This document shows, in pieces, positions 1 through 64,000 of a stretch of DNA of 64,000 bases (the first letter of the stretch is position 1; each line of letters starts with the position of its first letter). The translations under genes and the position numbers were made by a program. The notes under the pieces are model-generated. The model was not told the origin of the DNA. It was given only the letters and a program-made list of their open reading frames with translations, and made no database searches. Location: positions 434,001 to 498,000 of the forward strand of contig BCIO01000001.1 of the NCBI GenBank assembly GCA_001599975.1, given 5' to 3'. The stretch comes from Cystobasidiopsis lactophilus. Taxonomy: Eukaryota > Basidiomycota > Agaricostilbomycetes > Agaricostilbales > Chionosphaeraceae.

Positions 1-881
1 GCCAAGAAGAGGGCAAGCAGAACAGCGAGATTGAGCGTTTCCAAGATGGATCGGATCGCTGGAAAACTGTTAAACAGGTGCTCCTGGCTGAGATGCAGCG
101 GCATACCTGGCACTCGCAAGTCCAGATGGTCCAGGAAAGGTCGCCGCCGGTCGTCGGCCACCTCGGCACCTCGAAGCTTGTAGTTGTCCTTGATCAAAGT
201 ATAGCGTGAACTGGGGCGGTAGGTGATTCGGCCCCAGTAGATCTCGTCGATGATGCGGGCGATGAAATTCGACGCCAAAAAGTTCTTGGCCTCCGACAAA
301 ATAGCCATCTCCAGGGCGTTTGTGGCACTCTTCCGTCCTTCCTTCACCAGCTCGTGGATGTCGCGCGAGGTGTACAGATCGGCTTCTCCGTTGGGGAAGA
401 GGTCCGGCTCCAGGCCGCTGAAGGCGTTGTAACCTATGGTGAGGATTTGGACGAGCTGGAAAGGATGATCCACATAGTCTGCGATGCACCCTGTCAGGGG
501 ACAGGTTTCGTGATGCGCATAAATAGCATCCGCACCTCCGGAGAGCTTGATGCACAGCAGTTCGGCCACATTGGCGCGAGTGGACTGAACGCCGCTGAGT
601 GCGATGTCCTCTTCAGATGCCAGCTTGAAACGTATGCGACACAACAAGAGCGCGAAGAAGATCGCGGGACTGCCGACTTTGTTGAGGCCAGCTTGGAGGG
701 GCGCCAGCGTCGTGAGCTCGAAGGAGGGCGAGCACAGCTCGGGCCAAGAGTACGAGCTGGTCACTCGACTGGTGATTTCCTCGTGGACCAGCCGAACCAA
801 GGCAAAGGTGTGAGATGAGGAGACGGCTGAGTCCGTCGTCGTGCCGGCATCGAACTCCTCGAGCAAGCTGAAGGTGGACAT
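1..881 (-). CDS. TRP-like (Yvc1-type) cation channel, N-terminal part
   Basis: The gene starts at ATG 881 and runs off the left edge, so only about 275 residues are visible. Exon 1 is 107-881. A 48-base intron (59-106) removes a stretch that would otherwise interrupt the segment LRVP/AIRSILETLNLAVLL. The soluble N-terminal region has the blocks ALEMAILSEAKNFL, RIIDEIYWGRI, RPFLDHLDLRVP and then a hydrophobic helix beginning at the edge. From memory this order matches the N-terminal linker of basidiomycete Yvc1/TrpY-like proteins, which are vacuolar calcium-release channels; the pore itself is outside the window. It is head-to-head with the RNA triphosphatase gene, 142 bases between start codons. 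Identification rests on remembered family pattern, not on a pore motif. Confidence 0.65.
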   Translation of the reverse strand, partial: MSTFSLLEEFDAGTTTDSAVSSSHTFALVRLVHEEITSRVTSSYSWPELCSPSFELTTLAPLQAGLNKVGSPAIFFALLLCRIRFKLASEEDIALSGVQSTRANVAELLCIKLSGGADAIYAHHETCPLTGCIADYVDHPFQLVQILTIGYNAFSGLEPDLFPNGEADLYTSRDIHELVKEGRKSATNALEMAILSEAKNFLASNFIARIIDEIYWGRITYRPSSRYTLIKDNYKLRGAEVADDRRRPFLDHLDLRVPGMPLHLSQEHLFNSFPAIRSILETLNLAVLLALFL

Positions 882-1023
882 TTTCGGCGTGGGTATCAAC
901 TAAGGAGCATTGCTGGACAAAACCACAAGCAAGTGAAGAGGCGAAGAGCCAACGTCGTCGCCCGAGTCAAACCTCTTCCGCGTGCGACCATCTTTTCGAG
1001 AGCCGTTAAGAGTCGCCGCCATC
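882..1023. promoter_or_regulatory. Shared bidirectional promoter, channel gene / RNA triphosphatase gene
   Basis: Only 142 bases separate the ATG of the leftward channel gene (881) from the ATG of the rightward RNA triphosphatase gene (1024). Both promoters and 5' leaders must fit here. I see no TATA box. That the two genes are co-regulated is an inference from spacing. Confidence 0.5.
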
Positions 1024-2084
1024 ATGACCGAAACCGAACGCCCTCCCAAGCGAGCACGCACGAGCTCTCCCTCTGCTTCCAACAAAAAGCTGGAGCCCTC
1101 GTTCTTCAACATCGAGCCACACGACGATTTTACGCGAGAAGTGGGCAATTGGATCTGGAATTGGGCCCAAGGCCGGCAGCACGTCGAAGTGGAGGCCAAG
1201 ATTGGCATTCTCATGGACGCCAACATCGCCCCCAAGGAGCAGCAGATGCGGCTCAACTTTCCTGTCGCCACTGAAACCAGTGTGTCCAGGCACTTGCCCG
1301 GACCAGACCTCCCAGACTCACGCGCTGCTCCGATAGTCCTGACCGAGAGCAATTTGGCCCGCTTCGAGAGCAACATGACCACCAACCAGCACGCCTATTT
1401 CAACCAGCTCCTCAACGGCCGCCACGACGAGCAGCGGGACCCGGAATATCGAGGCGCGCGGATGACCTACAAGCACACCCTTGAGGTTGACCAGTTCTAT
1501 ACGGAAAACCCACCACCTGGCACCAAGGGACCGAGGCAGAAAGTGCGGGCGACCTTTGAAGTTTCCAAGGACAAGACGAGCAAGACGCTCAAGAAGGACA
1601 ACGGGTGCATCGTCAAGGATCGGGTCGCCAACATGAACATTTACTGGCCCAAACAGGACTTCGACTTTCGTATTTCCGTCTCAACTGAAACGCCTGGTGA
1701 GCGCAATCACTTGACAAACCGTTTTCACGAACTCAAATGCCTGTCCAGTCGCTGACTTCCCCAAGTCCAAGCCCGAAATGACGCGCACCAAGGACCGAGT
1801 GTCCTACACGCACCAAGTTGTCCAAGTAGACCTCACCAAGGTGACGGGAGATGAGAAGGCCGGCACGACCTATGAGTTGGAGGTCGAGTTCATGGACATG
1901 AATGAGTTGCTGGCGGAGGGAGCGAAGGAAGCCAGCGGCAGCGGAGAGCCAAACAGGTACTACGAGATGGTCGCTGTGTTTTTGAACACGGTCCGACTGT
2001 GAGTCTCTCAGCTCCTTCCGGCTTCTGTTGATCCAAGCTGACGGCGCGATGAGCAGTCTGATCAAGAACAGCGGTCCGAAATAG
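1024..2084 (+). CDS. CET1: mRNA 5'-triphosphatase (capping enzyme beta subunit, Cet1-like)
   Basis: This enzyme removes the gamma phosphate of nascent pre-mRNA before guanylylation, in the nucleus. Exons are 1024-1696, 1749-1998 and 2057-2084; introns are 52 and 58 bases. The product has about 316 residues. The fungal tunnel-fold signature is visible: the first acidic strand VEVEAKIGIL, the strand YKHTLEVDQFY, the segment RVSYTHQVVQVDL and the last acidic strand TYELEVEFMD, whose Glu residues bind metal in this family. ATG 1024 (MTETERPPKR) was chosen because the upstream in-frame ATG at 982 adds only a short unconserved leader. The C-terminus after the last intron reads LLIKNSGPK. It is tail-to-tail with the next gene, 25 bases between stop codons. 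Confidence 0.88.
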
Positions 2085-2109
2085 AAGTGGGAGAAAGTTA
2101 CAATGCAAA

Positions 2110-3815
2110 TCATGACATGCTTTCATCTGGGTTAATATCGGCTAGCGTTTGCCCCTGCTCTGCGTCCGGTTGGTCGGCAGGTTGAGCGTCAACCTCGCCT
2201 TGGACCTGCTCGTCCGCCTCTTGAAGGGCAATCGGCATCTCCATCTTCGGCATAAGAGTAGCAAACGTTAAATAAGAGGTGTGGCCACGCAGTTGATGCC
2301 CAGGCTTCGAGAAAAGCAGGCTGCTGTCTGGCACCGGCGCTACCGCAGCTTCCTCGCCTGCGCCTCCTTCCTCGCCGCGCTTACGCTTGCGCTGTACAGT
2401 CACGCGCTTTGCTGGAGCCTTGAGCTTAGGCGGCCGCGGGCCCAAGTTGAGGCTCCGCTGGTTGGGCTGCTGGTCTTCCTCCTTCTCCTTCTCCACCTCT
2501 CCTTCCCCTTCCGCTTCCTGCTCCGGGCCCTCCTCTTGGACCGTCGCATAGCCGTCGCCATTGACAGCGGGTTCTCCTTCCACTACCACTCCGTCAGATT
2601 GCGCCTCCTCTGCGTCCGCCTTGAGCCTCTTCGAGTCGCGGTCAGCGATCGCTTTAGCAATCTGCTTCTGACGCCGATTCTCTTTCCTTTCTTCGACGCC
2701 CCGAATGTGAGCCACAGCATCAAGAACCGAAGGCGCTGCCTGGGTGAATTGGAGCGTCTCGAACTGCCGCGTCAATGTTTCGTACATGGTGATTTCTGGA
2801 AGAAGCTGGTGTGAGTCGTCGTGAAACACCAAGGTCTCAAGTTGGCCTACCTGTGAAATCGTGTGCGCCAAGACAGGTCACTGTCCGTAGCACTTGCTCC
2901 ATACACGGGGAGAAGCAGCAGATTTTGACCGGGCGGTCTTTCTGTGGTCGACAGCATGAGACGAAATTACGCCTGCGCAAAGAGGAACGAACCCGCAGAG
3001 CTTTCTTTGCAAAAGCGATTGCTTCCCAAGGTGACGGCAAGTCCAGAAAAACTGCGTCGACCGAATCATCCAACGCGTCGCCAAAGCCGTCCTTGCACAC
3101 ATTCCGATGATAGGCACTGATTTGGTCAAGCTTGTGTGCTTTGAACTCGTCTCTGCACAAAGCGTGAGTTGTGCTGTTGCGAGGAGGAGTAAAAGACGCA
3201 CCTGGCCTGCTCAAACCGTTGCTCATGAAACTCGAAAGAATGTAGCCGACCAGTCTTGCCCAGCGTCCGGGCGATGGAATGAGAAAACGAGCCACTGCCT
3301 GTACCAGATTCTATGACAGTCTGGCCAGGCAGGATATCGAGGAAGGAGGTAATGAACGCGATGTCAGGCATGTAAAGAATCTGAGTTCGGTGCGCCAGAG
3401 CTTGCGTCCTAATTTGAAGCCCTGAGATCCTGTATACGCACTCGCCAGAGTCAATTACATGACATACCATAGCTCTGGAGTGGCTTTCAAGAGGAACACA
3501 AAGCCTCGCTTGTCTGCCGCTTGATGCTGCAAAAATTTGGGAGGGGCAGTTTCAGCGCCTTTGACTGAGGCTCAGGCTCGTGCGAAGAGCCCTCACTTTG
3601 GACCCAAATGGAAGACCAATCATGGCATCGTGCCTGTACAGGCCATGCTTTGTCTGGAAACTCTTGCCTCGCTCGATGATGATGCCCTGCAAATTGTCGC
3701 GAGACTGGGAGGCTCTGCGGGTCAGCTCACGCCAGCATGCGACCTTTCCAAAGCGTACAAAGAAGCAAATGACATGGTCGCCTTCCTTGATGGTGGCAGG
3801 TTTCCGTTTAGGCAT
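2110..3815 (-). CDS. TRM61: tRNA (adenine58-N1)-methyltransferase catalytic subunit Trm61
   Basis: Trm61, with Trm6, methylates A58 of tRNAs using S-adenosylmethionine. Seven exons: 3759-3815, 3597-3704, 3468-3526, 3202-3408, 2993-3152, 2851-2941 and 2110-2795, giving 455 residues. The N-terminal barrel reads ATIKEGDHVI and ends TKHGLYRHDAMIG. The Rossmann domain has ALAHRTQILYMPDIAFI, the SAM-binding loop VIESGTGSGSFSHSI and the catalytic-face segment DAVFLDLPSPWEA. The C-terminal family block is RGHTSYLTFATLMP. Between residue ~280 and this last block sits a long acidic/basic low-complexity insert, and the C-terminal tail is also acidic. All intron phases are consistent; introns are 49-70 bases. 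Confidence 0.92.
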
Positions 3816-3936
3816 CGCGAGTCGACCACCTCGTCGGCCGTGGCAGAAAGCTCGCGCCGGCGCACCAGGCCGGGCTGAGTCTCGAGTGCAGCCGCAATTG
3901 GTTGATTAAAAGTACAACACAGGGACAAAGAGCATC

Positions 3937-6900
3937 CTATAAATCTACCAGACTGGTGTTGGCCTTGCTTTTGGCAGCCCGAGAGGGCCGACTTGAGTTT
4001 GAGGGAGGTGTGGCGACCGCTTGTGTTCGGCGGCGTGTTTGGCGGGTGCTTTTAGGCGGCTCTTCGACTTTCTCGAAGTCTGATTCAACCTCGACCTTCT
4101 TTCGCTTGCGAGACGAGCTTGAAGCATTGGCGCGGATTGGCGCGGGTTCTGGTCGAGCAGCCGCTTCTTCCCCTTCCCCTTCCTCTTCGGCCGCATCCTC
4201 GTCGCTAGAGATCTGGATAGCACCAAAATACGCTGAGCTGACTTTGCCTTGCGGCTTGAGTTTGAGTTTGAGCGATGGGAGCTCGCTCTTGAAGGCCGCA
4301 GGCTGCTCGGGCTGTGTTTCATCGAGGAGGGGCGCATTGAAGACTGGCGCATCGTCGTCTTGATCAACTTGGCGGAACTGGATGCCAGACCGTTTCACTA
4401 CGCCTCAAAAACAAGATTGGCGCTAAAATCGGCTCACCTGAGATTGCTCGACCAAAGGCGGCGCCAGCGTTGACTTCTTGGTGTCCTTCGCCGATGATCC
4501 AAGCACTTTACCGTACTCGGAATGAAGCCGGTTGCGAATGGTCAGGCCATTGATCAGCATCTTCCAGCGTTTCAAGCAGCGCTCTTGCTTCTTGGTGAAC
4601 GCTTTCTCAACAGCGGCGTGCTCGGAAGCCCAATAAGCCTATCCATATGAAGTTAGTGATGGTATGACACAGAGCAGAAGAAACATACATCAAGCAAAAC
4701 GTCTTGATTTTCGACTGCAACAACAATGCCTTCAATGCTGGGGACGGCCCGTTGCTTGAGGAAGTCGAAGCCAGTCTGACGGGAGAATCAGGCACCTCTC
4801 CAGAGTTATAAGCGAGCACAGAACATACCACAGCCTCGGCATACTCCATCCCCATCTGCTTGGCAATTTTGGCGATGCCTTTGTCTGACAAAGAGAAAGC
4901 GGTCAACCTCAGCGATTTGACCGGAAAGGCCTCATCAACCAAAAGACACCAACAAGGCAAATGGGCAGCTCCTTGCGGCAACATATGAGGTGCAAACAGA
5001 TCCATGTTGCCGTACGTGTTCTTCGGAATGTGGCCATCGATGATCGGCGGTGGGATGTTCTTGACCGTTTGCCATCGAGCATACAAGCCTTGCATAGTGT
5101 CCTCTTCTCTGCCTTCCACGAGTGCCAGCTCGTGGGCGCGACGACGATGAATGGTAACGGCCCGCGACTTGACTCGCTTGAGAGGCTGCTCCCCTTCTTT
5201 GATGCTGAGGCCTTCGCGCATGTACTGCTCGGACGACTTGACTTCAATGACGGCGGAGCGCGCGAAGACGTCTTCGCCTCGCATCTTGCCGATGGGCTTG
5301 CGAGGATGAATGACTTGCTCCCGCTTCAGATGCCGCTCGAGGGCGAATCTGCGGACGAATTAGGGAAATGTCGCACATAAAATAAAGAGGGCATTTGAGA
5401 CTCACAGAGGATGATCCTTGAAGCCGGAGATTTGAGTGGGGAGGCCTTCGTGTGCCATAGTGCGCAGAAGCAAGTCGTCTTCCAGTTTGTCTCGCTCCTG
5501 GTTGTTTCAAAAAATGGGCCACAGCGCATAACTGAAGAACAAATGGGCACTTGCGAGCTCGAATTTGCGTGCAAAGGGAACCAGCATGTCGGTCCACCAA
5601 TCGATGCCCGTCTTACCAACACTCGTTGGGGCTCGAGCCTTCATTGTCGTGGCTCCGAACTGCTGAGCGTAACGCAGTGTCACGTCCTTCACCGAATTGT
5701 CTGTGGGAGCGAACGTGAGCATCCAAGAGACGACCGCCACCAGCCAAGGCTCACCTTGCTCAACAGCGACAACGTAGGTCATTTTGTTATGCTTGTGGCT
5801 CTTCGGTGGCTGCATTCGACTGGCACATCGGAACGCCTTTCGAGTAACATCCACTGGGATCCACTCCTTGTTTGGTCTGCTGTAGACCTCGGCCCAGTAA
5901 ACAGGGTAGACGTATTGGTCGTTTGGCTCTAAGGTGTCGCTTCAGATCTCGTCCATGCTTGTGCAATGGCAAGAAAGCACACCTGGAGAAGGCGAACGGT
6001 CTTCCAACATACGCTGCTGTGCCTTTGACATTTTCGTCTTTCGTAACCGGACAGGCGGAGCATTGTGCCGCATGCGTTCCGTCTCTGACTCGGTGTCGGT
6101 CAAGAAGCCACCACCCTTGACACTACCACCCGAGCTTCCAGCGCTCAAGCTGACGGGCCGGGACGAAGTGCCGTTGAGAGGCAGCTTGGAGGTAGAAGCC
6201 ACAGGTTCCATTTCCACGGCCGACTCTTCAGAGCCGCTGGTAGTGTTGAGCGCCTTTGAGACGGCCCTTTGAACCTCGTGTAGTTCCAAAAGTCTCGGTG
6301 AGGCAGGGGCGATGCCCGCTGTCTTAATGACTTTGGAGATGCCAGACGGCTTCTTCTTGGTGCGAGGAGGGGCCGCCGCGTCGGAAGCATCTCCCTTGTG
6401 GACTTTGGTGCTGCCAGATGCGCGCCAGTCCATCGGTTGCAAGCTGACAATCAGGCGAGCTGGCACGTTAAGAGCTCGGCAAACGGAAACAAAAAGTTGC
6501 GGCGACATGTCGCGTGAGCCAGTCATGGAGACGGCGCGCTTCATCAAGCTCTGCAAGTTGCGCACAACCTCCCCGGGCGCCTTTTTGAGTTTTTTCTTCT
6601 CCTGTGGAGTCAGCGACTCTTCTCCCGGTGGGAGCGAATGGACGCCCTGCTTGGCGGCTTCGGCGTAAGTGACCGTCGACAAGCTTTGAATGCTCGGGTC
6701 GATCGTAAAAGTTTGCCACCACCACGAAATGAGGCTACGCATGGCCATGTCGAACAGCCGGGAGCGCTCCCGAGGGTTGGGCTGAGTTTGTGGGCTGAAG
6801 CTGTTAAAGGCATTTTGCACCGTCAAGGGCACGAGTGAGAGCAGGCGCGACTATATCACACGGAATGAGGACTTGACATTTGAAACAGCCGGATACGCTT

Positions 6901-7337
6901 ACTTGGAGCAGTTCGTCGTTCAACATTTCGTTGCGATGGCGGGTGGCAAGGATTTGACAAAGCAGGTGGGTCTTGTGAGTCTCCAGGCGTATCTTGCGCT
7001 CTATACCGGACAATCCCGGGCTTTTGAAATCAAATGAGATGGTAGAAGTCAGTTGGCCGCTGTGTGAGACGCCTTACCGAGCTTTGCCTTTGCCCTTCAG
7101 CTTGACTTCCGGCGCCTTTTCGAGTACAACCTCGATATTTTCGGGCTCCTTGAGCTTGGGAGCATCTGCCAGGTCCTCCTCGCCGCCGACTGTCTCGAAT
7201 TCGACGTCCTCGTCCGAATCGCTCGCCGGGGTGGCAAAGTCGGGTTGGACATCGAGTCCGAACTCGCGCGCCACGACCGGGGCGGCGTCTTCGTCCTCGT
7301 GCTCCTCCCCCTCGTCGTACCTTGGCAAGATCGCCAT
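3937..7337 (-). CDS. RAD4: DNA damage recognition protein Rad4/XPC
   Basis: Rad4/XPC recognises helix-distorting lesions to start global nucleotide excision repair. I place about eleven exons; the first are 7078-7337, 6903-7020, 5983-6850 and 5755-5928, with introns of 52-60 bases. After an acidic N-terminus come HRNEMLNDELLQ/SRLLSLVPLTVQNAF and the transglutaminase-like region (SMTGSRDMSPQLFVSVCR, VYPVYWAEVYSR). The beta-hairpin DNA-binding domains follow: LERHLKREQVIHP, RSAVIEVKSSEQY, NTYGNMDLFAPHMLP, HLPYKGIAKIAKQMG and IEGIVVAVENQDVLL. The C-terminus is acidic then basic and ends TSLVDL. The last exon begins after an intron that ends just before FRQVDQDDD. Start ATG 7337 (MAILPRYDEGEE) lies 104 bases from the start of the divergent Rsa3-like gene. 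Confidence 0.9.
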
Positions 7338-7441
7338 CCTGTCCAGCCGGCGCTAGGCACTTTGGGAACCTCCACCGACACAACGCGGCCGATCGGGAGC
7401 AAAAGACGGAGTTCGCCTCGACGTCGACTGCAAGCCTCAGA
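7338..7441. promoter_or_regulatory. Shared bidirectional promoter, RAD4 / RSA3-like
   Basis: Just 104 bases lie between two divergent start codons (7337 leftward, 7442 rightward). Any promoter elements and both 5' UTRs must overlap here or extend into coding DNA. No TATA box is visible. Coupling of a repair gene with a ribosome assembly gene is an inference from layout only. Confidence 0.5.
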
Positions 7442-8221
7442 ATGCCGCCCAACAAGCGCAAGCGTGTCAGAAAGCGACGAACGGACGTCTCTTCGGACAG
7501 CTCGTCGAGTTCAGAGAGTTCGGAAGAGGTGAGGCTGGCTGCGGCGGCCATGCATAAATTTTTCCCTGATGCGAGATCGGTCCCAGGAAACGCCAGTGCA
7601 GCCCATTGTGCAAGCAGCAGAAGAGATCTCGGACGATTCTTCAGACACATTCTCAGAGAGCAGCGAAGACGAGGCGCCAGGCAAAGCCTCCGCCCCCATT
7701 TCAACTCAACCAGAGGCAACAGGCTCCGCTACGCCACTTGCCTCCACAAAAAGCTTGCAGAATCGCCCTCGCAGCCCGTCGCCCCCGTACTTTCAGTTAT
7801 CTTCAGCATTGCCAACATTCGGGAAAGAAAAGGAGGTGGCAAAGACAGAGGTCTTGCCAGAGTTTGAGAGTGATCAGGAGACCCTGCGAGCTTATTATTT
7901 GGAAAAAGTCGTAAATTCTTTCGACAAAGAGCTGGACACGCTGAAGAAGGTAAACTATGTCTGCCAGCTTTCTTCGGGGCTTGCGGTGACCAGCCCACAC
8001 AGGAGCCTGGCATCGCTACTCGCCTGGACACCTTGATCCAATCGCTGGCAGCTGGGGCAGGCTTCATGACGACAGCTGCATTAGCCAGGGAACAGTCAAT
8101 CTGGGCGACGAGGGAAAAGGTTGGCAACCGGGAGGTGATGCTGGAGGCAGCAAAGCTGGGGTCGGCATCGGCGGCTGGCGCCGTGGAGGACGATGGTGAC
8201 GAGCCTATGGACGAGCCATAG
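7442..8221 (+). CDS. Ribosome assembly protein 3-like (Rsa3)
   Basis: Three exons, 7442-7528, 7587-7949 and 8003-8221, with introns of 58 and 53 bases. The product has about 222 residues. The N-terminus is basic (MPPNKRKRVRKRR) followed by Ser/Glu-rich runs. The C-terminal third reads LRAYYLEKVVNSFDKELDTL then RLDTLIQSLAAGAGFMTTA. This resembles the Rsa3 C-terminal domain, in which a YL-x-K-V segment and a L-x(2)-L-x(3)-L-x-Q/A-G segment pack together; Rsa3 acts in early 60S maturation in the nucleolus. The nuclear-type N-terminus fits. The match is from memory and the domain is short, so a generic nucleolar protein is the alternative. It ends 19 bases from the stop codon of the next gene. 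Confidence 0.55.
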
Positions 8222-8240
8222 TGCGTGTAATACAATCCAT

Positions 8241-9710
8241 TTAGAGTACAAATGAGCTGGTTGAGCGCTTTCCGAGTCCAGACTGGAGTTTTCGCGCTGA
8301 GTGGCCAAGCAAGTCAGGCGCACAGTAATGGGGTAACGCACCTCTTCGTAGATCATGTCGATAGCTTTCGCTTGCCCGATTGAGAAAGTGCTGTCCACCC
8401 AGGCGTGCGGTTCCCTGCCCAACAGCTTGTCCACGAAGGCTTGCAACTGATAGCGGTAGGTCGACCAGGCAGGATGGTCGCCGTACGCCTTCTCCACGCG
8501 GGTTTTGCCCTTGCCATCGGTGATCTTGATCTCGTGAAAGTGAACGGGCATCACAAAATTGGTCATTGAGATGGTGCCGTTTGTGCCCTTGATGGTGAGC
8601 CACCAATCCGCCACCCACTCCTCTGGAATCTTGTGCAAAACGGAGGACGGAATCATGGTGGGAGTTTGAAGATCGAAGGCAATATCCACGGGATAACCGC
8701 CGCTAAGGTGGAATCAGAGCCTGTCCGAGATCATTGAGACAGACTGCTCACTCGAAAACGACCTGAACATCCATCGCTCTGTCACACTTGTCGGTCTTGA
8801 GAATGGCCTTGGCAGTGTTCACTTTGACCGGTTCCTTCGAGGTGGCGAACCGCAGAGTCGAGAGAGGGTAAGTGCCCATGCTGTTTGAGCCAGCATCAGT
8901 CAGTGCGCAAAGACACAGTAGCTACGCTCGACGCAAGCCCATGCTACACCAACTCTGGGCCGACGTGGGCTTGTGTCGAGCGTAGGGCAGTAGCTCACTC
9001 CATCAGGCATCCGCCAGACAAATCATATCGAAAGCGGACGGCATCGTCGTCAGGCACCAGTCCAGCCGGGATCGAATAGCGAGACTGGATGCTGGTGATC
9101 TGGCCGATCTCGTTGGAAGCCACCACTTCTTTCAACTTCAACACAGCAGGGTGAAGTAGGTGATGGAACGCTTCCAGCAAGACGAGACCTTTCTCTGCAG
9201 CAAAAGCGTGCAGCTTGGCGGTCTCTTCTGCGTTGGAGCAACAAGGCTTCTCGACCAAAACATGCTTGCCCTTGGCCAAAGCCTTCATGCTCCACTCGTA
9301 GTGCAACGCATTGGGAAGAGGGCAATAAACGGCATCGATGGCTGGATCATCCAGCAACTCTGCCCTAGTTCTTTAGGCTTGGAGGTCCTGATACTGTGTT
9401 CAGAAACTCACCTTGGTACGAGCGGTAGACGTTGGGAATGCCATGCTTGTCTGCAAACTCTTTGGCCTTTGTGGGGTCTCGTGCCGCCACACCACTGCAG
9501 CTCTTGTCAGATATGCAGTTGGAACCAGAAGCAAAGGTCTACATACTAGATAATGGCGTCGGCGCACGAAACAGCAGGCAGAATAAGCGCGTTTGGCACG
9601 ATCAGAGCAGCGCCCAGCACGCCAAACTTGATCGCTTTCGGGCTCTTGACGGCGACTGGCGGGTGATAAACCTCGTAGTTTCGCTTGAAGAAACCTAATG
9701 CGGAAGCCAT
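8241..9710 (-). CDS. Gfo/Idh/MocA oxidoreductase (D-xylose 1-dehydrogenase / dihydrodiol dehydrogenase type)
   Basis: NADP-dependent dehydrogenase of about 380 residues, probably cytosolic. The N-terminal Rossmann segment reads IKFGVLGAALIVPNALI, then after an intron VAARDPTKAKEFADKHGIPNVY. The family block AVYCPLPNALHYEW and the motif GKHVLVEKP follow; the Lys in EKP is the usual catalytic/binding residue. The C-terminal sheet domain contains RFRYDLSGGCLMD/MGTYPLSTLRF. The start ATG 9710 (MASALGFFKRN) matches the typical N-terminus of fungal members. The final intron must end at the CTCCAG acceptor to give the family-like tail EESGLGKRSTSS before the stop at 8241. One intron (8881-8998) is about twice the usual size and holds a hairpin insertion. 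Substrate cannot be decided between sugars and aromatic trans-diols. Confidence 0.85.
8916..8995. repeat. Intronic hairpin flanked by 8-base direct repeats (MITE-like)
   Basis: Two 20-base arms, 8922-8941 and 8966-8985, are reverse complements at 19 of 20 positions with a 24-base loop. The motif CAGTAGCT occurs on both sides, at 8916-8923 and 8988-8995, like a target-site duplication. The whole structure lies inside intron 8881-8998. Removing one direct repeat plus the 64 bases between them leaves a 46-base intron, close to the local norm. A tiny nonautonomous foldback or MITE insertion is the simplest reading; no transposase is present in the window. Confidence 0.6.
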
Positions 9711-9860
9711 GACAAGCGTTGGTATGCGAAGAAGAGTCAAACGAGAGGCGCCATCAACACAGCACGGGTCGGCTCGCGAGAGCGCGCCAAAGCTTCGCGG
9801 ATTTCACATGCAAGTGGTGGCGATCACGGCTCCATTTCACAATTGTCGAGGTTTGTCGAG

Positions 9861-9917
9861 GCAGGTCCAAGGAATTGCATCAGTAGAGGAGGGCAGATCC
9901 AAGGAATTGCATCAGTA
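9861..9917. repeat. Short direct repeat across the stop codon of the histidine phosphatase gene
   Basis: The 25-base segment 9861-9885 recurs at 9893-9917 with one mismatch, a 32-base period. The inner copy contains the last codons and the TGA stop (9912-9914) of the leftward gene; the outer copy lies just beyond it in the 3' UTR. This looks like a local slippage duplication of the gene's 3' end. Confidence 0.75.
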
Positions 9918-11193
9918 CTTGGCCGCATTTTGAACAACGCCACCGCCCGCAGTCTCCGTGGCCGCTGTCTGCGACTCTGGCGAAGCCGCTCCAGAAGAGG
10001 CCGCCTGGCCGCCCCCGGCGAAGAAGGAGTTGAGCGTCTGTTGCTTCTCATCGTATGCGCTGGAGCCGATCCCGCCCTTCTGACGTCGCACAGAAGCCAG
10101 GTGGCCGTCCTGTCGAACCGCCCGGATTTTGACGGTGACCGGAAGCTGGACAGTGTCGAATGGGAATGCTTCTTCTGGAAACTCCTCGAGCGAGGCCAAT
10201 CTTCGAGCTTGGTCGACCAAGTCGGGAGAGAGGGGAAAGGCATCCGGCGGAAGCGAAAACTCGAAAATGTGGTAGGCCGTATTGGCTAGGGGCCCTGCTC
10301 CGTAGGCTGTGGTGTTGGCTGGATCTAGCAGCTGGAAGGAACGGACGAGCTCGGCGATCATAATGCCGTGGGCGGTGAGGAGGATGTGGGTCGGCTCTTG
10401 TGCTGGCTCTTGGGCTTGCGCAGCGGCCAAAACCAGCCACGGCTTGATGACACTATTTACCACCTTGTCGGCTCTTGCTCCAACATCCTCCAAGCTCTCC
10501 CCTGACGAGAACTTGATCTTTCGCCTTTCCGGCCCAGACCCTTTGGCGCCCAAGGACATGTCCTCCCAAGACGCTCCCTCGGCGTCACCGAAGAACTGCT
10601 CTCTGAGCACCGGATGAGGGATGGGCGCCACATGTTCCGACCCTGAATCCTTCTGGGCGTTCAGGTGCGCGTTGGCCTCGAAGACCCGGCAGGCGGTCCA
10701 ATGCCTGTGGACGGGTTCGCGATTTAGCCTTCCTCAAATAAAGGCGCTTCAGAACTCACGCTCGCTTTAAATCGGAGCTGTAGACCTTCTGGAACGGGAC
10801 CTGAGCTAGCGACCTTTTTCGCTTCGTCATAAGCAGGGCGTTTTTAAACATCGCAAGGACCCAAGTCCGAAAGCTTACTGTCCAGCAGCCTTTGCTTGGT
10901 TCATTCCGTGATTCGAAAGAGGAGCATCTCGGTGACCTGCCCACGTCGCTTCAGATGTCGCTCATTTTGAACACCGCAACAGTCATGGGCTCACCGGCCC
11001 ACAGCGATTTGAGGTTCTATTGAGCAGAGAAAACCAGAAGATTAGCATCTGCTGGTCATAGAGACGGTTTGCGCGAGCGAAGGTGTGTGCTCACATCGGT
11101 CGATTCGCCATCTTCAGCAGCCCAATCATCAGCCTCGCTGAGGAACCAATGAGGTGAATGGAACCTACGCCTCATCACAGTGACGACGAGCAT
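9912..11193 (-). CDS. Histidine phosphatase (phosphoglycerate mutase-like) family protein
   Basis: The first coding exons are tiny: 11169-11193 (25 nt), 11095-11111 (17 nt) and 10995-11016 (22 nt). Spliced, they give MLVVTVM-RHGESTD-NLKSLWAG-HRDAPLSNHGMNQAKAAGQ, in which the phospho-accepting His of the RHG motif is split across the first intron. The second half carries HILLTAHGIMIAELVRSF, where the second catalytic His lies, and a C-terminal low-complexity tail ending NAAKY. Product is about 365 residues. Members are phosphatases of sugar phosphates, proteins or small molecules; specificity cannot be read here. Unspliced, the gene seems to lack its catalytic motif, so automatic gene models may miss the start. 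An ATG 27 bases upstream in frame is possible. Confidence 0.8.
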
Positions 11194-11983
11194 TCTACCA
11201 GCTCTTTGCATGCACCGAGCGTGCGAACGATGGTGCAATACGTGTTCTTTTGTCACAAGCCGTCGGGGCCAGCAAAGAGCTTCGATTTGGGTTCGAAGAG
11301 GAGCAAAGGTTCAAGTTGTGTCTCAAAAGTGAAATGAAGTGGCCCCCAAGACTGCAGAACGAGACTTATATGTAAGCGGTGGGATGGTGGCCGAGGAGGT
11401 CGAAGAGGCTCAAAAGTGGAGGCAACTAGACGAAGGGCGGCTTGGCCGCTGGGACCTAGAGGAACTGATGATATGCCTCGCAGTGCATGGCCCAACTTGC
11501 AATGATGCAACGACCTCAAGTCGGAGTCAAGTGGCAGCGGATTTGCCACCTGCCCCGAATTTCTCTCTTCCTTCCCGCTGGCCACTGGCCAATCCTCAGA
11601 CGCATGTGTCAAGGGATCTAGGCTCGGGGGCGCGCTTCGCTAGCGCCCCCTCACCATTTTGAAAGTCGAACTCGCTCCGTCATGCAAGACTGGACTCGGA
11701 GCTTCCCTTTCTGTTCGCCGGGATCTTTCAGTGTCAGAGTCTCTTTGCCGGCGTTTCGTTTTCGTATGGGAGTCTACGTCTCGCGCACCCTTACACACCA
11801 AGGCATGCTGTATGCTTGCGTCGTGCGCACAGAGTAAATTTTCATCAGTCGTCACCTCGGAAACCAAATGGAAACGTTGACCTTAAGCTCAACGGCAAGA
11901 CAGCTATATAAACGCGGCTCTTGCTCTCGTAGACATCAGAAGTCTCAAGCTCTCTCTCTCCCTACCCCTCTCATCATCTCTCT
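11194..11983. other. Gene-poor stretch with a TATA-like box
   Basis: No convincing coding region here. The right end has TATATAAA at 11905-11912 followed by a pyrimidine-rich run just before ATG 11984, which looks like a strong core promoter pointing right. The left end must hold the promoter of the histidine phosphatase gene. Confidence 0.4.
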
Positions 11984-12471
11984 TATGGTTGGTTTTTTTG
12001 GCTCGCAACCTCGCTCGACAATCTTCGGCCATTTTAGGTGGGAGTTTGCCCTCTATCGTCCAAGTGAAATATGCTTACGCATGACACAGTGCAGCAACAG
12101 GTAGTCAGTCGCTTGTCAAGTGCGAAGCGCCAACCCGACGCCGGCCTTTCGAGCCAAGGCTTCCTTTCCAGAGCAGCATGGGCCCCTTCCCTCAAGTCTT
12201 AGTGCGCTGCGGTTTTCTCCAACCAGGCGACTTGCTCAGCTTTTGCCGTTCATTAGACGACCTTGTTCAATTGGAAGGACGGACAGGGATCCCTCCCCAG
12301 TCTCGGTCTGGCAGGTTTGTGGGCGTGAATGAATTTATGCGGAAGTCGGCGAGAGGAAGAGGATGTTCGGTCAGCTCTTTGGGCTTGGACGCTGATGCGT
12401 TGTTGACCTCGCTCCTGGCCGAAGCGACCACGTCCTCCCCAACGCCCTCCCCTGTCCATCTTCCTCTCTGA
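11984..12471 (+). CDS. Possible small gene downstream of a TATA box
   Basis: ATG 11984 follows a TATA-like box by about 70 bases and a CT-rich leader, an arrangement typical of well-expressed fungal genes. The first exon would read MVGFFGSQPRSTIFGHF and end near 12036 at a GTGGGAG donor, with an acceptor near 12091 and another donor near 12102. The downstream frame cannot be fixed; two frames stay open to about 12330 and 12471. I do not recognise the product. Limits given are those of the open region, not a tested gene model. Confidence 0.25.
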
Positions 12472-12479
12472 GATAGTCA

Positions 12480-13428
12480 AACTAATAGCTAAATTGGCAT
12501 CGGCTTGTAAATATATGTCGCGATCGGTCCTGAAATTGAGGCGCGGTGCAGAAAAACGCGTTACACAAACAGTTTTGAGGACCTAGAGTTCCTCTAGGTA
12601 ATTGATCTGCGCGCATTTGCGGTGCATGGTCGTGTGTAGAACGTATTCAAAGAACGGGAAGTAGGTACATGTGTAGTTGCTAACCAGTAGCTTTCGATCC
12701 GCTTGCGAGCTCGGCCAGCCTCACGTTCTATAAGTGGTGGCGTACTCTACTGCCCTGGACACCTCGTTGTCTCTGTCCGCGGAGCTCGCGCAAAGGGGTG
12801 TTAATGATTCCCAAAGTGCCAGAGAGCGGCTAGAGGTCGGACAGAACTGTTTCGCCACTCACATCTTGCAACATGCTTCGATTGTCTGGCTCTTCCCTTG
12901 CGATTGGCCAGACGAGTGCCCACGAAGAACAAACAGCCTCTGAAGAATACCATGAGACCATCAGAATTCGGTGAAGTGAACCGATGCGGGGGCGTCGACA
13001 AGCTCCAAGACGATTGTGCGACCCTCCAAAACCTTTCCACAGAGCCGACTGCTAGCAAAGACCACAATTCTTGCAAAAATCAAGCATCAGGGACGTCAGG
13101 AACGACGAAGCAATGCCACCAAAGACCATATCGCAGACGCAAATGTCGATCACGCTCCAGGCAAACAAGGCAATGGGTCACAGCTGGGCAGGCTTGGGGT
13201 CTCGGGGAGCCACCGGGGACCATCTAGCAGCATTACAACACTTCAATCGGCATCCAAAGCGGTGGTCCGAGGTCAAGAACCACAAGGCGGAGGGCGCGCA
13301 GACTCGAGAGGGCGCGGGCGCTGCGAGCTGTCTGCCAGCCTCAGCGACGAGCAGCGGGAGGTCTGCCTTCTGAACCTTCATAACGACCTCAACAGACCTT
13401 GTGGAGGTCTAGAGATCCGTCCCTCAGC
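12480..13428. other. Long upstream region of the clathrin heavy chain gene
   Basis: About 950 bases with no coding region I can support on either strand. It presumably includes the promoter and 5' UTR of the clathrin gene. Confidence 0.4.
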
Positions 13429-16400
13429 ATGGCACAGCCTATTAGCTTCACGGTAGGTCACCAGCTCTCGCACGACCTCCGGGGCGCCCAAACCCTCCTG
13501 GGGCTCCGGAGCCCTCTGCAAGCATCTTGCGAGACTCAGGCTCATATTCACACGCGCGGCACAGGAGAATTTGCAGCTTACAAGCCTAGGCGTCCAGCCC
13601 GCGAGTATCTCGTTCAATACGCTCACGCTGTCCAGCGACAAGTATATCTGCGTGCGCGAGGAGACCAATGGCGCTAAGCAGGTCGTCATCGTCGACCTGT
13701 CCGACGCCAACAATGTCCTGCGCCGGCCCATCAGCGCTGAGAGCGCAATCATGCATCCTGAGCAGAAGATAATCGCCTTGCGCGGTGCGTTCTCGCTCAC
13801 TCCTGCTGCCATTCGCCAGAGGCTTTTGCTGAATGGCGCACGGGCGAACACACAGCCGGGCGGCAGCTTCAAATGTTCAACATTGACCTCAAGCAGAAGG
13901 TCAAGTCCCACTTGATCACCGAGGACGTTTCCTTCTGGCGCTGGCTCAACAACGACACCGTCGGCATCGTCACGGACAGCGCCGTCTACGCGTGGTCCAT
14001 CTCCGGCCCGGAGACGCCCAGCAAGCTGTTCGACCGCCACGCCTCGCTCGCCGGCCACCAGATCATCAACCTCCGCCAGAACGCGGACGAAAAGTGGCTC
14101 TGCCTCGTCGGCATCTCTTCCAACCCGACGCCCGGCGCGTTCAAGGTCAAGGGCAGCATGCAGCTCTACTCCAAGGAGCGCCAAGTGTCCCAGCCGATCG
14201 AGGGCCACGCCGCCGCGTTCGCTTCCCTCCGCCTCGACGGCTCGCCCGTCGACTCCAAGCTCTTCACGTTTGCCGTCCGTACCGCCACCGGCGCCAAGCT
14301 GCACATCGTCGAAATCGATCACCAGGCCGAGGCGCCCGTGTTCGCCAAGAAGTCGGTCGACGTCTTCTTCCCGCCCGAGGCCACCAACGACTTCCCGGTC
14401 GCCATGGAGGTCTCCAAGCCCTACTCCATCATCTTCTTGGTCACCAAATACGGTTTTATCCACCTCTACGACCTCGAGACCGGCGCTTGCATCTACATGA
14501 ACCGCATTTCCGGCGAGACCATCTTCGTCACTTGCGAGCACGAGGCCACCGGCGGCATCATCGGTGTCAACCGCAAGGGCCAGGTGCTGTCTGTCTCGGT
14601 GGACGAGAACACCATGGTGCCCTACATCCTCTCCACCCTCAACAACCCCGAACTCGCGCTCAAGCTCGCCTCTCGGGGCAACCTGCCCGGCGCGGACGAC
14701 ATCTACGTCAACCAGTTCCGCAACCTGTTCGCCTCTGGACAATATGGCGAGGCCGCCAAGCTGGCCGCCAACTCGCCCAGGGGCATCTTGAGGACCGCCC
14801 AGACCATCGAGCAGTTCAAGGCCGTCCCTGCCCAGGCCGGCACCCTCTCACCCATCCTCCAGTACTTTGGCACCTTGCTCGAGAAAGGCCAGCTCAACAA
14901 GCAAGAGTCGCTCGAACTGGCCAGGCCGGTCTTGGTCCAAGGTCGCAAGCAGGTTCGTCGTCGCTTTTACCTTCATCTGCCTCGTGTGTGCGCGTGTGTG
15001 CTAACGGTCAATACTTGGCTGCAAACAGCTCCTGGAAAAATGGTTGAAGGAGGACAAGCTGGAGTGCAGCGAGGAGCTGGGCGACATCGTGCGCTCGCAC
15101 GACATGAACCTGGCTCTGTCCGTCTACTTGCGCGCCAACGTGCCCTCCAAGTGCGTCGCATGCTTCGCCGAGCTCGGCCAGCCGGAGAAGATTCTGCTGT
15201 ACGCCAAGCGGGTCAATTACACCCCGGACTACGCCGCCCTTCTGCAGCACATCACTCGCAACAACCCGGACAAGGGCGTCGAGTTTGCCACCTCGCTCAT
15301 CAACGACGAGACCGGCCCGCTCATCGACCTCGAGCGCGCGGCCGACATTTTCATTGGCCAGGGCCTCGTCCAGCAGGCCACCAGCTTCCTGCTCGACGCC
15401 CTCAAGGAGAACAAGCCCGAGCAGGGCCACCTCCAAACCCGCTTGCTGGAGATGAACCTCACCCAGGCTCCTCAAGTCGCCGATGCCATCTGTGGGTTGC
15501 CATTCTCCTGCCTCGACCATCTTTAGGCCGAAGTCTCACTCTTTATCTACTTGCCACAGTGGGCAACGAGATGTTCTCGCACTACGACAGGCCCCGCATC
15601 GCCAACCTGTGCGAGCGCGCCGGCCTCTTGCAGCGTGCTCTGGAACACTACGAGGACATCAACGACATCAAGCGCGTTGTGGTCCACACCAACTTGCTCC
15701 AACCTGACGTGGGTGCCTTTTCGTCTTGAGTAGCCGAAGTTGGCTCAAATTCAGGGCGCGACTCTCAGTGGCTGGTCAATTTCTTTGGCAAGCTGACTGT
15801 CGACAACACGCTGGAGTGCCTCAAGGAGATGCTCAAGTCCAACATCCGGCAAAACTTGCAGGTCGTGGTCCAAGCCGCCACCAAGTACTCGGAGCTGATT
15901 GGCCCGCCTCGCCTCATCGAGATGTTCGAGTCCTTCAAGTCCTTTGAGGGCCTGTACTACTACCTCGGCTCCGTCGTCAACATCTCCACCGACTCGGAGG
16001 TCCACTTCAAATACATCCAGGCCGCCACCCGCACCGGCCAGATCCGAGAGGTTGAGCGCATCTGCCGCGAGTCGAACCACTACAACCCGGAGAAGGTCAA
16101 GAACTTCTTGAAGGAAGCGAAGCTGCAAGACCAGCTGCCTTTGATCATCGTCTGCGACCGATTCGACTACGTTCACGATCTGGTCCTCTACCTGTACCAG
16201 AACGGCCTGATCAGCTTCATCGAGGTCTACGTTCAGCGCGTCAACTCGGCCCGCACGCCGCAGGTCATTGGCGGCCTGCTCGATGTCGACTGCGAGGAGA
16301 CACAGATCAAGGCGCTCTTGAACTCGGTGCAAGGCCCGATCCCTGTCGACGAGCTGGTGGACGAGGTTGAAAAGCGGAATCGCCTCAAGCTCATTCTGCC

Positions 16401-19318
16401 GTGGCTGGAAGCCCGCATCCAAGGCGGCTCCCAGGAGCCAGCGCTCTACAACGCCCTGGCCAAGATCAACATTGACTCCAACAACAACCCAGAGGCCTTT
16501 CTCAAGGAGAACAACGTAAGCCTCCGTTTCCCCTTGGCGCCGTGACGCCGTGCTCACATCTGCAAACGTTTGCAGGTTTACGACCCACTGGTGGTCGGCA
16601 AGTACTGCGAGAAGCGCGACCCTTACCTCGCCTACATCGCATACGCGAAGGGCTTCTGCGACGACGAGCTGGTGGCTATCACCAACGAGAACAGCATGTT
16701 CAAGCACCAAGCCCGCTATCTCGTCAAGCGGCGGCGCGCCGAGCTCTGGGCTTCGGTTCTCTCGACCGAGAACACCTACCGCCGCCAATTGGTTGACCAG
16801 GTGGTCTCCACCGCCGTGCCTGAGTCCACCGACCCTGAAGATGTGTCTGTCACCGTCAAGGCCTTCCTGAGCGCTGACCTCCCCACCGAGCTTATCGAGC
16901 TGCTTGAGAAGATCGTGCTCGAGCCGTCTGCCTTCAGCGACAACTCGAACCTCAAAAAGCTGCTGATGCTCACTGCCATTCGAACGGACAAGGGCAAGGT
17001 GATCAGCTACATCGAGCGCCTCGATGGCTACGACGTGGCCGAGATTGCGAACATTGCGCTCGAGCACGGCTTGCACGAGGAGACCTTTACCCTCTACAAG
17101 AAGCACAACATGCACCTCGAAGCCATCAACGTGCTTGTCGAATACGTCGTCTCCATTGATCGCGCCTCCCAGTACGCTAACAAGGTCAACATCCCGCCCG
17201 TCTGGTCCCGCTTGGGCAAGGCGCAGCTGGACGGTTTGCGCATCAAGGACGCCATCGACTCGTACATCAAGGCCGAAGACCCCAACAACTACGCCGAAGT
17301 CATCGAGACCGCCTCGCGCGCCGACAAGTACGACGATCTCGTGCGCTACCTTCAGATGGCGCGCAAGACGCTGCGCGAGCCGGCCATTGATACCGAGCTA
17401 GCCTTCGCGTATGCTCGCACCGACCGCTTGCATGACATGGAAGAGTTCTTGGGCATGACCAACGTCGCCGACCTGCTTGCTGCCGGTGAGAAGGCTTTCG
17501 ACGCCGAGCTGTACGAGGCCGCCCGGTTGCTCTTCTCCAGCATCTCCAACTATGCGCGCTTGGCCACGACCCTCATCTACCTTGGCGAAAACCAGGCAGC
17601 AGTGGACGCCGCGCGCAAGGCTGGCAATACCCAGTGCGTTGTTTAGGTTTTCTTTTCCCCCAAAAAGTCTCTATGCTCATGCGTTTCACTGTAGGGTGTG
17701 GAAACAGGTCAACGCTGCATGTATCGACAAGCAAGAGTTCCGCTTGGCCCAGATTTGCGGTCTCAACCTCATCGTCCACGCCGAAGAGCTCCAGGTGAGT
17801 TGTATTAGCATGGCGCTACTGCGCTTGCTCACGAGATGAGGACAGTCTATCGTTCGCCTGTACGAGAACCGGGGCCATTTCGAAGAGCTCATGTCTTTGC
17901 TGGAGGCTGGCTTGGGGCTCGAGCGAGCGCACATGGGTCTGTTCACCGAGCTCTCCATTCTTTACGCCAAGGTTCGCATTGTCGGCCCCTTTGCCCTTTA
18001 CGGAATGTTTCTTAACAGTACCGCAGTATCGCCCGGAACGATTGATGGAGCACTTGAAGCTGTTCTGGTCGCGCATCAACATTCCCAAGGTCATCAAATC
18101 TGCCGAGGCCGCCCACCTCTGGCCGGAGCTGGTGTTCCTTTACGTCAAATACGACGAGTTCGACAATGCTGCGCTGGCCATGATGGAGCGCTCTTCCTCC
18201 GCGTGGGACCACTCCCAGTTCAAAGACATCATCGTCAAGGTTGCAAACATCGAGATCTACTACAAGGTGCGTTCGACCTGTTACTCCATAGCATCATAGT
18301 GCTCAACAGAACAACGCAATAACACAGTCCCTCACCTTCTACCTCTCGGAAGCGCCGATGCTGCTCAACGACTTGCTCACCGCCCTCGCCCCTCGCATCG
18401 ACCACGCCAGGGTCGTCCGCATGTTCCAGCGTAAAGAGGTCGACCATCTACCGCTTATCAAGCCTTACCTTATCTCTGTTCAACACCACAACATCGAGGC
18501 TGTCAACGAGGCTTTTAACGAGCTCTTGATCGAAGAAGAGGACTACGCCACTTTGGTGAGCCGGCCTCCCCACTCCCTCCTGCGAATTGATATTGACGCG
18601 AGCCAACAGAGGGACAGCATCAACTCTTACGACAACTTCAGCCAAATCGAACTGGCGAGCCGACTGGAGCGACACGAGCTCCTCGAGTTCCGCCGCATCG
18701 CTGCCCTGTTGTACAAGAAAAACTCAAAATGGGAGCAGTCGATCAGCCTCTCGAAGCAAGACAAGCTGTTCAAGGATGCGATGGAGACAGCCGCAGAAAG
18801 CAGTACGATCGACATCGCCGAAGAGCTGCTGCGCTACTTTGTCGACATCGGCGCCAAGGAACTGTTCAGCGCATGCCTTTACGTTTGTTACGACCTTTTA
18901 AGACCGGACGCAGTCGCCGAGCTCAGCTGGCGTCACGGTCTCAACGACTACTACCAACCTTATGCCCTCCAGGTCATGCGCGAGCAGTTTACAAGGGTGA
19001 GAGTTCGATCTGCGATCCCTTTGCACGACCGTCGTCTAATGTGCGTGGGCGCAGATGGCCTCGCTCGAAGCCCAAATCAAGAACCTGTCCACAAAATCAG
19101 CCGCCAAAGAGGAGGCGGAAGAATCAGCTCCCATCCGTGAGTGCCCAAGGCCTTGCCATTCGTTGTGCCCTCAACTGATTGGCTTGATTTTGAATCAAGT
19201 TGGCCCTGGCGGCTTTGGGAACACGCTGATGATCACGGGCGGCCCCGGATATCAGGCGCCGCCACCTCAGGGCGTGTTCATGCAACCCACGGGCTTCGCG
19301 CCCATGGCAACGTTTTAA
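13429..19318 (+). CDS. CHC1: Clathrin heavy chain
   Basis: Complete gene, 14 exons, 1679 residues, the expected length for fungi. Exons: 13429-13452, 13565-13784, 13856-14952, 15029-15491, 15560-15708, 15769-16515, 16576-17633, 17695-17794, 17846-17971, 18027-18266, 18328-18555, 18610-18996, 19055-19136 and 19200-19318. The N-terminal propeller opens [18 protein letters not shown] and contains DKYICVREE and [13 protein letters not shown]; the leg has long alpha-solenoid repeats (for example [16 protein letters not shown]). The protein forms the triskelion coat at Golgi, endosome and plasma membrane. The C-terminus ends in a Gly/Pro/Gln-rich tail with TGFAPMATF. The first coding exon is only 24 nt, before a 112-base intron. 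Codon use is strongly biased to C/G at third positions, typical of high expression; this leaves two long antisense frames open by chance. Confidence 0.97.
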
Positions 19319-19441
19319 TACTTTTCGGTTCTTGGTATGACAAAAGGGGCGATGCTGCTGCACTAGAATGCGCTTTCACGATGGTCCCCTTGCTTGCAAT
19401 TCGGCTGCTCTCTTGAGCTTTACGACCGACTGGTGCCCAAG

Positions 19442-20637
19442 TTAAAGATCCTTCTTCTTCTCGGTAGCGCCGCTTCCTGCGCTCAAAAGCTGCTCTTGCT
19501 TCAACCAGGAGCCCACCCCAACCGCCGTGCCCGGACCGGCGAGGATAGTGACCAGCAGTCTTTGCCACACAGGGAAGACCGAGGTCGGAACCGTGTAGAG
19601 TGAGAACGCCAACGATGAGGCGAAGCCGACGACGTAGTCGATCAAGAGGAAGATGTGGGCTTGGTAGGCAAAGTCTTGCTGCTTGAGAAGGGGCGGAAGG
19701 AGAAGCCGGCTCGCGTTGAAAGCAGGTTTGTCAGAAAAGAGAACGGTGGCAAAGAAAGCCAGGTGTGCGCCGGTAGAAATGGTGCAAGCTACGATATAAC
19801 CCATCCTGAGAGGCTGGATATCGGTGCTGGCCGGCCCCGGCTTGGGGAAAAAAGACCCTAGCAGAATGACAAGGGTGGCTTGGAGGACGGGAACTGCCAT
19901 CGAAATCTAAATGAGGCCGTCCTTCGAGCCCAGCAACTCAAAACCTACACATTTGCCATAGTCCCACCACAAACGCATGGAAATGCGTGTCCATGACCTC
20001 GCCGAAGTTGAACAGCAGGAAGGTCGGCGTGACGTAGCCCAAGAGGAAGGTGATGAGGATGGCGCCGGAGTCGTGTCGGAGCACTGGGCTTGTGCTGGTC
20101 CTTCGAATGTGAAGAGCCGAAAACAGGTGGAAGACCGGATTGATGACCGCGCTGGTGAGGAATTGGCCCAATTGGACGAACAGCGAAGGAAAGCTCGGGG
20201 CTGAGCCTTTGTTAGACATGCGGCTGCCTTCGACTGAGCTGGCCAAAATGGTAGGGCCATATTGCGCGAAGAACATGGCGCAAAAGAACTGAGACCACAG
20301 TTGTCAGAAATGGGAGGCCACCCAGAGTGGCAAACGCCGACCTTGTAGCCGGGATCCGCATCGCTTGCAACTAGCGGCCAAAAGAAGGCTATTAAGCCCT
20401 TGAGTTGCTTGTCGAAAACTGTCGTTCTTCGTCAAATTGGCTGGAAGCTGCCCCGGTCTTCGAATCCTCACATTTCATCTCGGAGAACGAGAATTTGAGC
20501 TTGAGTCCGTCATGCAACACGCTTTTGCCTCCGTATTCGCCAATAGCAGTGAGCAGTGGCCCGTTCAAAACGAGAATGCCAACAAAGCCAGCCAAGAAGA
20601 GCGTCACAAAGACTGGTGCGGGACCGATCAAAGCCAT
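19442..20637 (-). CDS. Polytopic membrane protein of unknown function
   Basis: Starts at ATG 20637 with a hydrophobic segment (MALIGPAPVFVTLFLAGFVG). Further helices follow: GLIAFFWPLVAS, FFCAMFFAQYGPTILAS, QLGQFLTSAVINPVFHLFSA, AILITFLLGYVTPTFLLFNF, LQATLVILLGSFF, MGYIVACTISTGAHLAFFAT, HIFLLIDYVVGFASSLAF and a last one near VWQRLLVTILAGPG. I count about eight or nine membrane segments and a lysine-rich end (ATEKKKDL) before the stop at 19442; the KKDL ending could be an ER signal. Two introns after the first exon splice cleanly; the intron near 19910-19960 is unclear. Tail-to-tail with clathrin (123 bases). The layout recalls fungal integral membrane proteins next to terpenoid genes, but no such cluster is seen. 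Confidence 0.6.
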
Positions 20638-20894
20638 GGCTGCAGACCGAAGAGGAGGCGGGCAGGAAGGGTCAAGTTGTGTATCTCAAAGGCGCCGAGG
20701 GTCGTTGGAGTCGCCGACAGAGGCCAAGAAGCGGGGTCTAGCCGTGGGTTTGGATCTACGGCGTGCGGAGAAGGGCCAGAGCTTGGTGCGGAAGAGCAGT
20801 GTGAGCCAAAGTGGCGCTTTACAATTGGTGCACACTCGACATCCCTGCATCTGAGACTAATACGAGCACCAGGCCAGGCATCCCAATACGACGG

Positions 20895-21666
20895 TCAGGC
20901 AACTCGACGAAGCACAGCGTAATTAAGCTCCCGATGGACGAGACGCTCCACAGCTTCCGTTGCCTCGTAAAACCCGTCTTGATCTGCAACAGCCTCGTGA
21001 ACCTGATGGACTCCAGTCAGGCAGCTTAGCGGTGAGACGGCGATTTGAAGTGACTTGCGCACCTTTTCGTCGGGATAGCCGCTAAATGCCACGAACGACC
21101 CAGGTCGCTCTGCACACTCGCCGTGGTAGAAGAAAGACTCTCGTTGAAGTGCTGCTACGGCCTTGTCATATTGGCGCCGCGACGTCCGCTTGTTCTTCAG
21201 CTCAAGAAAGGTGAAGTCGACCAGTTTGGCTGCAAACGCCCGGTCATCGTCCGGATCTCCATCGAGATCATAGGTCAACACTGTCACAGTCCCTGGTCGA
21301 ACAACAGGGCCGATGAGTGGCGCGGCCTGGGCCTGCGCCACCTCGTCGCTCTTCGCAGCTTTATAGCTGGCCTCGGATTGCCATACTTTATCTTAGCAAT
21401 CAGACATGCCAAATCCTACAAAAGGGAGCTCTCTACCAATGATCACGTATGCCACGTCGGTATCCTCTTTGTGGAAGCCTGCCCAGCCACTGATCACGTC
21501 GCAGTTTGAGGAACACCGGAACACATTCCCAAAAAAGTGGCACGCAACGCGACCTTTTGAACCCGGCATTTTTCGAGCTGTGTGCAATGGCAGCGTCTAC
21601 CATGGAGTGGTCCTTGGCATAGGCCTCCGAGGGAGCAAATTTAATGAACTCGACCAAAGTCGTCAT
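20895..21666 (-). CDS. ABM/EthD-type dimeric alpha+beta barrel protein
   Basis: Begins MTTLVEFIKFAPSEAYAKDHSM and, after introns, continues DVISGWAGFHKEDTDVAYVIIG then WQSEASYKAAKSDE. A second related half contains GTVTVLTYDLDGDPDD, FTFLELKN and GYPDEKVHEAVADQDGF. Two tandem ferredoxin-like halves with strands such as TLVEF and VTVLTYDL fit the antibiotic-biosynthesis-monooxygenase (ABM) superfamily, whose members are small oxygenases, heme enzymes or stress proteins. Substrate is unknown. The exon around 21500-21560 is hard to place because two frames remain open. It is head-to-head with the ArfGAP gene. Confidence 0.6.
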
Positions 21667-21937
21667 CGTGGTCGACGGGCCTCCTGAGGCAGCTTCGAGG
21701 GACGGGCAGAGTCCGAGGGGCAACAGCGCGGGTTCAGCAATTTCGTAGGCCTTGATCAAGCCTCTGCAGCCTCGTCCGCAGGCAAGGCCAGAAGTCGCGA
21801 TCACGCGCGAAAGTTCATGTCTCTCGCCCTCTGTCAGAGACAGCCAGGCCCGGCCACGCGAGCTTGCAGCCCGGCACAGTACACAGTGACCTGACCTAAT
21901 TTTTGAGGCCTTCAGCGACCACAGCAAGCGGGCGTTG
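21667..21937. promoter_or_regulatory. Divergent promoter, ABM-type gene / ArfGAP gene
   Basis: 271 bases between the divergent start codons at 21666 (leftward) and 21938 (rightward). No TATA box or clear repeats seen. Confidence 0.4.
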
Positions 21938-24900
21938 ATGGGACAGAGCGCCTCCAGTTCCGGCGAGTCGTCGTTCTGGCGTCAAGAAGCGGACGAAGGA
22001 GCCTATCTTGACGTTCAAAGCGTGAGCAATAAGCTTCTGGGCTTCGAAGCCAGATCCTGATCTCTGTTCCTGTCGAGCAGCTCACCATCTTCTACGAGGA
22101 GCAAGGCCTGTACAAGATCACCGCGGGGCCAGCTGGCCGGGCGCCCACTGTTGAAGCTCTCAATGGCGGCTCGATTCTCTGGAGTTCTGGCCCAGCTCAC
22201 AAGGCGTCCACTCCCGGTGGCGAGTTCCTGGCGGTTCCTCGACCGCTGAAGACTCCCTTGCGCCTCCTTTTTGAAGTCCACGAGAACCCAAACGATGCGC
22301 CTAAGGAGTGGAAATTCGTCCATTCCTACGCCGACCAGCCGAATGCGGCTTTCGAAGACCCTCTGGACCATACAGTCAGCAGTCCATGCCTTCCCAGCTG
22401 GGTCTTGGCTGACTTTGCCTCTGCTCGCAGAGCCACACGAACCCGAACGAATTTTCGTTCGAACTGGATCCTCCGCCGGCCTCTTGCTTTCTGCATGGCT
22501 CCTTCGTACGTTGCCTTCTAAGTCCTGGCGCCGCTTGTGTCTGATTCCAAGTACTGCAGTTGGTTTCTGAGGGTTCGTTCAGCGGCTTCAAGCCACAGGT
22601 TACCTTCCAGATCTGGATCCAATCGGCGCCGACCGCCGCCCTTCGAGCTTCGACTAACTCGCACATGAGCTATGAGATGGTCCCCCGCCCGTCAGAATCG
22701 TACAGCCAAAACGGATTCTCGACCTCGACGCCGTCGACCGGCCCTGTGCCTCTGCCCACATCGCCGAGCACCACCAGCAAGTCCCACAGCCGAAATTCTA
22801 GTTGGTCTGTGGCGTCACTTCAGCGCATATCAATCTCTGCTGAGCCGCTCTGCAGGTCCTCCCCGTTGCCGCTAGATATTCCGGACGATTCGCCCCTATT
22901 CCGAGCGACCTTGGAGGATCTCGATCGGAAGTCGACCTCGTTCCGGAAGTCGCTCAAGCAGCTCGTCAAGGCAGCAGAAAAGCAGTTGGCACTGTATGAA
23001 GAGGCGGAGGAGGTCCACTCGGCGCTGATCGAAGGCTTTGCCAACGTGGCGGCGCAAGATGCGCTCCGACCCTTGATGGACGTCTACCTCGGCCCAGCGG
23101 CCAGGATTCAGAGCCAAATCATCCGGAAAAGTCAATCCATGATCCAAGAGCTCCTGATCGAGCCGATCGGGCTGGTCATCGACCAACTCAAAGATGTTGC
23201 TGGTTCAAAGAAGACGTTCGAGGTGGAAACCAAGACTTTTTACGATCGTGGGTTGTGAACTTGGTCCTGTATGCATTAGCTGTGGCTGACAGATTCATTC
23301 AGATCTTGGTCGGGTGAGTTGGCTTGTCTGTTTTGGGCCCAATGCAAAACTGATTGGCCCACGCTCTTATGAAGTATCTGGCACTTTCGCCTGCTGGCGA
23401 TGTTATTGCTCTGGCCAGAGCCGACGACAAACATCGAGCCGCAAAACAGCGATTCGCAGCGGCGAAATTGGCATGTCAGCAATCTCTCACCGAATTCACT
23501 CTCAAGCAGAACGACGTCCTGGTGATCCTCACCAAGTTCGCAGAAGCCTCAGAGCTCCTGTCCGCTTCCGCCGTCGAGACCCGCTCACCGACCGCCAAGC
23601 ATCTCGCCAAGTTTGCTCAGAACCAAGTGGCTCAAGTCAAAGAGCAGACCCGACAAGCAAGAGAGCGGCTAGCAGAGCAGAAAGAAGACGCTCTGCACAC
23701 TGGCATTATTGGCTTGGGTCTAGCTACGGCTGACCCACGAGCCCGCCGTCGCTCGTTTGGCTTAGGCATGAACAGCTCCACCTCCAACGCCAGCCTAGCT
23801 TCCTTTGCCACCACCAACACTTCCACCGCGTGGGCAGCGAGCTCTCGCACAAGCTTAGCAACAGAGCGCAACTCACCCAAGCTGCCCTCGTCGCCCCCAC
23901 AACGGCGTCGCGAAGGCTTCCTTTTGGCGGCTTCGCCCGGCAATCGAAGCGATTCCGGCAATTGGATTCGCCACTGGGTCGTTCTTACACAGGGCCAGCT
24001 CGTCGAATACAAGGACTTCTCAGCAGACGGGCCTATGCTGGCAGCTCAGCAGCCCATCAACCTCAAATATGCTTGCGTCAAAGACTCGGAACAAGAGCGC
24101 CGCTTCACTTGTGAGCCTATACGGACACGGACTAAGAGGACAGCCACAGCTTACATGTCATTATCAGTTGAGGTTGTCACCACTCAGCTCAGGAGGTTCT
24201 ATCAAGCCGACTCGGAAGAAGAAGCCGAGTCCTGGAAGACGGCCATTCAAATGCAAATAGGTAGGCTTCTTGAGAGCAGTGCCCAGATGCCGACGGCTGA
24301 CATTCCGCAACAGAGGCCGTATTGAACGGCAACTCCTCCATGCGCCAATTCGATGCTTCCAAGATCCGCAATTTCGGCGACGAGCTCGATGCGCTGGTCG
24401 CTTCAGAGCACGGCGAAAAGTTCTTCGCGCAGCCTCCGTCCAATGGGCATTCGGCCAAGGGCCTGTTCTCCGGCCTAGTGCGCAAGGCGTCTGACGCGCG
24501 CGCCAACAAACGCAAAGGTCCTGGCGCCAAAGTCTTTGGCAAGCGCCTCAGTAGCGGCGGCACTGAGCTTGGCCACCTGCCCGAACACAACGTTTCGGAC
24601 GCTTCATTTGTGTCGGCACCGGCAGAGCCCAATGCTCGTTCGCCCACGACCGCCTCACCTTTGGCATCGAGTCCTAGGACCTCCCCAAAGAGCCAGGGCA
24701 AGGAGGACTGGACTCGTAAGCGGATTTTGTCGCTCCAAGCTTGCGCTTCCAAGGGCTCATGCTCTGGAGGGACAGCCGAAGATCACGAAATTGCACGTGC
24801 TGTGCTTTCCATGTCTTTCAGCTCGCATACAGCTGCCGACCTGGCCACAGAATCACCTCGAGAGCAACTGAGGAAAATTATGGCCGTGCCAGGCAACGAT

Positions 24901-25263
24901 GAATGCGCAGAATGCGGCTCTTCGCCGGCAACATGGAGTTCCTTCAACCTGGGCGTCTTCCTATGCGTGGGTGCCTCTCTGTCCAAATGAGAGCGAAATG
25001 AGCTGATTGGGGCCACACAGTTGAGATGTGCTGGCGTGCATCGCGGTCTTGGCAGCCACATTTCCAAAGTCCGCAGCGTGGATCTGGACGAGTGGTCGCC
25101 AGCGCAACTAGAGTCGGTCCGCAGCATCGGCAACGCCAAAGCCAAGTCTTTTTGGGAGGCGACTTTGACCGACCCAAAGGAGACGCAGATGTCCGCCGAG
25201 AGCAGAGAGCTCTTCATCCGCCGCAAGTACATAGAGAGGGTCTGGGTAGATGCGAGCATGTAA
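21938..25263 (+). CDS. BAR-PH-ArfGAP protein (centaurin / ACAP type)
   Basis: Predicted GTPase-activating protein for Arf, acting at curved endosomal or plasma membranes. Domains in order: a ~170-residue N-terminal region (MGQSASSSGESSFWRQ, QLTIFYEEQGLYKI, KTPLRLLFEVHENPND); a BAR coiled region (RKSLKQLVKAAEKQLALYEE, YLALSPAGDVIALARADDKH); a PH domain (SGNWIRHWVVLTQGQLVEYK, FEVVTTQLRRFYQADSEEEA); and the ArfGAP zinc finger. The finger reads ECAECGSSPATWSSFNLGVF then LCLRCAGVHRGLGSHISKVR, so it has the CxxC-x16-CxxC spacing and the arginine finger. Many short introns are needed; one near 24967-25020 splits the second CxxC. S. pombe centaurins Cnt5/Cnt6 are likely relatives. The N-terminal region is not one I recognise. 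Confidence 0.88.
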
Positions 25264-25567
25264 TTGCCTTTTTTAATAGCATACAATGTACTTAATTTGT
25301 AGCACATTTCTCACTGTCTAGAGCTCTATGTCGAGCCTTCATACAGCTTTTGCACATCATTTACCATGCATCACCGTGCGAGATCATAGCAGTGGCGACC
25401 TTGAGGAAGCCAGCAACTGAGGACACAACTCAATCTCTTTCATCGTTGGTTCTAGAAAACGGAAGGCCTTACTGTTGGCGCCGGCAACCAAGCTTGGGGC
25501 TCCGCCCGAGGTGTCGCTGCGCCACGTCAATCAGTCTGGGTTGAATGCAGGGTCTAAGAGGTGCTCA
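25264..25567. other. Intergenic gap between convergent genes
   Basis: 304 bases between the ArfGAP stop (25263) and the glutamate dehydrogenase stop (25568). It holds both 3' UTRs; no gene or repeat is visible. Confidence 0.5.
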
Positions 25568-27614
<2,047 letters not shown>

Positions 27615-28337
27615 GCTGGGTTTGCTAGGCTAGGATTTGGTATGGGGTCAAGGAAAAGAAAAACAAGGCGGTCGGTTTTCGCCTTATCTTTCCGCGTCCG
27701 TCCGCGATAGGAAAACGTGTGCTGCCTTTGAAAGTGGTGGTCCCTCCTTCTTTTTGGGCCAAACAGAGAGATGTAGGGCGAAGCAGAAAGCCGGCCAGGC
27801 TGAAGGAAGGCAAGGAGGGCTGGCAGCTTTCAAGTATGACCGGCTCAAAACCGAACGCCAAGGCAAGGTGGCGAAAGCACTCTGTCGGGCTGAGTCGCTG
27901 GGGATGTTGCCTTAAGAGCGAAAGGAAACGCAGTCCAGGTCGAGAGAAGCGTGCTCTTTCCCAGACCGGAGACGAGGGTCGATGGCGAATGAGCAACTTT
28001 CTAAGCTGAGATGGCGACTTCGCTCCCGATTGACCGCCGGAAGCACGAGAGTAATGCGTAGAAGCAAGCCATCGGTCCAAAAATGGACCTCGTTCTCGTA
28101 TCGAGCAGGTGGCAATGGCGGTGGCGGTCCCCTCCGAAAGTCTTGCTGTGCGCGCCACCATCAAAGTCGCCTTGGGAGTAGAACAAGCAATAGCCGTCAG
28201 GTTGCGGCGCGCGATTCCCTCTCGTTGTCGACCGTCAGACCTGGGGCGTCAGGGGGGAAACTGGGGAATCTTGTGGATTACATGGGGGTTGTCAGAAGCC
28301 CTTTGCGCGGAAAGCACAGTTTCCGTGTGCGCAGTTC
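27615..28337. other. Upstream region of glutamate dehydrogenase
   Basis: About 720 bases containing the GDH1 promoter and the 3' UTR of the export factor gene. Open frames here show no recognisable protein features. Confidence 0.45.
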
Positions 28338-29736
28338 TCAAGACATCTCGACATCATCGGCCTGTCCGTTCAATATCAGCCTATTCCACGCGGAATAAAG
28401 TGGAGGGGAAACTGACCGCCGCTGGGGGAGGCGCGTCCGGGGCGTCCATGAACGCCTGCAGCTCGTTATCCAGCTCCTCTGCCGTCTTTGGCTTCCCCCC
28501 TCGCTCTCGCCCTCCTTCTCGTCCACTTCGAGAACCGCCCCTCGACGAACCGCCTCGGCCGCCTCTCGACTCTCGGTCTCCCCCACGACCACCGCCGCCG
28601 CGGGAGGACCTGGGTTGGTCCGAGTCGTATCGGCCGGTAGACGAGCGCTTGGTGCCAAAGGGGTCTCGTCTGGGTTTGGCTTGGAACAAGTCTCTGTTTG
28701 CGGCACCAACTCTGTGAGGTCTGGGAAGTTGACCTGATAGCGAAGGACCACCCACCCGCCATTCTCCAACCGACCCAGCAGCTCAGGCGCGACCAGGGGC
28801 TTGGTGTAGTTGAAGTCGTACTCCACTTTGATCGGTTGTCCTGCCCGCCCTCGTCAGCTTGTCGTTTCGCCACCGAAAAGACGGCGAGAGTTTTACCTTT
28901 GGCATTGGCGCCATTGAAAGCTTTCAAGGCCGAGGTGGCGTGCTTGTCGTCTTTGTAAGTGACCCAAGCCGTGCCTTCCGAGCGGCCCGATTTGTCAAAC
29001 TGAGCGTTTCCCAAAAGAGGAGGCGGGGTGCCAAAATGAAAGTCAGAAATTCCGTGTTCTCTCGTATTCAATGAGCTGTGCGACCAAATCGTATTCAGCA
29101 TCACCGGTGTGATTGGGGAGACAAGAAGACGCACTCTGAAATACGCAGGTAGACCGATGGGAACGATTTTTAAATGGAAATCAAAGTGGCAAGGGGGCGG
29201 GTGAGCAATACACCAAAGGGTGCCGGGCCAGCCGCAGTGTCGGCCAGTGGATCAAGAGACCAACAACAAGCAGAACAAGGAAAGCTAGGGAAGAACAAGC
29301 CGTACTTTGATGGCCGGCGGGCGTTCCAGCGGGCCCAACTGGACGAACAGCGCCTATGGCCACCAAAGTCCATGAGCCACCAAATAGCAGCTATTGTAAA
29401 GGCCTGGAGGACGCACCTCGAGCTCCCTCTCGGACACTTCGTAGTGCAAATTGGTGATGATCAACTTGGCGCTCGCTCCTCCTTGCCCTTCTCCCCGGCG
29501 CTTCGAGTGGCCGGGTCCATCGTACAAGTCATGAGACCAAGCTTCGTCTATCGTCCGCTCTGCCGGTCGCTGTTCACACCCACGCCAGCTCAGCGCTGGT
29601 GACAGGGCGCTGGAGCAAGGCGAGAGGGACGAACCTCGTACGGCGTGCGCGACTCGCTCTTCCGCCCGCCTCTAGGCCGGCCGCCGCCGCGTCGGTCGCG
29701 GGAGATGTCCTCCAATGATTTATCGAGCAGAGACAT
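28338..29736 (-). CDS. YRA1: mRNA export adaptor of the ALY/Yra1 family
   Basis: RNA-binding adaptor linking spliced mRNA and the TREX complex to the Mex67 export receptor. The N-terminal box is MSLLDKSLEDISRD, the classical UAP56/Sub2-binding motif, followed by RGGGRPRGGRKSESRTPYE. The central RRM has KLIITNLHYEVSERELE, RSEGTAWVTYKDDKHATSALK and VEYDFNY. The RGG/Ser/Asp-rich C-terminus leads to KTAEELDNELQAFMDAP, the second Sub2-binding helix. The last intron begins after PPPAA; with it spliced, the protein ends ADDVEMS at 28338. If it is retained the frame reads on to a different tail ending near 28398. Several introns in the RRM; Yra1 introns are known regulatory elements in yeast. Confidence 0.87.
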
Positions 29737-29953
29737 CGTTGCTGTCCAAGCCGTCGCAGCTCAGGCCTCCGCCGCCATTTCAAGCCGGGGCGAAAAGAGT
29801 TGTGGTGCTTGGCATTGCGATTTACAAATGGATTAGGATGGCGTCAAATCAGCTATGGAGCTATCTGGGAGCCCAGCCAAGCCAGTGGGGGGGGTCCCAG
29901 AATCGACCGACGAGGGCTTCTGCCACTCGACCGCGAGTGTTTCGCCACCACTC

Positions 29954-31315
29954 TCAGCGGAAAGCCGTAGGCGCGAACGAGTGCGTGATAGCCGCCGTCG
30001 ACTCCTCATCTCTGAATCGAGCAGATCGATCTGACCGCACCGATGAAGACGAAACGGAGGTAGCTGGGTTCTGCATGGTTGAAACCAAATGGTGCTTGTG
30101 CCTCTTGCTCTGACCCCGCTGCAATTGCCCAGGGTGCCCAGGTGAGGGAGATGGTGGATAGTAGGCTTGGGGAGGTGTTGGAAAAGGGTTGAAGGCGTCC
30201 CCTCGAGGACTTGGATCTGGCGCTCGGGGTGGCGCTCGCTGCTGTTGTTGCCGGTGGCGAGGGCGAGAGGAGTGCATGGAGTGCCATCGACCGTAGATCT
30301 TAGCTGAGAGGACGAGGTAGATGATGCCGACGCAGACAAGTGTGGAGCCCAGTCTGTTCGACAGCAGGTATCAGTCTCGGATCGTGACAAAGAGGGAAGC
30401 AACGAACGCGTAGGAGGGCAACTTGGTGGTGTGTAGCTTGTTCAGTTTCTCAGGTGCCGGCCAGGGAATGTCGATGGATGCTGAGCCCGCTAGGATGCTG
30501 TGCGTAAAATCTTGACGCTGAGTTCGCTGAACTCGAGTCGTAGGATCAAGGAACGCACTAGAGTAATCCTCGATCAAACAGGGCTATACGGATCAGTGCA
30601 GCGCATGAGATCCAGCGAAGGGGACCTCAAAAAGCAGAGAGTTCAACGCACGAGATCTCGAAGCCCAGGTCAGGTCCCACGACACGAATCTGGATAGTTC
30701 TGGGGCGACCACGAAGAGCGACATGGCCTGTACGTCGATTATCCCAATCTGTTCAGCCGACACAAACGATGGCTAGGGCAGTAGGCAAAGGAACGGACCA
30801 GCCAAATGCCGCCTGTCGCTTCCAACCATTAAGGAGATCCATGGAAAAAGGATCAAGGGGGAAGGAAGGGCGGACCTTTGATAGCTTCCAGGATGTCAGG
30901 TTTGGTCTTGTCTTGAAAAGCGCCGACACATTGGACTGCACGACCTTACTTCAAGCGACGTTGATGCGGATGGAGGGGAGAGCGAGGCCTTACCGATCCC
31001 AAACACTGCAAGCGCATCGGTTAAGTTGAGTCCAGAAATAACTAGGAGATGCGAAAGCGCTCACTCATGATGATCACAGCCATGAAACAATCGACCTGCC
31101 ACCCCCGTCCTTCAGGTCAGCCCTCGTTGACGCTCGAGCTCCAGCAAACAGAGGGGAAAGCGCACCCAACGGCCTCTCTCCTGCTGCTCGACCACCTCCG
31201 ACGCGGGATCCACTGCAGCTCGAGGCTGGTACTTGGGCAAAGGTTCCAAAGGAGGGGAGAGGTAAGGAGGGTAAGCCACGCCGTCCATCGCTGCGTAGTG
31301 CCCGGGCCGGCCCAT
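29954..31315 (-). CDS. Membrane protein with Pro/Gln-rich cytosolic tail, unknown
   Basis: Starts MGRPGHYAAMDGVAYPPYLS at 31315 with a Pro/Tyr-rich segment, then GRWVRFPLCLLELERQ. Following short exons give VGAFQDKTKPDILEAIK, AMSLFVVAPELSRFVSWDL and SIDIPWPAPEKLNKLHTTKL. A membrane helix LGSTLVCVGIIYLVLSAKIY precedes a hydrophilic tail rich in Pro, Gln, Arg and Ser that ends FAPTAFR at 29954. Exon borders between 30400 and 31050 are only partly solved. I do not recognise a family; a small tetraspan protein of the plasma membrane or ER is possible. Confidence is for a real membrane-protein gene, not for a function. Confidence 0.5.
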
Positions 31316-31675
31316 TGTTTGCTTTTCAAGGAAGTGGGTGAGAGCAGGTCATTGGTCGTGAATGGTCGTTGAGGGAGGAGGGAGACGAGGGCCAGGTCAG
31401 AATCGGCGAGAGCGAGAAGGCGTTCATGAAGCGGACGGCTTCGGGAGCGTGAGAGTTGGAGCTGGTGAGGGGTTCAAGCAAGCAGATGCCATGCGTCAGT
31501 CACAATGAAAGGCAGAACTGGCCAGGCATGTCAGGCTTAAGAGAGGTCCTTCGAGGTTTCAAGGCAAGAGTGGCGAAATTCATGCCGGCGAGAGGCGGGT
31601 GGCGAACTTATGGGCTTTGTTTCTCTGTACAAGTCTAGTGTAGAGATTTCAAAACGAGAAAATGAAGAAGAAGAT
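31316..31675. other. Intergenic region
   Basis: 360 bases, the upstream region of the membrane protein gene and 3' end of the next gene. Nothing further seen. Confidence 0.4.
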
Positions 31676-33146
31676 CTATTTGGCCGGAGTCGGATGCCAA
31701 GGGTGAGGATGGTTGGAGCAGAGTTCGCCACCGGCCTCGCACCTCTTGCCATGGGGGCAGCGGAAGTAAGCGAACGAGCTGAAAGAAGTGTATTGCTGGT
31801 TGTCGTGACTACCGTCCCGGACGAAGCCATGCTTTTCTAGGGCAGGACAGGGGCCCCTCGCTTGACACTTGATGGGCCAATCCCCAAGAGCATCGCCTCT
31901 GTGTTTCACAACATCCAGTAGCTTTACTAGGAAGTTGTCTGCCATATTGTTGGGAAGCGAACGAATGAGCAACTCCACGGCCGCATTTTTCGGAGCAGCT
32001 GGAGGGCAAGCGATCGTCACAGAAGCGCCTTCTTCGGTGTCGATGATGAGATCACTGCGCAGAAGAGTTTCTTCGTAGATGAAGTAAGGTTTGCATTTGA
32101 AGCCAAAGTCGGCCCAGGACGTTGGGTCGCGAAGCATGACCATGGCTGCAACGTCTTTGCCTTAGTATTTGACCAGCAAGTTGTCCTTTGTCGGTACTTA
32201 CCTTCGGATTTCAGATGAAATAGACTGCAGACGACGGGGCAGAGGTCTTTGTCGCCAACTCTGACTTTGTTCCCCTCAACCAGCAAAGGATGGTCCCCAA
32301 CCTTTCCTTTGGCAAGCTGATGATGCTGGCGGTCCAGCTCACAGTCGTAAAATCTTGTCATTATGGCGGCCATCAAGACAGGGCTTGGATAGCTTTCGAG
32401 GTGGGGCGACAAGTTGGCAGACATGATCTTCAAAGCGAGAGCTCCGTTGGCGACGGTGAGATGACCGGCAATAGTCAGGTTGATGAACATTTCCACATCA
32501 CTGAACGTGAACTTGAACATGGGCCCAGTGGTTGACTGATGTACTTCGAAAGACGTCTACTCAAAAAGAGAGCAATTACACTCAGGGCTTCAAATCAGAG
32601 CACTGTAAAACCAACCTTAGTACAACGCGGCTCCGACGCCCTCACGAATGCATTGTTGGGAGGTCTTGCAGAAAGATAGGGGGTTTTTGCTTTGTCGTAG
32701 AACAATTCCGACCTTTCACGCCGCTTGCCAACAGTCAGCTCCAGCAAGCGGTCGTCGGGGACGACGCAAAAGTGGTGCTTGCGGAGCAAGACGTAAAATG
32801 CGTAGAAAGATGCGTCGTTCGTAGGAATTGTAGCGTAGAATGGCCGATAGCAGAGCTGTTCGCTGGCGAGCAGGGTGTCAAACCATTGATGAATGGCCTG
32901 CTCCAGAAGGCCAAGGAACTCAGCAGCAGGGCGAGCCCTGAAGTCCTCCACGTGGGCCCAAAGTTCCTTTTTGTGGGAGGTCCACGACCCAAAAGTGAAA
33001 TAGGCGGATGCCAGTAGGCGGAACTTGGCAAGCCCGAAATCAATGTTGGGCAGAGCAGGAGGTAAACGGACTTCGCGGAAACGCAAAAGACCGCATGGAG
33101 CGTCTTCCTCGACTTTGGTATAGAAAGACTGTTTGAAAAAGGTCAT
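31676..33146 (-). CDS. Hypothetical protein with C-terminal Cys/His cluster
   Basis: Three main exons. Exon 1 starts MTFFKQSFYTKVEEDAPCGL at 33146 and continues LPPALPNIDFGLAKFRLLAS and FYAFYVLLRKHHFCVVPDD, to about 32640. The second, from about 32545, reads MFKFTFSDVEMFINLTIAG and SYPSPVLMAAIMTRFYDCEL. The third begins DVAAMVMLRDPTSWADFGF after an intron ending near 32157, and carries CQARGPCPALEKHGF and CPHGKRCEAGGELC. The last Cys residues could bind zinc. Phases of the second intron (near 32158-32208) agree. I do not recognise a domain; parts recall BTB-type beta/alpha patterns (FTFSDVEMFINLTIAGH), which is weak evidence. Confidence 0.5.
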
Positions 33147-34250
33147 GGCAGATGCGAAAGAGACTGTTTGGACTCGTTGAGTCGACTTGGACGATCCAGC
33201 ATACGCCTTCTGTCGTCAAGTAAGTCCAGTAAGACGTACATGTAGTACATCCACTGCCTCGACACAATCAGTTTCCCACCCCAGCCCCAAAGAGCAGAGC
33301 AGTCCTCGAGCCGACTTTCTTTTTAATTCATTGGCATACCAAGCTTTTCTCACCCGAAATCTCGTTATGGAGGGAGGGACGAGGCCAAGCTTTGAGAGTA
33401 TACGCAGAGAGTCGAAGTTGGAGAAGCTGTTGCACGCCTTCGCAGGCCGTCAACTGCAAAGGCTTCCATTTGGCGCACAAACTTGAAAGCAGTCCGTGCA
33501 GTCATCAGCGCATAGTACCATGGCTTGCATGATGGATCGGACGCCCAAGGCGCCCTGTCCCCGGCAGTGGGACACCTGTTTTCGCATTGGAGTGTCAGGC
33601 AAAGAATCATTGACGACGCCGGAGAGCTGACAGGCAGCTTCAAGCTCTCCCAGATAAAGCCCGCAATCTCAGACTCATATGATAGCACTGCAAGGCATGG
33701 AAACATGGGCCAAACCATCAGATGGACGCGCTCGTTCAACCTGCCAGGTGGCAAAATTTTGCGCTGCGAGCTCGTCTCCGAGCTTTTGGTCTTGCTCTTC
33801 GATCCTACTGCTTCATATTGCTTCAAAACGACCCGAGCGCGCGGCTATGACGCTGCTTGCATTCCTTGCCTGAGAGCGGTGACTTAGGGAGCTAACTGCC
33901 TTTAATTCGTTCCGAACCAAAGGTCAGACGCGACATCGTCTCATGATTGCATTGCGCGGTGGTCTTCGTTCCTCCCTTGTTGAGATCCTACATGGTGGAG
34001 GCAGACCCTTCCCATGGCGATCGCCCCAGATTGTCGAGCCATCTTGAGTCAACAAGGCATCCCCAAATCTCGCCGGTCCAATTCGAATCTTTGATCAATG
34101 CGATTCTGGGTTAAGATGCTTGCACATGGTTCCTGAACCTTAGCCGAACTGACGAGCGCGCCAGCCTTCACGGAGGCGCCGCTCTTTGTATCTTCCTCGC
34201 ACCCCTATGGCGCCGGACCTTGCACTTTGCGCATCATCAACCACAGCCAA
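33147..34250. other. Uncertain region with an open leftward frame
   Basis: About 1.1 kb. A leftward frame open from about 33826 to 33365 contains MVWPMFPCLAVLSYESEIAG and PWYYALMTARTAFKFVRQME but has no ATG at its upstream end and no recognised domain. It may be a real exon of an unknown gene or chance. The right end must hold the promoter of the FAD oxidoreductase gene. Confidence 0.3.
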
Positions 34251-36107
34251 ATGCCCACATTCATTTTTCTCCTGACTCTCCTTATAAACGTTTGCGTTGC
34301 TTCCTTCGCAAACGACCTCCGCAAGTCCCACGTCGAGGTTGTTCTGCCGGGCGATGCAGAATACGAAACCTTGTCCCTCCCATGTACGACATTATTTCTG
34401 TCTCTAGAATGTGAATCGTCACTAAAGAGGTCGTATACAGTCAATAGGCGCTACAATTTCATCAAGCCGGCCGGAATATGCCTCCCTCGATCTCCTGCTC
34501 AAGTCTCCACCTGCATTCGCATCGCTTCGAAGCACGGCGTCCGCGTGGCTGGTCGCTCTGGCGGACATTCGTACATCGCCGACGGCATTGGCGGCAACGA
34601 CAAGACGCCCGTGCTTGTTGTCGACATGATGCACTTCCGAGAAATTTCGATGTCTTCTTCCGGAGTGGCCAAGGTCGGAACCGGAAAGTCAGTCAGCGAG
34701 GCAATCTATTGTCCGTGCAAAAGCACTGACTGTGGTGACAGCCGCCTTGGGCCCATCTACCTGGCATTGAATGACCACAACCGCGCTATGCCAATGGGGT
34801 CCTGTCCGCTCGTTGGAATCGGTGGTCACGCCGCAATGGGGGGCTTCACTCACACTTCACGAATGTGGGGTCTGGCTCTAGACGTCAATGTCGGCCTCGA
34901 TGTGGTCCTCGCCAACGGTACCGCGACCCACGTCTCTCGCGAGACAAACAAGGACTTGTTTTGGGCCATGCGAGGGGCCGCCAACTCCTTCGGTTTGGTC
35001 ACTTCTTATCATTTCAATACGTTCGCTGCGCCATCCCTGGCCATTAACTGGGAATACGACTTTGATCTGCCGCCTGCCGCTGCCACCGACGCGTTCATTG
35101 CGTTTCAGCACTACGTGCAGAGCGGCATCCCAAGTAACTTAGGACTCAACTTTGATGTCAGCAAGTCTGCAGTGCGTCTCCTTTCTTTCGAACTTGAGAG
35201 CCTAGCTGACCAGGGCAACGCCAGACGGAAGGAACCGTGCACTTTGTGATTGTACGAGCACACTGATTCGCGCGGATCACGCGAGCACTCTGAATTTGAA
35301 TCGCAGCACGGCGGCTATTTCACCTCGCCATCCAAGAATCGATTCAACGAGACGATCGCCCCATTGCTCCGCAAGCTGCCCGCGCCCACTCGATACACTT
35401 ATCAAGAGCGATCTTGGATAAGCTACGTTGAAGCTAATGGCGGCACTTTGGATGGTAAGGCAGTGATGCGCTTACTTGATGTGTCTGGCGGTCTGATGCG
35501 ACATCTAGCTTCGGATGCCGCTACCGACTCAACTATCGGTTACTACAAATCTCTGGTGACTCCAAAGCCATTCACGAGAGCATCTATAGCCGCCTTGATG
35601 CACTATGCTGCCCACGAAGGCTTCAAGACAGTCGTGGTTCGGCGTTTTCCGAGGCTCGCTGTGCTCTGCTAACAACTCTTTGTTCAGCCCAGCTGGGCCA
35701 TCCAATTCGAGACTTGGGGTGGATCTCACTCACAGATCAATGCTGTACCCTTGCACGAAACCGCGTAAGCCCACCTTTGCGTTTATCTCTTCCTGTTTGA
35801 CAATCTTCTCCGGCGCAGTTTCGGCTACCGGGACAGCTTGTTCACCGTCCAACTCTTCAACTCTGTGCCCGAGCTGCCCTTCCCACGGAGCGGGTTCACC
35901 TTGCTGGATGACATGGTCAGCCGCCTTCAAAGGTATACGCACGCGCACTGGCAGTTGTACAGCAACTACGCCGACGACCGAACCGGTCCCCATGCTCAGC
36001 AAAAGTACTTTGGGAGCAATTTACCTCGATTGGAAAAGCTGAAGAGGGCTTACGACCCTCACAATCTGTTCCACTTTCCGCTGGCTGTCCAGCCTGCCAC
36101 TCATTAG
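34251..36107 (+). CDS. Secreted FAD-linked oxidoreductase (berberine-bridge-enzyme type)
   Basis: ATG 34251 opens a signal peptide (MPTFIFLLTLLINVCVASFA). The PCMH FAD-binding domain has FNRRYNFIKPAGICLP, AGRSGGHSYIADG and MGSCPLVGIGGHAAMGGF. The His in RSGGHSY and the Cys in GSCPLVG match the pair used for bicovalent FAD attachment. C-terminal blocks include ISYVEANGGTLD, PSWAIQFETWGGSHSQINAV and the BBE ending RLEKLKRAYDPHNLFHFPL. Introns at 35653-35687 (approx.) and 35764-35818 (approx.) splice well. Near 35240-35285 the frame before (TEGTVHFVIV) and the frame after (REHSEFESQHGGY) differ by one base; only an unusually short 34-nt GT-AG intron would reconcile them. Either the gene is lightly damaged or that intron is real. 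Substrate unknown; relatives oxidise sugars, alkaloids or tetramates. Confidence 0.82.
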
Positions 36108-36377
36108 GCCCTCCCCTTCGCTTTGCGACCTACTTTCCCTCTCCATTTCTCTTGATTCGGACGGTCTCTGCTGCAGCCTACCTCCTGTTTCCGATCCAGT
36201 CGTTCTTGCAAAGATCGAGTGTAGGAGGCTTTTGCAATCGAGCTTCGGCGCCACAGTGCCAGTGCACTGAGCAGAGAACTCCCTTGCATTACTTTTGCGA
36301 AATCAATATGTACAAATGAGTGCGAGAAGAACGAAAGAGAGGTCGTGATTGTACAGTCATAGCAAGAAAGGCAAGAA
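36108..36377. other. Convergent 3' gap
   Basis: 270 bases between the stops of the FAD oxidoreductase and the fasciclin-domain gene; no other feature seen. Confidence 0.4.
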
Positions 36378-38276
36378 TCAGACGAGCGAGCGCCACCAAG
36401 GTTTCTCCTGCGACCTGCCCTGGAAGCGCCTCTTCAGGGCCTTGCGGACGCCCTTGAATCCCCGCTTCTTCTCGCAATCGAACGAGCGACGGTGCTGGGT
36501 CGAGTCGCCACCAGCGGCGAAGAAAAACTCGTGCCCGTGAGGGTGGTCGTGAGAAAAAGGAGGGCGGATGAGCTGGTCAACAATGTGGATAGCACCCTTG
36601 AAAGCAACTGCGTCGGTCACCGAGACGCGGACGCGAGAGCCGGGTCGGCGGTCCTTGCCCTCTCCAACCCAGATCGACCGCTTGATCGGACCCTTGCCAA
36701 AGAGACCGGCGCGATAGCTGTAGACGTCGACAGGCAGTTTCGTGTCGTTAAAGAGGGTGGTCAAGGCGTAGGAAGTAACGTTGACTTCACGTGGCGGCAT
36801 CTGCAGCATGCGGGGGATCCAAGACGAGGTCTCACGATCGCGTTGGAGGAAGCCGGCTCGATACAGGGCTTTAGAAGGGCGCTCAGAGCGCTGCAAGCGC
36901 TCTCCAGAAGGAAGTTCGCCAGGGCCAGAGCCAAGCTCGGTGGCGCCAATGTTGAAGTCGGTGTAAAGAGTGACGTTGGGAACGATGTGATATTCAAGGA
37001 CGGCCTTGAGGATGTGCCTTCCAAAGGGTGAGAACAAAAAGGCGTTCAGCTTGAAGCCCAGCTTGGCAAAGGCCTGCATCAGGATCACAATGAGCCTTTG
37101 CCTCAAGAAGTGACATCTAGACTAATCTAGACTAACGGCATTGGTAGGCGCAAAGACGGTGTACTGGGTGAAGTTATGCTCTGCAACGAGCTCTTGCAGA
37201 ATGTCGTGCACCATGGGGGACACGTCTTCGTCCTTGCCGTGCTCGTGGTGGAAAGTGGCCATGTCGATGTCGACCTTTTGAACGCCGCTGGTGAAAGTGC
37301 TGAAGATGGTCGGCACGGTGAAGAGGCCAGCGAGGGGAGGCAGAGGAGGCAAGAGAGGAGCCGACAGAAGATAGATGTAGCCGTTCTTGGCTTTGATGAC
37401 CGGACCCTTGTCTGCATGGTCATTGAGCAGGGAGCTTTCAACGAATCGCGAGGGAGGAAACGAACGATTGGCAAAGAAGTTGAACGACAAGGAAGGAGCG
37501 GGCGTAAGCTTGGGCTCGATCCTGATGCGGATATCGGCCAGCTCAGAAGCGACGGTGGCCTTGTTGACCAGAGCGGCCGCATCGTATTCGCCCGCAATGG
37601 TGTGGTAGCGGAGGATCCAGCCGACCACCTTCTTGAAGAAGGTGCGGCGGTCGTCCTCGCTCAAGGACAGCGGCTCGTGCGACGGGTGCTCGTCGTCCAT
37701 CAAGGTGCGGAGAAGGCGGCGCGAGAGGAACGGGTGGCGGCGCGGGTCCTGGGTCTTTCCCATCTCTTCGAAAAGGTCACCAGAGTGGTCCTCCTCTTCG
37801 TCTTCGTCAGGCCCATGGCCGTGGTGAGGAGGGTGGTGCGGGTGCGGGTGGCGGTGGCGAGGGGTGAGCGCTTCGTCGTCCGGGGCCAAGAAAGTCAGCT
37901 TGGCCTTGGGGTCCGCGAGCTGCTCCTTCAAGTCGTCGGCGATGGACCAGTTGAGGAAGAAGGCGAGCTTGTGCAGGGGCAGGGTGTGCGGCGGGCCGGG
38001 CGGAGGGAACTTGGGCGGAGGGCCGGCGGCGAGCGAGTTGTTGAGGATCTCGGCGATGGTCAAGCCAGACATGTCAATGGTGCCGTGTCCATGGGGAGGG
38101 ACGGGAGGCCAAACGTTGTGGCCATCGACGCGGCTTTCGTCCGTGCGGAGGAGCGGTGCGTCGTGCGCTTGATCCAAGTTGGTCTCCTCAGAGAGCAGGA
38201 AAGGCTTCTGCGGGCCGACGACCGCCGCCAAGGCAGGCGTCAGGCAAGCCAGAAGAGCGCCAGAGGTGAGCAGCAT
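36378..38276 (-). CDS. Secreted fasciclin (FAS1) domain protein with His-rich linkers
   Basis: Starts MLLTSGALLACLTPALAA at 38276, a clear signal peptide. The first FAS1 domain has SGLTIAEILNNSLA and LTFLAPDDEALTP, followed by a His/Pro-rich and acidic insert (HRHPHPHHPPHHGHG, then EDEEEDHSGD). It resumes with VGWILRYHTIAGEYDAAALV and KAKNGYIYLL. The second domain starts PMVHDILQELVAEHNFTQYT and YTVFAPTNA, then AFLFSPFGRHILKAVLEYHI, and ends with DAVAFKGAIHIVDQLIRPP. The tail is basic (FKGVRKALKRRFQGR) with no GPI signal that I can see. One intron near 37068-37132 joins PTNA to AFAKLGF. FAS1 proteins act in adhesion at the cell surface or in vacuolar/autophagic roles. The His-rich loop could bind metal. 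Confidence 0.85.
37116..37135. repeat. Perfect 10-base tandem duplication at an intron donor
   Basis: TCTAGACTAA occurs twice in a row at 37116-37125 and 37126-37135. On the coding (minus) strand the repeat lies at the 5' end of the only intron of the fasciclin gene, so the donor-proximal bases are duplicated. Confidence 0.7.
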
Positions 38277-39005
38277 CGTCGATGTGGCCGCAGGAAGAAG
38301 AAAGAAGCTAGCCTGATTTTTTGCTTTTCACGCAGCAGCTGCGCTCGCGGGCCGAGAACTGTGCTCTTTGGGCTGACGAGATGGTGCGGCGCGTTTGATG
38401 TTTGGGCGTTGGAGATGAGTCGGATTGGAGAGGAGGTGGTGGAAAGGGTCGTAAAAGAAGGGCGGGCGATAGAGAGCAGTGCGGAGCTGAGCGCGCACGC
38501 TTGGTTTGTCGTCAATTTGAGATCGTGTCATTGGCTCTCGATCGTCCGCAGGAGCCGATGCGCGGCCGCCTTGGCTTCGCAAGCACAGTAGCCGGCTTAA
38601 AAGACTGCGTGGGGATGGCTTTTTATTACATAGTGCGGGTGGGTGGCGACCGAAGAAGCAAAGTCCGAGGCCGAACGAACTCGTCAGTCTTGGAGACTGG
38701 CTCGGCAAGCTCTTCTGGTGTAGCATCCTAGATTGCTGAGCTGTGCAAGGTTCTGTGACACCCGGGCATCACGCAGATTAGCGAGAGGGGAAACCTGAGG
38801 GAGCTCGAGAGCGCACCTGCTCTGGTGGCAAATGAGATGCCGAAAGCTCGACCTGAACTTAGTGGCCGGCTCTTGGGAGGCACGGTTGAGATGCCTGGTG
38901 AGAAAGGGGTGGCCAGTTCAACGAAGAACCTTTTCCAGCAGATCTGTGTGCGGGCGCGATACCGAAACATCAGCTTAATCCATAAGATGAAGGGGGACAC
39001 GGGCG
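38277..39005. other. Intergenic region upstream of the fasciclin gene
   Basis: About 730 bases with the fasciclin gene promoter and the 3' UTR of PAM18. The open frame running through its left half is antisense overflow from the fasciclin gene and has no support. Confidence 0.4.
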
Positions 39006-39484
39006 CTACACACCCTTGGCTTCGTTGATCCTGTTTGCATGCGTTGAGGACATAGAATCACGGTGTGAAAAGGGGAAGCAAGGACGAACTTGGAGGCCAT
39101 GTAGGGTGATCCGCCTCTGTCCGGGTGGTTGGCCAGCATGATTTTACGGTGCGCCACCTTGATCTTGTCCTTGTTGAGCTGCGAGTCTCTGTGGTAGGCC
39201 AGCAAAAGTTCAATATCCCTGGATCTGATGGGAAGGAGGAGGCCGGCAACCCACTTGAGACCCAAGATCAACGCCGCCTCCTTCTTGTCCATCTTTGACT
39301 GGAAGCCGCCCACAGCCCAGTTGCCGCTCATGCCACCCGCCGTGCTGCCGCTGCCCTTGGTGCCGGCGAGCAATTGCTGGAAGGGCGAGAGCACCTTGCC
39401 GTTCCGCGCCGCCTGCCTCAGCGTCGTCCGCACGAACACGCCGATGACGCCGGCTGCGACTGTCCCCGCGATGATCGTAGCCAT
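39006..39484 (-). CDS. PAM18: Mitochondrial import motor J-protein Pam18/Tim14
   Basis: Inner-membrane J-protein that stimulates mtHsp70 in the presequence translocase motor. ATG 39484 begins the hydrophobic anchor [18 protein letters not shown]. After a Gly/Ser-rich linker the J domain reads [15 protein letters not shown], then across an intron [20 protein letters not shown], the HPD motif (HPDRGGSPY) and MASK/INEAKGV before TAG 39006. About 117 residues, normal for the family. Two introns; the first removes [10 protein letters not shown]-type sequence that would break helix I of the J domain. Confidence 0.93.
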
Positions 39485-39630
39485 TCCTGCTGCTTGTCAC
39501 TCGCTGCGAATGAGAGTCGTGGAGCGGTCCAAAAGAAATTTTTATGCAGCAATGCAGAATAGGCGCCTTTTTTTTTCCTGCCCTTGCCTTGCCGATCCTT
39601 GGACAGCAACGGGCACTACTGGCACAAACA
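39485..39630. promoter_or_regulatory. Shared bidirectional promoter, PAM18 / F-box gene
   Basis: 146 bases between divergent start codons at 39484 and 39631. It contains a T-run around 39568-39576 of the kind common in fungal promoters. No TATA box. Confidence 0.5.
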
Positions 39631-41382
39631 ATGGCGTCCACCGACGTGAGCGACAGCAGCGACGCCGAGGACGGCTCGCCAGAACCCGTCAGCAGGCGGC
39701 GGGATTCGTCTGTTGTGCCCTGCAGGTTCGTGGCCGCGCTCCTGTCAAGCCTCTTTGCGACTTTCACTCACGCTTTCAATGCAGCGGCCGCGGCATACAC
39801 GACCTCAGCGAGGAGGTCATCGAGCTCATCTTCGACTTTGTGGGCGACAGCTACCAGCCTTCCGCCAAGCGGTCCACCTCCTTGCGCCCCTTGACCCTGG
39901 TTTGTCGCTCCTGGCTCAAGCCGGCCCGCAAGACCATGGGCCGCAAGGTGTGCATCAACGACAACACCACGCTGCAGCTCTTCATGCAAAGGCTCATCGC
40001 CTCGCCCGATATGTGAGTCGGAACTCGATCCACCTGGCTGGCGGGCCAAAGCGCTTTAACCTTGTTCGCTGAAACCTCCTTTCTCGCTCCCGACTCCAGG
40101 AAATACCACCTCAACTACGCTGAAGTCTTCACCTCCTCTTCCAAAGCCACCTTCGATGAGCGCACGAAAGCGGCGGCGTCCGTGAGTTTTCAGGCCTTTT
40201 GTTTGTTTGGAAAGGGGCTCGCGTGACACTTTTTGTCCCCCTTTCAGATCGTGCTCCTCATCTCGGCCTGCAACAACCTCACCTACTTGAAGATCGCCGG
40301 CATCGACCCGACCTATAGCGAGCTCATGGTCAAGGCCGTGAGAGGCTGCACCAAGCTGCAACACTTTGCCTATCGCAGTTGGTTCTCTCTTTCCCTACCT
40401 ACTCTACAGTAGGTCATGACCTAGAATTGAACTCCAACAGACATGCCGGACCTCTTCCGCTTCAGCTGGTACTCGCTGGTCGACCTGATCAAGGACCTGC
40501 CCGCGCTCGAGATCCTGCAATTCACGGGCGCGATGAAGGAGAACGAGCGGCCCATCCCGCCGGACACGCGCATGTCCCGCTCCTTCGTCGGCATCCACCT
40601 CACCCACTCGCGCAGCTCGGACGAGCAGTTCGAGGAGTTCCTCAAGCTCTGCCCCTCCCCCTTGACCTTCCTCGCCCTCTCCCGCATCGAGCCCGGCATG
40701 ACGGGGCCCGGCTTATACTCCAACCTGCTCAAATACGGCTCCCACTTGGTCCAACTGCACCTGTCCGAGCCAACCAGATACGTGCTGGCGCCGTCGACCA
40801 CCTTGCAGCTCGACCCCGTCTCCGGCCAGCAGCGGTTGATGACCAAGACGCCGCTCATCGTCGACTCCATCGTGCCCTTCTTGCGCTCCTTGGCCCACTT
40901 GCACGTCCGAGGCCCACATTGCAGCAACGCGTGAGGGATAGGCCCCTTCTCTTGAGCGGACAACCACCTGACGCTTTTCTGCCCGTTCCCTTCACAGGCT
41001 CATCAACTCACTCCCTTCATCAATAAGCTCAATAGACTTGGGTGCTTGCCCCGCGTTGAGGCCAGAGTGGCTCGTCATCGCTCTGATGAAGAACTACAAG
41101 GACCTGCGCAGCGTCCGCATTTCTTTGGAGAAGGTGCCGTCCGCCCTTTCGTATGAGTTTGGTCACATCTGAATGCTGTATTCCACTGCAGATGGACTGG
41201 CCAAATGACCGCCAGGCGGAGATGGCGATCAAGGTGGGTGGAGGCTTTCACTTCAAGAGTCCTCGTCAAATGCCCATCCGGCAAGTTTCGCATCACAGGA
41301 AGCATGCAGCATCAGGCGACCACCGGTGGCCTTTGCTGCCAACTATCCCCAACCCACCGCCTTGCGCCGCGGCCGAGATTGA
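39631..41382 (+). CDS. F-box protein with leucine-rich-like repeats
   Basis: Probable SCF ubiquitin-ligase substrate adaptor or related protein. Starts MASTDVSDSSDAEDGSPEPV, then after the first intron IHDLSEEVIELIFDFVGDSY and LRPLTLVCRSWLKPARKTMG, which is an F-box. The rest is repeat-like: LLISACNNLTYLKIAGID, DLIKDLPALEILQFTGAMK, FLKLCPSPLTFLALSRIEP, SIVPFLRSLAHLHVRG and SSISSIDLGACPALRPEWL. About six introns; the last, after MDWPNDRQAEMAIK, leads to a short end EACSIRRPPVAFAAN and a stop at 41382. Retaining that intron would instead extend the frame to 41443. Substrate unknown. Confidence 0.65.
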
Positions 41383-41967
41383 AGGGCGCCACCATATCAC
41401 CTGTCTTTTTAACGCCTCGATTCCCACCGCTGCCGTCCTATAAAAGTCTTACCTCCACTCATGCTCGCCTCCCAAAAATGGCTATACCTCATCATGGCTG
41501 CCGCGCAACGATCGATTGCCGAGCCAGCACTCAGTGTTCACCCTTTTACCCAGCCTCCGGGCGCCTCACGCGTTAGACCTTTTGGCTTAAGGCCGCTCAA
41601 TTGTAAATTGCATAGCTCTTCTCCTGACCTCTCTCCGCCTCGTGCCATCGCCACTGAGGAACTTCGGCCACACCAGCACTCGGGGGCGAAAATATTTCTA
41701 CCGCGGGCGCCTCGCTTGTCCGCCCGCCACTCGTCGTACCTCCATCGCCACCAAGCCTCGGTGAACCCGGGCGGTCCCATCACATTCTTTTGAACCCATT
41801 CCACTCGTTTTTTATCCCTAACACCATACCGCTGGCCTCGAGAGGTTATCGCAAGCGGCCGTTGTTTACTTTCTGTTTGTCAATCGAAGTTCGACGACAC
41901 AACTTTTTTGCTTGTTTGGCTGCCTCCAAATCGACCAAAGCAACGCACCCACACACGCAGTAACCAG
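41383..41967. promoter_or_regulatory. Upstream region of the MADS-box gene
   Basis: About 585 bases. A TATAAAA-type element lies at 41439-41445. The last 100 bases before ATG 41968 are rich in C, A and T and look like a 5' leader. Confidence 0.4.
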
Positions 41968-43264
41968 ATGGCTGCGTCCTACTTCCCGCTCGGGGCGGGC
42001 GAGGGCAGCTTCAGCGCGGCAGGCGGATCAGGAGGAGGAGGAGGAGGGGGGCCGCCATCCGCAAACACGGACGATCTCACGGCGCCGCCTGGCTCGACCT
42101 GGCAGCCTACAGTGGAGGACTTTACGATGCCTTACACGGGCTCAGACGCCTACCTGGGCGGGCCGGGCGACGCCTACATCGACCCCAGCCAGACGACGAC
42201 CGATCTGCGGGTGCACCAGTACGACCCGATGGCTGACGACCTGGACGACGACGTGGATGCCGACGAAGCGGGCGCTTTGGAGGAGGGCGAGTCCGTGCTC
42301 CGGCTGGGCGGCAAGAGGGGCAGCACCTCGACCGGCAGCTCGCCTCGCAAGCGCAAGTCGGCCTCCGGTCAAAGGCTGCTCTCCGACATCCAGCTGGACG
42401 AGGACGGCAAGGCGATCGGCCGCCGCAAAATCCAGATCGAGTACATCCAGGACAAGAGCCGGCGGCACATCACTTTTACGAAGAGGCGGGCCGGCATCAT
42501 GAAGAAGGTGTGTTTTGTTGTGCCTCTTGAGCTGGCTCTTGCTTTGAAACTTGTCAGCTCATATCGCCTCCAAATTCACAGGCATATGAGCTCTCAACCC
42601 TAACTGGAACTCAAGTGTTGCTGCTGGTCGTCTCCGAAACGGGAACTGTCTACAGTTCGTTGACTCTCCGTCATCTGACTGACTGATCTGATGTCCTCGT
42701 TGGTCATCGAACAGCTTACACTACAAGTAAATTGCAGCCGCTAGTAACAGAGACGGCGGGGAAGAATCTGATTCGAGAGTGTTTGGTGGGTTGGCTTGCC
42801 ACGAAATCCGCGAGCCCCAATCTGATTCGCTTTCCCCGTCTGTTCCACAGGACTCGCAAGTAGGAGATGATGTGGGCAACCAGCCGGAGCACAAGCACGG
42901 CGGCCACGTCGCCCTCAAGACCCGCGTCACCCGCAAGAACTCTAGCCAAAACCTGCGCTCACCCCGGCGGGCCGACCCCCCTCCTCCTCTCCCTCTACAC
43001 ATCCCCAATCCTAACGTCGTTATCCCATCCATGCTCTCGCCGCCCATCTCACCACTTTCGACTGCGCCACCTGGGGGCGGTGGTAGTGGTGCGCCTCAGT
43101 ACATGACGCAGCAGCAACAAGACGAACAGCTCCAGTCCATGTACTACGCCTCCCACCCCGCCGGCCAAGGCCAACCCAGCCCGCTCTACGCCCCTGTCCC
43201 GCCACAGGGCTACTCCCAAGAGGGCTACCCGCAAGAAGGCTACCCGACCGAGAGCTACATCTAA
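41968..43264 (+). CDS. MCM1: SRF/Mcm1-type MADS-box transcription factor
   Basis: Fungal regulator of cell-type, mating and cell-cycle genes. Exon 1 encodes a Gly-rich and acidic N-terminus (SDAYLGGPGDAYIDPS, DDLDDDVDADEAGALEEGES) and the first part of the MADS domain: GRRKIQIEYIQDKSRRHITF then TKRRAGIMKK. The next exon gives AYELSTLTGTQVLLLVVSET, then TYTTSKLQPLVTETAGKNLI and RECL. This is the SAM extension typical of the SRF/Mcm1 class rather than MEF2. The C-terminus is Pro/Gln-rich (QYMTQQQQDEQLQSMYYASH) and ends in a short tandem repeat of GYxxE (GYSQEGYPQEGYPTESYI). Introns of 69-80 bases follow MKK, VY and ECL. About 360 residues. No target sites were assigned. Confidence 0.92.
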
Positions 43265-43748
43265 ACACCCTTTCTTTCGCCCTTTCGACTTCGACAAAAT
43301 GTTGCATAGCATCATTTTCCTTCTTTATTCGGCTTGAGGGTTACACGAAAAGGAATAGCTGGATCCCGGGCTTTTCTGCGAGCTTTGTGCATAGGTTTTC
43401 TTATTGGGTGCTTTTGGCGGTCCTCTCATTGTACGATACTATTCCCACGATTCCTTTGGAGTTATAAGCATGTTATATACCGACCTTTGCCTTACCCAAA
43501 AGTCACAAACGTTTTTCAAGTGCGGCGGTGGCAAAATTTCTCCTCCTTGGTCACATCGTCTTTGCTTTGGCTGGGACCCTTGCTTCTGAGAGCCTGTTGA
43601 AAAGAGCGCAGGGCTCGTGGGCTAGTTTACGGACCCTTTCTCGCCCTCTCTCCCGAAGCCCAGGCTGCCCGCCCGCAATGAATGTTCGGAGCATCATGTC
43701 ACCGTAAAGAGGACTTGCGCTCGGACCGCCACTGTCGTCTTGCTTTCG
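43265..43748. other. Intergenic region
   Basis: About 480 bases between the MADS gene and the kinase-like gene. No supported coding region or repeat. Confidence 0.4.
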
Positions 43749-44785
43749 ATGCCCGTTGTCGAGAGCGCCATATCTGGTTCGCCTCAAGCTGCCCTTCGAG
43801 AACCGCCGCCAGCACGAGTGTCGCCACCGGCAAGCCCTAAAGTCCTGGAGATCGTCGGCGACATTTTCGTCTCTGAGTTCTACGAGCATGTCCGCAAGCA
43901 CCTTATCGAACCGACCTATGTTGGCATGGATGCGAATGTATTCGTGCAAGGAGACAAAGTGGTGAAGGTACTTTGGCAGGCCAACGGATTGTGGGCTTTC
44001 CTTTCCAGCTCGAAGCTCTAAATTGCGCTCACCTTGGGCCTTGTGTAACCTGAAGATTTGCTCGTGAGAACTTCGACACTGGATCTCCTGTTACGCCCAG
44101 TCCGAACAATATCTTGCACGAAATCGACATGCAAACGCGAGCTGGCGCCGATGTGTCGCCTCCCATCCTTGGCGTGGTCATCGATGACCTGGGCTATCAG
44201 CCGCCGCAGATCATTGGGTTCATCATGCCGCGATTAAGACCCATCATTCCCAAGGAAGCTTCGGTCGAGCAAAAGCTGGAGCTGGCTCAAGGAATGAGGG
44301 CCGTGGTTGGCCGCCTGCACGGCAAAGGTCTGCTGCACGGCGACATCAAGCTGGACAACTTTCTGTGGAGCGGGAACAAGCACTCTGAAGTGTTTCTTTG
44401 CGACTTCGCACAGTCGAAGCGGATCGACGCTCCCGAATATGTCCTCGGCTCCAGCCGCCAGCATCCGCCCTACACTCTTCGGCTCCGTCCTTATTTCTTC
44501 GAGAAGGGGAAGTACGGTGATTCCAGACGCCTACCCTACACTGTGCTCTGCAACCTTTTCTCTCTGGCCATGGCTCTGGTCCACTTGTTCTCGGAGCGCC
44601 GGCCGCTTTCAGAGATTGAGGATCCATTTGAAGCGGATATCGCTATCGCGCACAAGCAACTTCCGTCCCTCGATCTGGTTCCTGAAGAAGGCGGTAACAG
44701 AGCTTTTGTTAAGAGGTGCTTCGAGCTGGGTTGTATCGACGTGGGGATGCCAGGAGGGCTCCAACTTTTGCCGATGCCGGAGTAG
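43749..44785 (+). CDS. Divergent protein-kinase-like protein
   Basis: Two exons, 43749-43967 and 44069-44785, about 311 residues. Exon 1 contains SEFYEHVRKHLIEPTYVGMD and VFVQGDKVVK but no glycine-rich loop. Exon 2 has an alpha-C-like segment VEQKLELAQGMRAVVGRLHG, the catalytic loop HGDIKLDNFLW (HGD in place of HRD) and the metal loop read as LCDFAQSK (DFA in place of DFG). NLFSLAMALVHLFSERRP may be the F helix. The key Asp, Asn and second Asp are kept, so activity is possible, but the N-lobe is degenerate. It resembles the fungal FunK1-like or other atypical kinase groups. The acceptor at 44068 was chosen because it joins K to NFDTGSPVTPSPNNIL in frame. No operon-like partner. Confidence 0.6.
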
Positions 44786-45404
44786 GTCACAAATCGTTGG
44801 TGGCTACAGCGACTCTTCGCTAATTAGGATGCTCTTAGGGAAGCTAAAGAGCTCTCAGCCGAGCCCGCCGCTGGGATTTAGGCTGGCAGACAGCAAGCCT
44901 GACGGTCGACACGGGCTTGTCGCCGCAACTTCCCAGGACTCTAGCTTGGACAATTCCCATCTTCAATCAACTTACAACCGAGTTGTTGCCCACTCTGTTT
45001 ATCCATCGCGTCATTGTGTCTAGCTCCGCCATCGGACTCACCGCTCTCAACGCAGCGACACGAGATGTGCGACCGACGAATGAAATGGCATCGCACTCTT
45101 CCAGGTCTTACCATGACCCCATCATTTGTCCACTCAGCGTGCCCGATGCATTCAGTCCGAGCACTTTCAGTCGGAGAGGTGGCCAATTGGCCATGCGCCG
45201 ACAACACGGCTCCCGGCATCGCTTTCGGCAGCTCAAGAATACTGGATTGCTTTCAGTGGGGCAGTGCCATTACACTTGTCTCTACTTCTGTCTGTCCAAA
45301 TCTCTTGTCGCTCTGCAGCCACCAGCATTGAGGTGCATCCCTCGGTTCGTCTTGCCTACGTCTCTGGACAACTTTACTTACACCTAGGCCACAGTGATTG
45401 AAAG
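44786..45404. other. Intergenic region
   Basis: About 620 bases with several overlapping small open frames but none with convincing protein features. Confidence 0.35.
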
Positions 45405-45716
45405 ATGTGCCACTGGGAAATCATCGCGTACAGAGACTGCGGGCATAGCGGTACAAGGCAACTCAAGCTGTGTGGCGGCAAAGACCAGGGCGCATCATGC
45501 CCTCTCCTCACCGATGACGCCGCTACCATCTGGAGAACCGGTCTATGTCCCAACTGCAGGCCTGAAGATGCCGGATATCGTTGTCCTCGAACACATGTAG
45601 GTCCTGCCTCTCGCGGTAGTCTCCCGCTGCCCATTGATTGCATTCAGCACGAGGCTGGCCGACAGTGCTTTTCAACCCCGACTGCCCTCTTGAAGGCTCT
45701 TGATGTGCTGCACTGA
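45405..45716 (+). CDS. Small Cys-rich protein
   Basis: Intronless frame of 103 residues starting MCHWEIIAYRDCGHSGTRQL. Cysteines follow at regular intervals: LKLCGG, GASCPLL, LCPNCRPED, YRCPRTH and CIQHEAGRQC. The pattern C-x2-W-x-I-x2-Y-x-C-G-H resembles a group of short fungal proteins with a zinc-ribbon-like Cys/His layout, but I cannot name it. No signal peptide, so not an apoplastic effector type. Could also be chance. Confidence 0.38.
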   Translation: MCHWEIIAYRDCGHSGTRQLKLCGGKDQGASCPLLTDDAATIWRTGLCPNCRPEDAGYRCPRTHVGPASRGSLPLPIDCIQHEAGRQCFSTPTALLKALDVLH

Positions 45717-46112
45717 GTCAGCTCTTTGGCTTTGTACATAGAGGTGTGCACCAGGCACGTAATACACTCCCGCCAGGGAGTCGCAACTCGAACTTGACTG
45801 CCGTTGCCACCTGCTTCGAATCGGGCTTCAAATTAGGAGGGAGGGAGTAAACGAGTCGCCACAAGATGCTGTTGAAGCACCGCTACCGGCAGCCCCTCCT
45901 AGGCCTTTCCAGCCAAAGTGGCGACGAAAGTTGGCCTACTACCTTGACTGCTTCTTTCCTCTCAAATGTTTACAGTCAACCGAACCACTGCTATTGGCCT
46001 CTCATGGTCATTCAAAAATCGCTGCGGCTGCCGGGGGGACCTTTGGCAGCCTTGGAAAGGGCACACAGCCGATTTCTCTCCCCACCGCTCGCGCTCCCGG
46101 TCCTATCAAGAC

Positions 46113-46118
46113 TATATA
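46113..46118 (+). promoter_or_regulatory. TATA-like box upstream of the repeat-peptide gene
   Basis: TATATA within ACTATATAGA, about 215 bases before ATG 46332. The intervening leader becomes pyrimidine-rich at 46245-46280 and then CACCACACACCCGCA directly before the ATG, a good leader context. Confidence 0.4.
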
Positions 46119-46331
46119 GAGCTTCATTAGACCCTCTGAAGCCTAAATGACCTTCGGACAGTCTCTGGCGGGCGAAAAGTTCTGCGTTTGGCAAGGAAAG
46201 CTTATTCGGATAGAGTTGTCCTTTGGCTGTGACCCGCTTCTGCTCTGTCTCCCTGTCTCCTTCCACGAACAATTCCTTTGATAGGAGTGTCGTCGTCTGA
46301 CTCTGATACCCTTGAGCACCACACACCCGCA

Positions 46332-47025
46332 ATGCCTCCCATTACCGATTGCTCGCTCGGCGCCACTTGCGCTGGCAACTTGGTGGGTTTGCTTTCCATC
46401 TTCCTGACCCAAGTCCAGACTCATGCTACTACAGATGGCGCGCAACCTTGCTGTCGCCGATGGTGGTCCTATTGGCCCAGGCAAGATGGTCGGCCGCTCC
46501 ATCGAGCCCGAGGTCGTGCTGCGCAGGTCGCTCGTTGACGAGATCGCCGAGTCAGGTGAGCAATACATTTCCATCTCTCTAAATGAGCCTTTTGTAAACC
46601 AGAGAGCTCGCGGACAGTAATGAAACGCGATAACGAAGCCGATCATGATTTCCAGTGGCTTTATTCTGAAGGCGACGACTCGGGTAGGTCTCCATTACTT
46701 CGTGTCATCTTTTTTTGCCTCATAGATTTGGGGCAGGCCTTGATGAGCGATCAAGTGTCGAGAAGAGAGACGGTGGCGACGATCTGGAATTTCAGTGGTT
46801 GATAAAAGATGGTGAGCGCCAACTTCAATTGTGTGGCACGAGCTCATCGAGTCTTTAATCTATCCAGACGCCGAGAAGCGCGGCATCAAGAAGCGCGCTG
46901 ATGTCGTAGAAGTAGAGAAGCGAACGGACAACTCTGACTTGGACTTCAAGTGGCTCGGTAAGCCATTTTCCAACCTCATAATGCATCCCTAACCGGACCT
47001 CACCTCCTTTACAGCCGAGGACTAA
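46332..47025 (+). CDS. Kex2-site multi-copy peptide precursor
   Basis: Six exons, all GT-AG with consistent phases: 46332-46382, 46435-46555, 46603-46683, 46737-46811, 46868-46957 and 47015-47025, 142 residues. Exons 3, 4 and 5 are each bounded by phase-1 introns and each hold one repeat. The repeats are KR-DNEADHDFQWLYSEG, KR-DGGDDLEFQWLIKD and KR-TDNSDLDFKWLAED, the last ending at the stop. The shared core is D-[HL]-[DE]-F-[QK]-W-L. Extra dibasic sites occur (VLRR-SLVDE, AEKR-GIKKR, VEVEKR). This is the layout of fungal precursors processed by the Golgi protease Kex2 (alpha-factor and other Kex2-processed repeat proteins). The N-terminus MPPITDCSLGATCAGNL-MARNLAVADGG is not an obvious signal peptide, so the secretion route or the true first exon is uncertain. 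An alternative acceptor for intron 3 (after CATAG, 46726) shifts frame and loses the last two repeats. Confidence 0.65.
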
Positions 47026-47263
47026 CCAGGATCACCACGCAAGCTAACATATCAGTCTCAGCACAGGGGCAAGAGGCAAGAGGACGAGATGTCGTCACTG
47101 ATTGACTTCTTGGGACAGACCACACTCGCGCATAGCATTTGAGCTTCAACTTGTACTATTATACCTTTGTTCGTCGACTGAAACCACATATCTGGAAAAC
47201 CTCTCCAAAAGGTCGGCGGTTTTCGAGGCCTGACCTTTTGCCACCATCGAGTCTAAATCCACA

Positions 47264-48099
47264 ATGCTTTGCCTCACCTGCGCAGGCGAGATTGTCGAGA
47301 AGCCATCTGAGAAGCCAATACCCGTGTTCAGAACGACCTGCTGCTCGAGGCCAATCTGCAGCCCTTGCCTCTCGAAACGCCCATCCCTGAAAAGCTATTG
47401 TGTCTTCTGTCAAACCGCCACGGACGCGTTTACAAACGCATCTTCAAGCTCGAAATCAATACCGGACGACAACCAATTCGTCATCGGCGGCTCTGACGAC
47501 GAAGCCGAGGAAGATCTTCCGCCAGCGTACACCGACACTTTTGCGCACTCCAAACCGATAGCGCCTGTAGAGAAGCCTAAAGATGGCAGCGATCCAAAGA
47601 TTCATTGTGAGCATGCTCGATGTCGAAGACAGAGGCAATTGGGCTCAAGGAGCGCCGACCAGACATCAAGCCCGAAGAGACCTTGACCGGCATCGCGATG
47701 AGCTATAACATCAAGCCTCGGGCTTTGGTACTTCTCAACAAGCTCCCTGTAGCCATTTTGACGACGCAGCCCTCTCTACTCCATACCCGGCCGTTCCTGC
47801 TGTTGCCGCCCGGCGTCACCTCGCGGTCGCCCGATCCGCTGCGCGACGAAGAGGCGGAGCGCAAGAGGCTGTTGGTTGTTCAATTTCAAAAGCAGACCAA
47901 GTGCACTGAGCAAAAGGTGGCAGAGATCTACCTGAATGAGGTGTTTCGCAAGAGGGAGCAAGCCGGGCCCTCTGACCTGACGAGAGGAGGGGAGCTGGAG
48001 GAGGCCATGCAAGCTTACCGGGACGATTTGAGTTTCGAAGAACAGTCGGGCTCAAAGGGGAAGTGGACAGGCAAGCGCGTAGAGCGGCGCCGGTTTTGA
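47264..48099 (+). CDS. LysM-domain protein with N-terminal Cys motif
   Basis: Starts MLCLTCAGEIVEKP at 47264. The first ~45 residues hold CxxC pairs (LCLTC, TCCSRPICSPC, YCVFC) like a small zinc finger. An acidic linker (GGSDDEAEEDLPPAYTDTF) follows. An intron, probably from 47607 to 47660, joins PKIH to YIKPEETLTGIAMSYNIKPR, a LysM motif, with LVLLNKLP closing it. The C-terminus is charged and helical (EEAERKRLLVVQFQKQTKCT, KVAEIYLNEVF) and ends KRVERRRF. Intracellular LysM proteins of this Cys-LysM type occur in fungi and are not chitin-binding effectors; no signal peptide is present. Converges with Trm1 (86-base gap). Confidence 0.78.
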
Positions 48100-48185
48100 G
48101 GTCAGGAAGGGATCGATTTCAGCGTTTCAGTGTAGATCTTGATGTAGCACCCAATCTCTTCAGGCATTGTAGCCTCCTCGAAACG

Positions 48186-50948
48186 CTACGTTTCCCATTC
48201 GATGGTGGTCTCCTCCTGCTTGGCCTTGCCGCCGCCTCCTTTCTTCTGTTTGCGGCCCTGCTTCTTGGGCTGCGACGGCTCGCCTGTGCCCGAGCCTTTG
48301 ACGGCCTTGCTTTCAGGGCCCCAGTGTGGCGTTGGGTTGACTTGGTAGCGAAGCAACTTGTCGCTGTTTTTCAAGAGCTTGGCGGCATCCGGATGCTCGT
48401 CGAAGCTGATCGTGCCCTCCGTCCTGTGGCCATGGAGCTCGTCACATCAGACAGAACTGATGAGATAGGCACGCAACTCACGTCTTGGGCTTGTCCAAGA
48501 GCACCAGCGAGGGCGAGTTCTCGGCAATGTTGGACCGCACGATCGGGTTGGTCTCGATCCAGGTCCGTTGGATGTCAAAGAGCACAGAGTGGGGCGCGTT
48601 GGTCTTGAGAGAGCCTTCTTTGGCGTGCGAACGCGAGACTTTGTAGCCCAGATTGAGCAAGGCATTGCTTGTGTGCCAAGAACTGAGCTGGGTGGCATGT
48701 AGGGCAGCGCTAGAGACTTACACAAAGGAAGCCAAGGGCGGAGAGTTGGAATGGAAGAAAGAGGCTATGCTGGATGGAGTGAAATAGAAGAGGTCCGGCA
48801 GCTCCTGTTGATTTGGAGGCTCTCGAGTGAGCGATTGTTCGCTAAGAGGAGCACCCGACACCAACCTCTTTGGCCAGAGTGAGCATGCCCTTGATGCGTG
48901 GCTTGGTGGCGTAGTTGGCCTCGTCAGAATCGACGTGCTGGAGCATCCTGTCGACAAAGTCCGGGTTGTGCAAGGGACCGGTCCACATCGGCCCGCCAAT
49001 CTGTTCAGGTCGTCAGTTCTCGGAAAGACTAATAAGAATAAGAAAAACGACTGACATGCATGACGGTGCCGCATTGGGAGCAGCGGTCGGTCGAAGCCTT
49101 GCCAGCGGCCGGCCTGTTGAGCTTGTTGGTGTTGCCAGCCTTGGCCAAAGGCTGCACCTCAAAGTTCTGGCAGTGGGCGCAGGTATAGATGGTAGCGGTA
49201 TTCCTTTGTGCCTACTCGTTAGTTGGGCCTTCAAGTTTGGCAAGTGGCGAGACGCCTACGCAAAGAGCTCTTTGACTTTGTCGGCGCCAGAGTAGACGCG
49301 CACGAAGACTCGGAAGTAAAAGTCAATGGAGAGGGAGAGTTGAGGGACGATGTAGCGGCCGTAGCGACCGGCAGAAGTGGCCAAGGCGTGGAGAATCAGG
49401 CGGATGCCCTGCGGTGGACGGGGTGAGCGGCGCTCTGAAACGGCAAACGATGGCACATACTGCTTCGTGGGTGAATTCGGCTTTGATGGGAGAGCCTCCG
49501 TAGTTGGAGTAGCTGGAGAAGAGGAGTGAGAACACACGGTGTGGAGCCGGAGCACCAGAGCTCACCATTTTTCGGGGTAGTTGCTGCCGGACAGGACCGC
49601 GGCATCGGTGCAGGTGACGAGCAGCAAGCCACCGTCTTGGACACACTGGACCGCGCCGTCAATGAAAGGCGCGGCGGTGCCGTACGGATCCAGGTCGACA
49701 GCGTCGAAGTTGACCAGGTTGTTTCTGGCGTCATGATCTTTGACGCGGTGGCTGTACATGACCGAGCTGTGGAGGCGAGGGACAATTGACATCAGTTTCC
49801 AATAAAATGATGGGGTAGGATCTCGGCTCACCAGCAATCACCTCGGTTGATCTGCACCTTCGTGAGCAGTTGGGCCTTGGCTTCGTCGACCGGGTCGCTC
49901 TCTTCCGCCTTCGCCGCCTCCTCCTCCTCTTTCGCAACGCTTTCCGCATCCCCGGGCACGGAGGAAGGACCGGCCTCGGCGGCCTTTTCTTCCACAGTGG
50001 ATTCTGCTTCATCGACAGCCATTGAAGAAGGTCCAGCGACAGGAGGTTCCGTGGTGGCAGCTTCCTCCTTGACCGGGGCCTCTTTGGGTGGCGGCTGCTG
50101 CTGGAGCTCCTCGGCCACCTCGTCCTCCTCATCGCCTTCTTCGTCCTCCTCGTCCGCCTTTCGCTTGTTCTGCTTCGCGCTCTGGTCCTTGCGCTCCTTC
50201 CGCGGGGGCTCCCTGAAGAAGACGACGCGGTCGTCGGGTAGGCCGTTGAGGACGAGGTTGCGCTGCATGCTCTCCACCGCGTTCCGGCTGATGTCGTTCG
50301 ACAGGACCCATCTGTGGCGGATCAAGCGTCTGATGTAAATGTGAAACTATAGCGCACGAACGGGAGCCTCTCACTTGAGCAAAGGGATTTCGAGGGCGTA
50401 GCGGATGGAGCGGAGGCCAGTCGCCGCCAGGCCTTCGAAGCAGGTGAACTCGTGCGGCGAGTAGTTGGGCATGGTCTTCTCCTTGATCTCGCCGGTCAAG
50501 ACCCCCTCGATGTCCTGCGCAGCTCCAGCCTCAGTAATTGCTCGCGTCGACCAAACATTAATTTGAGACGCACTTGCTCCTCTGCCGCTTCCTCAATCGC
50601 CTCGCCGTCTTCGCCTTTGCGCTTCTTGGCAGCACTGGGACCATCAGCAGCGGCGACAGCAGCAGCAGCCTTGCGCTCCCTGCGGATCTGCTTGCCACCT
50701 TGCTTGTGCGTCCAGCGCTTCTGCTTCTTGGCTATCTTCTCCGCCGAGTACTCTTCGGACCAGGTGCGCAGGGCGACGATGCTCAGGTCGCGGTTGTACT
50801 GCTGCACCGGGTTCACGAACGCCTCTTTGGCGCCGTCCTTGCTGCCGCCGCCGCCGCCGACTCGCTTGGGAGCGTAAATCTTGGCTTTGCCCTCGACGTG
50901 CACGGCTTCCATCGCTGTCGTCATCAAGCAGCGAAGGGCCAGGCGCAT
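48186..50948 (-). CDS. TRM1: tRNA (guanine26-N2)-dimethyltransferase Trm1
   Basis: Makes m2,2G26 in cytosolic and mitochondrial tRNAs. Two in-frame starts are visible: ATG 50948 ([16 protein letters not shown], basic, mitochondrial-like) and ATG 50924 ([19 protein letters not shown]). S. cerevisiae TRM1 uses such a pair of starts. Family blocks: [86 protein letters not shown] and [20 protein letters not shown]. The zinc region is CAHCQNFEV and [20 protein letters not shown] long acidic, Pro/Glu/Ala-rich insert lies between the RNMT blocks (about residues 240-340). The C-terminus is Lys/Gly-rich and ends EETTIEWET at 48186. Roughly ten short introns. Confidence 0.93.
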
Positions 50949-52198
50949 TCACTGCTAGAGCTCTGTCTGATGATGCTCGTCGCGCTGCTTGCACCGTTGA
51001 TTGCTTGCTCCTGCTCGTCGATGTGGTCGATGAAATTGCTGTCGCCTCTCAAATTACCTGACTCGCGTGTGCTTCCGGGTAGGCCTCGCGTTGACGTGCT
51101 CAAGACTGCTCTCTCGTCTATACCTGCGTTGGATACAATGAGCGGGCTTGATGCCACTCGAGCTTCAGCTCCATTTGAGCTACAGTATCTGTTCGAAGTC
51201 ACCATTGAATGCACGTCTAACGGCCCTTCGCATTAGTCCTGACACTGTATATTGTCTCCAGTATGCTGCATCGCGTCGATTCGAGCGACGCCGTCCTTGA
51301 CTCTCTCACTTCGCTCTTCCGGGTTGCTCATCTGCCTTCGCTCGAGCTGCGCTCTACTGTCGTCATGCCCCTCTTTTTCACGGCTGGCTCAAGCCTTTGG
51401 TTTATTCGCTCGAGAACTGCATGTCCAGAGGCTTGGAATGCAGGCTTCGGCACATTCATGAACTGCCCTAGCCTCCAGAGTCGCTCGACCTCCGCCTTTA
51501 TGGCCCTCGGTCCCCAGCAATGTAGCTTGGGGCGATCTCTTCTATCCGTCTCGACCGTGAAGACAGCCAAATGCAGATTTTCCGAGTCCTTCCTGCAAGC
51601 AAGAGCTTTAGGCGGCAAAAGGCCATCCTCCCGCGCAGAGAGTCAACCGAATGTCAGGAATGTCCCTTCTGCCCAGAAACTATCCCAGGTTCGCACGCAC
51701 TTGCCCTTCCCTGACTTGTCCAAGTGCTTGCATTCTGTCCGGACCTGGTTTCACTGCGCACCCCACTTGCATGGCGCATGTACACCTTCTGTCGTCTCAT
51801 GACGCCTTCGTGTCATGCAAAGGCAGGGCAGAAGTTGCCGTTGCCCTCCTTGCAAGAAGTCCACGGACTACCAGGCTCCACCATTTGCCTTTTCCTCCGG
51901 CTCGACTGTTGCTTCAAGCAAGGTCCGTTCGTTGGACCCCTCTGCTACGTGATGAGCCCGCGTTCTGACCGTTTGCCCGCCAGCTCTTGAGTTCTCCGTT
52001 TCACGCAGCTCCAAGGATGTAGGTTTTCCAATGCTGGCATCGTGTCTTCGATGAACGAATATCAGATTGCGCTTTCGCCGGCTCGCTCTACTTTTCTTTC
52101 GATTTGAAGCAACTAACGAGGCTAGTAAGGCATACGCGCGCCTATGAATCGCCTCCTTAGCGCTAACCAGCGGCTTGGCAGGTACCTTGCAACCCACG
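50949..52198. other. Region with an unassigned 179-residue frame
   Basis: About 1.25 kb. A rightward frame from ATG 51263 to 51802 (MLHRVDSSDAVLDSLTSLFR) stays open for 179 codons but shows no domain or intron signals I trust. It may be a decayed or rapidly evolving gene. Confidence 0.28.
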
Positions 52199-52917
52199 AT
52201 GAACCAGCTGGGAAAATTTGTCGTCCCAAGCAAGTCCTGTCATACTGAGGGCTGGCGTGCACTAAGTTCACCGCATTCAGGCAAATCCGGACCGAAAAAG
52301 CTTCGAAAAGCCGACGGAAGATTTCCAGTCCAGAACGCCGGCGGCCAGAAAACGATGAAAGGATGGCAACACGATCCTCAGTCGGGTGAGCAGGCTTCTT
52401 CGCTATCACCGGGCCTTGAAATAATGCAGTGAATGTGTCGTTCCGTTCGGTGATACAGGATGGCGCCAGGTGGATGTGCTCAGTAAGCTTTACCGTCGAC
52501 GGTGTAGAATCAGCTCTCCATGACCACTCACGTGCCGCTCTCTAGTCAAAGATGGGTTCGCATACATCCCTATGGTCGGGATTCTGAAAGGTGCTCCGCC
52601 CAGAAAGGTGCCAGGTGAGTGTGTGACAGCAGAGCTCTGGATGCGAAGTCGCTAATGAGTTCCTTTACCGATAGTCGCCGATGTCCAGCATCACGGCTTC
52701 TACACCACATCCGTCAAGGACCACCTGATAAAAGTAAGCAATGATGTTGATGCGTTGTACCGTCCAGAGCAATGGAATGGCGCTTCATCAAACGCTTGAA
52801 AGGCGGCGGTGGCGAAATTCAAGAGCCGGTCATCTTGTCGTCGCCTGCCCCTTTTTTTATGGTTTAGATCCTCTCGCTTACCTTATCATGCCATATCAAA
52901 TGACTACACACGATACT
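52199..52917 (+). CDS. Hypothetical multi-exon protein
   Basis: Exons join in frame through short introns: ATG 52199 MNQLGKFVVPSKSCHTEGW to QHDPQSG (donor near 52385); WRQVDVL (about 52460-52480); KDGFAYIPMVGILKGAPPRK (about 52549-52615); VADVQHHGFYTTSVKDHLIK (52675-52734). A further intron may lead to AAVAKFKSRSSCRR and a stop near 52917. Each junction uses GT-AG and keeps frame, which is unlikely by chance. I recognise no family. The start and the last exon are tentative. Confidence 0.4.
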
Positions 52918-53204
52918 GAAAGAGGAACCGCGAGCGAGAGCCATTCTGAGAGAGGTGGCAAATGGGAGGACCATCAGTGCGCGCATCGGCTTGCGGCAGA
53001 CTTGAAGCCGCAAACTTTTGTTTTCATTCCGTTCTGTACCCACGTTGACCTGAGCGATTCGTTGTGTTGCATTTTGGAACTGCGAGCTGTCTGCGAGACG
53101 AGCGCATCGCATTAAAAAAGCCAGCATCGCGCTCCGAGACGGCATCGCGACTTGTTGACGTTTTGACCTCTTCCGTTCATTAATCATCAACATTGCCACC
53201 AGAA

Positions 53205-55107
53205 ATGTCTGAACGACAGCCACTGCTGAGCCCTCAGCCGGGTCATGTAGTCCGACGTCCGACACCGCTTCCGAAGCTGCAGATATTCATCCTCTTGTTG
53301 ATGCGGATGGTTTGTTTCCTTTTCTCTCCATTCGGCTGCGGACTAACGCTGTACGGGTGCTCCTCCAGGCCGAGCCCATTGCCTTTCTGAACATTCTGCC
53401 TTGGATCAATGAAGCTATCGCCCACGACAAGTCCTTGCACATCAAGCCGACGCATGTTGGGTACTACAGCGGGGCCGTCGAATCAGCTTTCAGTGTGGCT
53501 GGGACATGCACTATCCTGTTCTGGGGTCGCCTATCAGACAGAATTGGCCGAAAGCCAGGCAGGTCCTCCACCCCAAAACAATGAGGCGAAGCTCATTACG
53601 CATTCCGCCTGCCTCGCAGTCTTGATGACGGGCCTCTTCGGCGCGTCCATCAGCGTGTTCGCATTTGGTTTCTCCAAAACATTCAAATGGATGCTCGCAT
53701 GTCGCGTACTCTCTGGGGCGTTGTGCGGGAACGGGGGCGTCATCAAGGCCGCATTCGCAGAGGTTACGGACGAGACAAATGGTGAGCTGGCACGGTTGTC
53801 CCAGACCGAGTCTAACATTGAGATCAGAGGGACCCGCTTTCGCTCTGTTACCGCTAGGCTGGGCGCTAGGTGAGCCTCCAAGGTCTGCCCCTCGCCGAAC
53901 CCAAACTAAAGGTTCGCGAAGGCGCTTCCGTGGGCGTGAGCCAATCAATCTTTAATCTGTTTGGAATTGGAACTCACAGGAGGTCTTTAGCCGATCATTG
54001 GTGGCTTCCTGGCCAACCCCGCCGAGCATTTCCCTTCGCTCTTCGGCCACTCGCGCCTTTTCAAGCAGTTTCCGTACCTCTTGTCCTGCGCCGTCTCGGC
54101 TCTCTTCCCATTTCTTGCTCTACTACTGGCGCTGTTCTTCTTCAAAGAAACGCTACATGGGCGCCGGACTAACGACATCCCCTCCACCAAGAAGGCACTA
54201 CCTGCGCCAACTTTCAGAGAGTTGCTGACGCCTCGTGCTGTTTTGGTTTTGATCAATTATGCGTGAGTCCAGCCAGCCCTTTCAAGTCATGAAAGCGCTC
54301 ATCAGGAAGCCTACAGCGCCCTCGCCTTCACCACCATGTGCATCGCGACGTTAATTCCACTGTTTTCCTACACTCCCATCAAAGATGGCGGCTTGGGACT
54401 CTCGGAGCAAGAGATTGGCGTGGCGCTCTCGATTCAGGCCATTGGAGTTGTTGCGGCGCAGTCGCTGATTTTCCCGGCCGTACATGCTTGCCTCGGCTCC
54501 GCCAGACTCTTCCGCACCATGGTGTGCTTCTACCCTTTCGCCATCGTCTGCCTTCCAGCGGCAAACTTTTTCGCCCGCCGAGGTGCGCACACGGCCAGCC
54601 TTGTCGCATATGGCACGGCGCTCTGCTTTCTCGCGTGCGTTTTCCCCACTTCACACGCTCTGCAGATTGCTTACCAGAGTGTACACAGCGTGGGCAACAC
54701 GGTGTACTCCGCCAATATGTGAGTCGCGGCACTCTGGACGCGGAATTGCTGGCTGACATGTTCCAAATCCCGCAGGCTGCTGATCAACGCGGCAGCCCCG
54801 TCGCGATCCGCCTTGGGTGCTATGAACGGCTTGGGTAGAGTGTTTCCATCTCCGCTACCACCAGCTCGCAACTGATGAAGGACATTCAGCCCAAACGCTG
54901 TCGAGCTCAGTTCGAGCCATCGCGCCGGCATTCTCCAACTCGCTTTTTGCCCTGTCCATCTCGCAGCATCTAGTTGGCGGCCAGCTCATCTGGGTTGTCT
55001 TATTCTGCTGTACGCTTGGCATGACCGCCACGGGCTGCCTCCTTCCAGACAAGCCGGCCGAGTGGCGACTCGAAAAGTTGGCGGACGATGACGAGCCCTC
55101 GCCTTAG
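53205..55107 (+). CDS. Major facilitator superfamily transporter
   Basis: About 12 membrane helices. Start MSERQPLLSPQPGH at 53205; a cytosolic N-terminus with the LL-x-P element common in vacuolar or tetracycline-type fungal carriers. The first helix (LQIFILLLMRM) is joined by an intron to AEPIAFLNILPWINEAI. The signature loop between helices 2 and 3 is GRLSDRIGRKP. Later segments are VLMTGLFGASISVFAFGFS, IIGGFLANPAEHFPSLFG, FLALLLALFFFKETLHG, QEIGVALSIQAIGVVAAQ and LIWVVLFCCTLGMTATGCL. The C-terminus ends LEKLADDDEPSP. Several short introns. The D-R-x-G-R motif and length fit the DHA1 drug:H+ antiporter branch; substrate cannot be told. Confidence 0.88.
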
Positions 55108-55389
55108 ACTGCCACTCTAAACTAACAGTGTAGAGCTTAAGAACCCACTGTATAAATTGTACTCTGACCATATTCGCATATGCATTTATCCTTCACGATC
55201 ACTTCACGCAAACCCGTCCCACAAGGATCCTTGGTTAAACGTAGCATTCCTAATTTCAAAGCAAAGCCTGCTGTACCATCTCTCTTCTCTCTGTCCGGTA
55301 GGTAAGACTTAAAGAATATAAAGGTTTTGGGTGGCGTGAGCGGGTGAATGAATCGCCGCTGATCACACCGGTTGCCGCCGACGAAGCGT
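55108..55389. other. Convergent gap
   Basis: 282 bases between the transporter stop and the citrate synthase stop; contains AT-rich 3' UTR-like sequence with TATAAA-type strings near 55154 that are more likely polyadenylation-related than promoter. Confidence 0.4.
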
Positions 55390-57714
55390 TTATGCGACCA
55401 ACTTTTGCAAAGCCTCCATGGACAAAGACTTGGGGCGCTCTGTTGAGACCCACGGCTGTTAGCTTGGTCAGAATGGGAGACTACGCCACAGGACTTGCCG
55501 ATGGGCAGGCTGCAGTCGAATCAGATCAGAGGGAGGCCGTCGACGTTTGGGAAGACGCAGCCACTCACCCGAGAGCGCGAGACCACACGAGCTGGGCAAC
55601 GCAACCCATGGCGCGCGAGCACTGCAGATCACCATCGCCCCCGTCAACATCATCGATGCAAGTATGAGCCGAATTGAACGCACGCCGAAGACAACGGTGT
55701 AGTATTGTTGCTGGGTCTGAACGAGGGCACAAGCAATAAGTCAATGTGCCCTCCAGGCGCTGCAGAGGCTCTGAAGAAAGCGGCTCACCAAACCGTCTGC
55801 GGAAGTCATATGGCCCTTCAGACCACAATTTTAGAGCTGATGAATGGAAAAACACCCACAGTGGTAAAGGAGAGAGCCAGAGGCAGAGTCCACGTTGGGG
55901 AAGGGGTTCTGCCAGCGGCAAAAACGTCAGTCGCTGGATCGGCTCAGCGATCTCAGATTTCATCAAAAGCTAACCTTGGTCTTGCCGTGCTCCTGCGGAA
56001 TGATATTTGCATCAGAGCGGATAGTTTAAAAGCTGATGATTCGTGCTCACGGTCAAAACACCAGGGGCGAGGTGGTAGAGCTTGTCGACCATCTGCGGTG
56101 GCGCAAATTGCTGTCACTTGGCTGTTCAAAGCTCCGCGAAGGGAGGTTGCGCACCTTGAAGACGGGGTCCTTGGCGATGGCGGGGTCGGCGGAGCCGAAT
56201 TCCTGGAGGGCGGCGAAGCGGGGGTCGGGCTTGCGGAGGACAGCGTGGCCCTGTGCGCTCGACCTGTAAGCAAGTCTCTCAAAGTAACGACTGCAGAAAG
56301 AACTCACGTAGCCGGGGATGACACGGCCGGACTTGAGCAGGGACCAGAGGTGGGAGACGATCTTCTCGTCCGAGGCATCGGAGCCGATCTCCTTGTTCAT
56401 CTGGAGGATGAAGGAGAGGACCTCCTGGTTGGCGAGGCCGTGAAGGGGACCAGCCAACCCGGAGAGGGCGGCGGAGTAGGACAAGAAGGGGTCGGACAGA
56501 GCCGAGCCGACCAAGTGCGAGGTGTGAGCCGAGACGTTGCCGCCCTCGTGGTCGGTGTGGAGGGCGTTGTAGAGGCGGATGACCTCGATGAAGCCCTTCT
56601 TGTCGCCGAAGCCGATGGCGTTGGCGAAGTTGTAGGACAGATCCTTGGACTTGTCGATGGCCGCACCCGAAGCGCCGTTGCGGTAGGTGTTGTTGTAGAT
56701 GCGGGCGGCGACGGTGTAGACCTTGGCGCACAGGTCCAAAGAGTCCTCGAGGACGGGCTGCCAGTACTCGGTCTTCTTCAGGCCGGCGGCGTACTTCTTG
56801 GCGAACGAAGAGTCGTGGCTGCAGAGTGGTCAGCGAGGGTCAGCAACTGTGCTTCGGGGCAAGGACTGTGACCCACTTGAGAGCAGCGGTAGCAGCCACA
56901 AACTGGGTCATGGGGTGCAGCGTCTTGGCTGCGCGCGCAAATTCAGTGCGGGCACCTATTAAGCTTTTCAGAGCGGAACGCACGGAACGAGTCGATGATC
57001 TTCTCAATCTCGGGCGTGATGGTGGAGCGCTCGGCGAGATCGGCGGTGAACTGGGCGGCCTGCTCCTTGGAGGGCACCTGGCCGGTGAGCAAGAACCAGA
57101 GCATGGACTCCGGCAACATTTGTTTGCCGTCCGGGGCGGCGGGCAGCACTTGCTGGCATTCCTGGAGGTCCAAATGACTGCTCAGCACATACAAGACTAC
57201 TGTACCGGAGTGTACAAAGACGACGCACGGGAATGGTCTTGCCCCAGCTGGTCAGAAATGTTCAATCGGGCGCGCCAGCCTGAAGCAAAGCCCCAACTCA
57301 CAACCGAATGCCCTCGTTGGCGTCGAGGACGGACGGGTCCCAAAGCATAACCTACTTTGACGTTAGCTCGACAGATCCGAGGGCATTGATCAAGCACGAC
57401 TCGCCTTCAGACCTCGCATGCCGCCGAAAACACCCTCGACTTTGATGTCTCCGAGCGACTTGTCGCCATACTGCGAACGCAGCTTCTTGGCGAGCTCCTG
57501 GCGGACGGGCACCAGCTCGGCGAAGGTCTCTTGCAGCGTCTGTGCTCGCTGGATTAGCGCCGAGCAGCATTGATCGAAGTGCGCTCACCTTGGTCGACGC
57601 CGAGCGCGAGGAGACGGCCTTGAAGCCGCGTTGCTGTTGCCGGAATCAGCGCCAGCTATATAGCAAGCCAGGCAAGCAACGCACAGTGGCACGAAGGGTT
57701 TGAGCTCGCTGCAT
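55390..57714 (-). CDS. CIT1: Citrate synthase, mitochondrial
   Basis: Condenses oxaloacetate and acetyl-CoA in the matrix. ATG 57714 begins MQRAQTLRA, which an intron joins to [16 protein letters not shown], a presequence rich in Arg and Ser. Next are [20 protein letters not shown] and GGMRGL. The core has [40 protein letters not shown] and [20 protein letters not shown], with catalytic His in LHTDHEGGN and LAGPLHG, then [19 protein letters not shown]. The 3' third is split into many small exons. The last junction joins LPI to [16 protein letters not shown] through intron 55440-55498, which has a GC donor (GCAAGT) and CAG acceptor. Stop TAA at 55390. The last exons give WSRALG-LPIERPKS, as in other fungal citrate synthases. 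Confidence 0.95.
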
Positions 57715-58519
57715 CGTGATGTGTTGCAGTCCAAGAAATTTCTTTGCTGCCACCCGAACTCCCCCGGCCATCCAAAAAATGTTGGTGTCGCCCGCGCCTG
57801 TTTGGCTGCTCTGGCCAGTGCTGGATGTGGCTGGTAGCCGGTGATCGAGGCCCGGAAGCGCGACGAGGACAGCCACAGCCTATGACCAGGCGCTCTCTCG
57901 TGTCTCTGCCAGTGATTGGGGCTCCGCGCTCGATGCCGCTGGATAATGCTGCTCCGACTCCTGTCCATCGTTGTCTGGGCTGCCGTTGCTGCTGAACCGT
58001 GCCCTCGTCCGAATCAAGCTAATAGGACTGCTCGAGGAAAGCGGGCTCTCGGCGCTTCTCATTTGCCACCCGGTCCGAGCATACAGCTTGCTGCTCAACG
58101 GATAATCATTGCAGCGTGTCGGAGACCGCGCTACCTGCACTGAAGTGTTCTCGTGGACTGTAGCTCTACTTTGGCCGACTCCGAGCCACTCAGCCCGCTT
58201 GGTTGCCCCATGCGGTGTGTGAAAGGTCTGACCGCGTGTTGAATCGCCCTACCAGCGACCTCTCAACTTTTGACGAAGCACTGCCTACCAGGCCGCTCAG
58301 TTGTGGCGATGAAGGACGTTGAAACGTCTCAACTTGAAGAACCGACTTGCGACGAAGTACCTGCTCGAGCCATCCTACTTGAACCACCATCTACAAGCCC
58401 TCTCTTGTATTGCTCGGCGACCAGTACTTACAGTGGAAAGCTTTCGCTCCCTCCGACGTCGTGTTTTGACCCATACCACTTCACGTCTTTGTCTTTCGAA
58501 GCGGCTCGAGGGACCCACC
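57715..58519. promoter_or_regulatory. Divergent region between citrate synthase and metallophosphatase
   Basis: About 800 bases. No supported coding frame. It must hold the promoters of both divergent genes. Confidence 0.45.
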
Positions 58520-60131
58520 ATGTCTCGCTGTTTGCTCATCATAGCGGCAGCTCTTTCGGCTCCTGTCAACTGTCTCGTGATTCCCAGAGGCATCTTATCT
58601 GGTGTAGACGCGGGTCCAAAGAAGCTGACTTTTTCAGCGACTGGCACCTTCAAGGTATGGACATTCTTCTTGGCCCTTCTCATTTGCCACCCATCTCAAG
58701 ACCACCTATGACACTAGGTCGTATCTCTCAGCGATATGCACTTTGGCGAGGGTCAGTATGCTGCCGCTAATGATCCCTTGACGAAGAACGCCCATGCCAA
58801 AATCCTTGACTTCGAAAAACCTGACTACGTCGTCTTGTCAGTTTTCTTCATCGCTCCCGCCTTCTTATATGAGATTATAGCTTACATGAACAGCGAACAG
58901 CAACGGCGATCTGGTCACAGGCGAGAACTTGAAGCCCGACACGTATGGCCAGTTTCTCGACCAGTGCTTTGAGCCGACCGTCAGCAGAAACGTACCATTT
59001 TCCAGCACCTATGGCAATCACGACAATGCGGAAAATGTCAATCATGACTTGCTCTTGAAGTACGAAACTTCCAAGAACCCCAAGCTGTCCTTCACTCGCT
59101 CCGATGTCGGTCCGAAACCCTACGGCGGAGTCAACTACTGGGTCCCAGTTTACCAAACCGCCAACGACAATGTGCCGATACTCATCATGTGGTTTCTTGA
59201 TTCTCGATCCTACAATGCCGGGGATGGCACTCCCAACTCCGGCACCACTCCCGCAGACGCCGATTTCTATTGGGTTGACGAAACGACAGTGCCAGATTGG
59301 ATTGCGGCTCAGTCAAAAGTGATGACAGATACCTGGGGTCGCATCCCAGCGTCCTTGGTCTTTGTCCACATTCCGTTCCACCGGAGCAAGGACTTGATCT
59401 CGGTTAACGGCAACGGAGAACATGACGATGACGCCAGTATGAATACTCAAGGGAGCTTGGAAGACGATTATACTGGCAAGGACGACGTGACTTTTAAAGC
59501 GATCGCGGCGCTTGGAAGCGTCGTTGCAATCGTCAGTGGTCATGGTGAGTTTCCAACTTGGGCGCTTGCATTCAAGCCTTACCAAAGGTACGGCCCAGAT
59601 CACCTCGATGTCAGTATCTCAGTTTCATTCTGCTTCCTTTCCTTTGAACGATCGTGCAGAGTTGGTGCGCCCAATCCGACGCTTCGCTAAAGATCCCTCT
59701 TTGCTTCGATGGTCACTCGGGCCATGGTGGCTATCCTGGACGCGATACTAGGCCTCGCTCAGGACGCGTGTTCGGCTTTGACTTTCACTTCCAAGAGCAA
59801 GACAAGATGGTGAACAAGGCTCATCCGCCGGCTCTGTTCGTCGATACCTGGAACTCTTGTGAGCTTGCCCTTCATTTTCAGTGGCACTCCGTCTTAGGAA
59901 ATGCTCAGACGAAAACAACACGGCCTTGAATCGCATCAGTCTCAAGACGGAGTCGTTACTGGGTCCAAGCTAGACCTCTCTTTGACCGTCTTGAACATGA
60001 TGGGATGCGGGCAGGGTTGCTTTGGGCTGATTATTGTACTGATTACTTGCTCTTCACTATCGTTCTTTTGGTGTGCACGCGTCCGCCACTTACCACAGCC
60101 ACCCACACTGATGGCCAAATCCTTCAAATGA
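58520..60131 (+). CDS. Secreted/membrane calcineurin-like metallophosphatase
   Basis: Signal peptide MSRCLLIIAAALSAPVNC at ATG 58520. The metal-binding motifs of the calcineurin fold appear in order: FKVVSLSDMHFGEG (D-x-H), FNGDLVTGEN (GDL), SSTYGNHDNAENVNH (GNHD), ASLVFVHIPFHRS and VSGHDHLDSWCAQSD (GHDH), then DGHSGHGGYPG. The GHDH motif exists only if an 11-nt exon, 59599-59609, is included between introns 59545-59598 and 59610-59659. The last intron (about 59863-59946) joins WNS to Y-GVVTGSKLDLS. A C-terminal hydrophobic segment (GCFGLIIVLITCSSLSFF) and a basic tail end at 60131, suggesting a membrane anchor. Related to Dcr2/PhoD-like fungal phosphoesterases. Substrate unknown. Confidence 0.82.
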
Positions 60132-62624
60132 GGACGATTCAAGCGCGATGTTCGCTACGTCGACCAAGTCTGACATTTACCTGCGTTTCTTCGTTTATCA
60201 TGCTCAGTACTGAACGGATACATGCTTGCGACCGCTGGAGGAGCGCTAGCGTGCATGCTGGCATTGCTCAGGTTGTTCGCCGCTGCCAGCCAAGCTGCTG
60301 TTTCAAGTTCTTCGATGATCACTCCCATTATATGCTACCTGCCTCACCGATACTTATGTTGTTGGAGACTTACACAGCATCCATTTTTGAGGCTGCCGCT
60401 GCGTTGCTTTGGCCGTTGTCTCCGAATGCTCGAGCCAGGCCCAGCCAGGAGTTCAGGACTGGTCTGGCAGCAATCCGGCTGGCGACGTGATGGCCATTTG
60501 GGGTTCTACGGCTACTAGAACAAATGCTTGGCTGTGTTGCTGCGACCTTAGAGCTCTATTTTCACAGCGCCCAGTCCACAGACAGCGTCTTGACGTGGGA
60601 CCTTTGATCTGTTTCCTTTCGAATTCTTGGTGAGATGACTTGCATGTGCCTAGACGGAAAAGTAACGTAAGCTTTACAGAGGAAACCTGGAAGAATGGTT
60701 GTGGCTACTCCAAAGAATCGCATGTGGCCTAGCCAAAGCCAAGACTCACAATGTATAACTTGGTCGCAATCGTGCACTAATGTTCAATGATGTCCTAAAA
60801 TGGAGCTAGTTGGATAGAGCCGACCGCATTAATCAACTACGATTCGCCTTCACAGCTCGGACACTGTACTGCCGAAGCCATCGTCGACTTTGCTTTCTCC
60901 TTCCGAATTGTCGCCATACAGTGAGGGTACTTTACTGACGACCTCCGGGTGCACGGGCAACGACTCGTACATAGTCGCTTGCTGTGTCTGTGTCTGCTGG
61001 GTGTGCTCCAAGCAGCGATGATCGCGATTCTCTGCCACTTGCTTTCACGACAGACCTCGATCGGTCTAAATGCTTCATCATGGAAGAATGTCTTCCTTAT
61101 GTTCTCTGTTGCTGTACTACGCGAATGCTTACGTCGACCAGCAATTGGGATTGAGTTTGCCGCATCAGCTTTTCTGCAGGTCTTCCTCTCTCCTTTCGTT
61201 CCATGTTGATGAAACTCCACACTGAACGTCACCGCAGACAGACATCATACCAAAAGCTTGCTCCATTCAAAACTTTTTCGTTTGCTGTTTGGCAAGACGC
61301 CGAGTTTGACAAGGGCTGGTAAGCCACTCCGCCTTGGATCATGTTTTAGGAGCTTCGGGGGAGCGTATGAGAGTCTGCTAGTAGTAGCGAAAGGCGGTCT
61401 TCCAGCCTGAGCAGTCGGGGCGTCTCCTGTCCACTTGTAGCACAGCGAACTCCTCTCGTTCGCGTTATTTCGTGTCTGTCTCTCTGCATTGAACACTTAA
61501 GGCTAATGCATCCTTGCACCAGGCAACTTGCCACCGGGCCGACGACTCTTTCGCCGGCCGGCCACCGCCGGGATTCCCTCTGCCTGCAACGGCCGTCTGC
61601 ATTTCCCTCACAATAACGACCAGTGCCCCCATTGCACTACACACATCCCAATTGATGTCTTTGGTGCTGTTTGGCTCCCAGGGGGGACCGCTTTGCAAGT
61701 GTGCTGCTGCAGCCCTTATCGATCGGCGAATCGATCCAGCCTCTCAAGGTTCAGCTCTCAGGAAGGCGCTCGCTACAAAAGGATGCTATATCAGCAAGGC
61801 ACGGTCAAACTCCCACAATCAGTCTCAAGGGCATCGCTACACTGCCTGCCCTATGAATTGCCGCATCCACATTTCGAGCTCGATCGGAAGGACGCCGCGG
61901 TGGCAACATTTGCTCATCTCCCGGCGCAGATGGCAACGCAATCTCTCCTTGTTTGATTCTCCGCTCTTTCGTCTGATGACCGTTCGGGGTTCTCGTTGTC
62001 GGTGAGAAGAGTCAAAAGTCGTTTGCCTTCGACTTGCTTAGGATGGCGGTTCCCTTCGGCAAATCTCTGACTTGGTTAAACACCTGTAAGATGTTCAACT
62101 AAGCAGTGAGGCCGTCACCAGTAGCTGTGCGTTCAGTGGTGCCCGCGCTGAAGTGGCAAGTGAAAGTTGAGGCGTGTGCGGCCGCAATGTGCCTTTGAGC
62201 GGCTTTGTGGCCTGTGAGCGTGAGCATTGCAAGGACCGGTATGCGTACAACAGTCCAAACGGCACCGGTAGTCTCAGAACCGGCGTTCAGACAACCTCGC
62301 CAGCGAGCCCGAAATTTTTGGCTTCCGAATGCGACCATCTTCTTGTGCCAATTCTGTCGAGTACTTCCTTCTTGTGCATCACTACCCGTCCTGCGACATG
62401 TCTACCGCCATCACCCTCTCCAACTACCCACAATTGCTGGATGTACATGTCTTGCGCGACGAGCTCGAAGCCAGCGCTCACTGGCGCCTTCTGCCCACAA
62501 TGTACCTCCTACACACACCACGCTCCCCGCCTACGTAGGTTCTGGTGCTCCCAGAGAGGAATTCCACTCACACTCTGCCGCGAGCAGTGCGCCACTCTGG
62601 AGGGCCCGAGAGTCCGGAGCCGCC
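60132..62624. other. Uncertain region with weak coding signs
   Basis: About 2.5 kb with no gene I can support. Hints: at 60222 a signal-like string MLATAGGALACMLALLRLF and downstream SSQAQPGVQDWSGSNPAGDV (about 60427-60490), which might be a small secreted protein broken by introns. On the minus strand, 61038-60850 reads ATMYESLPVHPEVVSKVPSL and ends TVSEL, like a protein C-terminus. Around 61650-61950 a rightward frame reads VFGAVWLPGGTALQVCCC and YELPHPHFELDRKDAAVATF. None could be joined into a full model. Confidence 0.3.
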
Positions 62625-63667
62625 ATGCACACCAAGTTCGGGGACACGCTCGAGCTGCCTGGCGCTCTCTTTTTGCGCATTATGGAGGTGGTCTGGCATT
62701 GGCACGAGCCAGAGAGGCGATTCGGCGAGACCGAAGCGGAGGCCAGGACTCGGTCGCTGGACCATGTCCGCCGGGCACGCTGGGGCCATGCGGTTTGGGA
62801 GAGCTACCAAAATGTACGTCGGCATCTTTCCTCATCTCCCTCATTCAGAGGAGCCTCTGACCTGCATTCCCGCTCAGGCCATCCGCTCTCGCCCCCTTCC
62901 TCCTCCTCACCGTCAGCTAGCAGATTCTGTGTTCTGGAATCGGGCAGGCGCATCTTTCTTGCGCATCCTCCAAGAGGACTCCAGCGCTTGGGAGGAAGCT
63001 TTCGAGGAGGCCGAGCGTCTTCTGCAGATCTTCTGCGACGTCCTGCTGGCACACGGCTTCACACGGGCTAGCCACCCGATCCTTACCAACTATCAGCCGA
63101 CTCAACCTGCTCCTCGCCCTCAACAAGCGGCCCTCCCTCCACCCCCACCAGCGGCTTCCTCGTCGGTGGTCGGCAGCAATGGCAGCCAGCAAACTCCTCA
63201 CCAACCTTTGACCCAGCCGACGGCACCAGCGCGGCCGCTTCCCCCTCTTGTCGGCGCAGCTCCGCCGCTCCCTCTTCCTACTCCTGCTCTTCCAGACTCT
63301 CATCCTTTGGATCAAGTGACGGCTGAAGAGCCAGAGGAGGCCGGCAAGAGCGACAGCAGGGAGGATCCAGCAGAGGAAGTCGGAGAACAGGAAGGCAACG
63401 TTGGCCAGCCTGCCGAAGCGACTGAAGAAGGTGTGATAGAGGAGCAAGGCAGGTTGGATAGCGTGCAAGCCGGCAAGAAGACCGACACGGCTTCCGTGGA
63501 CGAAGAAGAGCAAAACGGCTCCGATGTGGACGAAGAGGCGGAGAACGTCGAGGTCCACCTGTTGCTGGTCCGTTCTAGCTTTTTCTCCCTAGGACTAGGA
63601 CTATGTGAAAGGCTGATTGGTCAACCAGGTCCCCACCAACGCCAACGCCGTTCGGGCCAGCAAGTAA
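62625..63667 (+). CDS. Pro-rich, acidic protein of unknown function
   Basis: Start ATG 62625 in good context (GCCGCC). Reads MHTKFGDTLELPGALFLRIM and EVVWHWHEPERRFGETEAEA, then SYQN. An intron from 62814 to 62877 (approx.) joins to AIRSRPLPPPHRQLADSVFW, ILQEDSSAWEEAFEEAERLL and QIFCDVLLAHGFTRASHPIL. A Pro/Gln/Ala-rich stretch (PPPPPAASSSVVGSNGS) and a Glu/Asp-rich stretch (DVDEEAENVEVHLL) follow. A last intron from about 63567 joins HLL to VPTNANAVRASK and stop 63667. The first ~110 residues look like a folded helical domain, which I do not recognise; the rest is probably disordered. Confidence 0.55.
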
Positions 63668-64000
63668 CACCGTGGCTCATGAATCAGACACCGCCGCGCA
63701 TACTCCACCATGTACATAGAGGAGTGCCTGTTCCCTCCCTTTCTCATAGCAGTGCTGCTCTTGATGGGCGTCCTGCGTTTTAGATGACCATAGAGAGTTA
63801 AAGCTCGAAAATTTAGTTCATTTCCCTTTCCTACGCCACGAGCAATGCGCCCAACTGTCACATCGAGGAACAGACGCAATCGACTCTGAACAGGACCGAA
63901 TGAGATAAGGACAAGTAAGGCTCCCCAGGAGAGCGTGCATTGCAGTGTGAGCGGAGAACGAGCTCTGGGCTAGCAGGGATGGACTCGATGGAGGAGCCCG
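63668..64000. other. Right edge
   Basis: 333 bases after the last gene. Nothing supported; could be a 3' region of a gene beyond the edge. Confidence 0.4.

What the first reader, a model, noticed from the sequence alone, without database searches (positions are those of the whole stretch)
46332..47025. Kex2-type multi-copy peptide precursor with one repeat per exon
Seen: three exons (46603-46683, 46737-46811, 46868-46957) share the phase-1/phase-1 layout and each encodes a segment after Lys-Arg with the core D-x-[DE]-F-[QK]-W-L. Known: fungal peptide pheromones and other Kex2-processed repeat proteins carry near-identical peptides separated by KR sites. Inferred: three related 12-20 residue peptides are released. 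Exon duplication at codon-phase borders would allow easy gain or loss of copies. I know of no described peptide with this core.
Basis: partly seen in the sequence, partly recalled or inferred. Interest (0 to 1): 0.85.

Follow-up and report, generated by a model that had tools for sequence, protein, structure and literature searches.

The report
Fungal peptide precursor, one peptide per exon
A small fungal gene carries three related short peptide units, each on its own exon and each behind a likely protease cutting site; it looks like the precursor of an undescribed peptide, but the signal that would send it out of the cell was not found.

Summary
Exons 46603-46683, 46737-46811 and 46868-46957 (81, 75, 90 nt, all phase 1-1) each encode one unit KR-x4-D-[HL]-[DE]-F-[QK]-W-L, with exactly seven residues between KR and F. 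Synonymous sites between units are saturated while the core is kept. All six dibasic sites have Val, Ala or Ile at P4. The genome has a kexin; no second copy of the gene was found.

The best gene model (142 aa) has no signal peptide, and the alternative 5' models listed give no convincing one. Intron 1 fits the splice profile, yet read in frame it is open and strongly hydrophobic. Secretion, hence Kex2 cutting, is inferred. The peptides between KR sites are 27, 17 and 14 residues, not 12-20.

It works most like a Kex2-processed repeat protein (KEP), with the exon layout of beetle Capa neuropeptide genes; lacking a signal peptide, it is not filed as a KEP. Published KEP surveys would probably miss it. 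Fungal relatives could not be searched here.

The parts
46113..46119 (+). TATA-like box TATATAG, 219 bases before the ATG
   Evidence: the only TATAWAD match in 45721-46332; 8 matches on the + strand of the whole window
46332..46382 (+). exon 1, MPPITDCSLGATCAGNL; weak coding support
46383..46434 (+). intron 1 (52 nt, GTGGGT...CTGAC...TACAG); in the frame of exon 1 it is open and reads VGLLSIFLTQVQTHATT, signal-like
46435..46555 (+). exon 2, pro-region, ends in phase 1; dibasic site VVLRR
   Evidence: 16.0 bits in frame, other frames -8.9 and -7.5
46603..46683 (+). exon 3, unit 1: TVM-KR-DNEADHDFQWL-YSEGDDS
46737..46811 (+). exon 4, unit 2: SVE-KR-DGGDDLEFQWL-IKD
46868..46957 (+). exon 5, unit 3: AEKR-GIKKR-ADVVEVE-KR-TDNSDLDFKWL
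47015..47025 (+). exon 6, last residues AED and stop

Best explanation
A precursor that works like a Kex2-processed repeat protein. Shown: three diverged copies of an exon, each carrying a dibasic KR followed at fixed distance by the acidic-aromatic core D-[HL]-[DE]-F-[QK]-W-L, kept at protein level after synonymous sites saturated; a kexin gene in the same genome. Inferred: the precursor enters the secretory pathway, kexin cuts after KR, a carboxypeptidase trims the KR, and three acidic peptides of 27, 17 and 14 residues with a common 11-residue amino-terminal part ending in F-x-W-L are released and act outside the cell, most likely as a signal. Because each unit sits on a symmetric phase-1 exon, exon duplication or skipping changes copy number without shifting the frame.
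For: Exon phases and open frame; pS above 1 with pN 0.28-0.33 over all 13 codons, and 0.05-0.15 on eight codons that I picked as conserved after seeing them. Five or more KR arose in 9 of 100,000 shuffles of the protein; six or more dibasic sites in 61 of 100,000; six with A, V, I, L or M at P4 in 0 of 100,000 (the observed P4 are V, V, V, A, I, V; three of the sites share descent by exon duplication, so they are not independent; that Kex2 favours aliphatic P4 is recalled, and the one paper search for it, did not help). KR is kept with three different codon pairs, AAACGC, AAGAGA, AAGCGA. Only two places in 264 kb have five [AVIL]xKR words within 520 nt: this locus and one in L032, whose five words are spread over three frames with stops (at this locus five of the words belong to the gene and three further ones are out of frame or outside it). 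Kexin on C4: P domain found by Pfam, ORF pieces that by eye cover signal-like start, catalytic part, P domain, membrane span and tail; two pieces match yeast kexin in the PDB at 5.9e-9 and 1.4e-82, the middle piece was not searched.
Against: No signal peptide in the best model (hydropathy 1.23). Of 5 models none reaches 2.2; of 14 (12 printed) two reach 2.24, by an 822-nt intron from an ATG inside the upstream ORF 45405-45716 and upstream of the TATA-like box. Models that keep the hydrophobic stretch of intron 1 exist only with poor or non-GT donors or a 22-nt intron. Judged by hydropathy only, as SignalP was not available. The third unit has no KR behind it. [quoted passage not shown] No transcript, peptide or orthologue evidence.
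Confidence: 0.58

Rival explanations
1. A cytosolic or nuclear disordered protein with three copies of an acidic-aromatic short linear motif, for instance an Atg8-binding (AIM/LIR) motif, acid then F-x-x-L, or an acidic activation motif; KR is part of the linear motif or a nuclear-localisation feature.
For: The best gene model has no signal peptide. The core has the bare shape acid-F-x-x-L in all three copies.
Against: Does not explain six dibasic sites that all have V, A or I at P4 nor KR kept at exactly seven residues. W at the third core position does not fit the stricter LIR pattern as I recall it. No known domain accompanies the motif.
Confidence: 0.25
2. A peptide precursor that leaves the cell without a classical signal peptide, as SecretomeP suggested for the hybrid-type pheromone precursor HPP1, and is not cut by Kex2 in the Golgi.
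For: HPP1 has repeats, Kex2 sites and no predicted signal sequence (PMC3068285, passages); the gene here has the same combination.
Against: No CAAX end, which HPP1 has. Conserved KR would then be unexplained.
Confidence: 0.1
3. Not a gene, or a decayed one: the match is a chance of reading frames and splice sites chosen by eye.
For: Exons 1 and 6 score weakly; introns 2 and 3 score below all 29 introns from elsewhere; the antisense of the joined frame also scores +22.4 bits in one frame.
Against: Joined frame +36.5 or +40.4 bits against -45.7 to -77.1 in the other two frames; codon-level conservation between units; introns 1, 4 and 5 score inside the range of the 29 others.
Confidence: 0.06

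Closest known systems
Kex2-processed repeat proteins (KEPs; PMC6339444, PMC7329392, PMC9769878)
   Same: Small protein with repeated peptides set off by KR, conserved cores and variable spacers; kexin in the genome.
   Different: No signal peptide found. Only two units lie between KR sites and the third ends the protein, so both surveys' stated filters (three like fragments besides the C-terminal one; three repeats between sites) would probably drop it even with a signal peptide (my inference). One unit per exon: the words exon and intron do not occur in the text of PMC7329392; in PMC9769878 exon does not occur and intron once, in a cloning method; PMC6339444 was not searched for them.
Beetle Capa/periviscerokinin genes (PMC6585902, section 48 read)
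   Different: Animal gene with a signal-peptide exon and known peptides; no sequence relation claimed.
Ascomycete alpha-type pheromone precursors
   Same: Repeats behind Kex2 sites.
   Different: No Ste13 XA/XP signature, no cysteines in the units, no Ste2 receptor found (search in which no control rang).
HPP1 of Trichoderma reesei (PMC3068285, passages)
   Same: Three repeats, dibasic sites, no predicted signal sequence.
   Different: No CAAX motif here.
Dikaritins (ustiloxin type)
   Same: KR-delimited repeats.
   Different: No UstYa found in the genome (search in which nothing rang anywhere) or among 10 neighbouring ORFs tested.

Membership tests
Kex2-processed repeat protein (KEP) | N-terminal signal peptide | tested here: not met
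   Best hydropathy of the spliced N-terminus 1.23 over 9 residues; 0 of 5 models reach 2.2; 2 of 14 reach 2.24, through an 822-nt intron that I find unconvincing (12 of 14 printed). SignalP not available; intron 1 read through would be signal-like but the frame then ends before the units.
Kex2-processed repeat protein (KEP) | Dibasic KR/RR/KK sites next to the repeats | tested here: met
   Five KR and one RR, P4 V, A or I in 6 of 6.
Kex2-processed repeat protein (KEP) | At least three repeats between sites | tested here: inconclusive
   Three units, but the third follows the last KR and ends the protein.
Kex2-processed repeat protein (KEP) | Kexin in the genome | tested here: met
Kex2-processed repeat protein (KEP) | Peptides actually released | not testable with these tools
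   needs peptidomics
Alpha-type pheromone precursor | Ste13 XA/XP dipeptides after the Kex2 site | tested here: not met
   KR is followed by DN, DG, GI, AD, TD and RR by SL
a-type or hybrid-type pheromone precursor | C-terminal CAAX | tested here: not met
   protein ends FKWLAED
Dikaritin precursor | UstYa/DUF3328 gene nearby | tested here: inconclusive
   none found, but the search rang nowhere; 10 nearby ORFs without it
Atg8-interacting (AIM/LIR) protein | Acid-[FWY]-x-x-[LIV] in a cytosolic disordered region | tested here: inconclusive
   bare core shape present in 3 of 3 units; the motif definition is recalled; binding not testable

The most novel reading that the evidence does not exclude
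A new family of fungal secreted peptide signals with the core D-x-[DE]-F-[QK]-W-L, built like an animal neuropeptide gene: one peptide per symmetric phase-1 exon, so that exon duplication and exon skipping set the number and mixture of peptides. Such precursors, with few and diverged units spread over exons, would have escaped the published surveys.
Probability: 0.3. Interest if true: 0.75.

Novelty: new variant of a known kind. Interest (0 to 1): 0.5.

Why it matters
If the precursor is secreted and cut, it adds an undescribed peptide to a fungus and shows there the exon-per-peptide layout described for beetle neuropeptide genes. It would also mean that surveys asking for three or more near-identical repeats between Kex2 sites miss precursors with few, diverged units.

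Tried and rejected
Paralogues in the own genome: none beyond the gene itself for the repeat region (its three exons, max E 10) or exon 2; that tool scores only its best candidates. Pfam and NCBIfam: no family at E 10. PDB: one hit, k-cTRP5, E 2.7e-6 with 0 passing stretches, which I take for a match of repeat composition. Viral contigs: 13 pattern matches, none confirmed; prokaryote genomes were not searched. Pheromone response element ACAAAGGGA (recalled) with up to 1 mismatch: 16 in the window, 14.03 expected, none between 29832 and 47162, so none in the promoter. Tandem repeats at DNA level: only a 7-base unit at 47068-47083. CAAX-ending single-exon ORFs in the two 10-kb stretches around STE3: none. 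Naming the organism: 5.8S rRNA not found, a paper search on genome size gave 0; no Ste2 (no control rang) and two STE3 places, one with RPL18A, SNARE and ASF1 pieces within 10 kb, suggest a basidiomycete but do not show it. Antisense ORF 46143-46694: -7.3 bits. A first splice training set was too noisy and was replaced by one limited to 40-75 nt that requires a branch-point motif and a GTRNG donor, so lengths, donor and branch scores are partly circular, and introns 2-5 of this gene were added to it. Literature: five searches for the motif or for exon-wise fungal precursors showed no such case in the listings; of the KEP papers I read sections of PMC6339444 (4, first part of 12, 24), section 13 and passages of PMC7329392 and passages of PMC9769878. 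The library lacks most subscription journals, and supplementary tables were not readable here.

Full report
What is there. The window lies at C1:434001-498000 of a 22.1 Mb genome in 8 contigs. Exons 3, 4 and 5 are 81, 75 and 90 nt, each entered and left in phase 1, so any of them can be gained, lost or skipped without a frame shift. Each carries one unit: KR-DNEADHDFQWL, KR-DGGDDLEFQWL, KR-TDNSDLDFKWL. The distance from KR to F is seven residues in all three.

Is it more than chance. The core pattern is no commoner in the genome than its reversed control (14 against 14), but 3 of the 14 matches lie here within 309 bases. Of the 11 others none has KR seven residues before F; L011 has KR twelve and L014 RR eleven residues before it. 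Between the units 16 to 18 of 39 bases differ; synonymous sites are saturated (pS above 1) while pN is 0.28-0.33 over all 13 codons and 0.05-0.15 over the eight codons that I picked as conserved after seeing them. Simulated neutral change kept as many residues in 2, 34 and 27 of 20,000 runs. The introns around the units are not alike (five of six pairs at shuffled level, one reached by 22 of 300 shuffles), so the duplications are old or the introns evolve fast. The joined frame scores +40.4 or +36.5 bits against negative values in the other two frames; against this, the antisense of the joined frame scores +22.4 in one frame, exons 1 and 6 have little support of their own, and introns 2 and 3 have lower splice scores than all 29 introns from elsewhere in the training set.

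Cutting sites. There are five KR and one RR. Their P4 residues are V, V, V, A, I and V. Five or more KR arose in 9 of 100,000 shuffles, and six dibasic sites all with A, V, I, L or M at P4 in 0 of 100,000. Three of these sites descend from one by exon duplication, so the test overstates the case, but KR is kept with three different codon pairs, which points to selection on the dipeptide itself. The genome has a kexin that looks complete by eye in ORF pieces: signal-like start, catalytic part, P domain, membrane span, long tail; two pieces match yeast kexin in the PDB at 5.9e-9 and 1.4e-82. A DPPIV_N (Ste13-like) gene exists on C3, but none of the six dibasic sites is followed by XA or XP, so that step is not expected.

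The weak point. Published surveys of Kex2-processed repeat proteins start from a signal peptide (PMC7329392 section 13; PMC6339444 section 24). The spliced protein here begins MPPITDCSLGATCAGNLMARNLAVADGG, with a best 9-residue hydropathy of 1.23. One search (introns up to 159 nt) gave 5 models, none reaching 2.2. One search (any length, fair splice sites) gave 14, of which 12 were printed; two reach 2.24 through an 822-nt intron 45597-46418, from ATGs that lie inside the upstream ORF 45405-45716 and upstream of the TATA-like box. I find these unconvincing but they are not excluded. Intron 1 looks like a normal intron of this genome: GTGGGT, CTGAC, TACAG, 52 nt, score 15.6 where the 29 introns from elsewhere score 12.8 to 18.8. 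Yet, read on in the frame of exon 1, it is open, scores +2.9 bits for coding and spells VGLLSIFLTQVQTHATT with hydropathy 2.83; of 87 intron readings in the training set 2 reach that value and 0 do so while open. Read through, however, the frame ends before the units (ORF 46233-46538), and models that keep the stretch and rejoin the frame need poor or non-GT donors or a 22-nt intron. So either the protein has no signal peptide, or the true 5' structure is not what the assembly and the splice rules give. I cannot decide this without transcripts. Signal peptides were judged by hydropathy only.

What it most likely does. I think it most likely that the gene makes a secreted precursor cut by kexin into acidic peptides of 27, 17 and 14 residues that share an 11-residue start ending in F-x-W-L, and that these act as an extracellular signal. 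Shown are the units, the KR conservation, the exon layout and the presence of kexin. Entry into the secretory pathway, cutting and function are inferred. The main rival is a cytosolic protein with three acidic-aromatic binding motifs; it explains the missing signal peptide but not the dibasic sites. HPP1 of Trichoderma reesei shows that dibasic sites in a repeat precursor without a predicted signal sequence can be dispensable (PMC3068285, passages).

Comparison. By way of working it is nearest to Kex2-processed repeat proteins; because the signal-peptide test was not met I do not file it as one. By gene layout it is nearest to the Capa genes of beetles, whose coding exons can all use phase 1 introns and are duplicated by exon (PMC6585902, section 48 read; passages). 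The SP7 effectors of Rhizophagus, another fungal repeat family, have a conserved intron before the first repeat (PMC11333574, passages). In the two KEP papers where I searched for the words, exon does not occur in either, and intron occurs only once, in a cloning method of PMC9769878. A full-text search for FQWL with KEX2 and fungi gave no paper. Both surveys' filters would probably drop this protein even with a signal peptide, because only two units lie between KR sites (inference).

Limits. No fungal genome collection was searchable, so conservation in relatives, the strongest test, is open.

Noticed in passing
46383-46434: Intron 1 in the frame of exon 1 is open and reads like a signal peptide (VGLLSIFLTQVQTHA), although its splice signals are normal; the two readings conflict.
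   Followed up: partly
45405-45716: Small ORF beginning MCHWEIIAYRDCGHS, with several cysteines, no Pfam family at E 0.01.
   Followed up: no
46143-46694 minus strand: 183-aa open frame antisense to exons 1-3; scores -7.3 bits for coding.
   Followed up: partly
L021, L023, L024 (C4:1994434-1995499) and L022 (C1:2329659-2330000): Two STE3-type receptor places on different contigs; the C4 one lies in a 10-kb stretch with RPL18A, SNARE and ASF1 pieces. No single-exon CAAX pheromone ORF found in the 10 kb around either.
   Followed up: partly
41794-42603: Start of a MADS-box (SRF-type) gene upstream.
   Followed up: no
47611-48099: ORF with a sub-threshold LysM match (18.5 bits, cut-off 20.9).
   Followed up: no
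L025 8597, L030 1438, L031 2352-2453, L044 4689 and 4863: Scattered ambiguous bases in the assembly; 5.8S rRNA not found in it.
   Followed up: no
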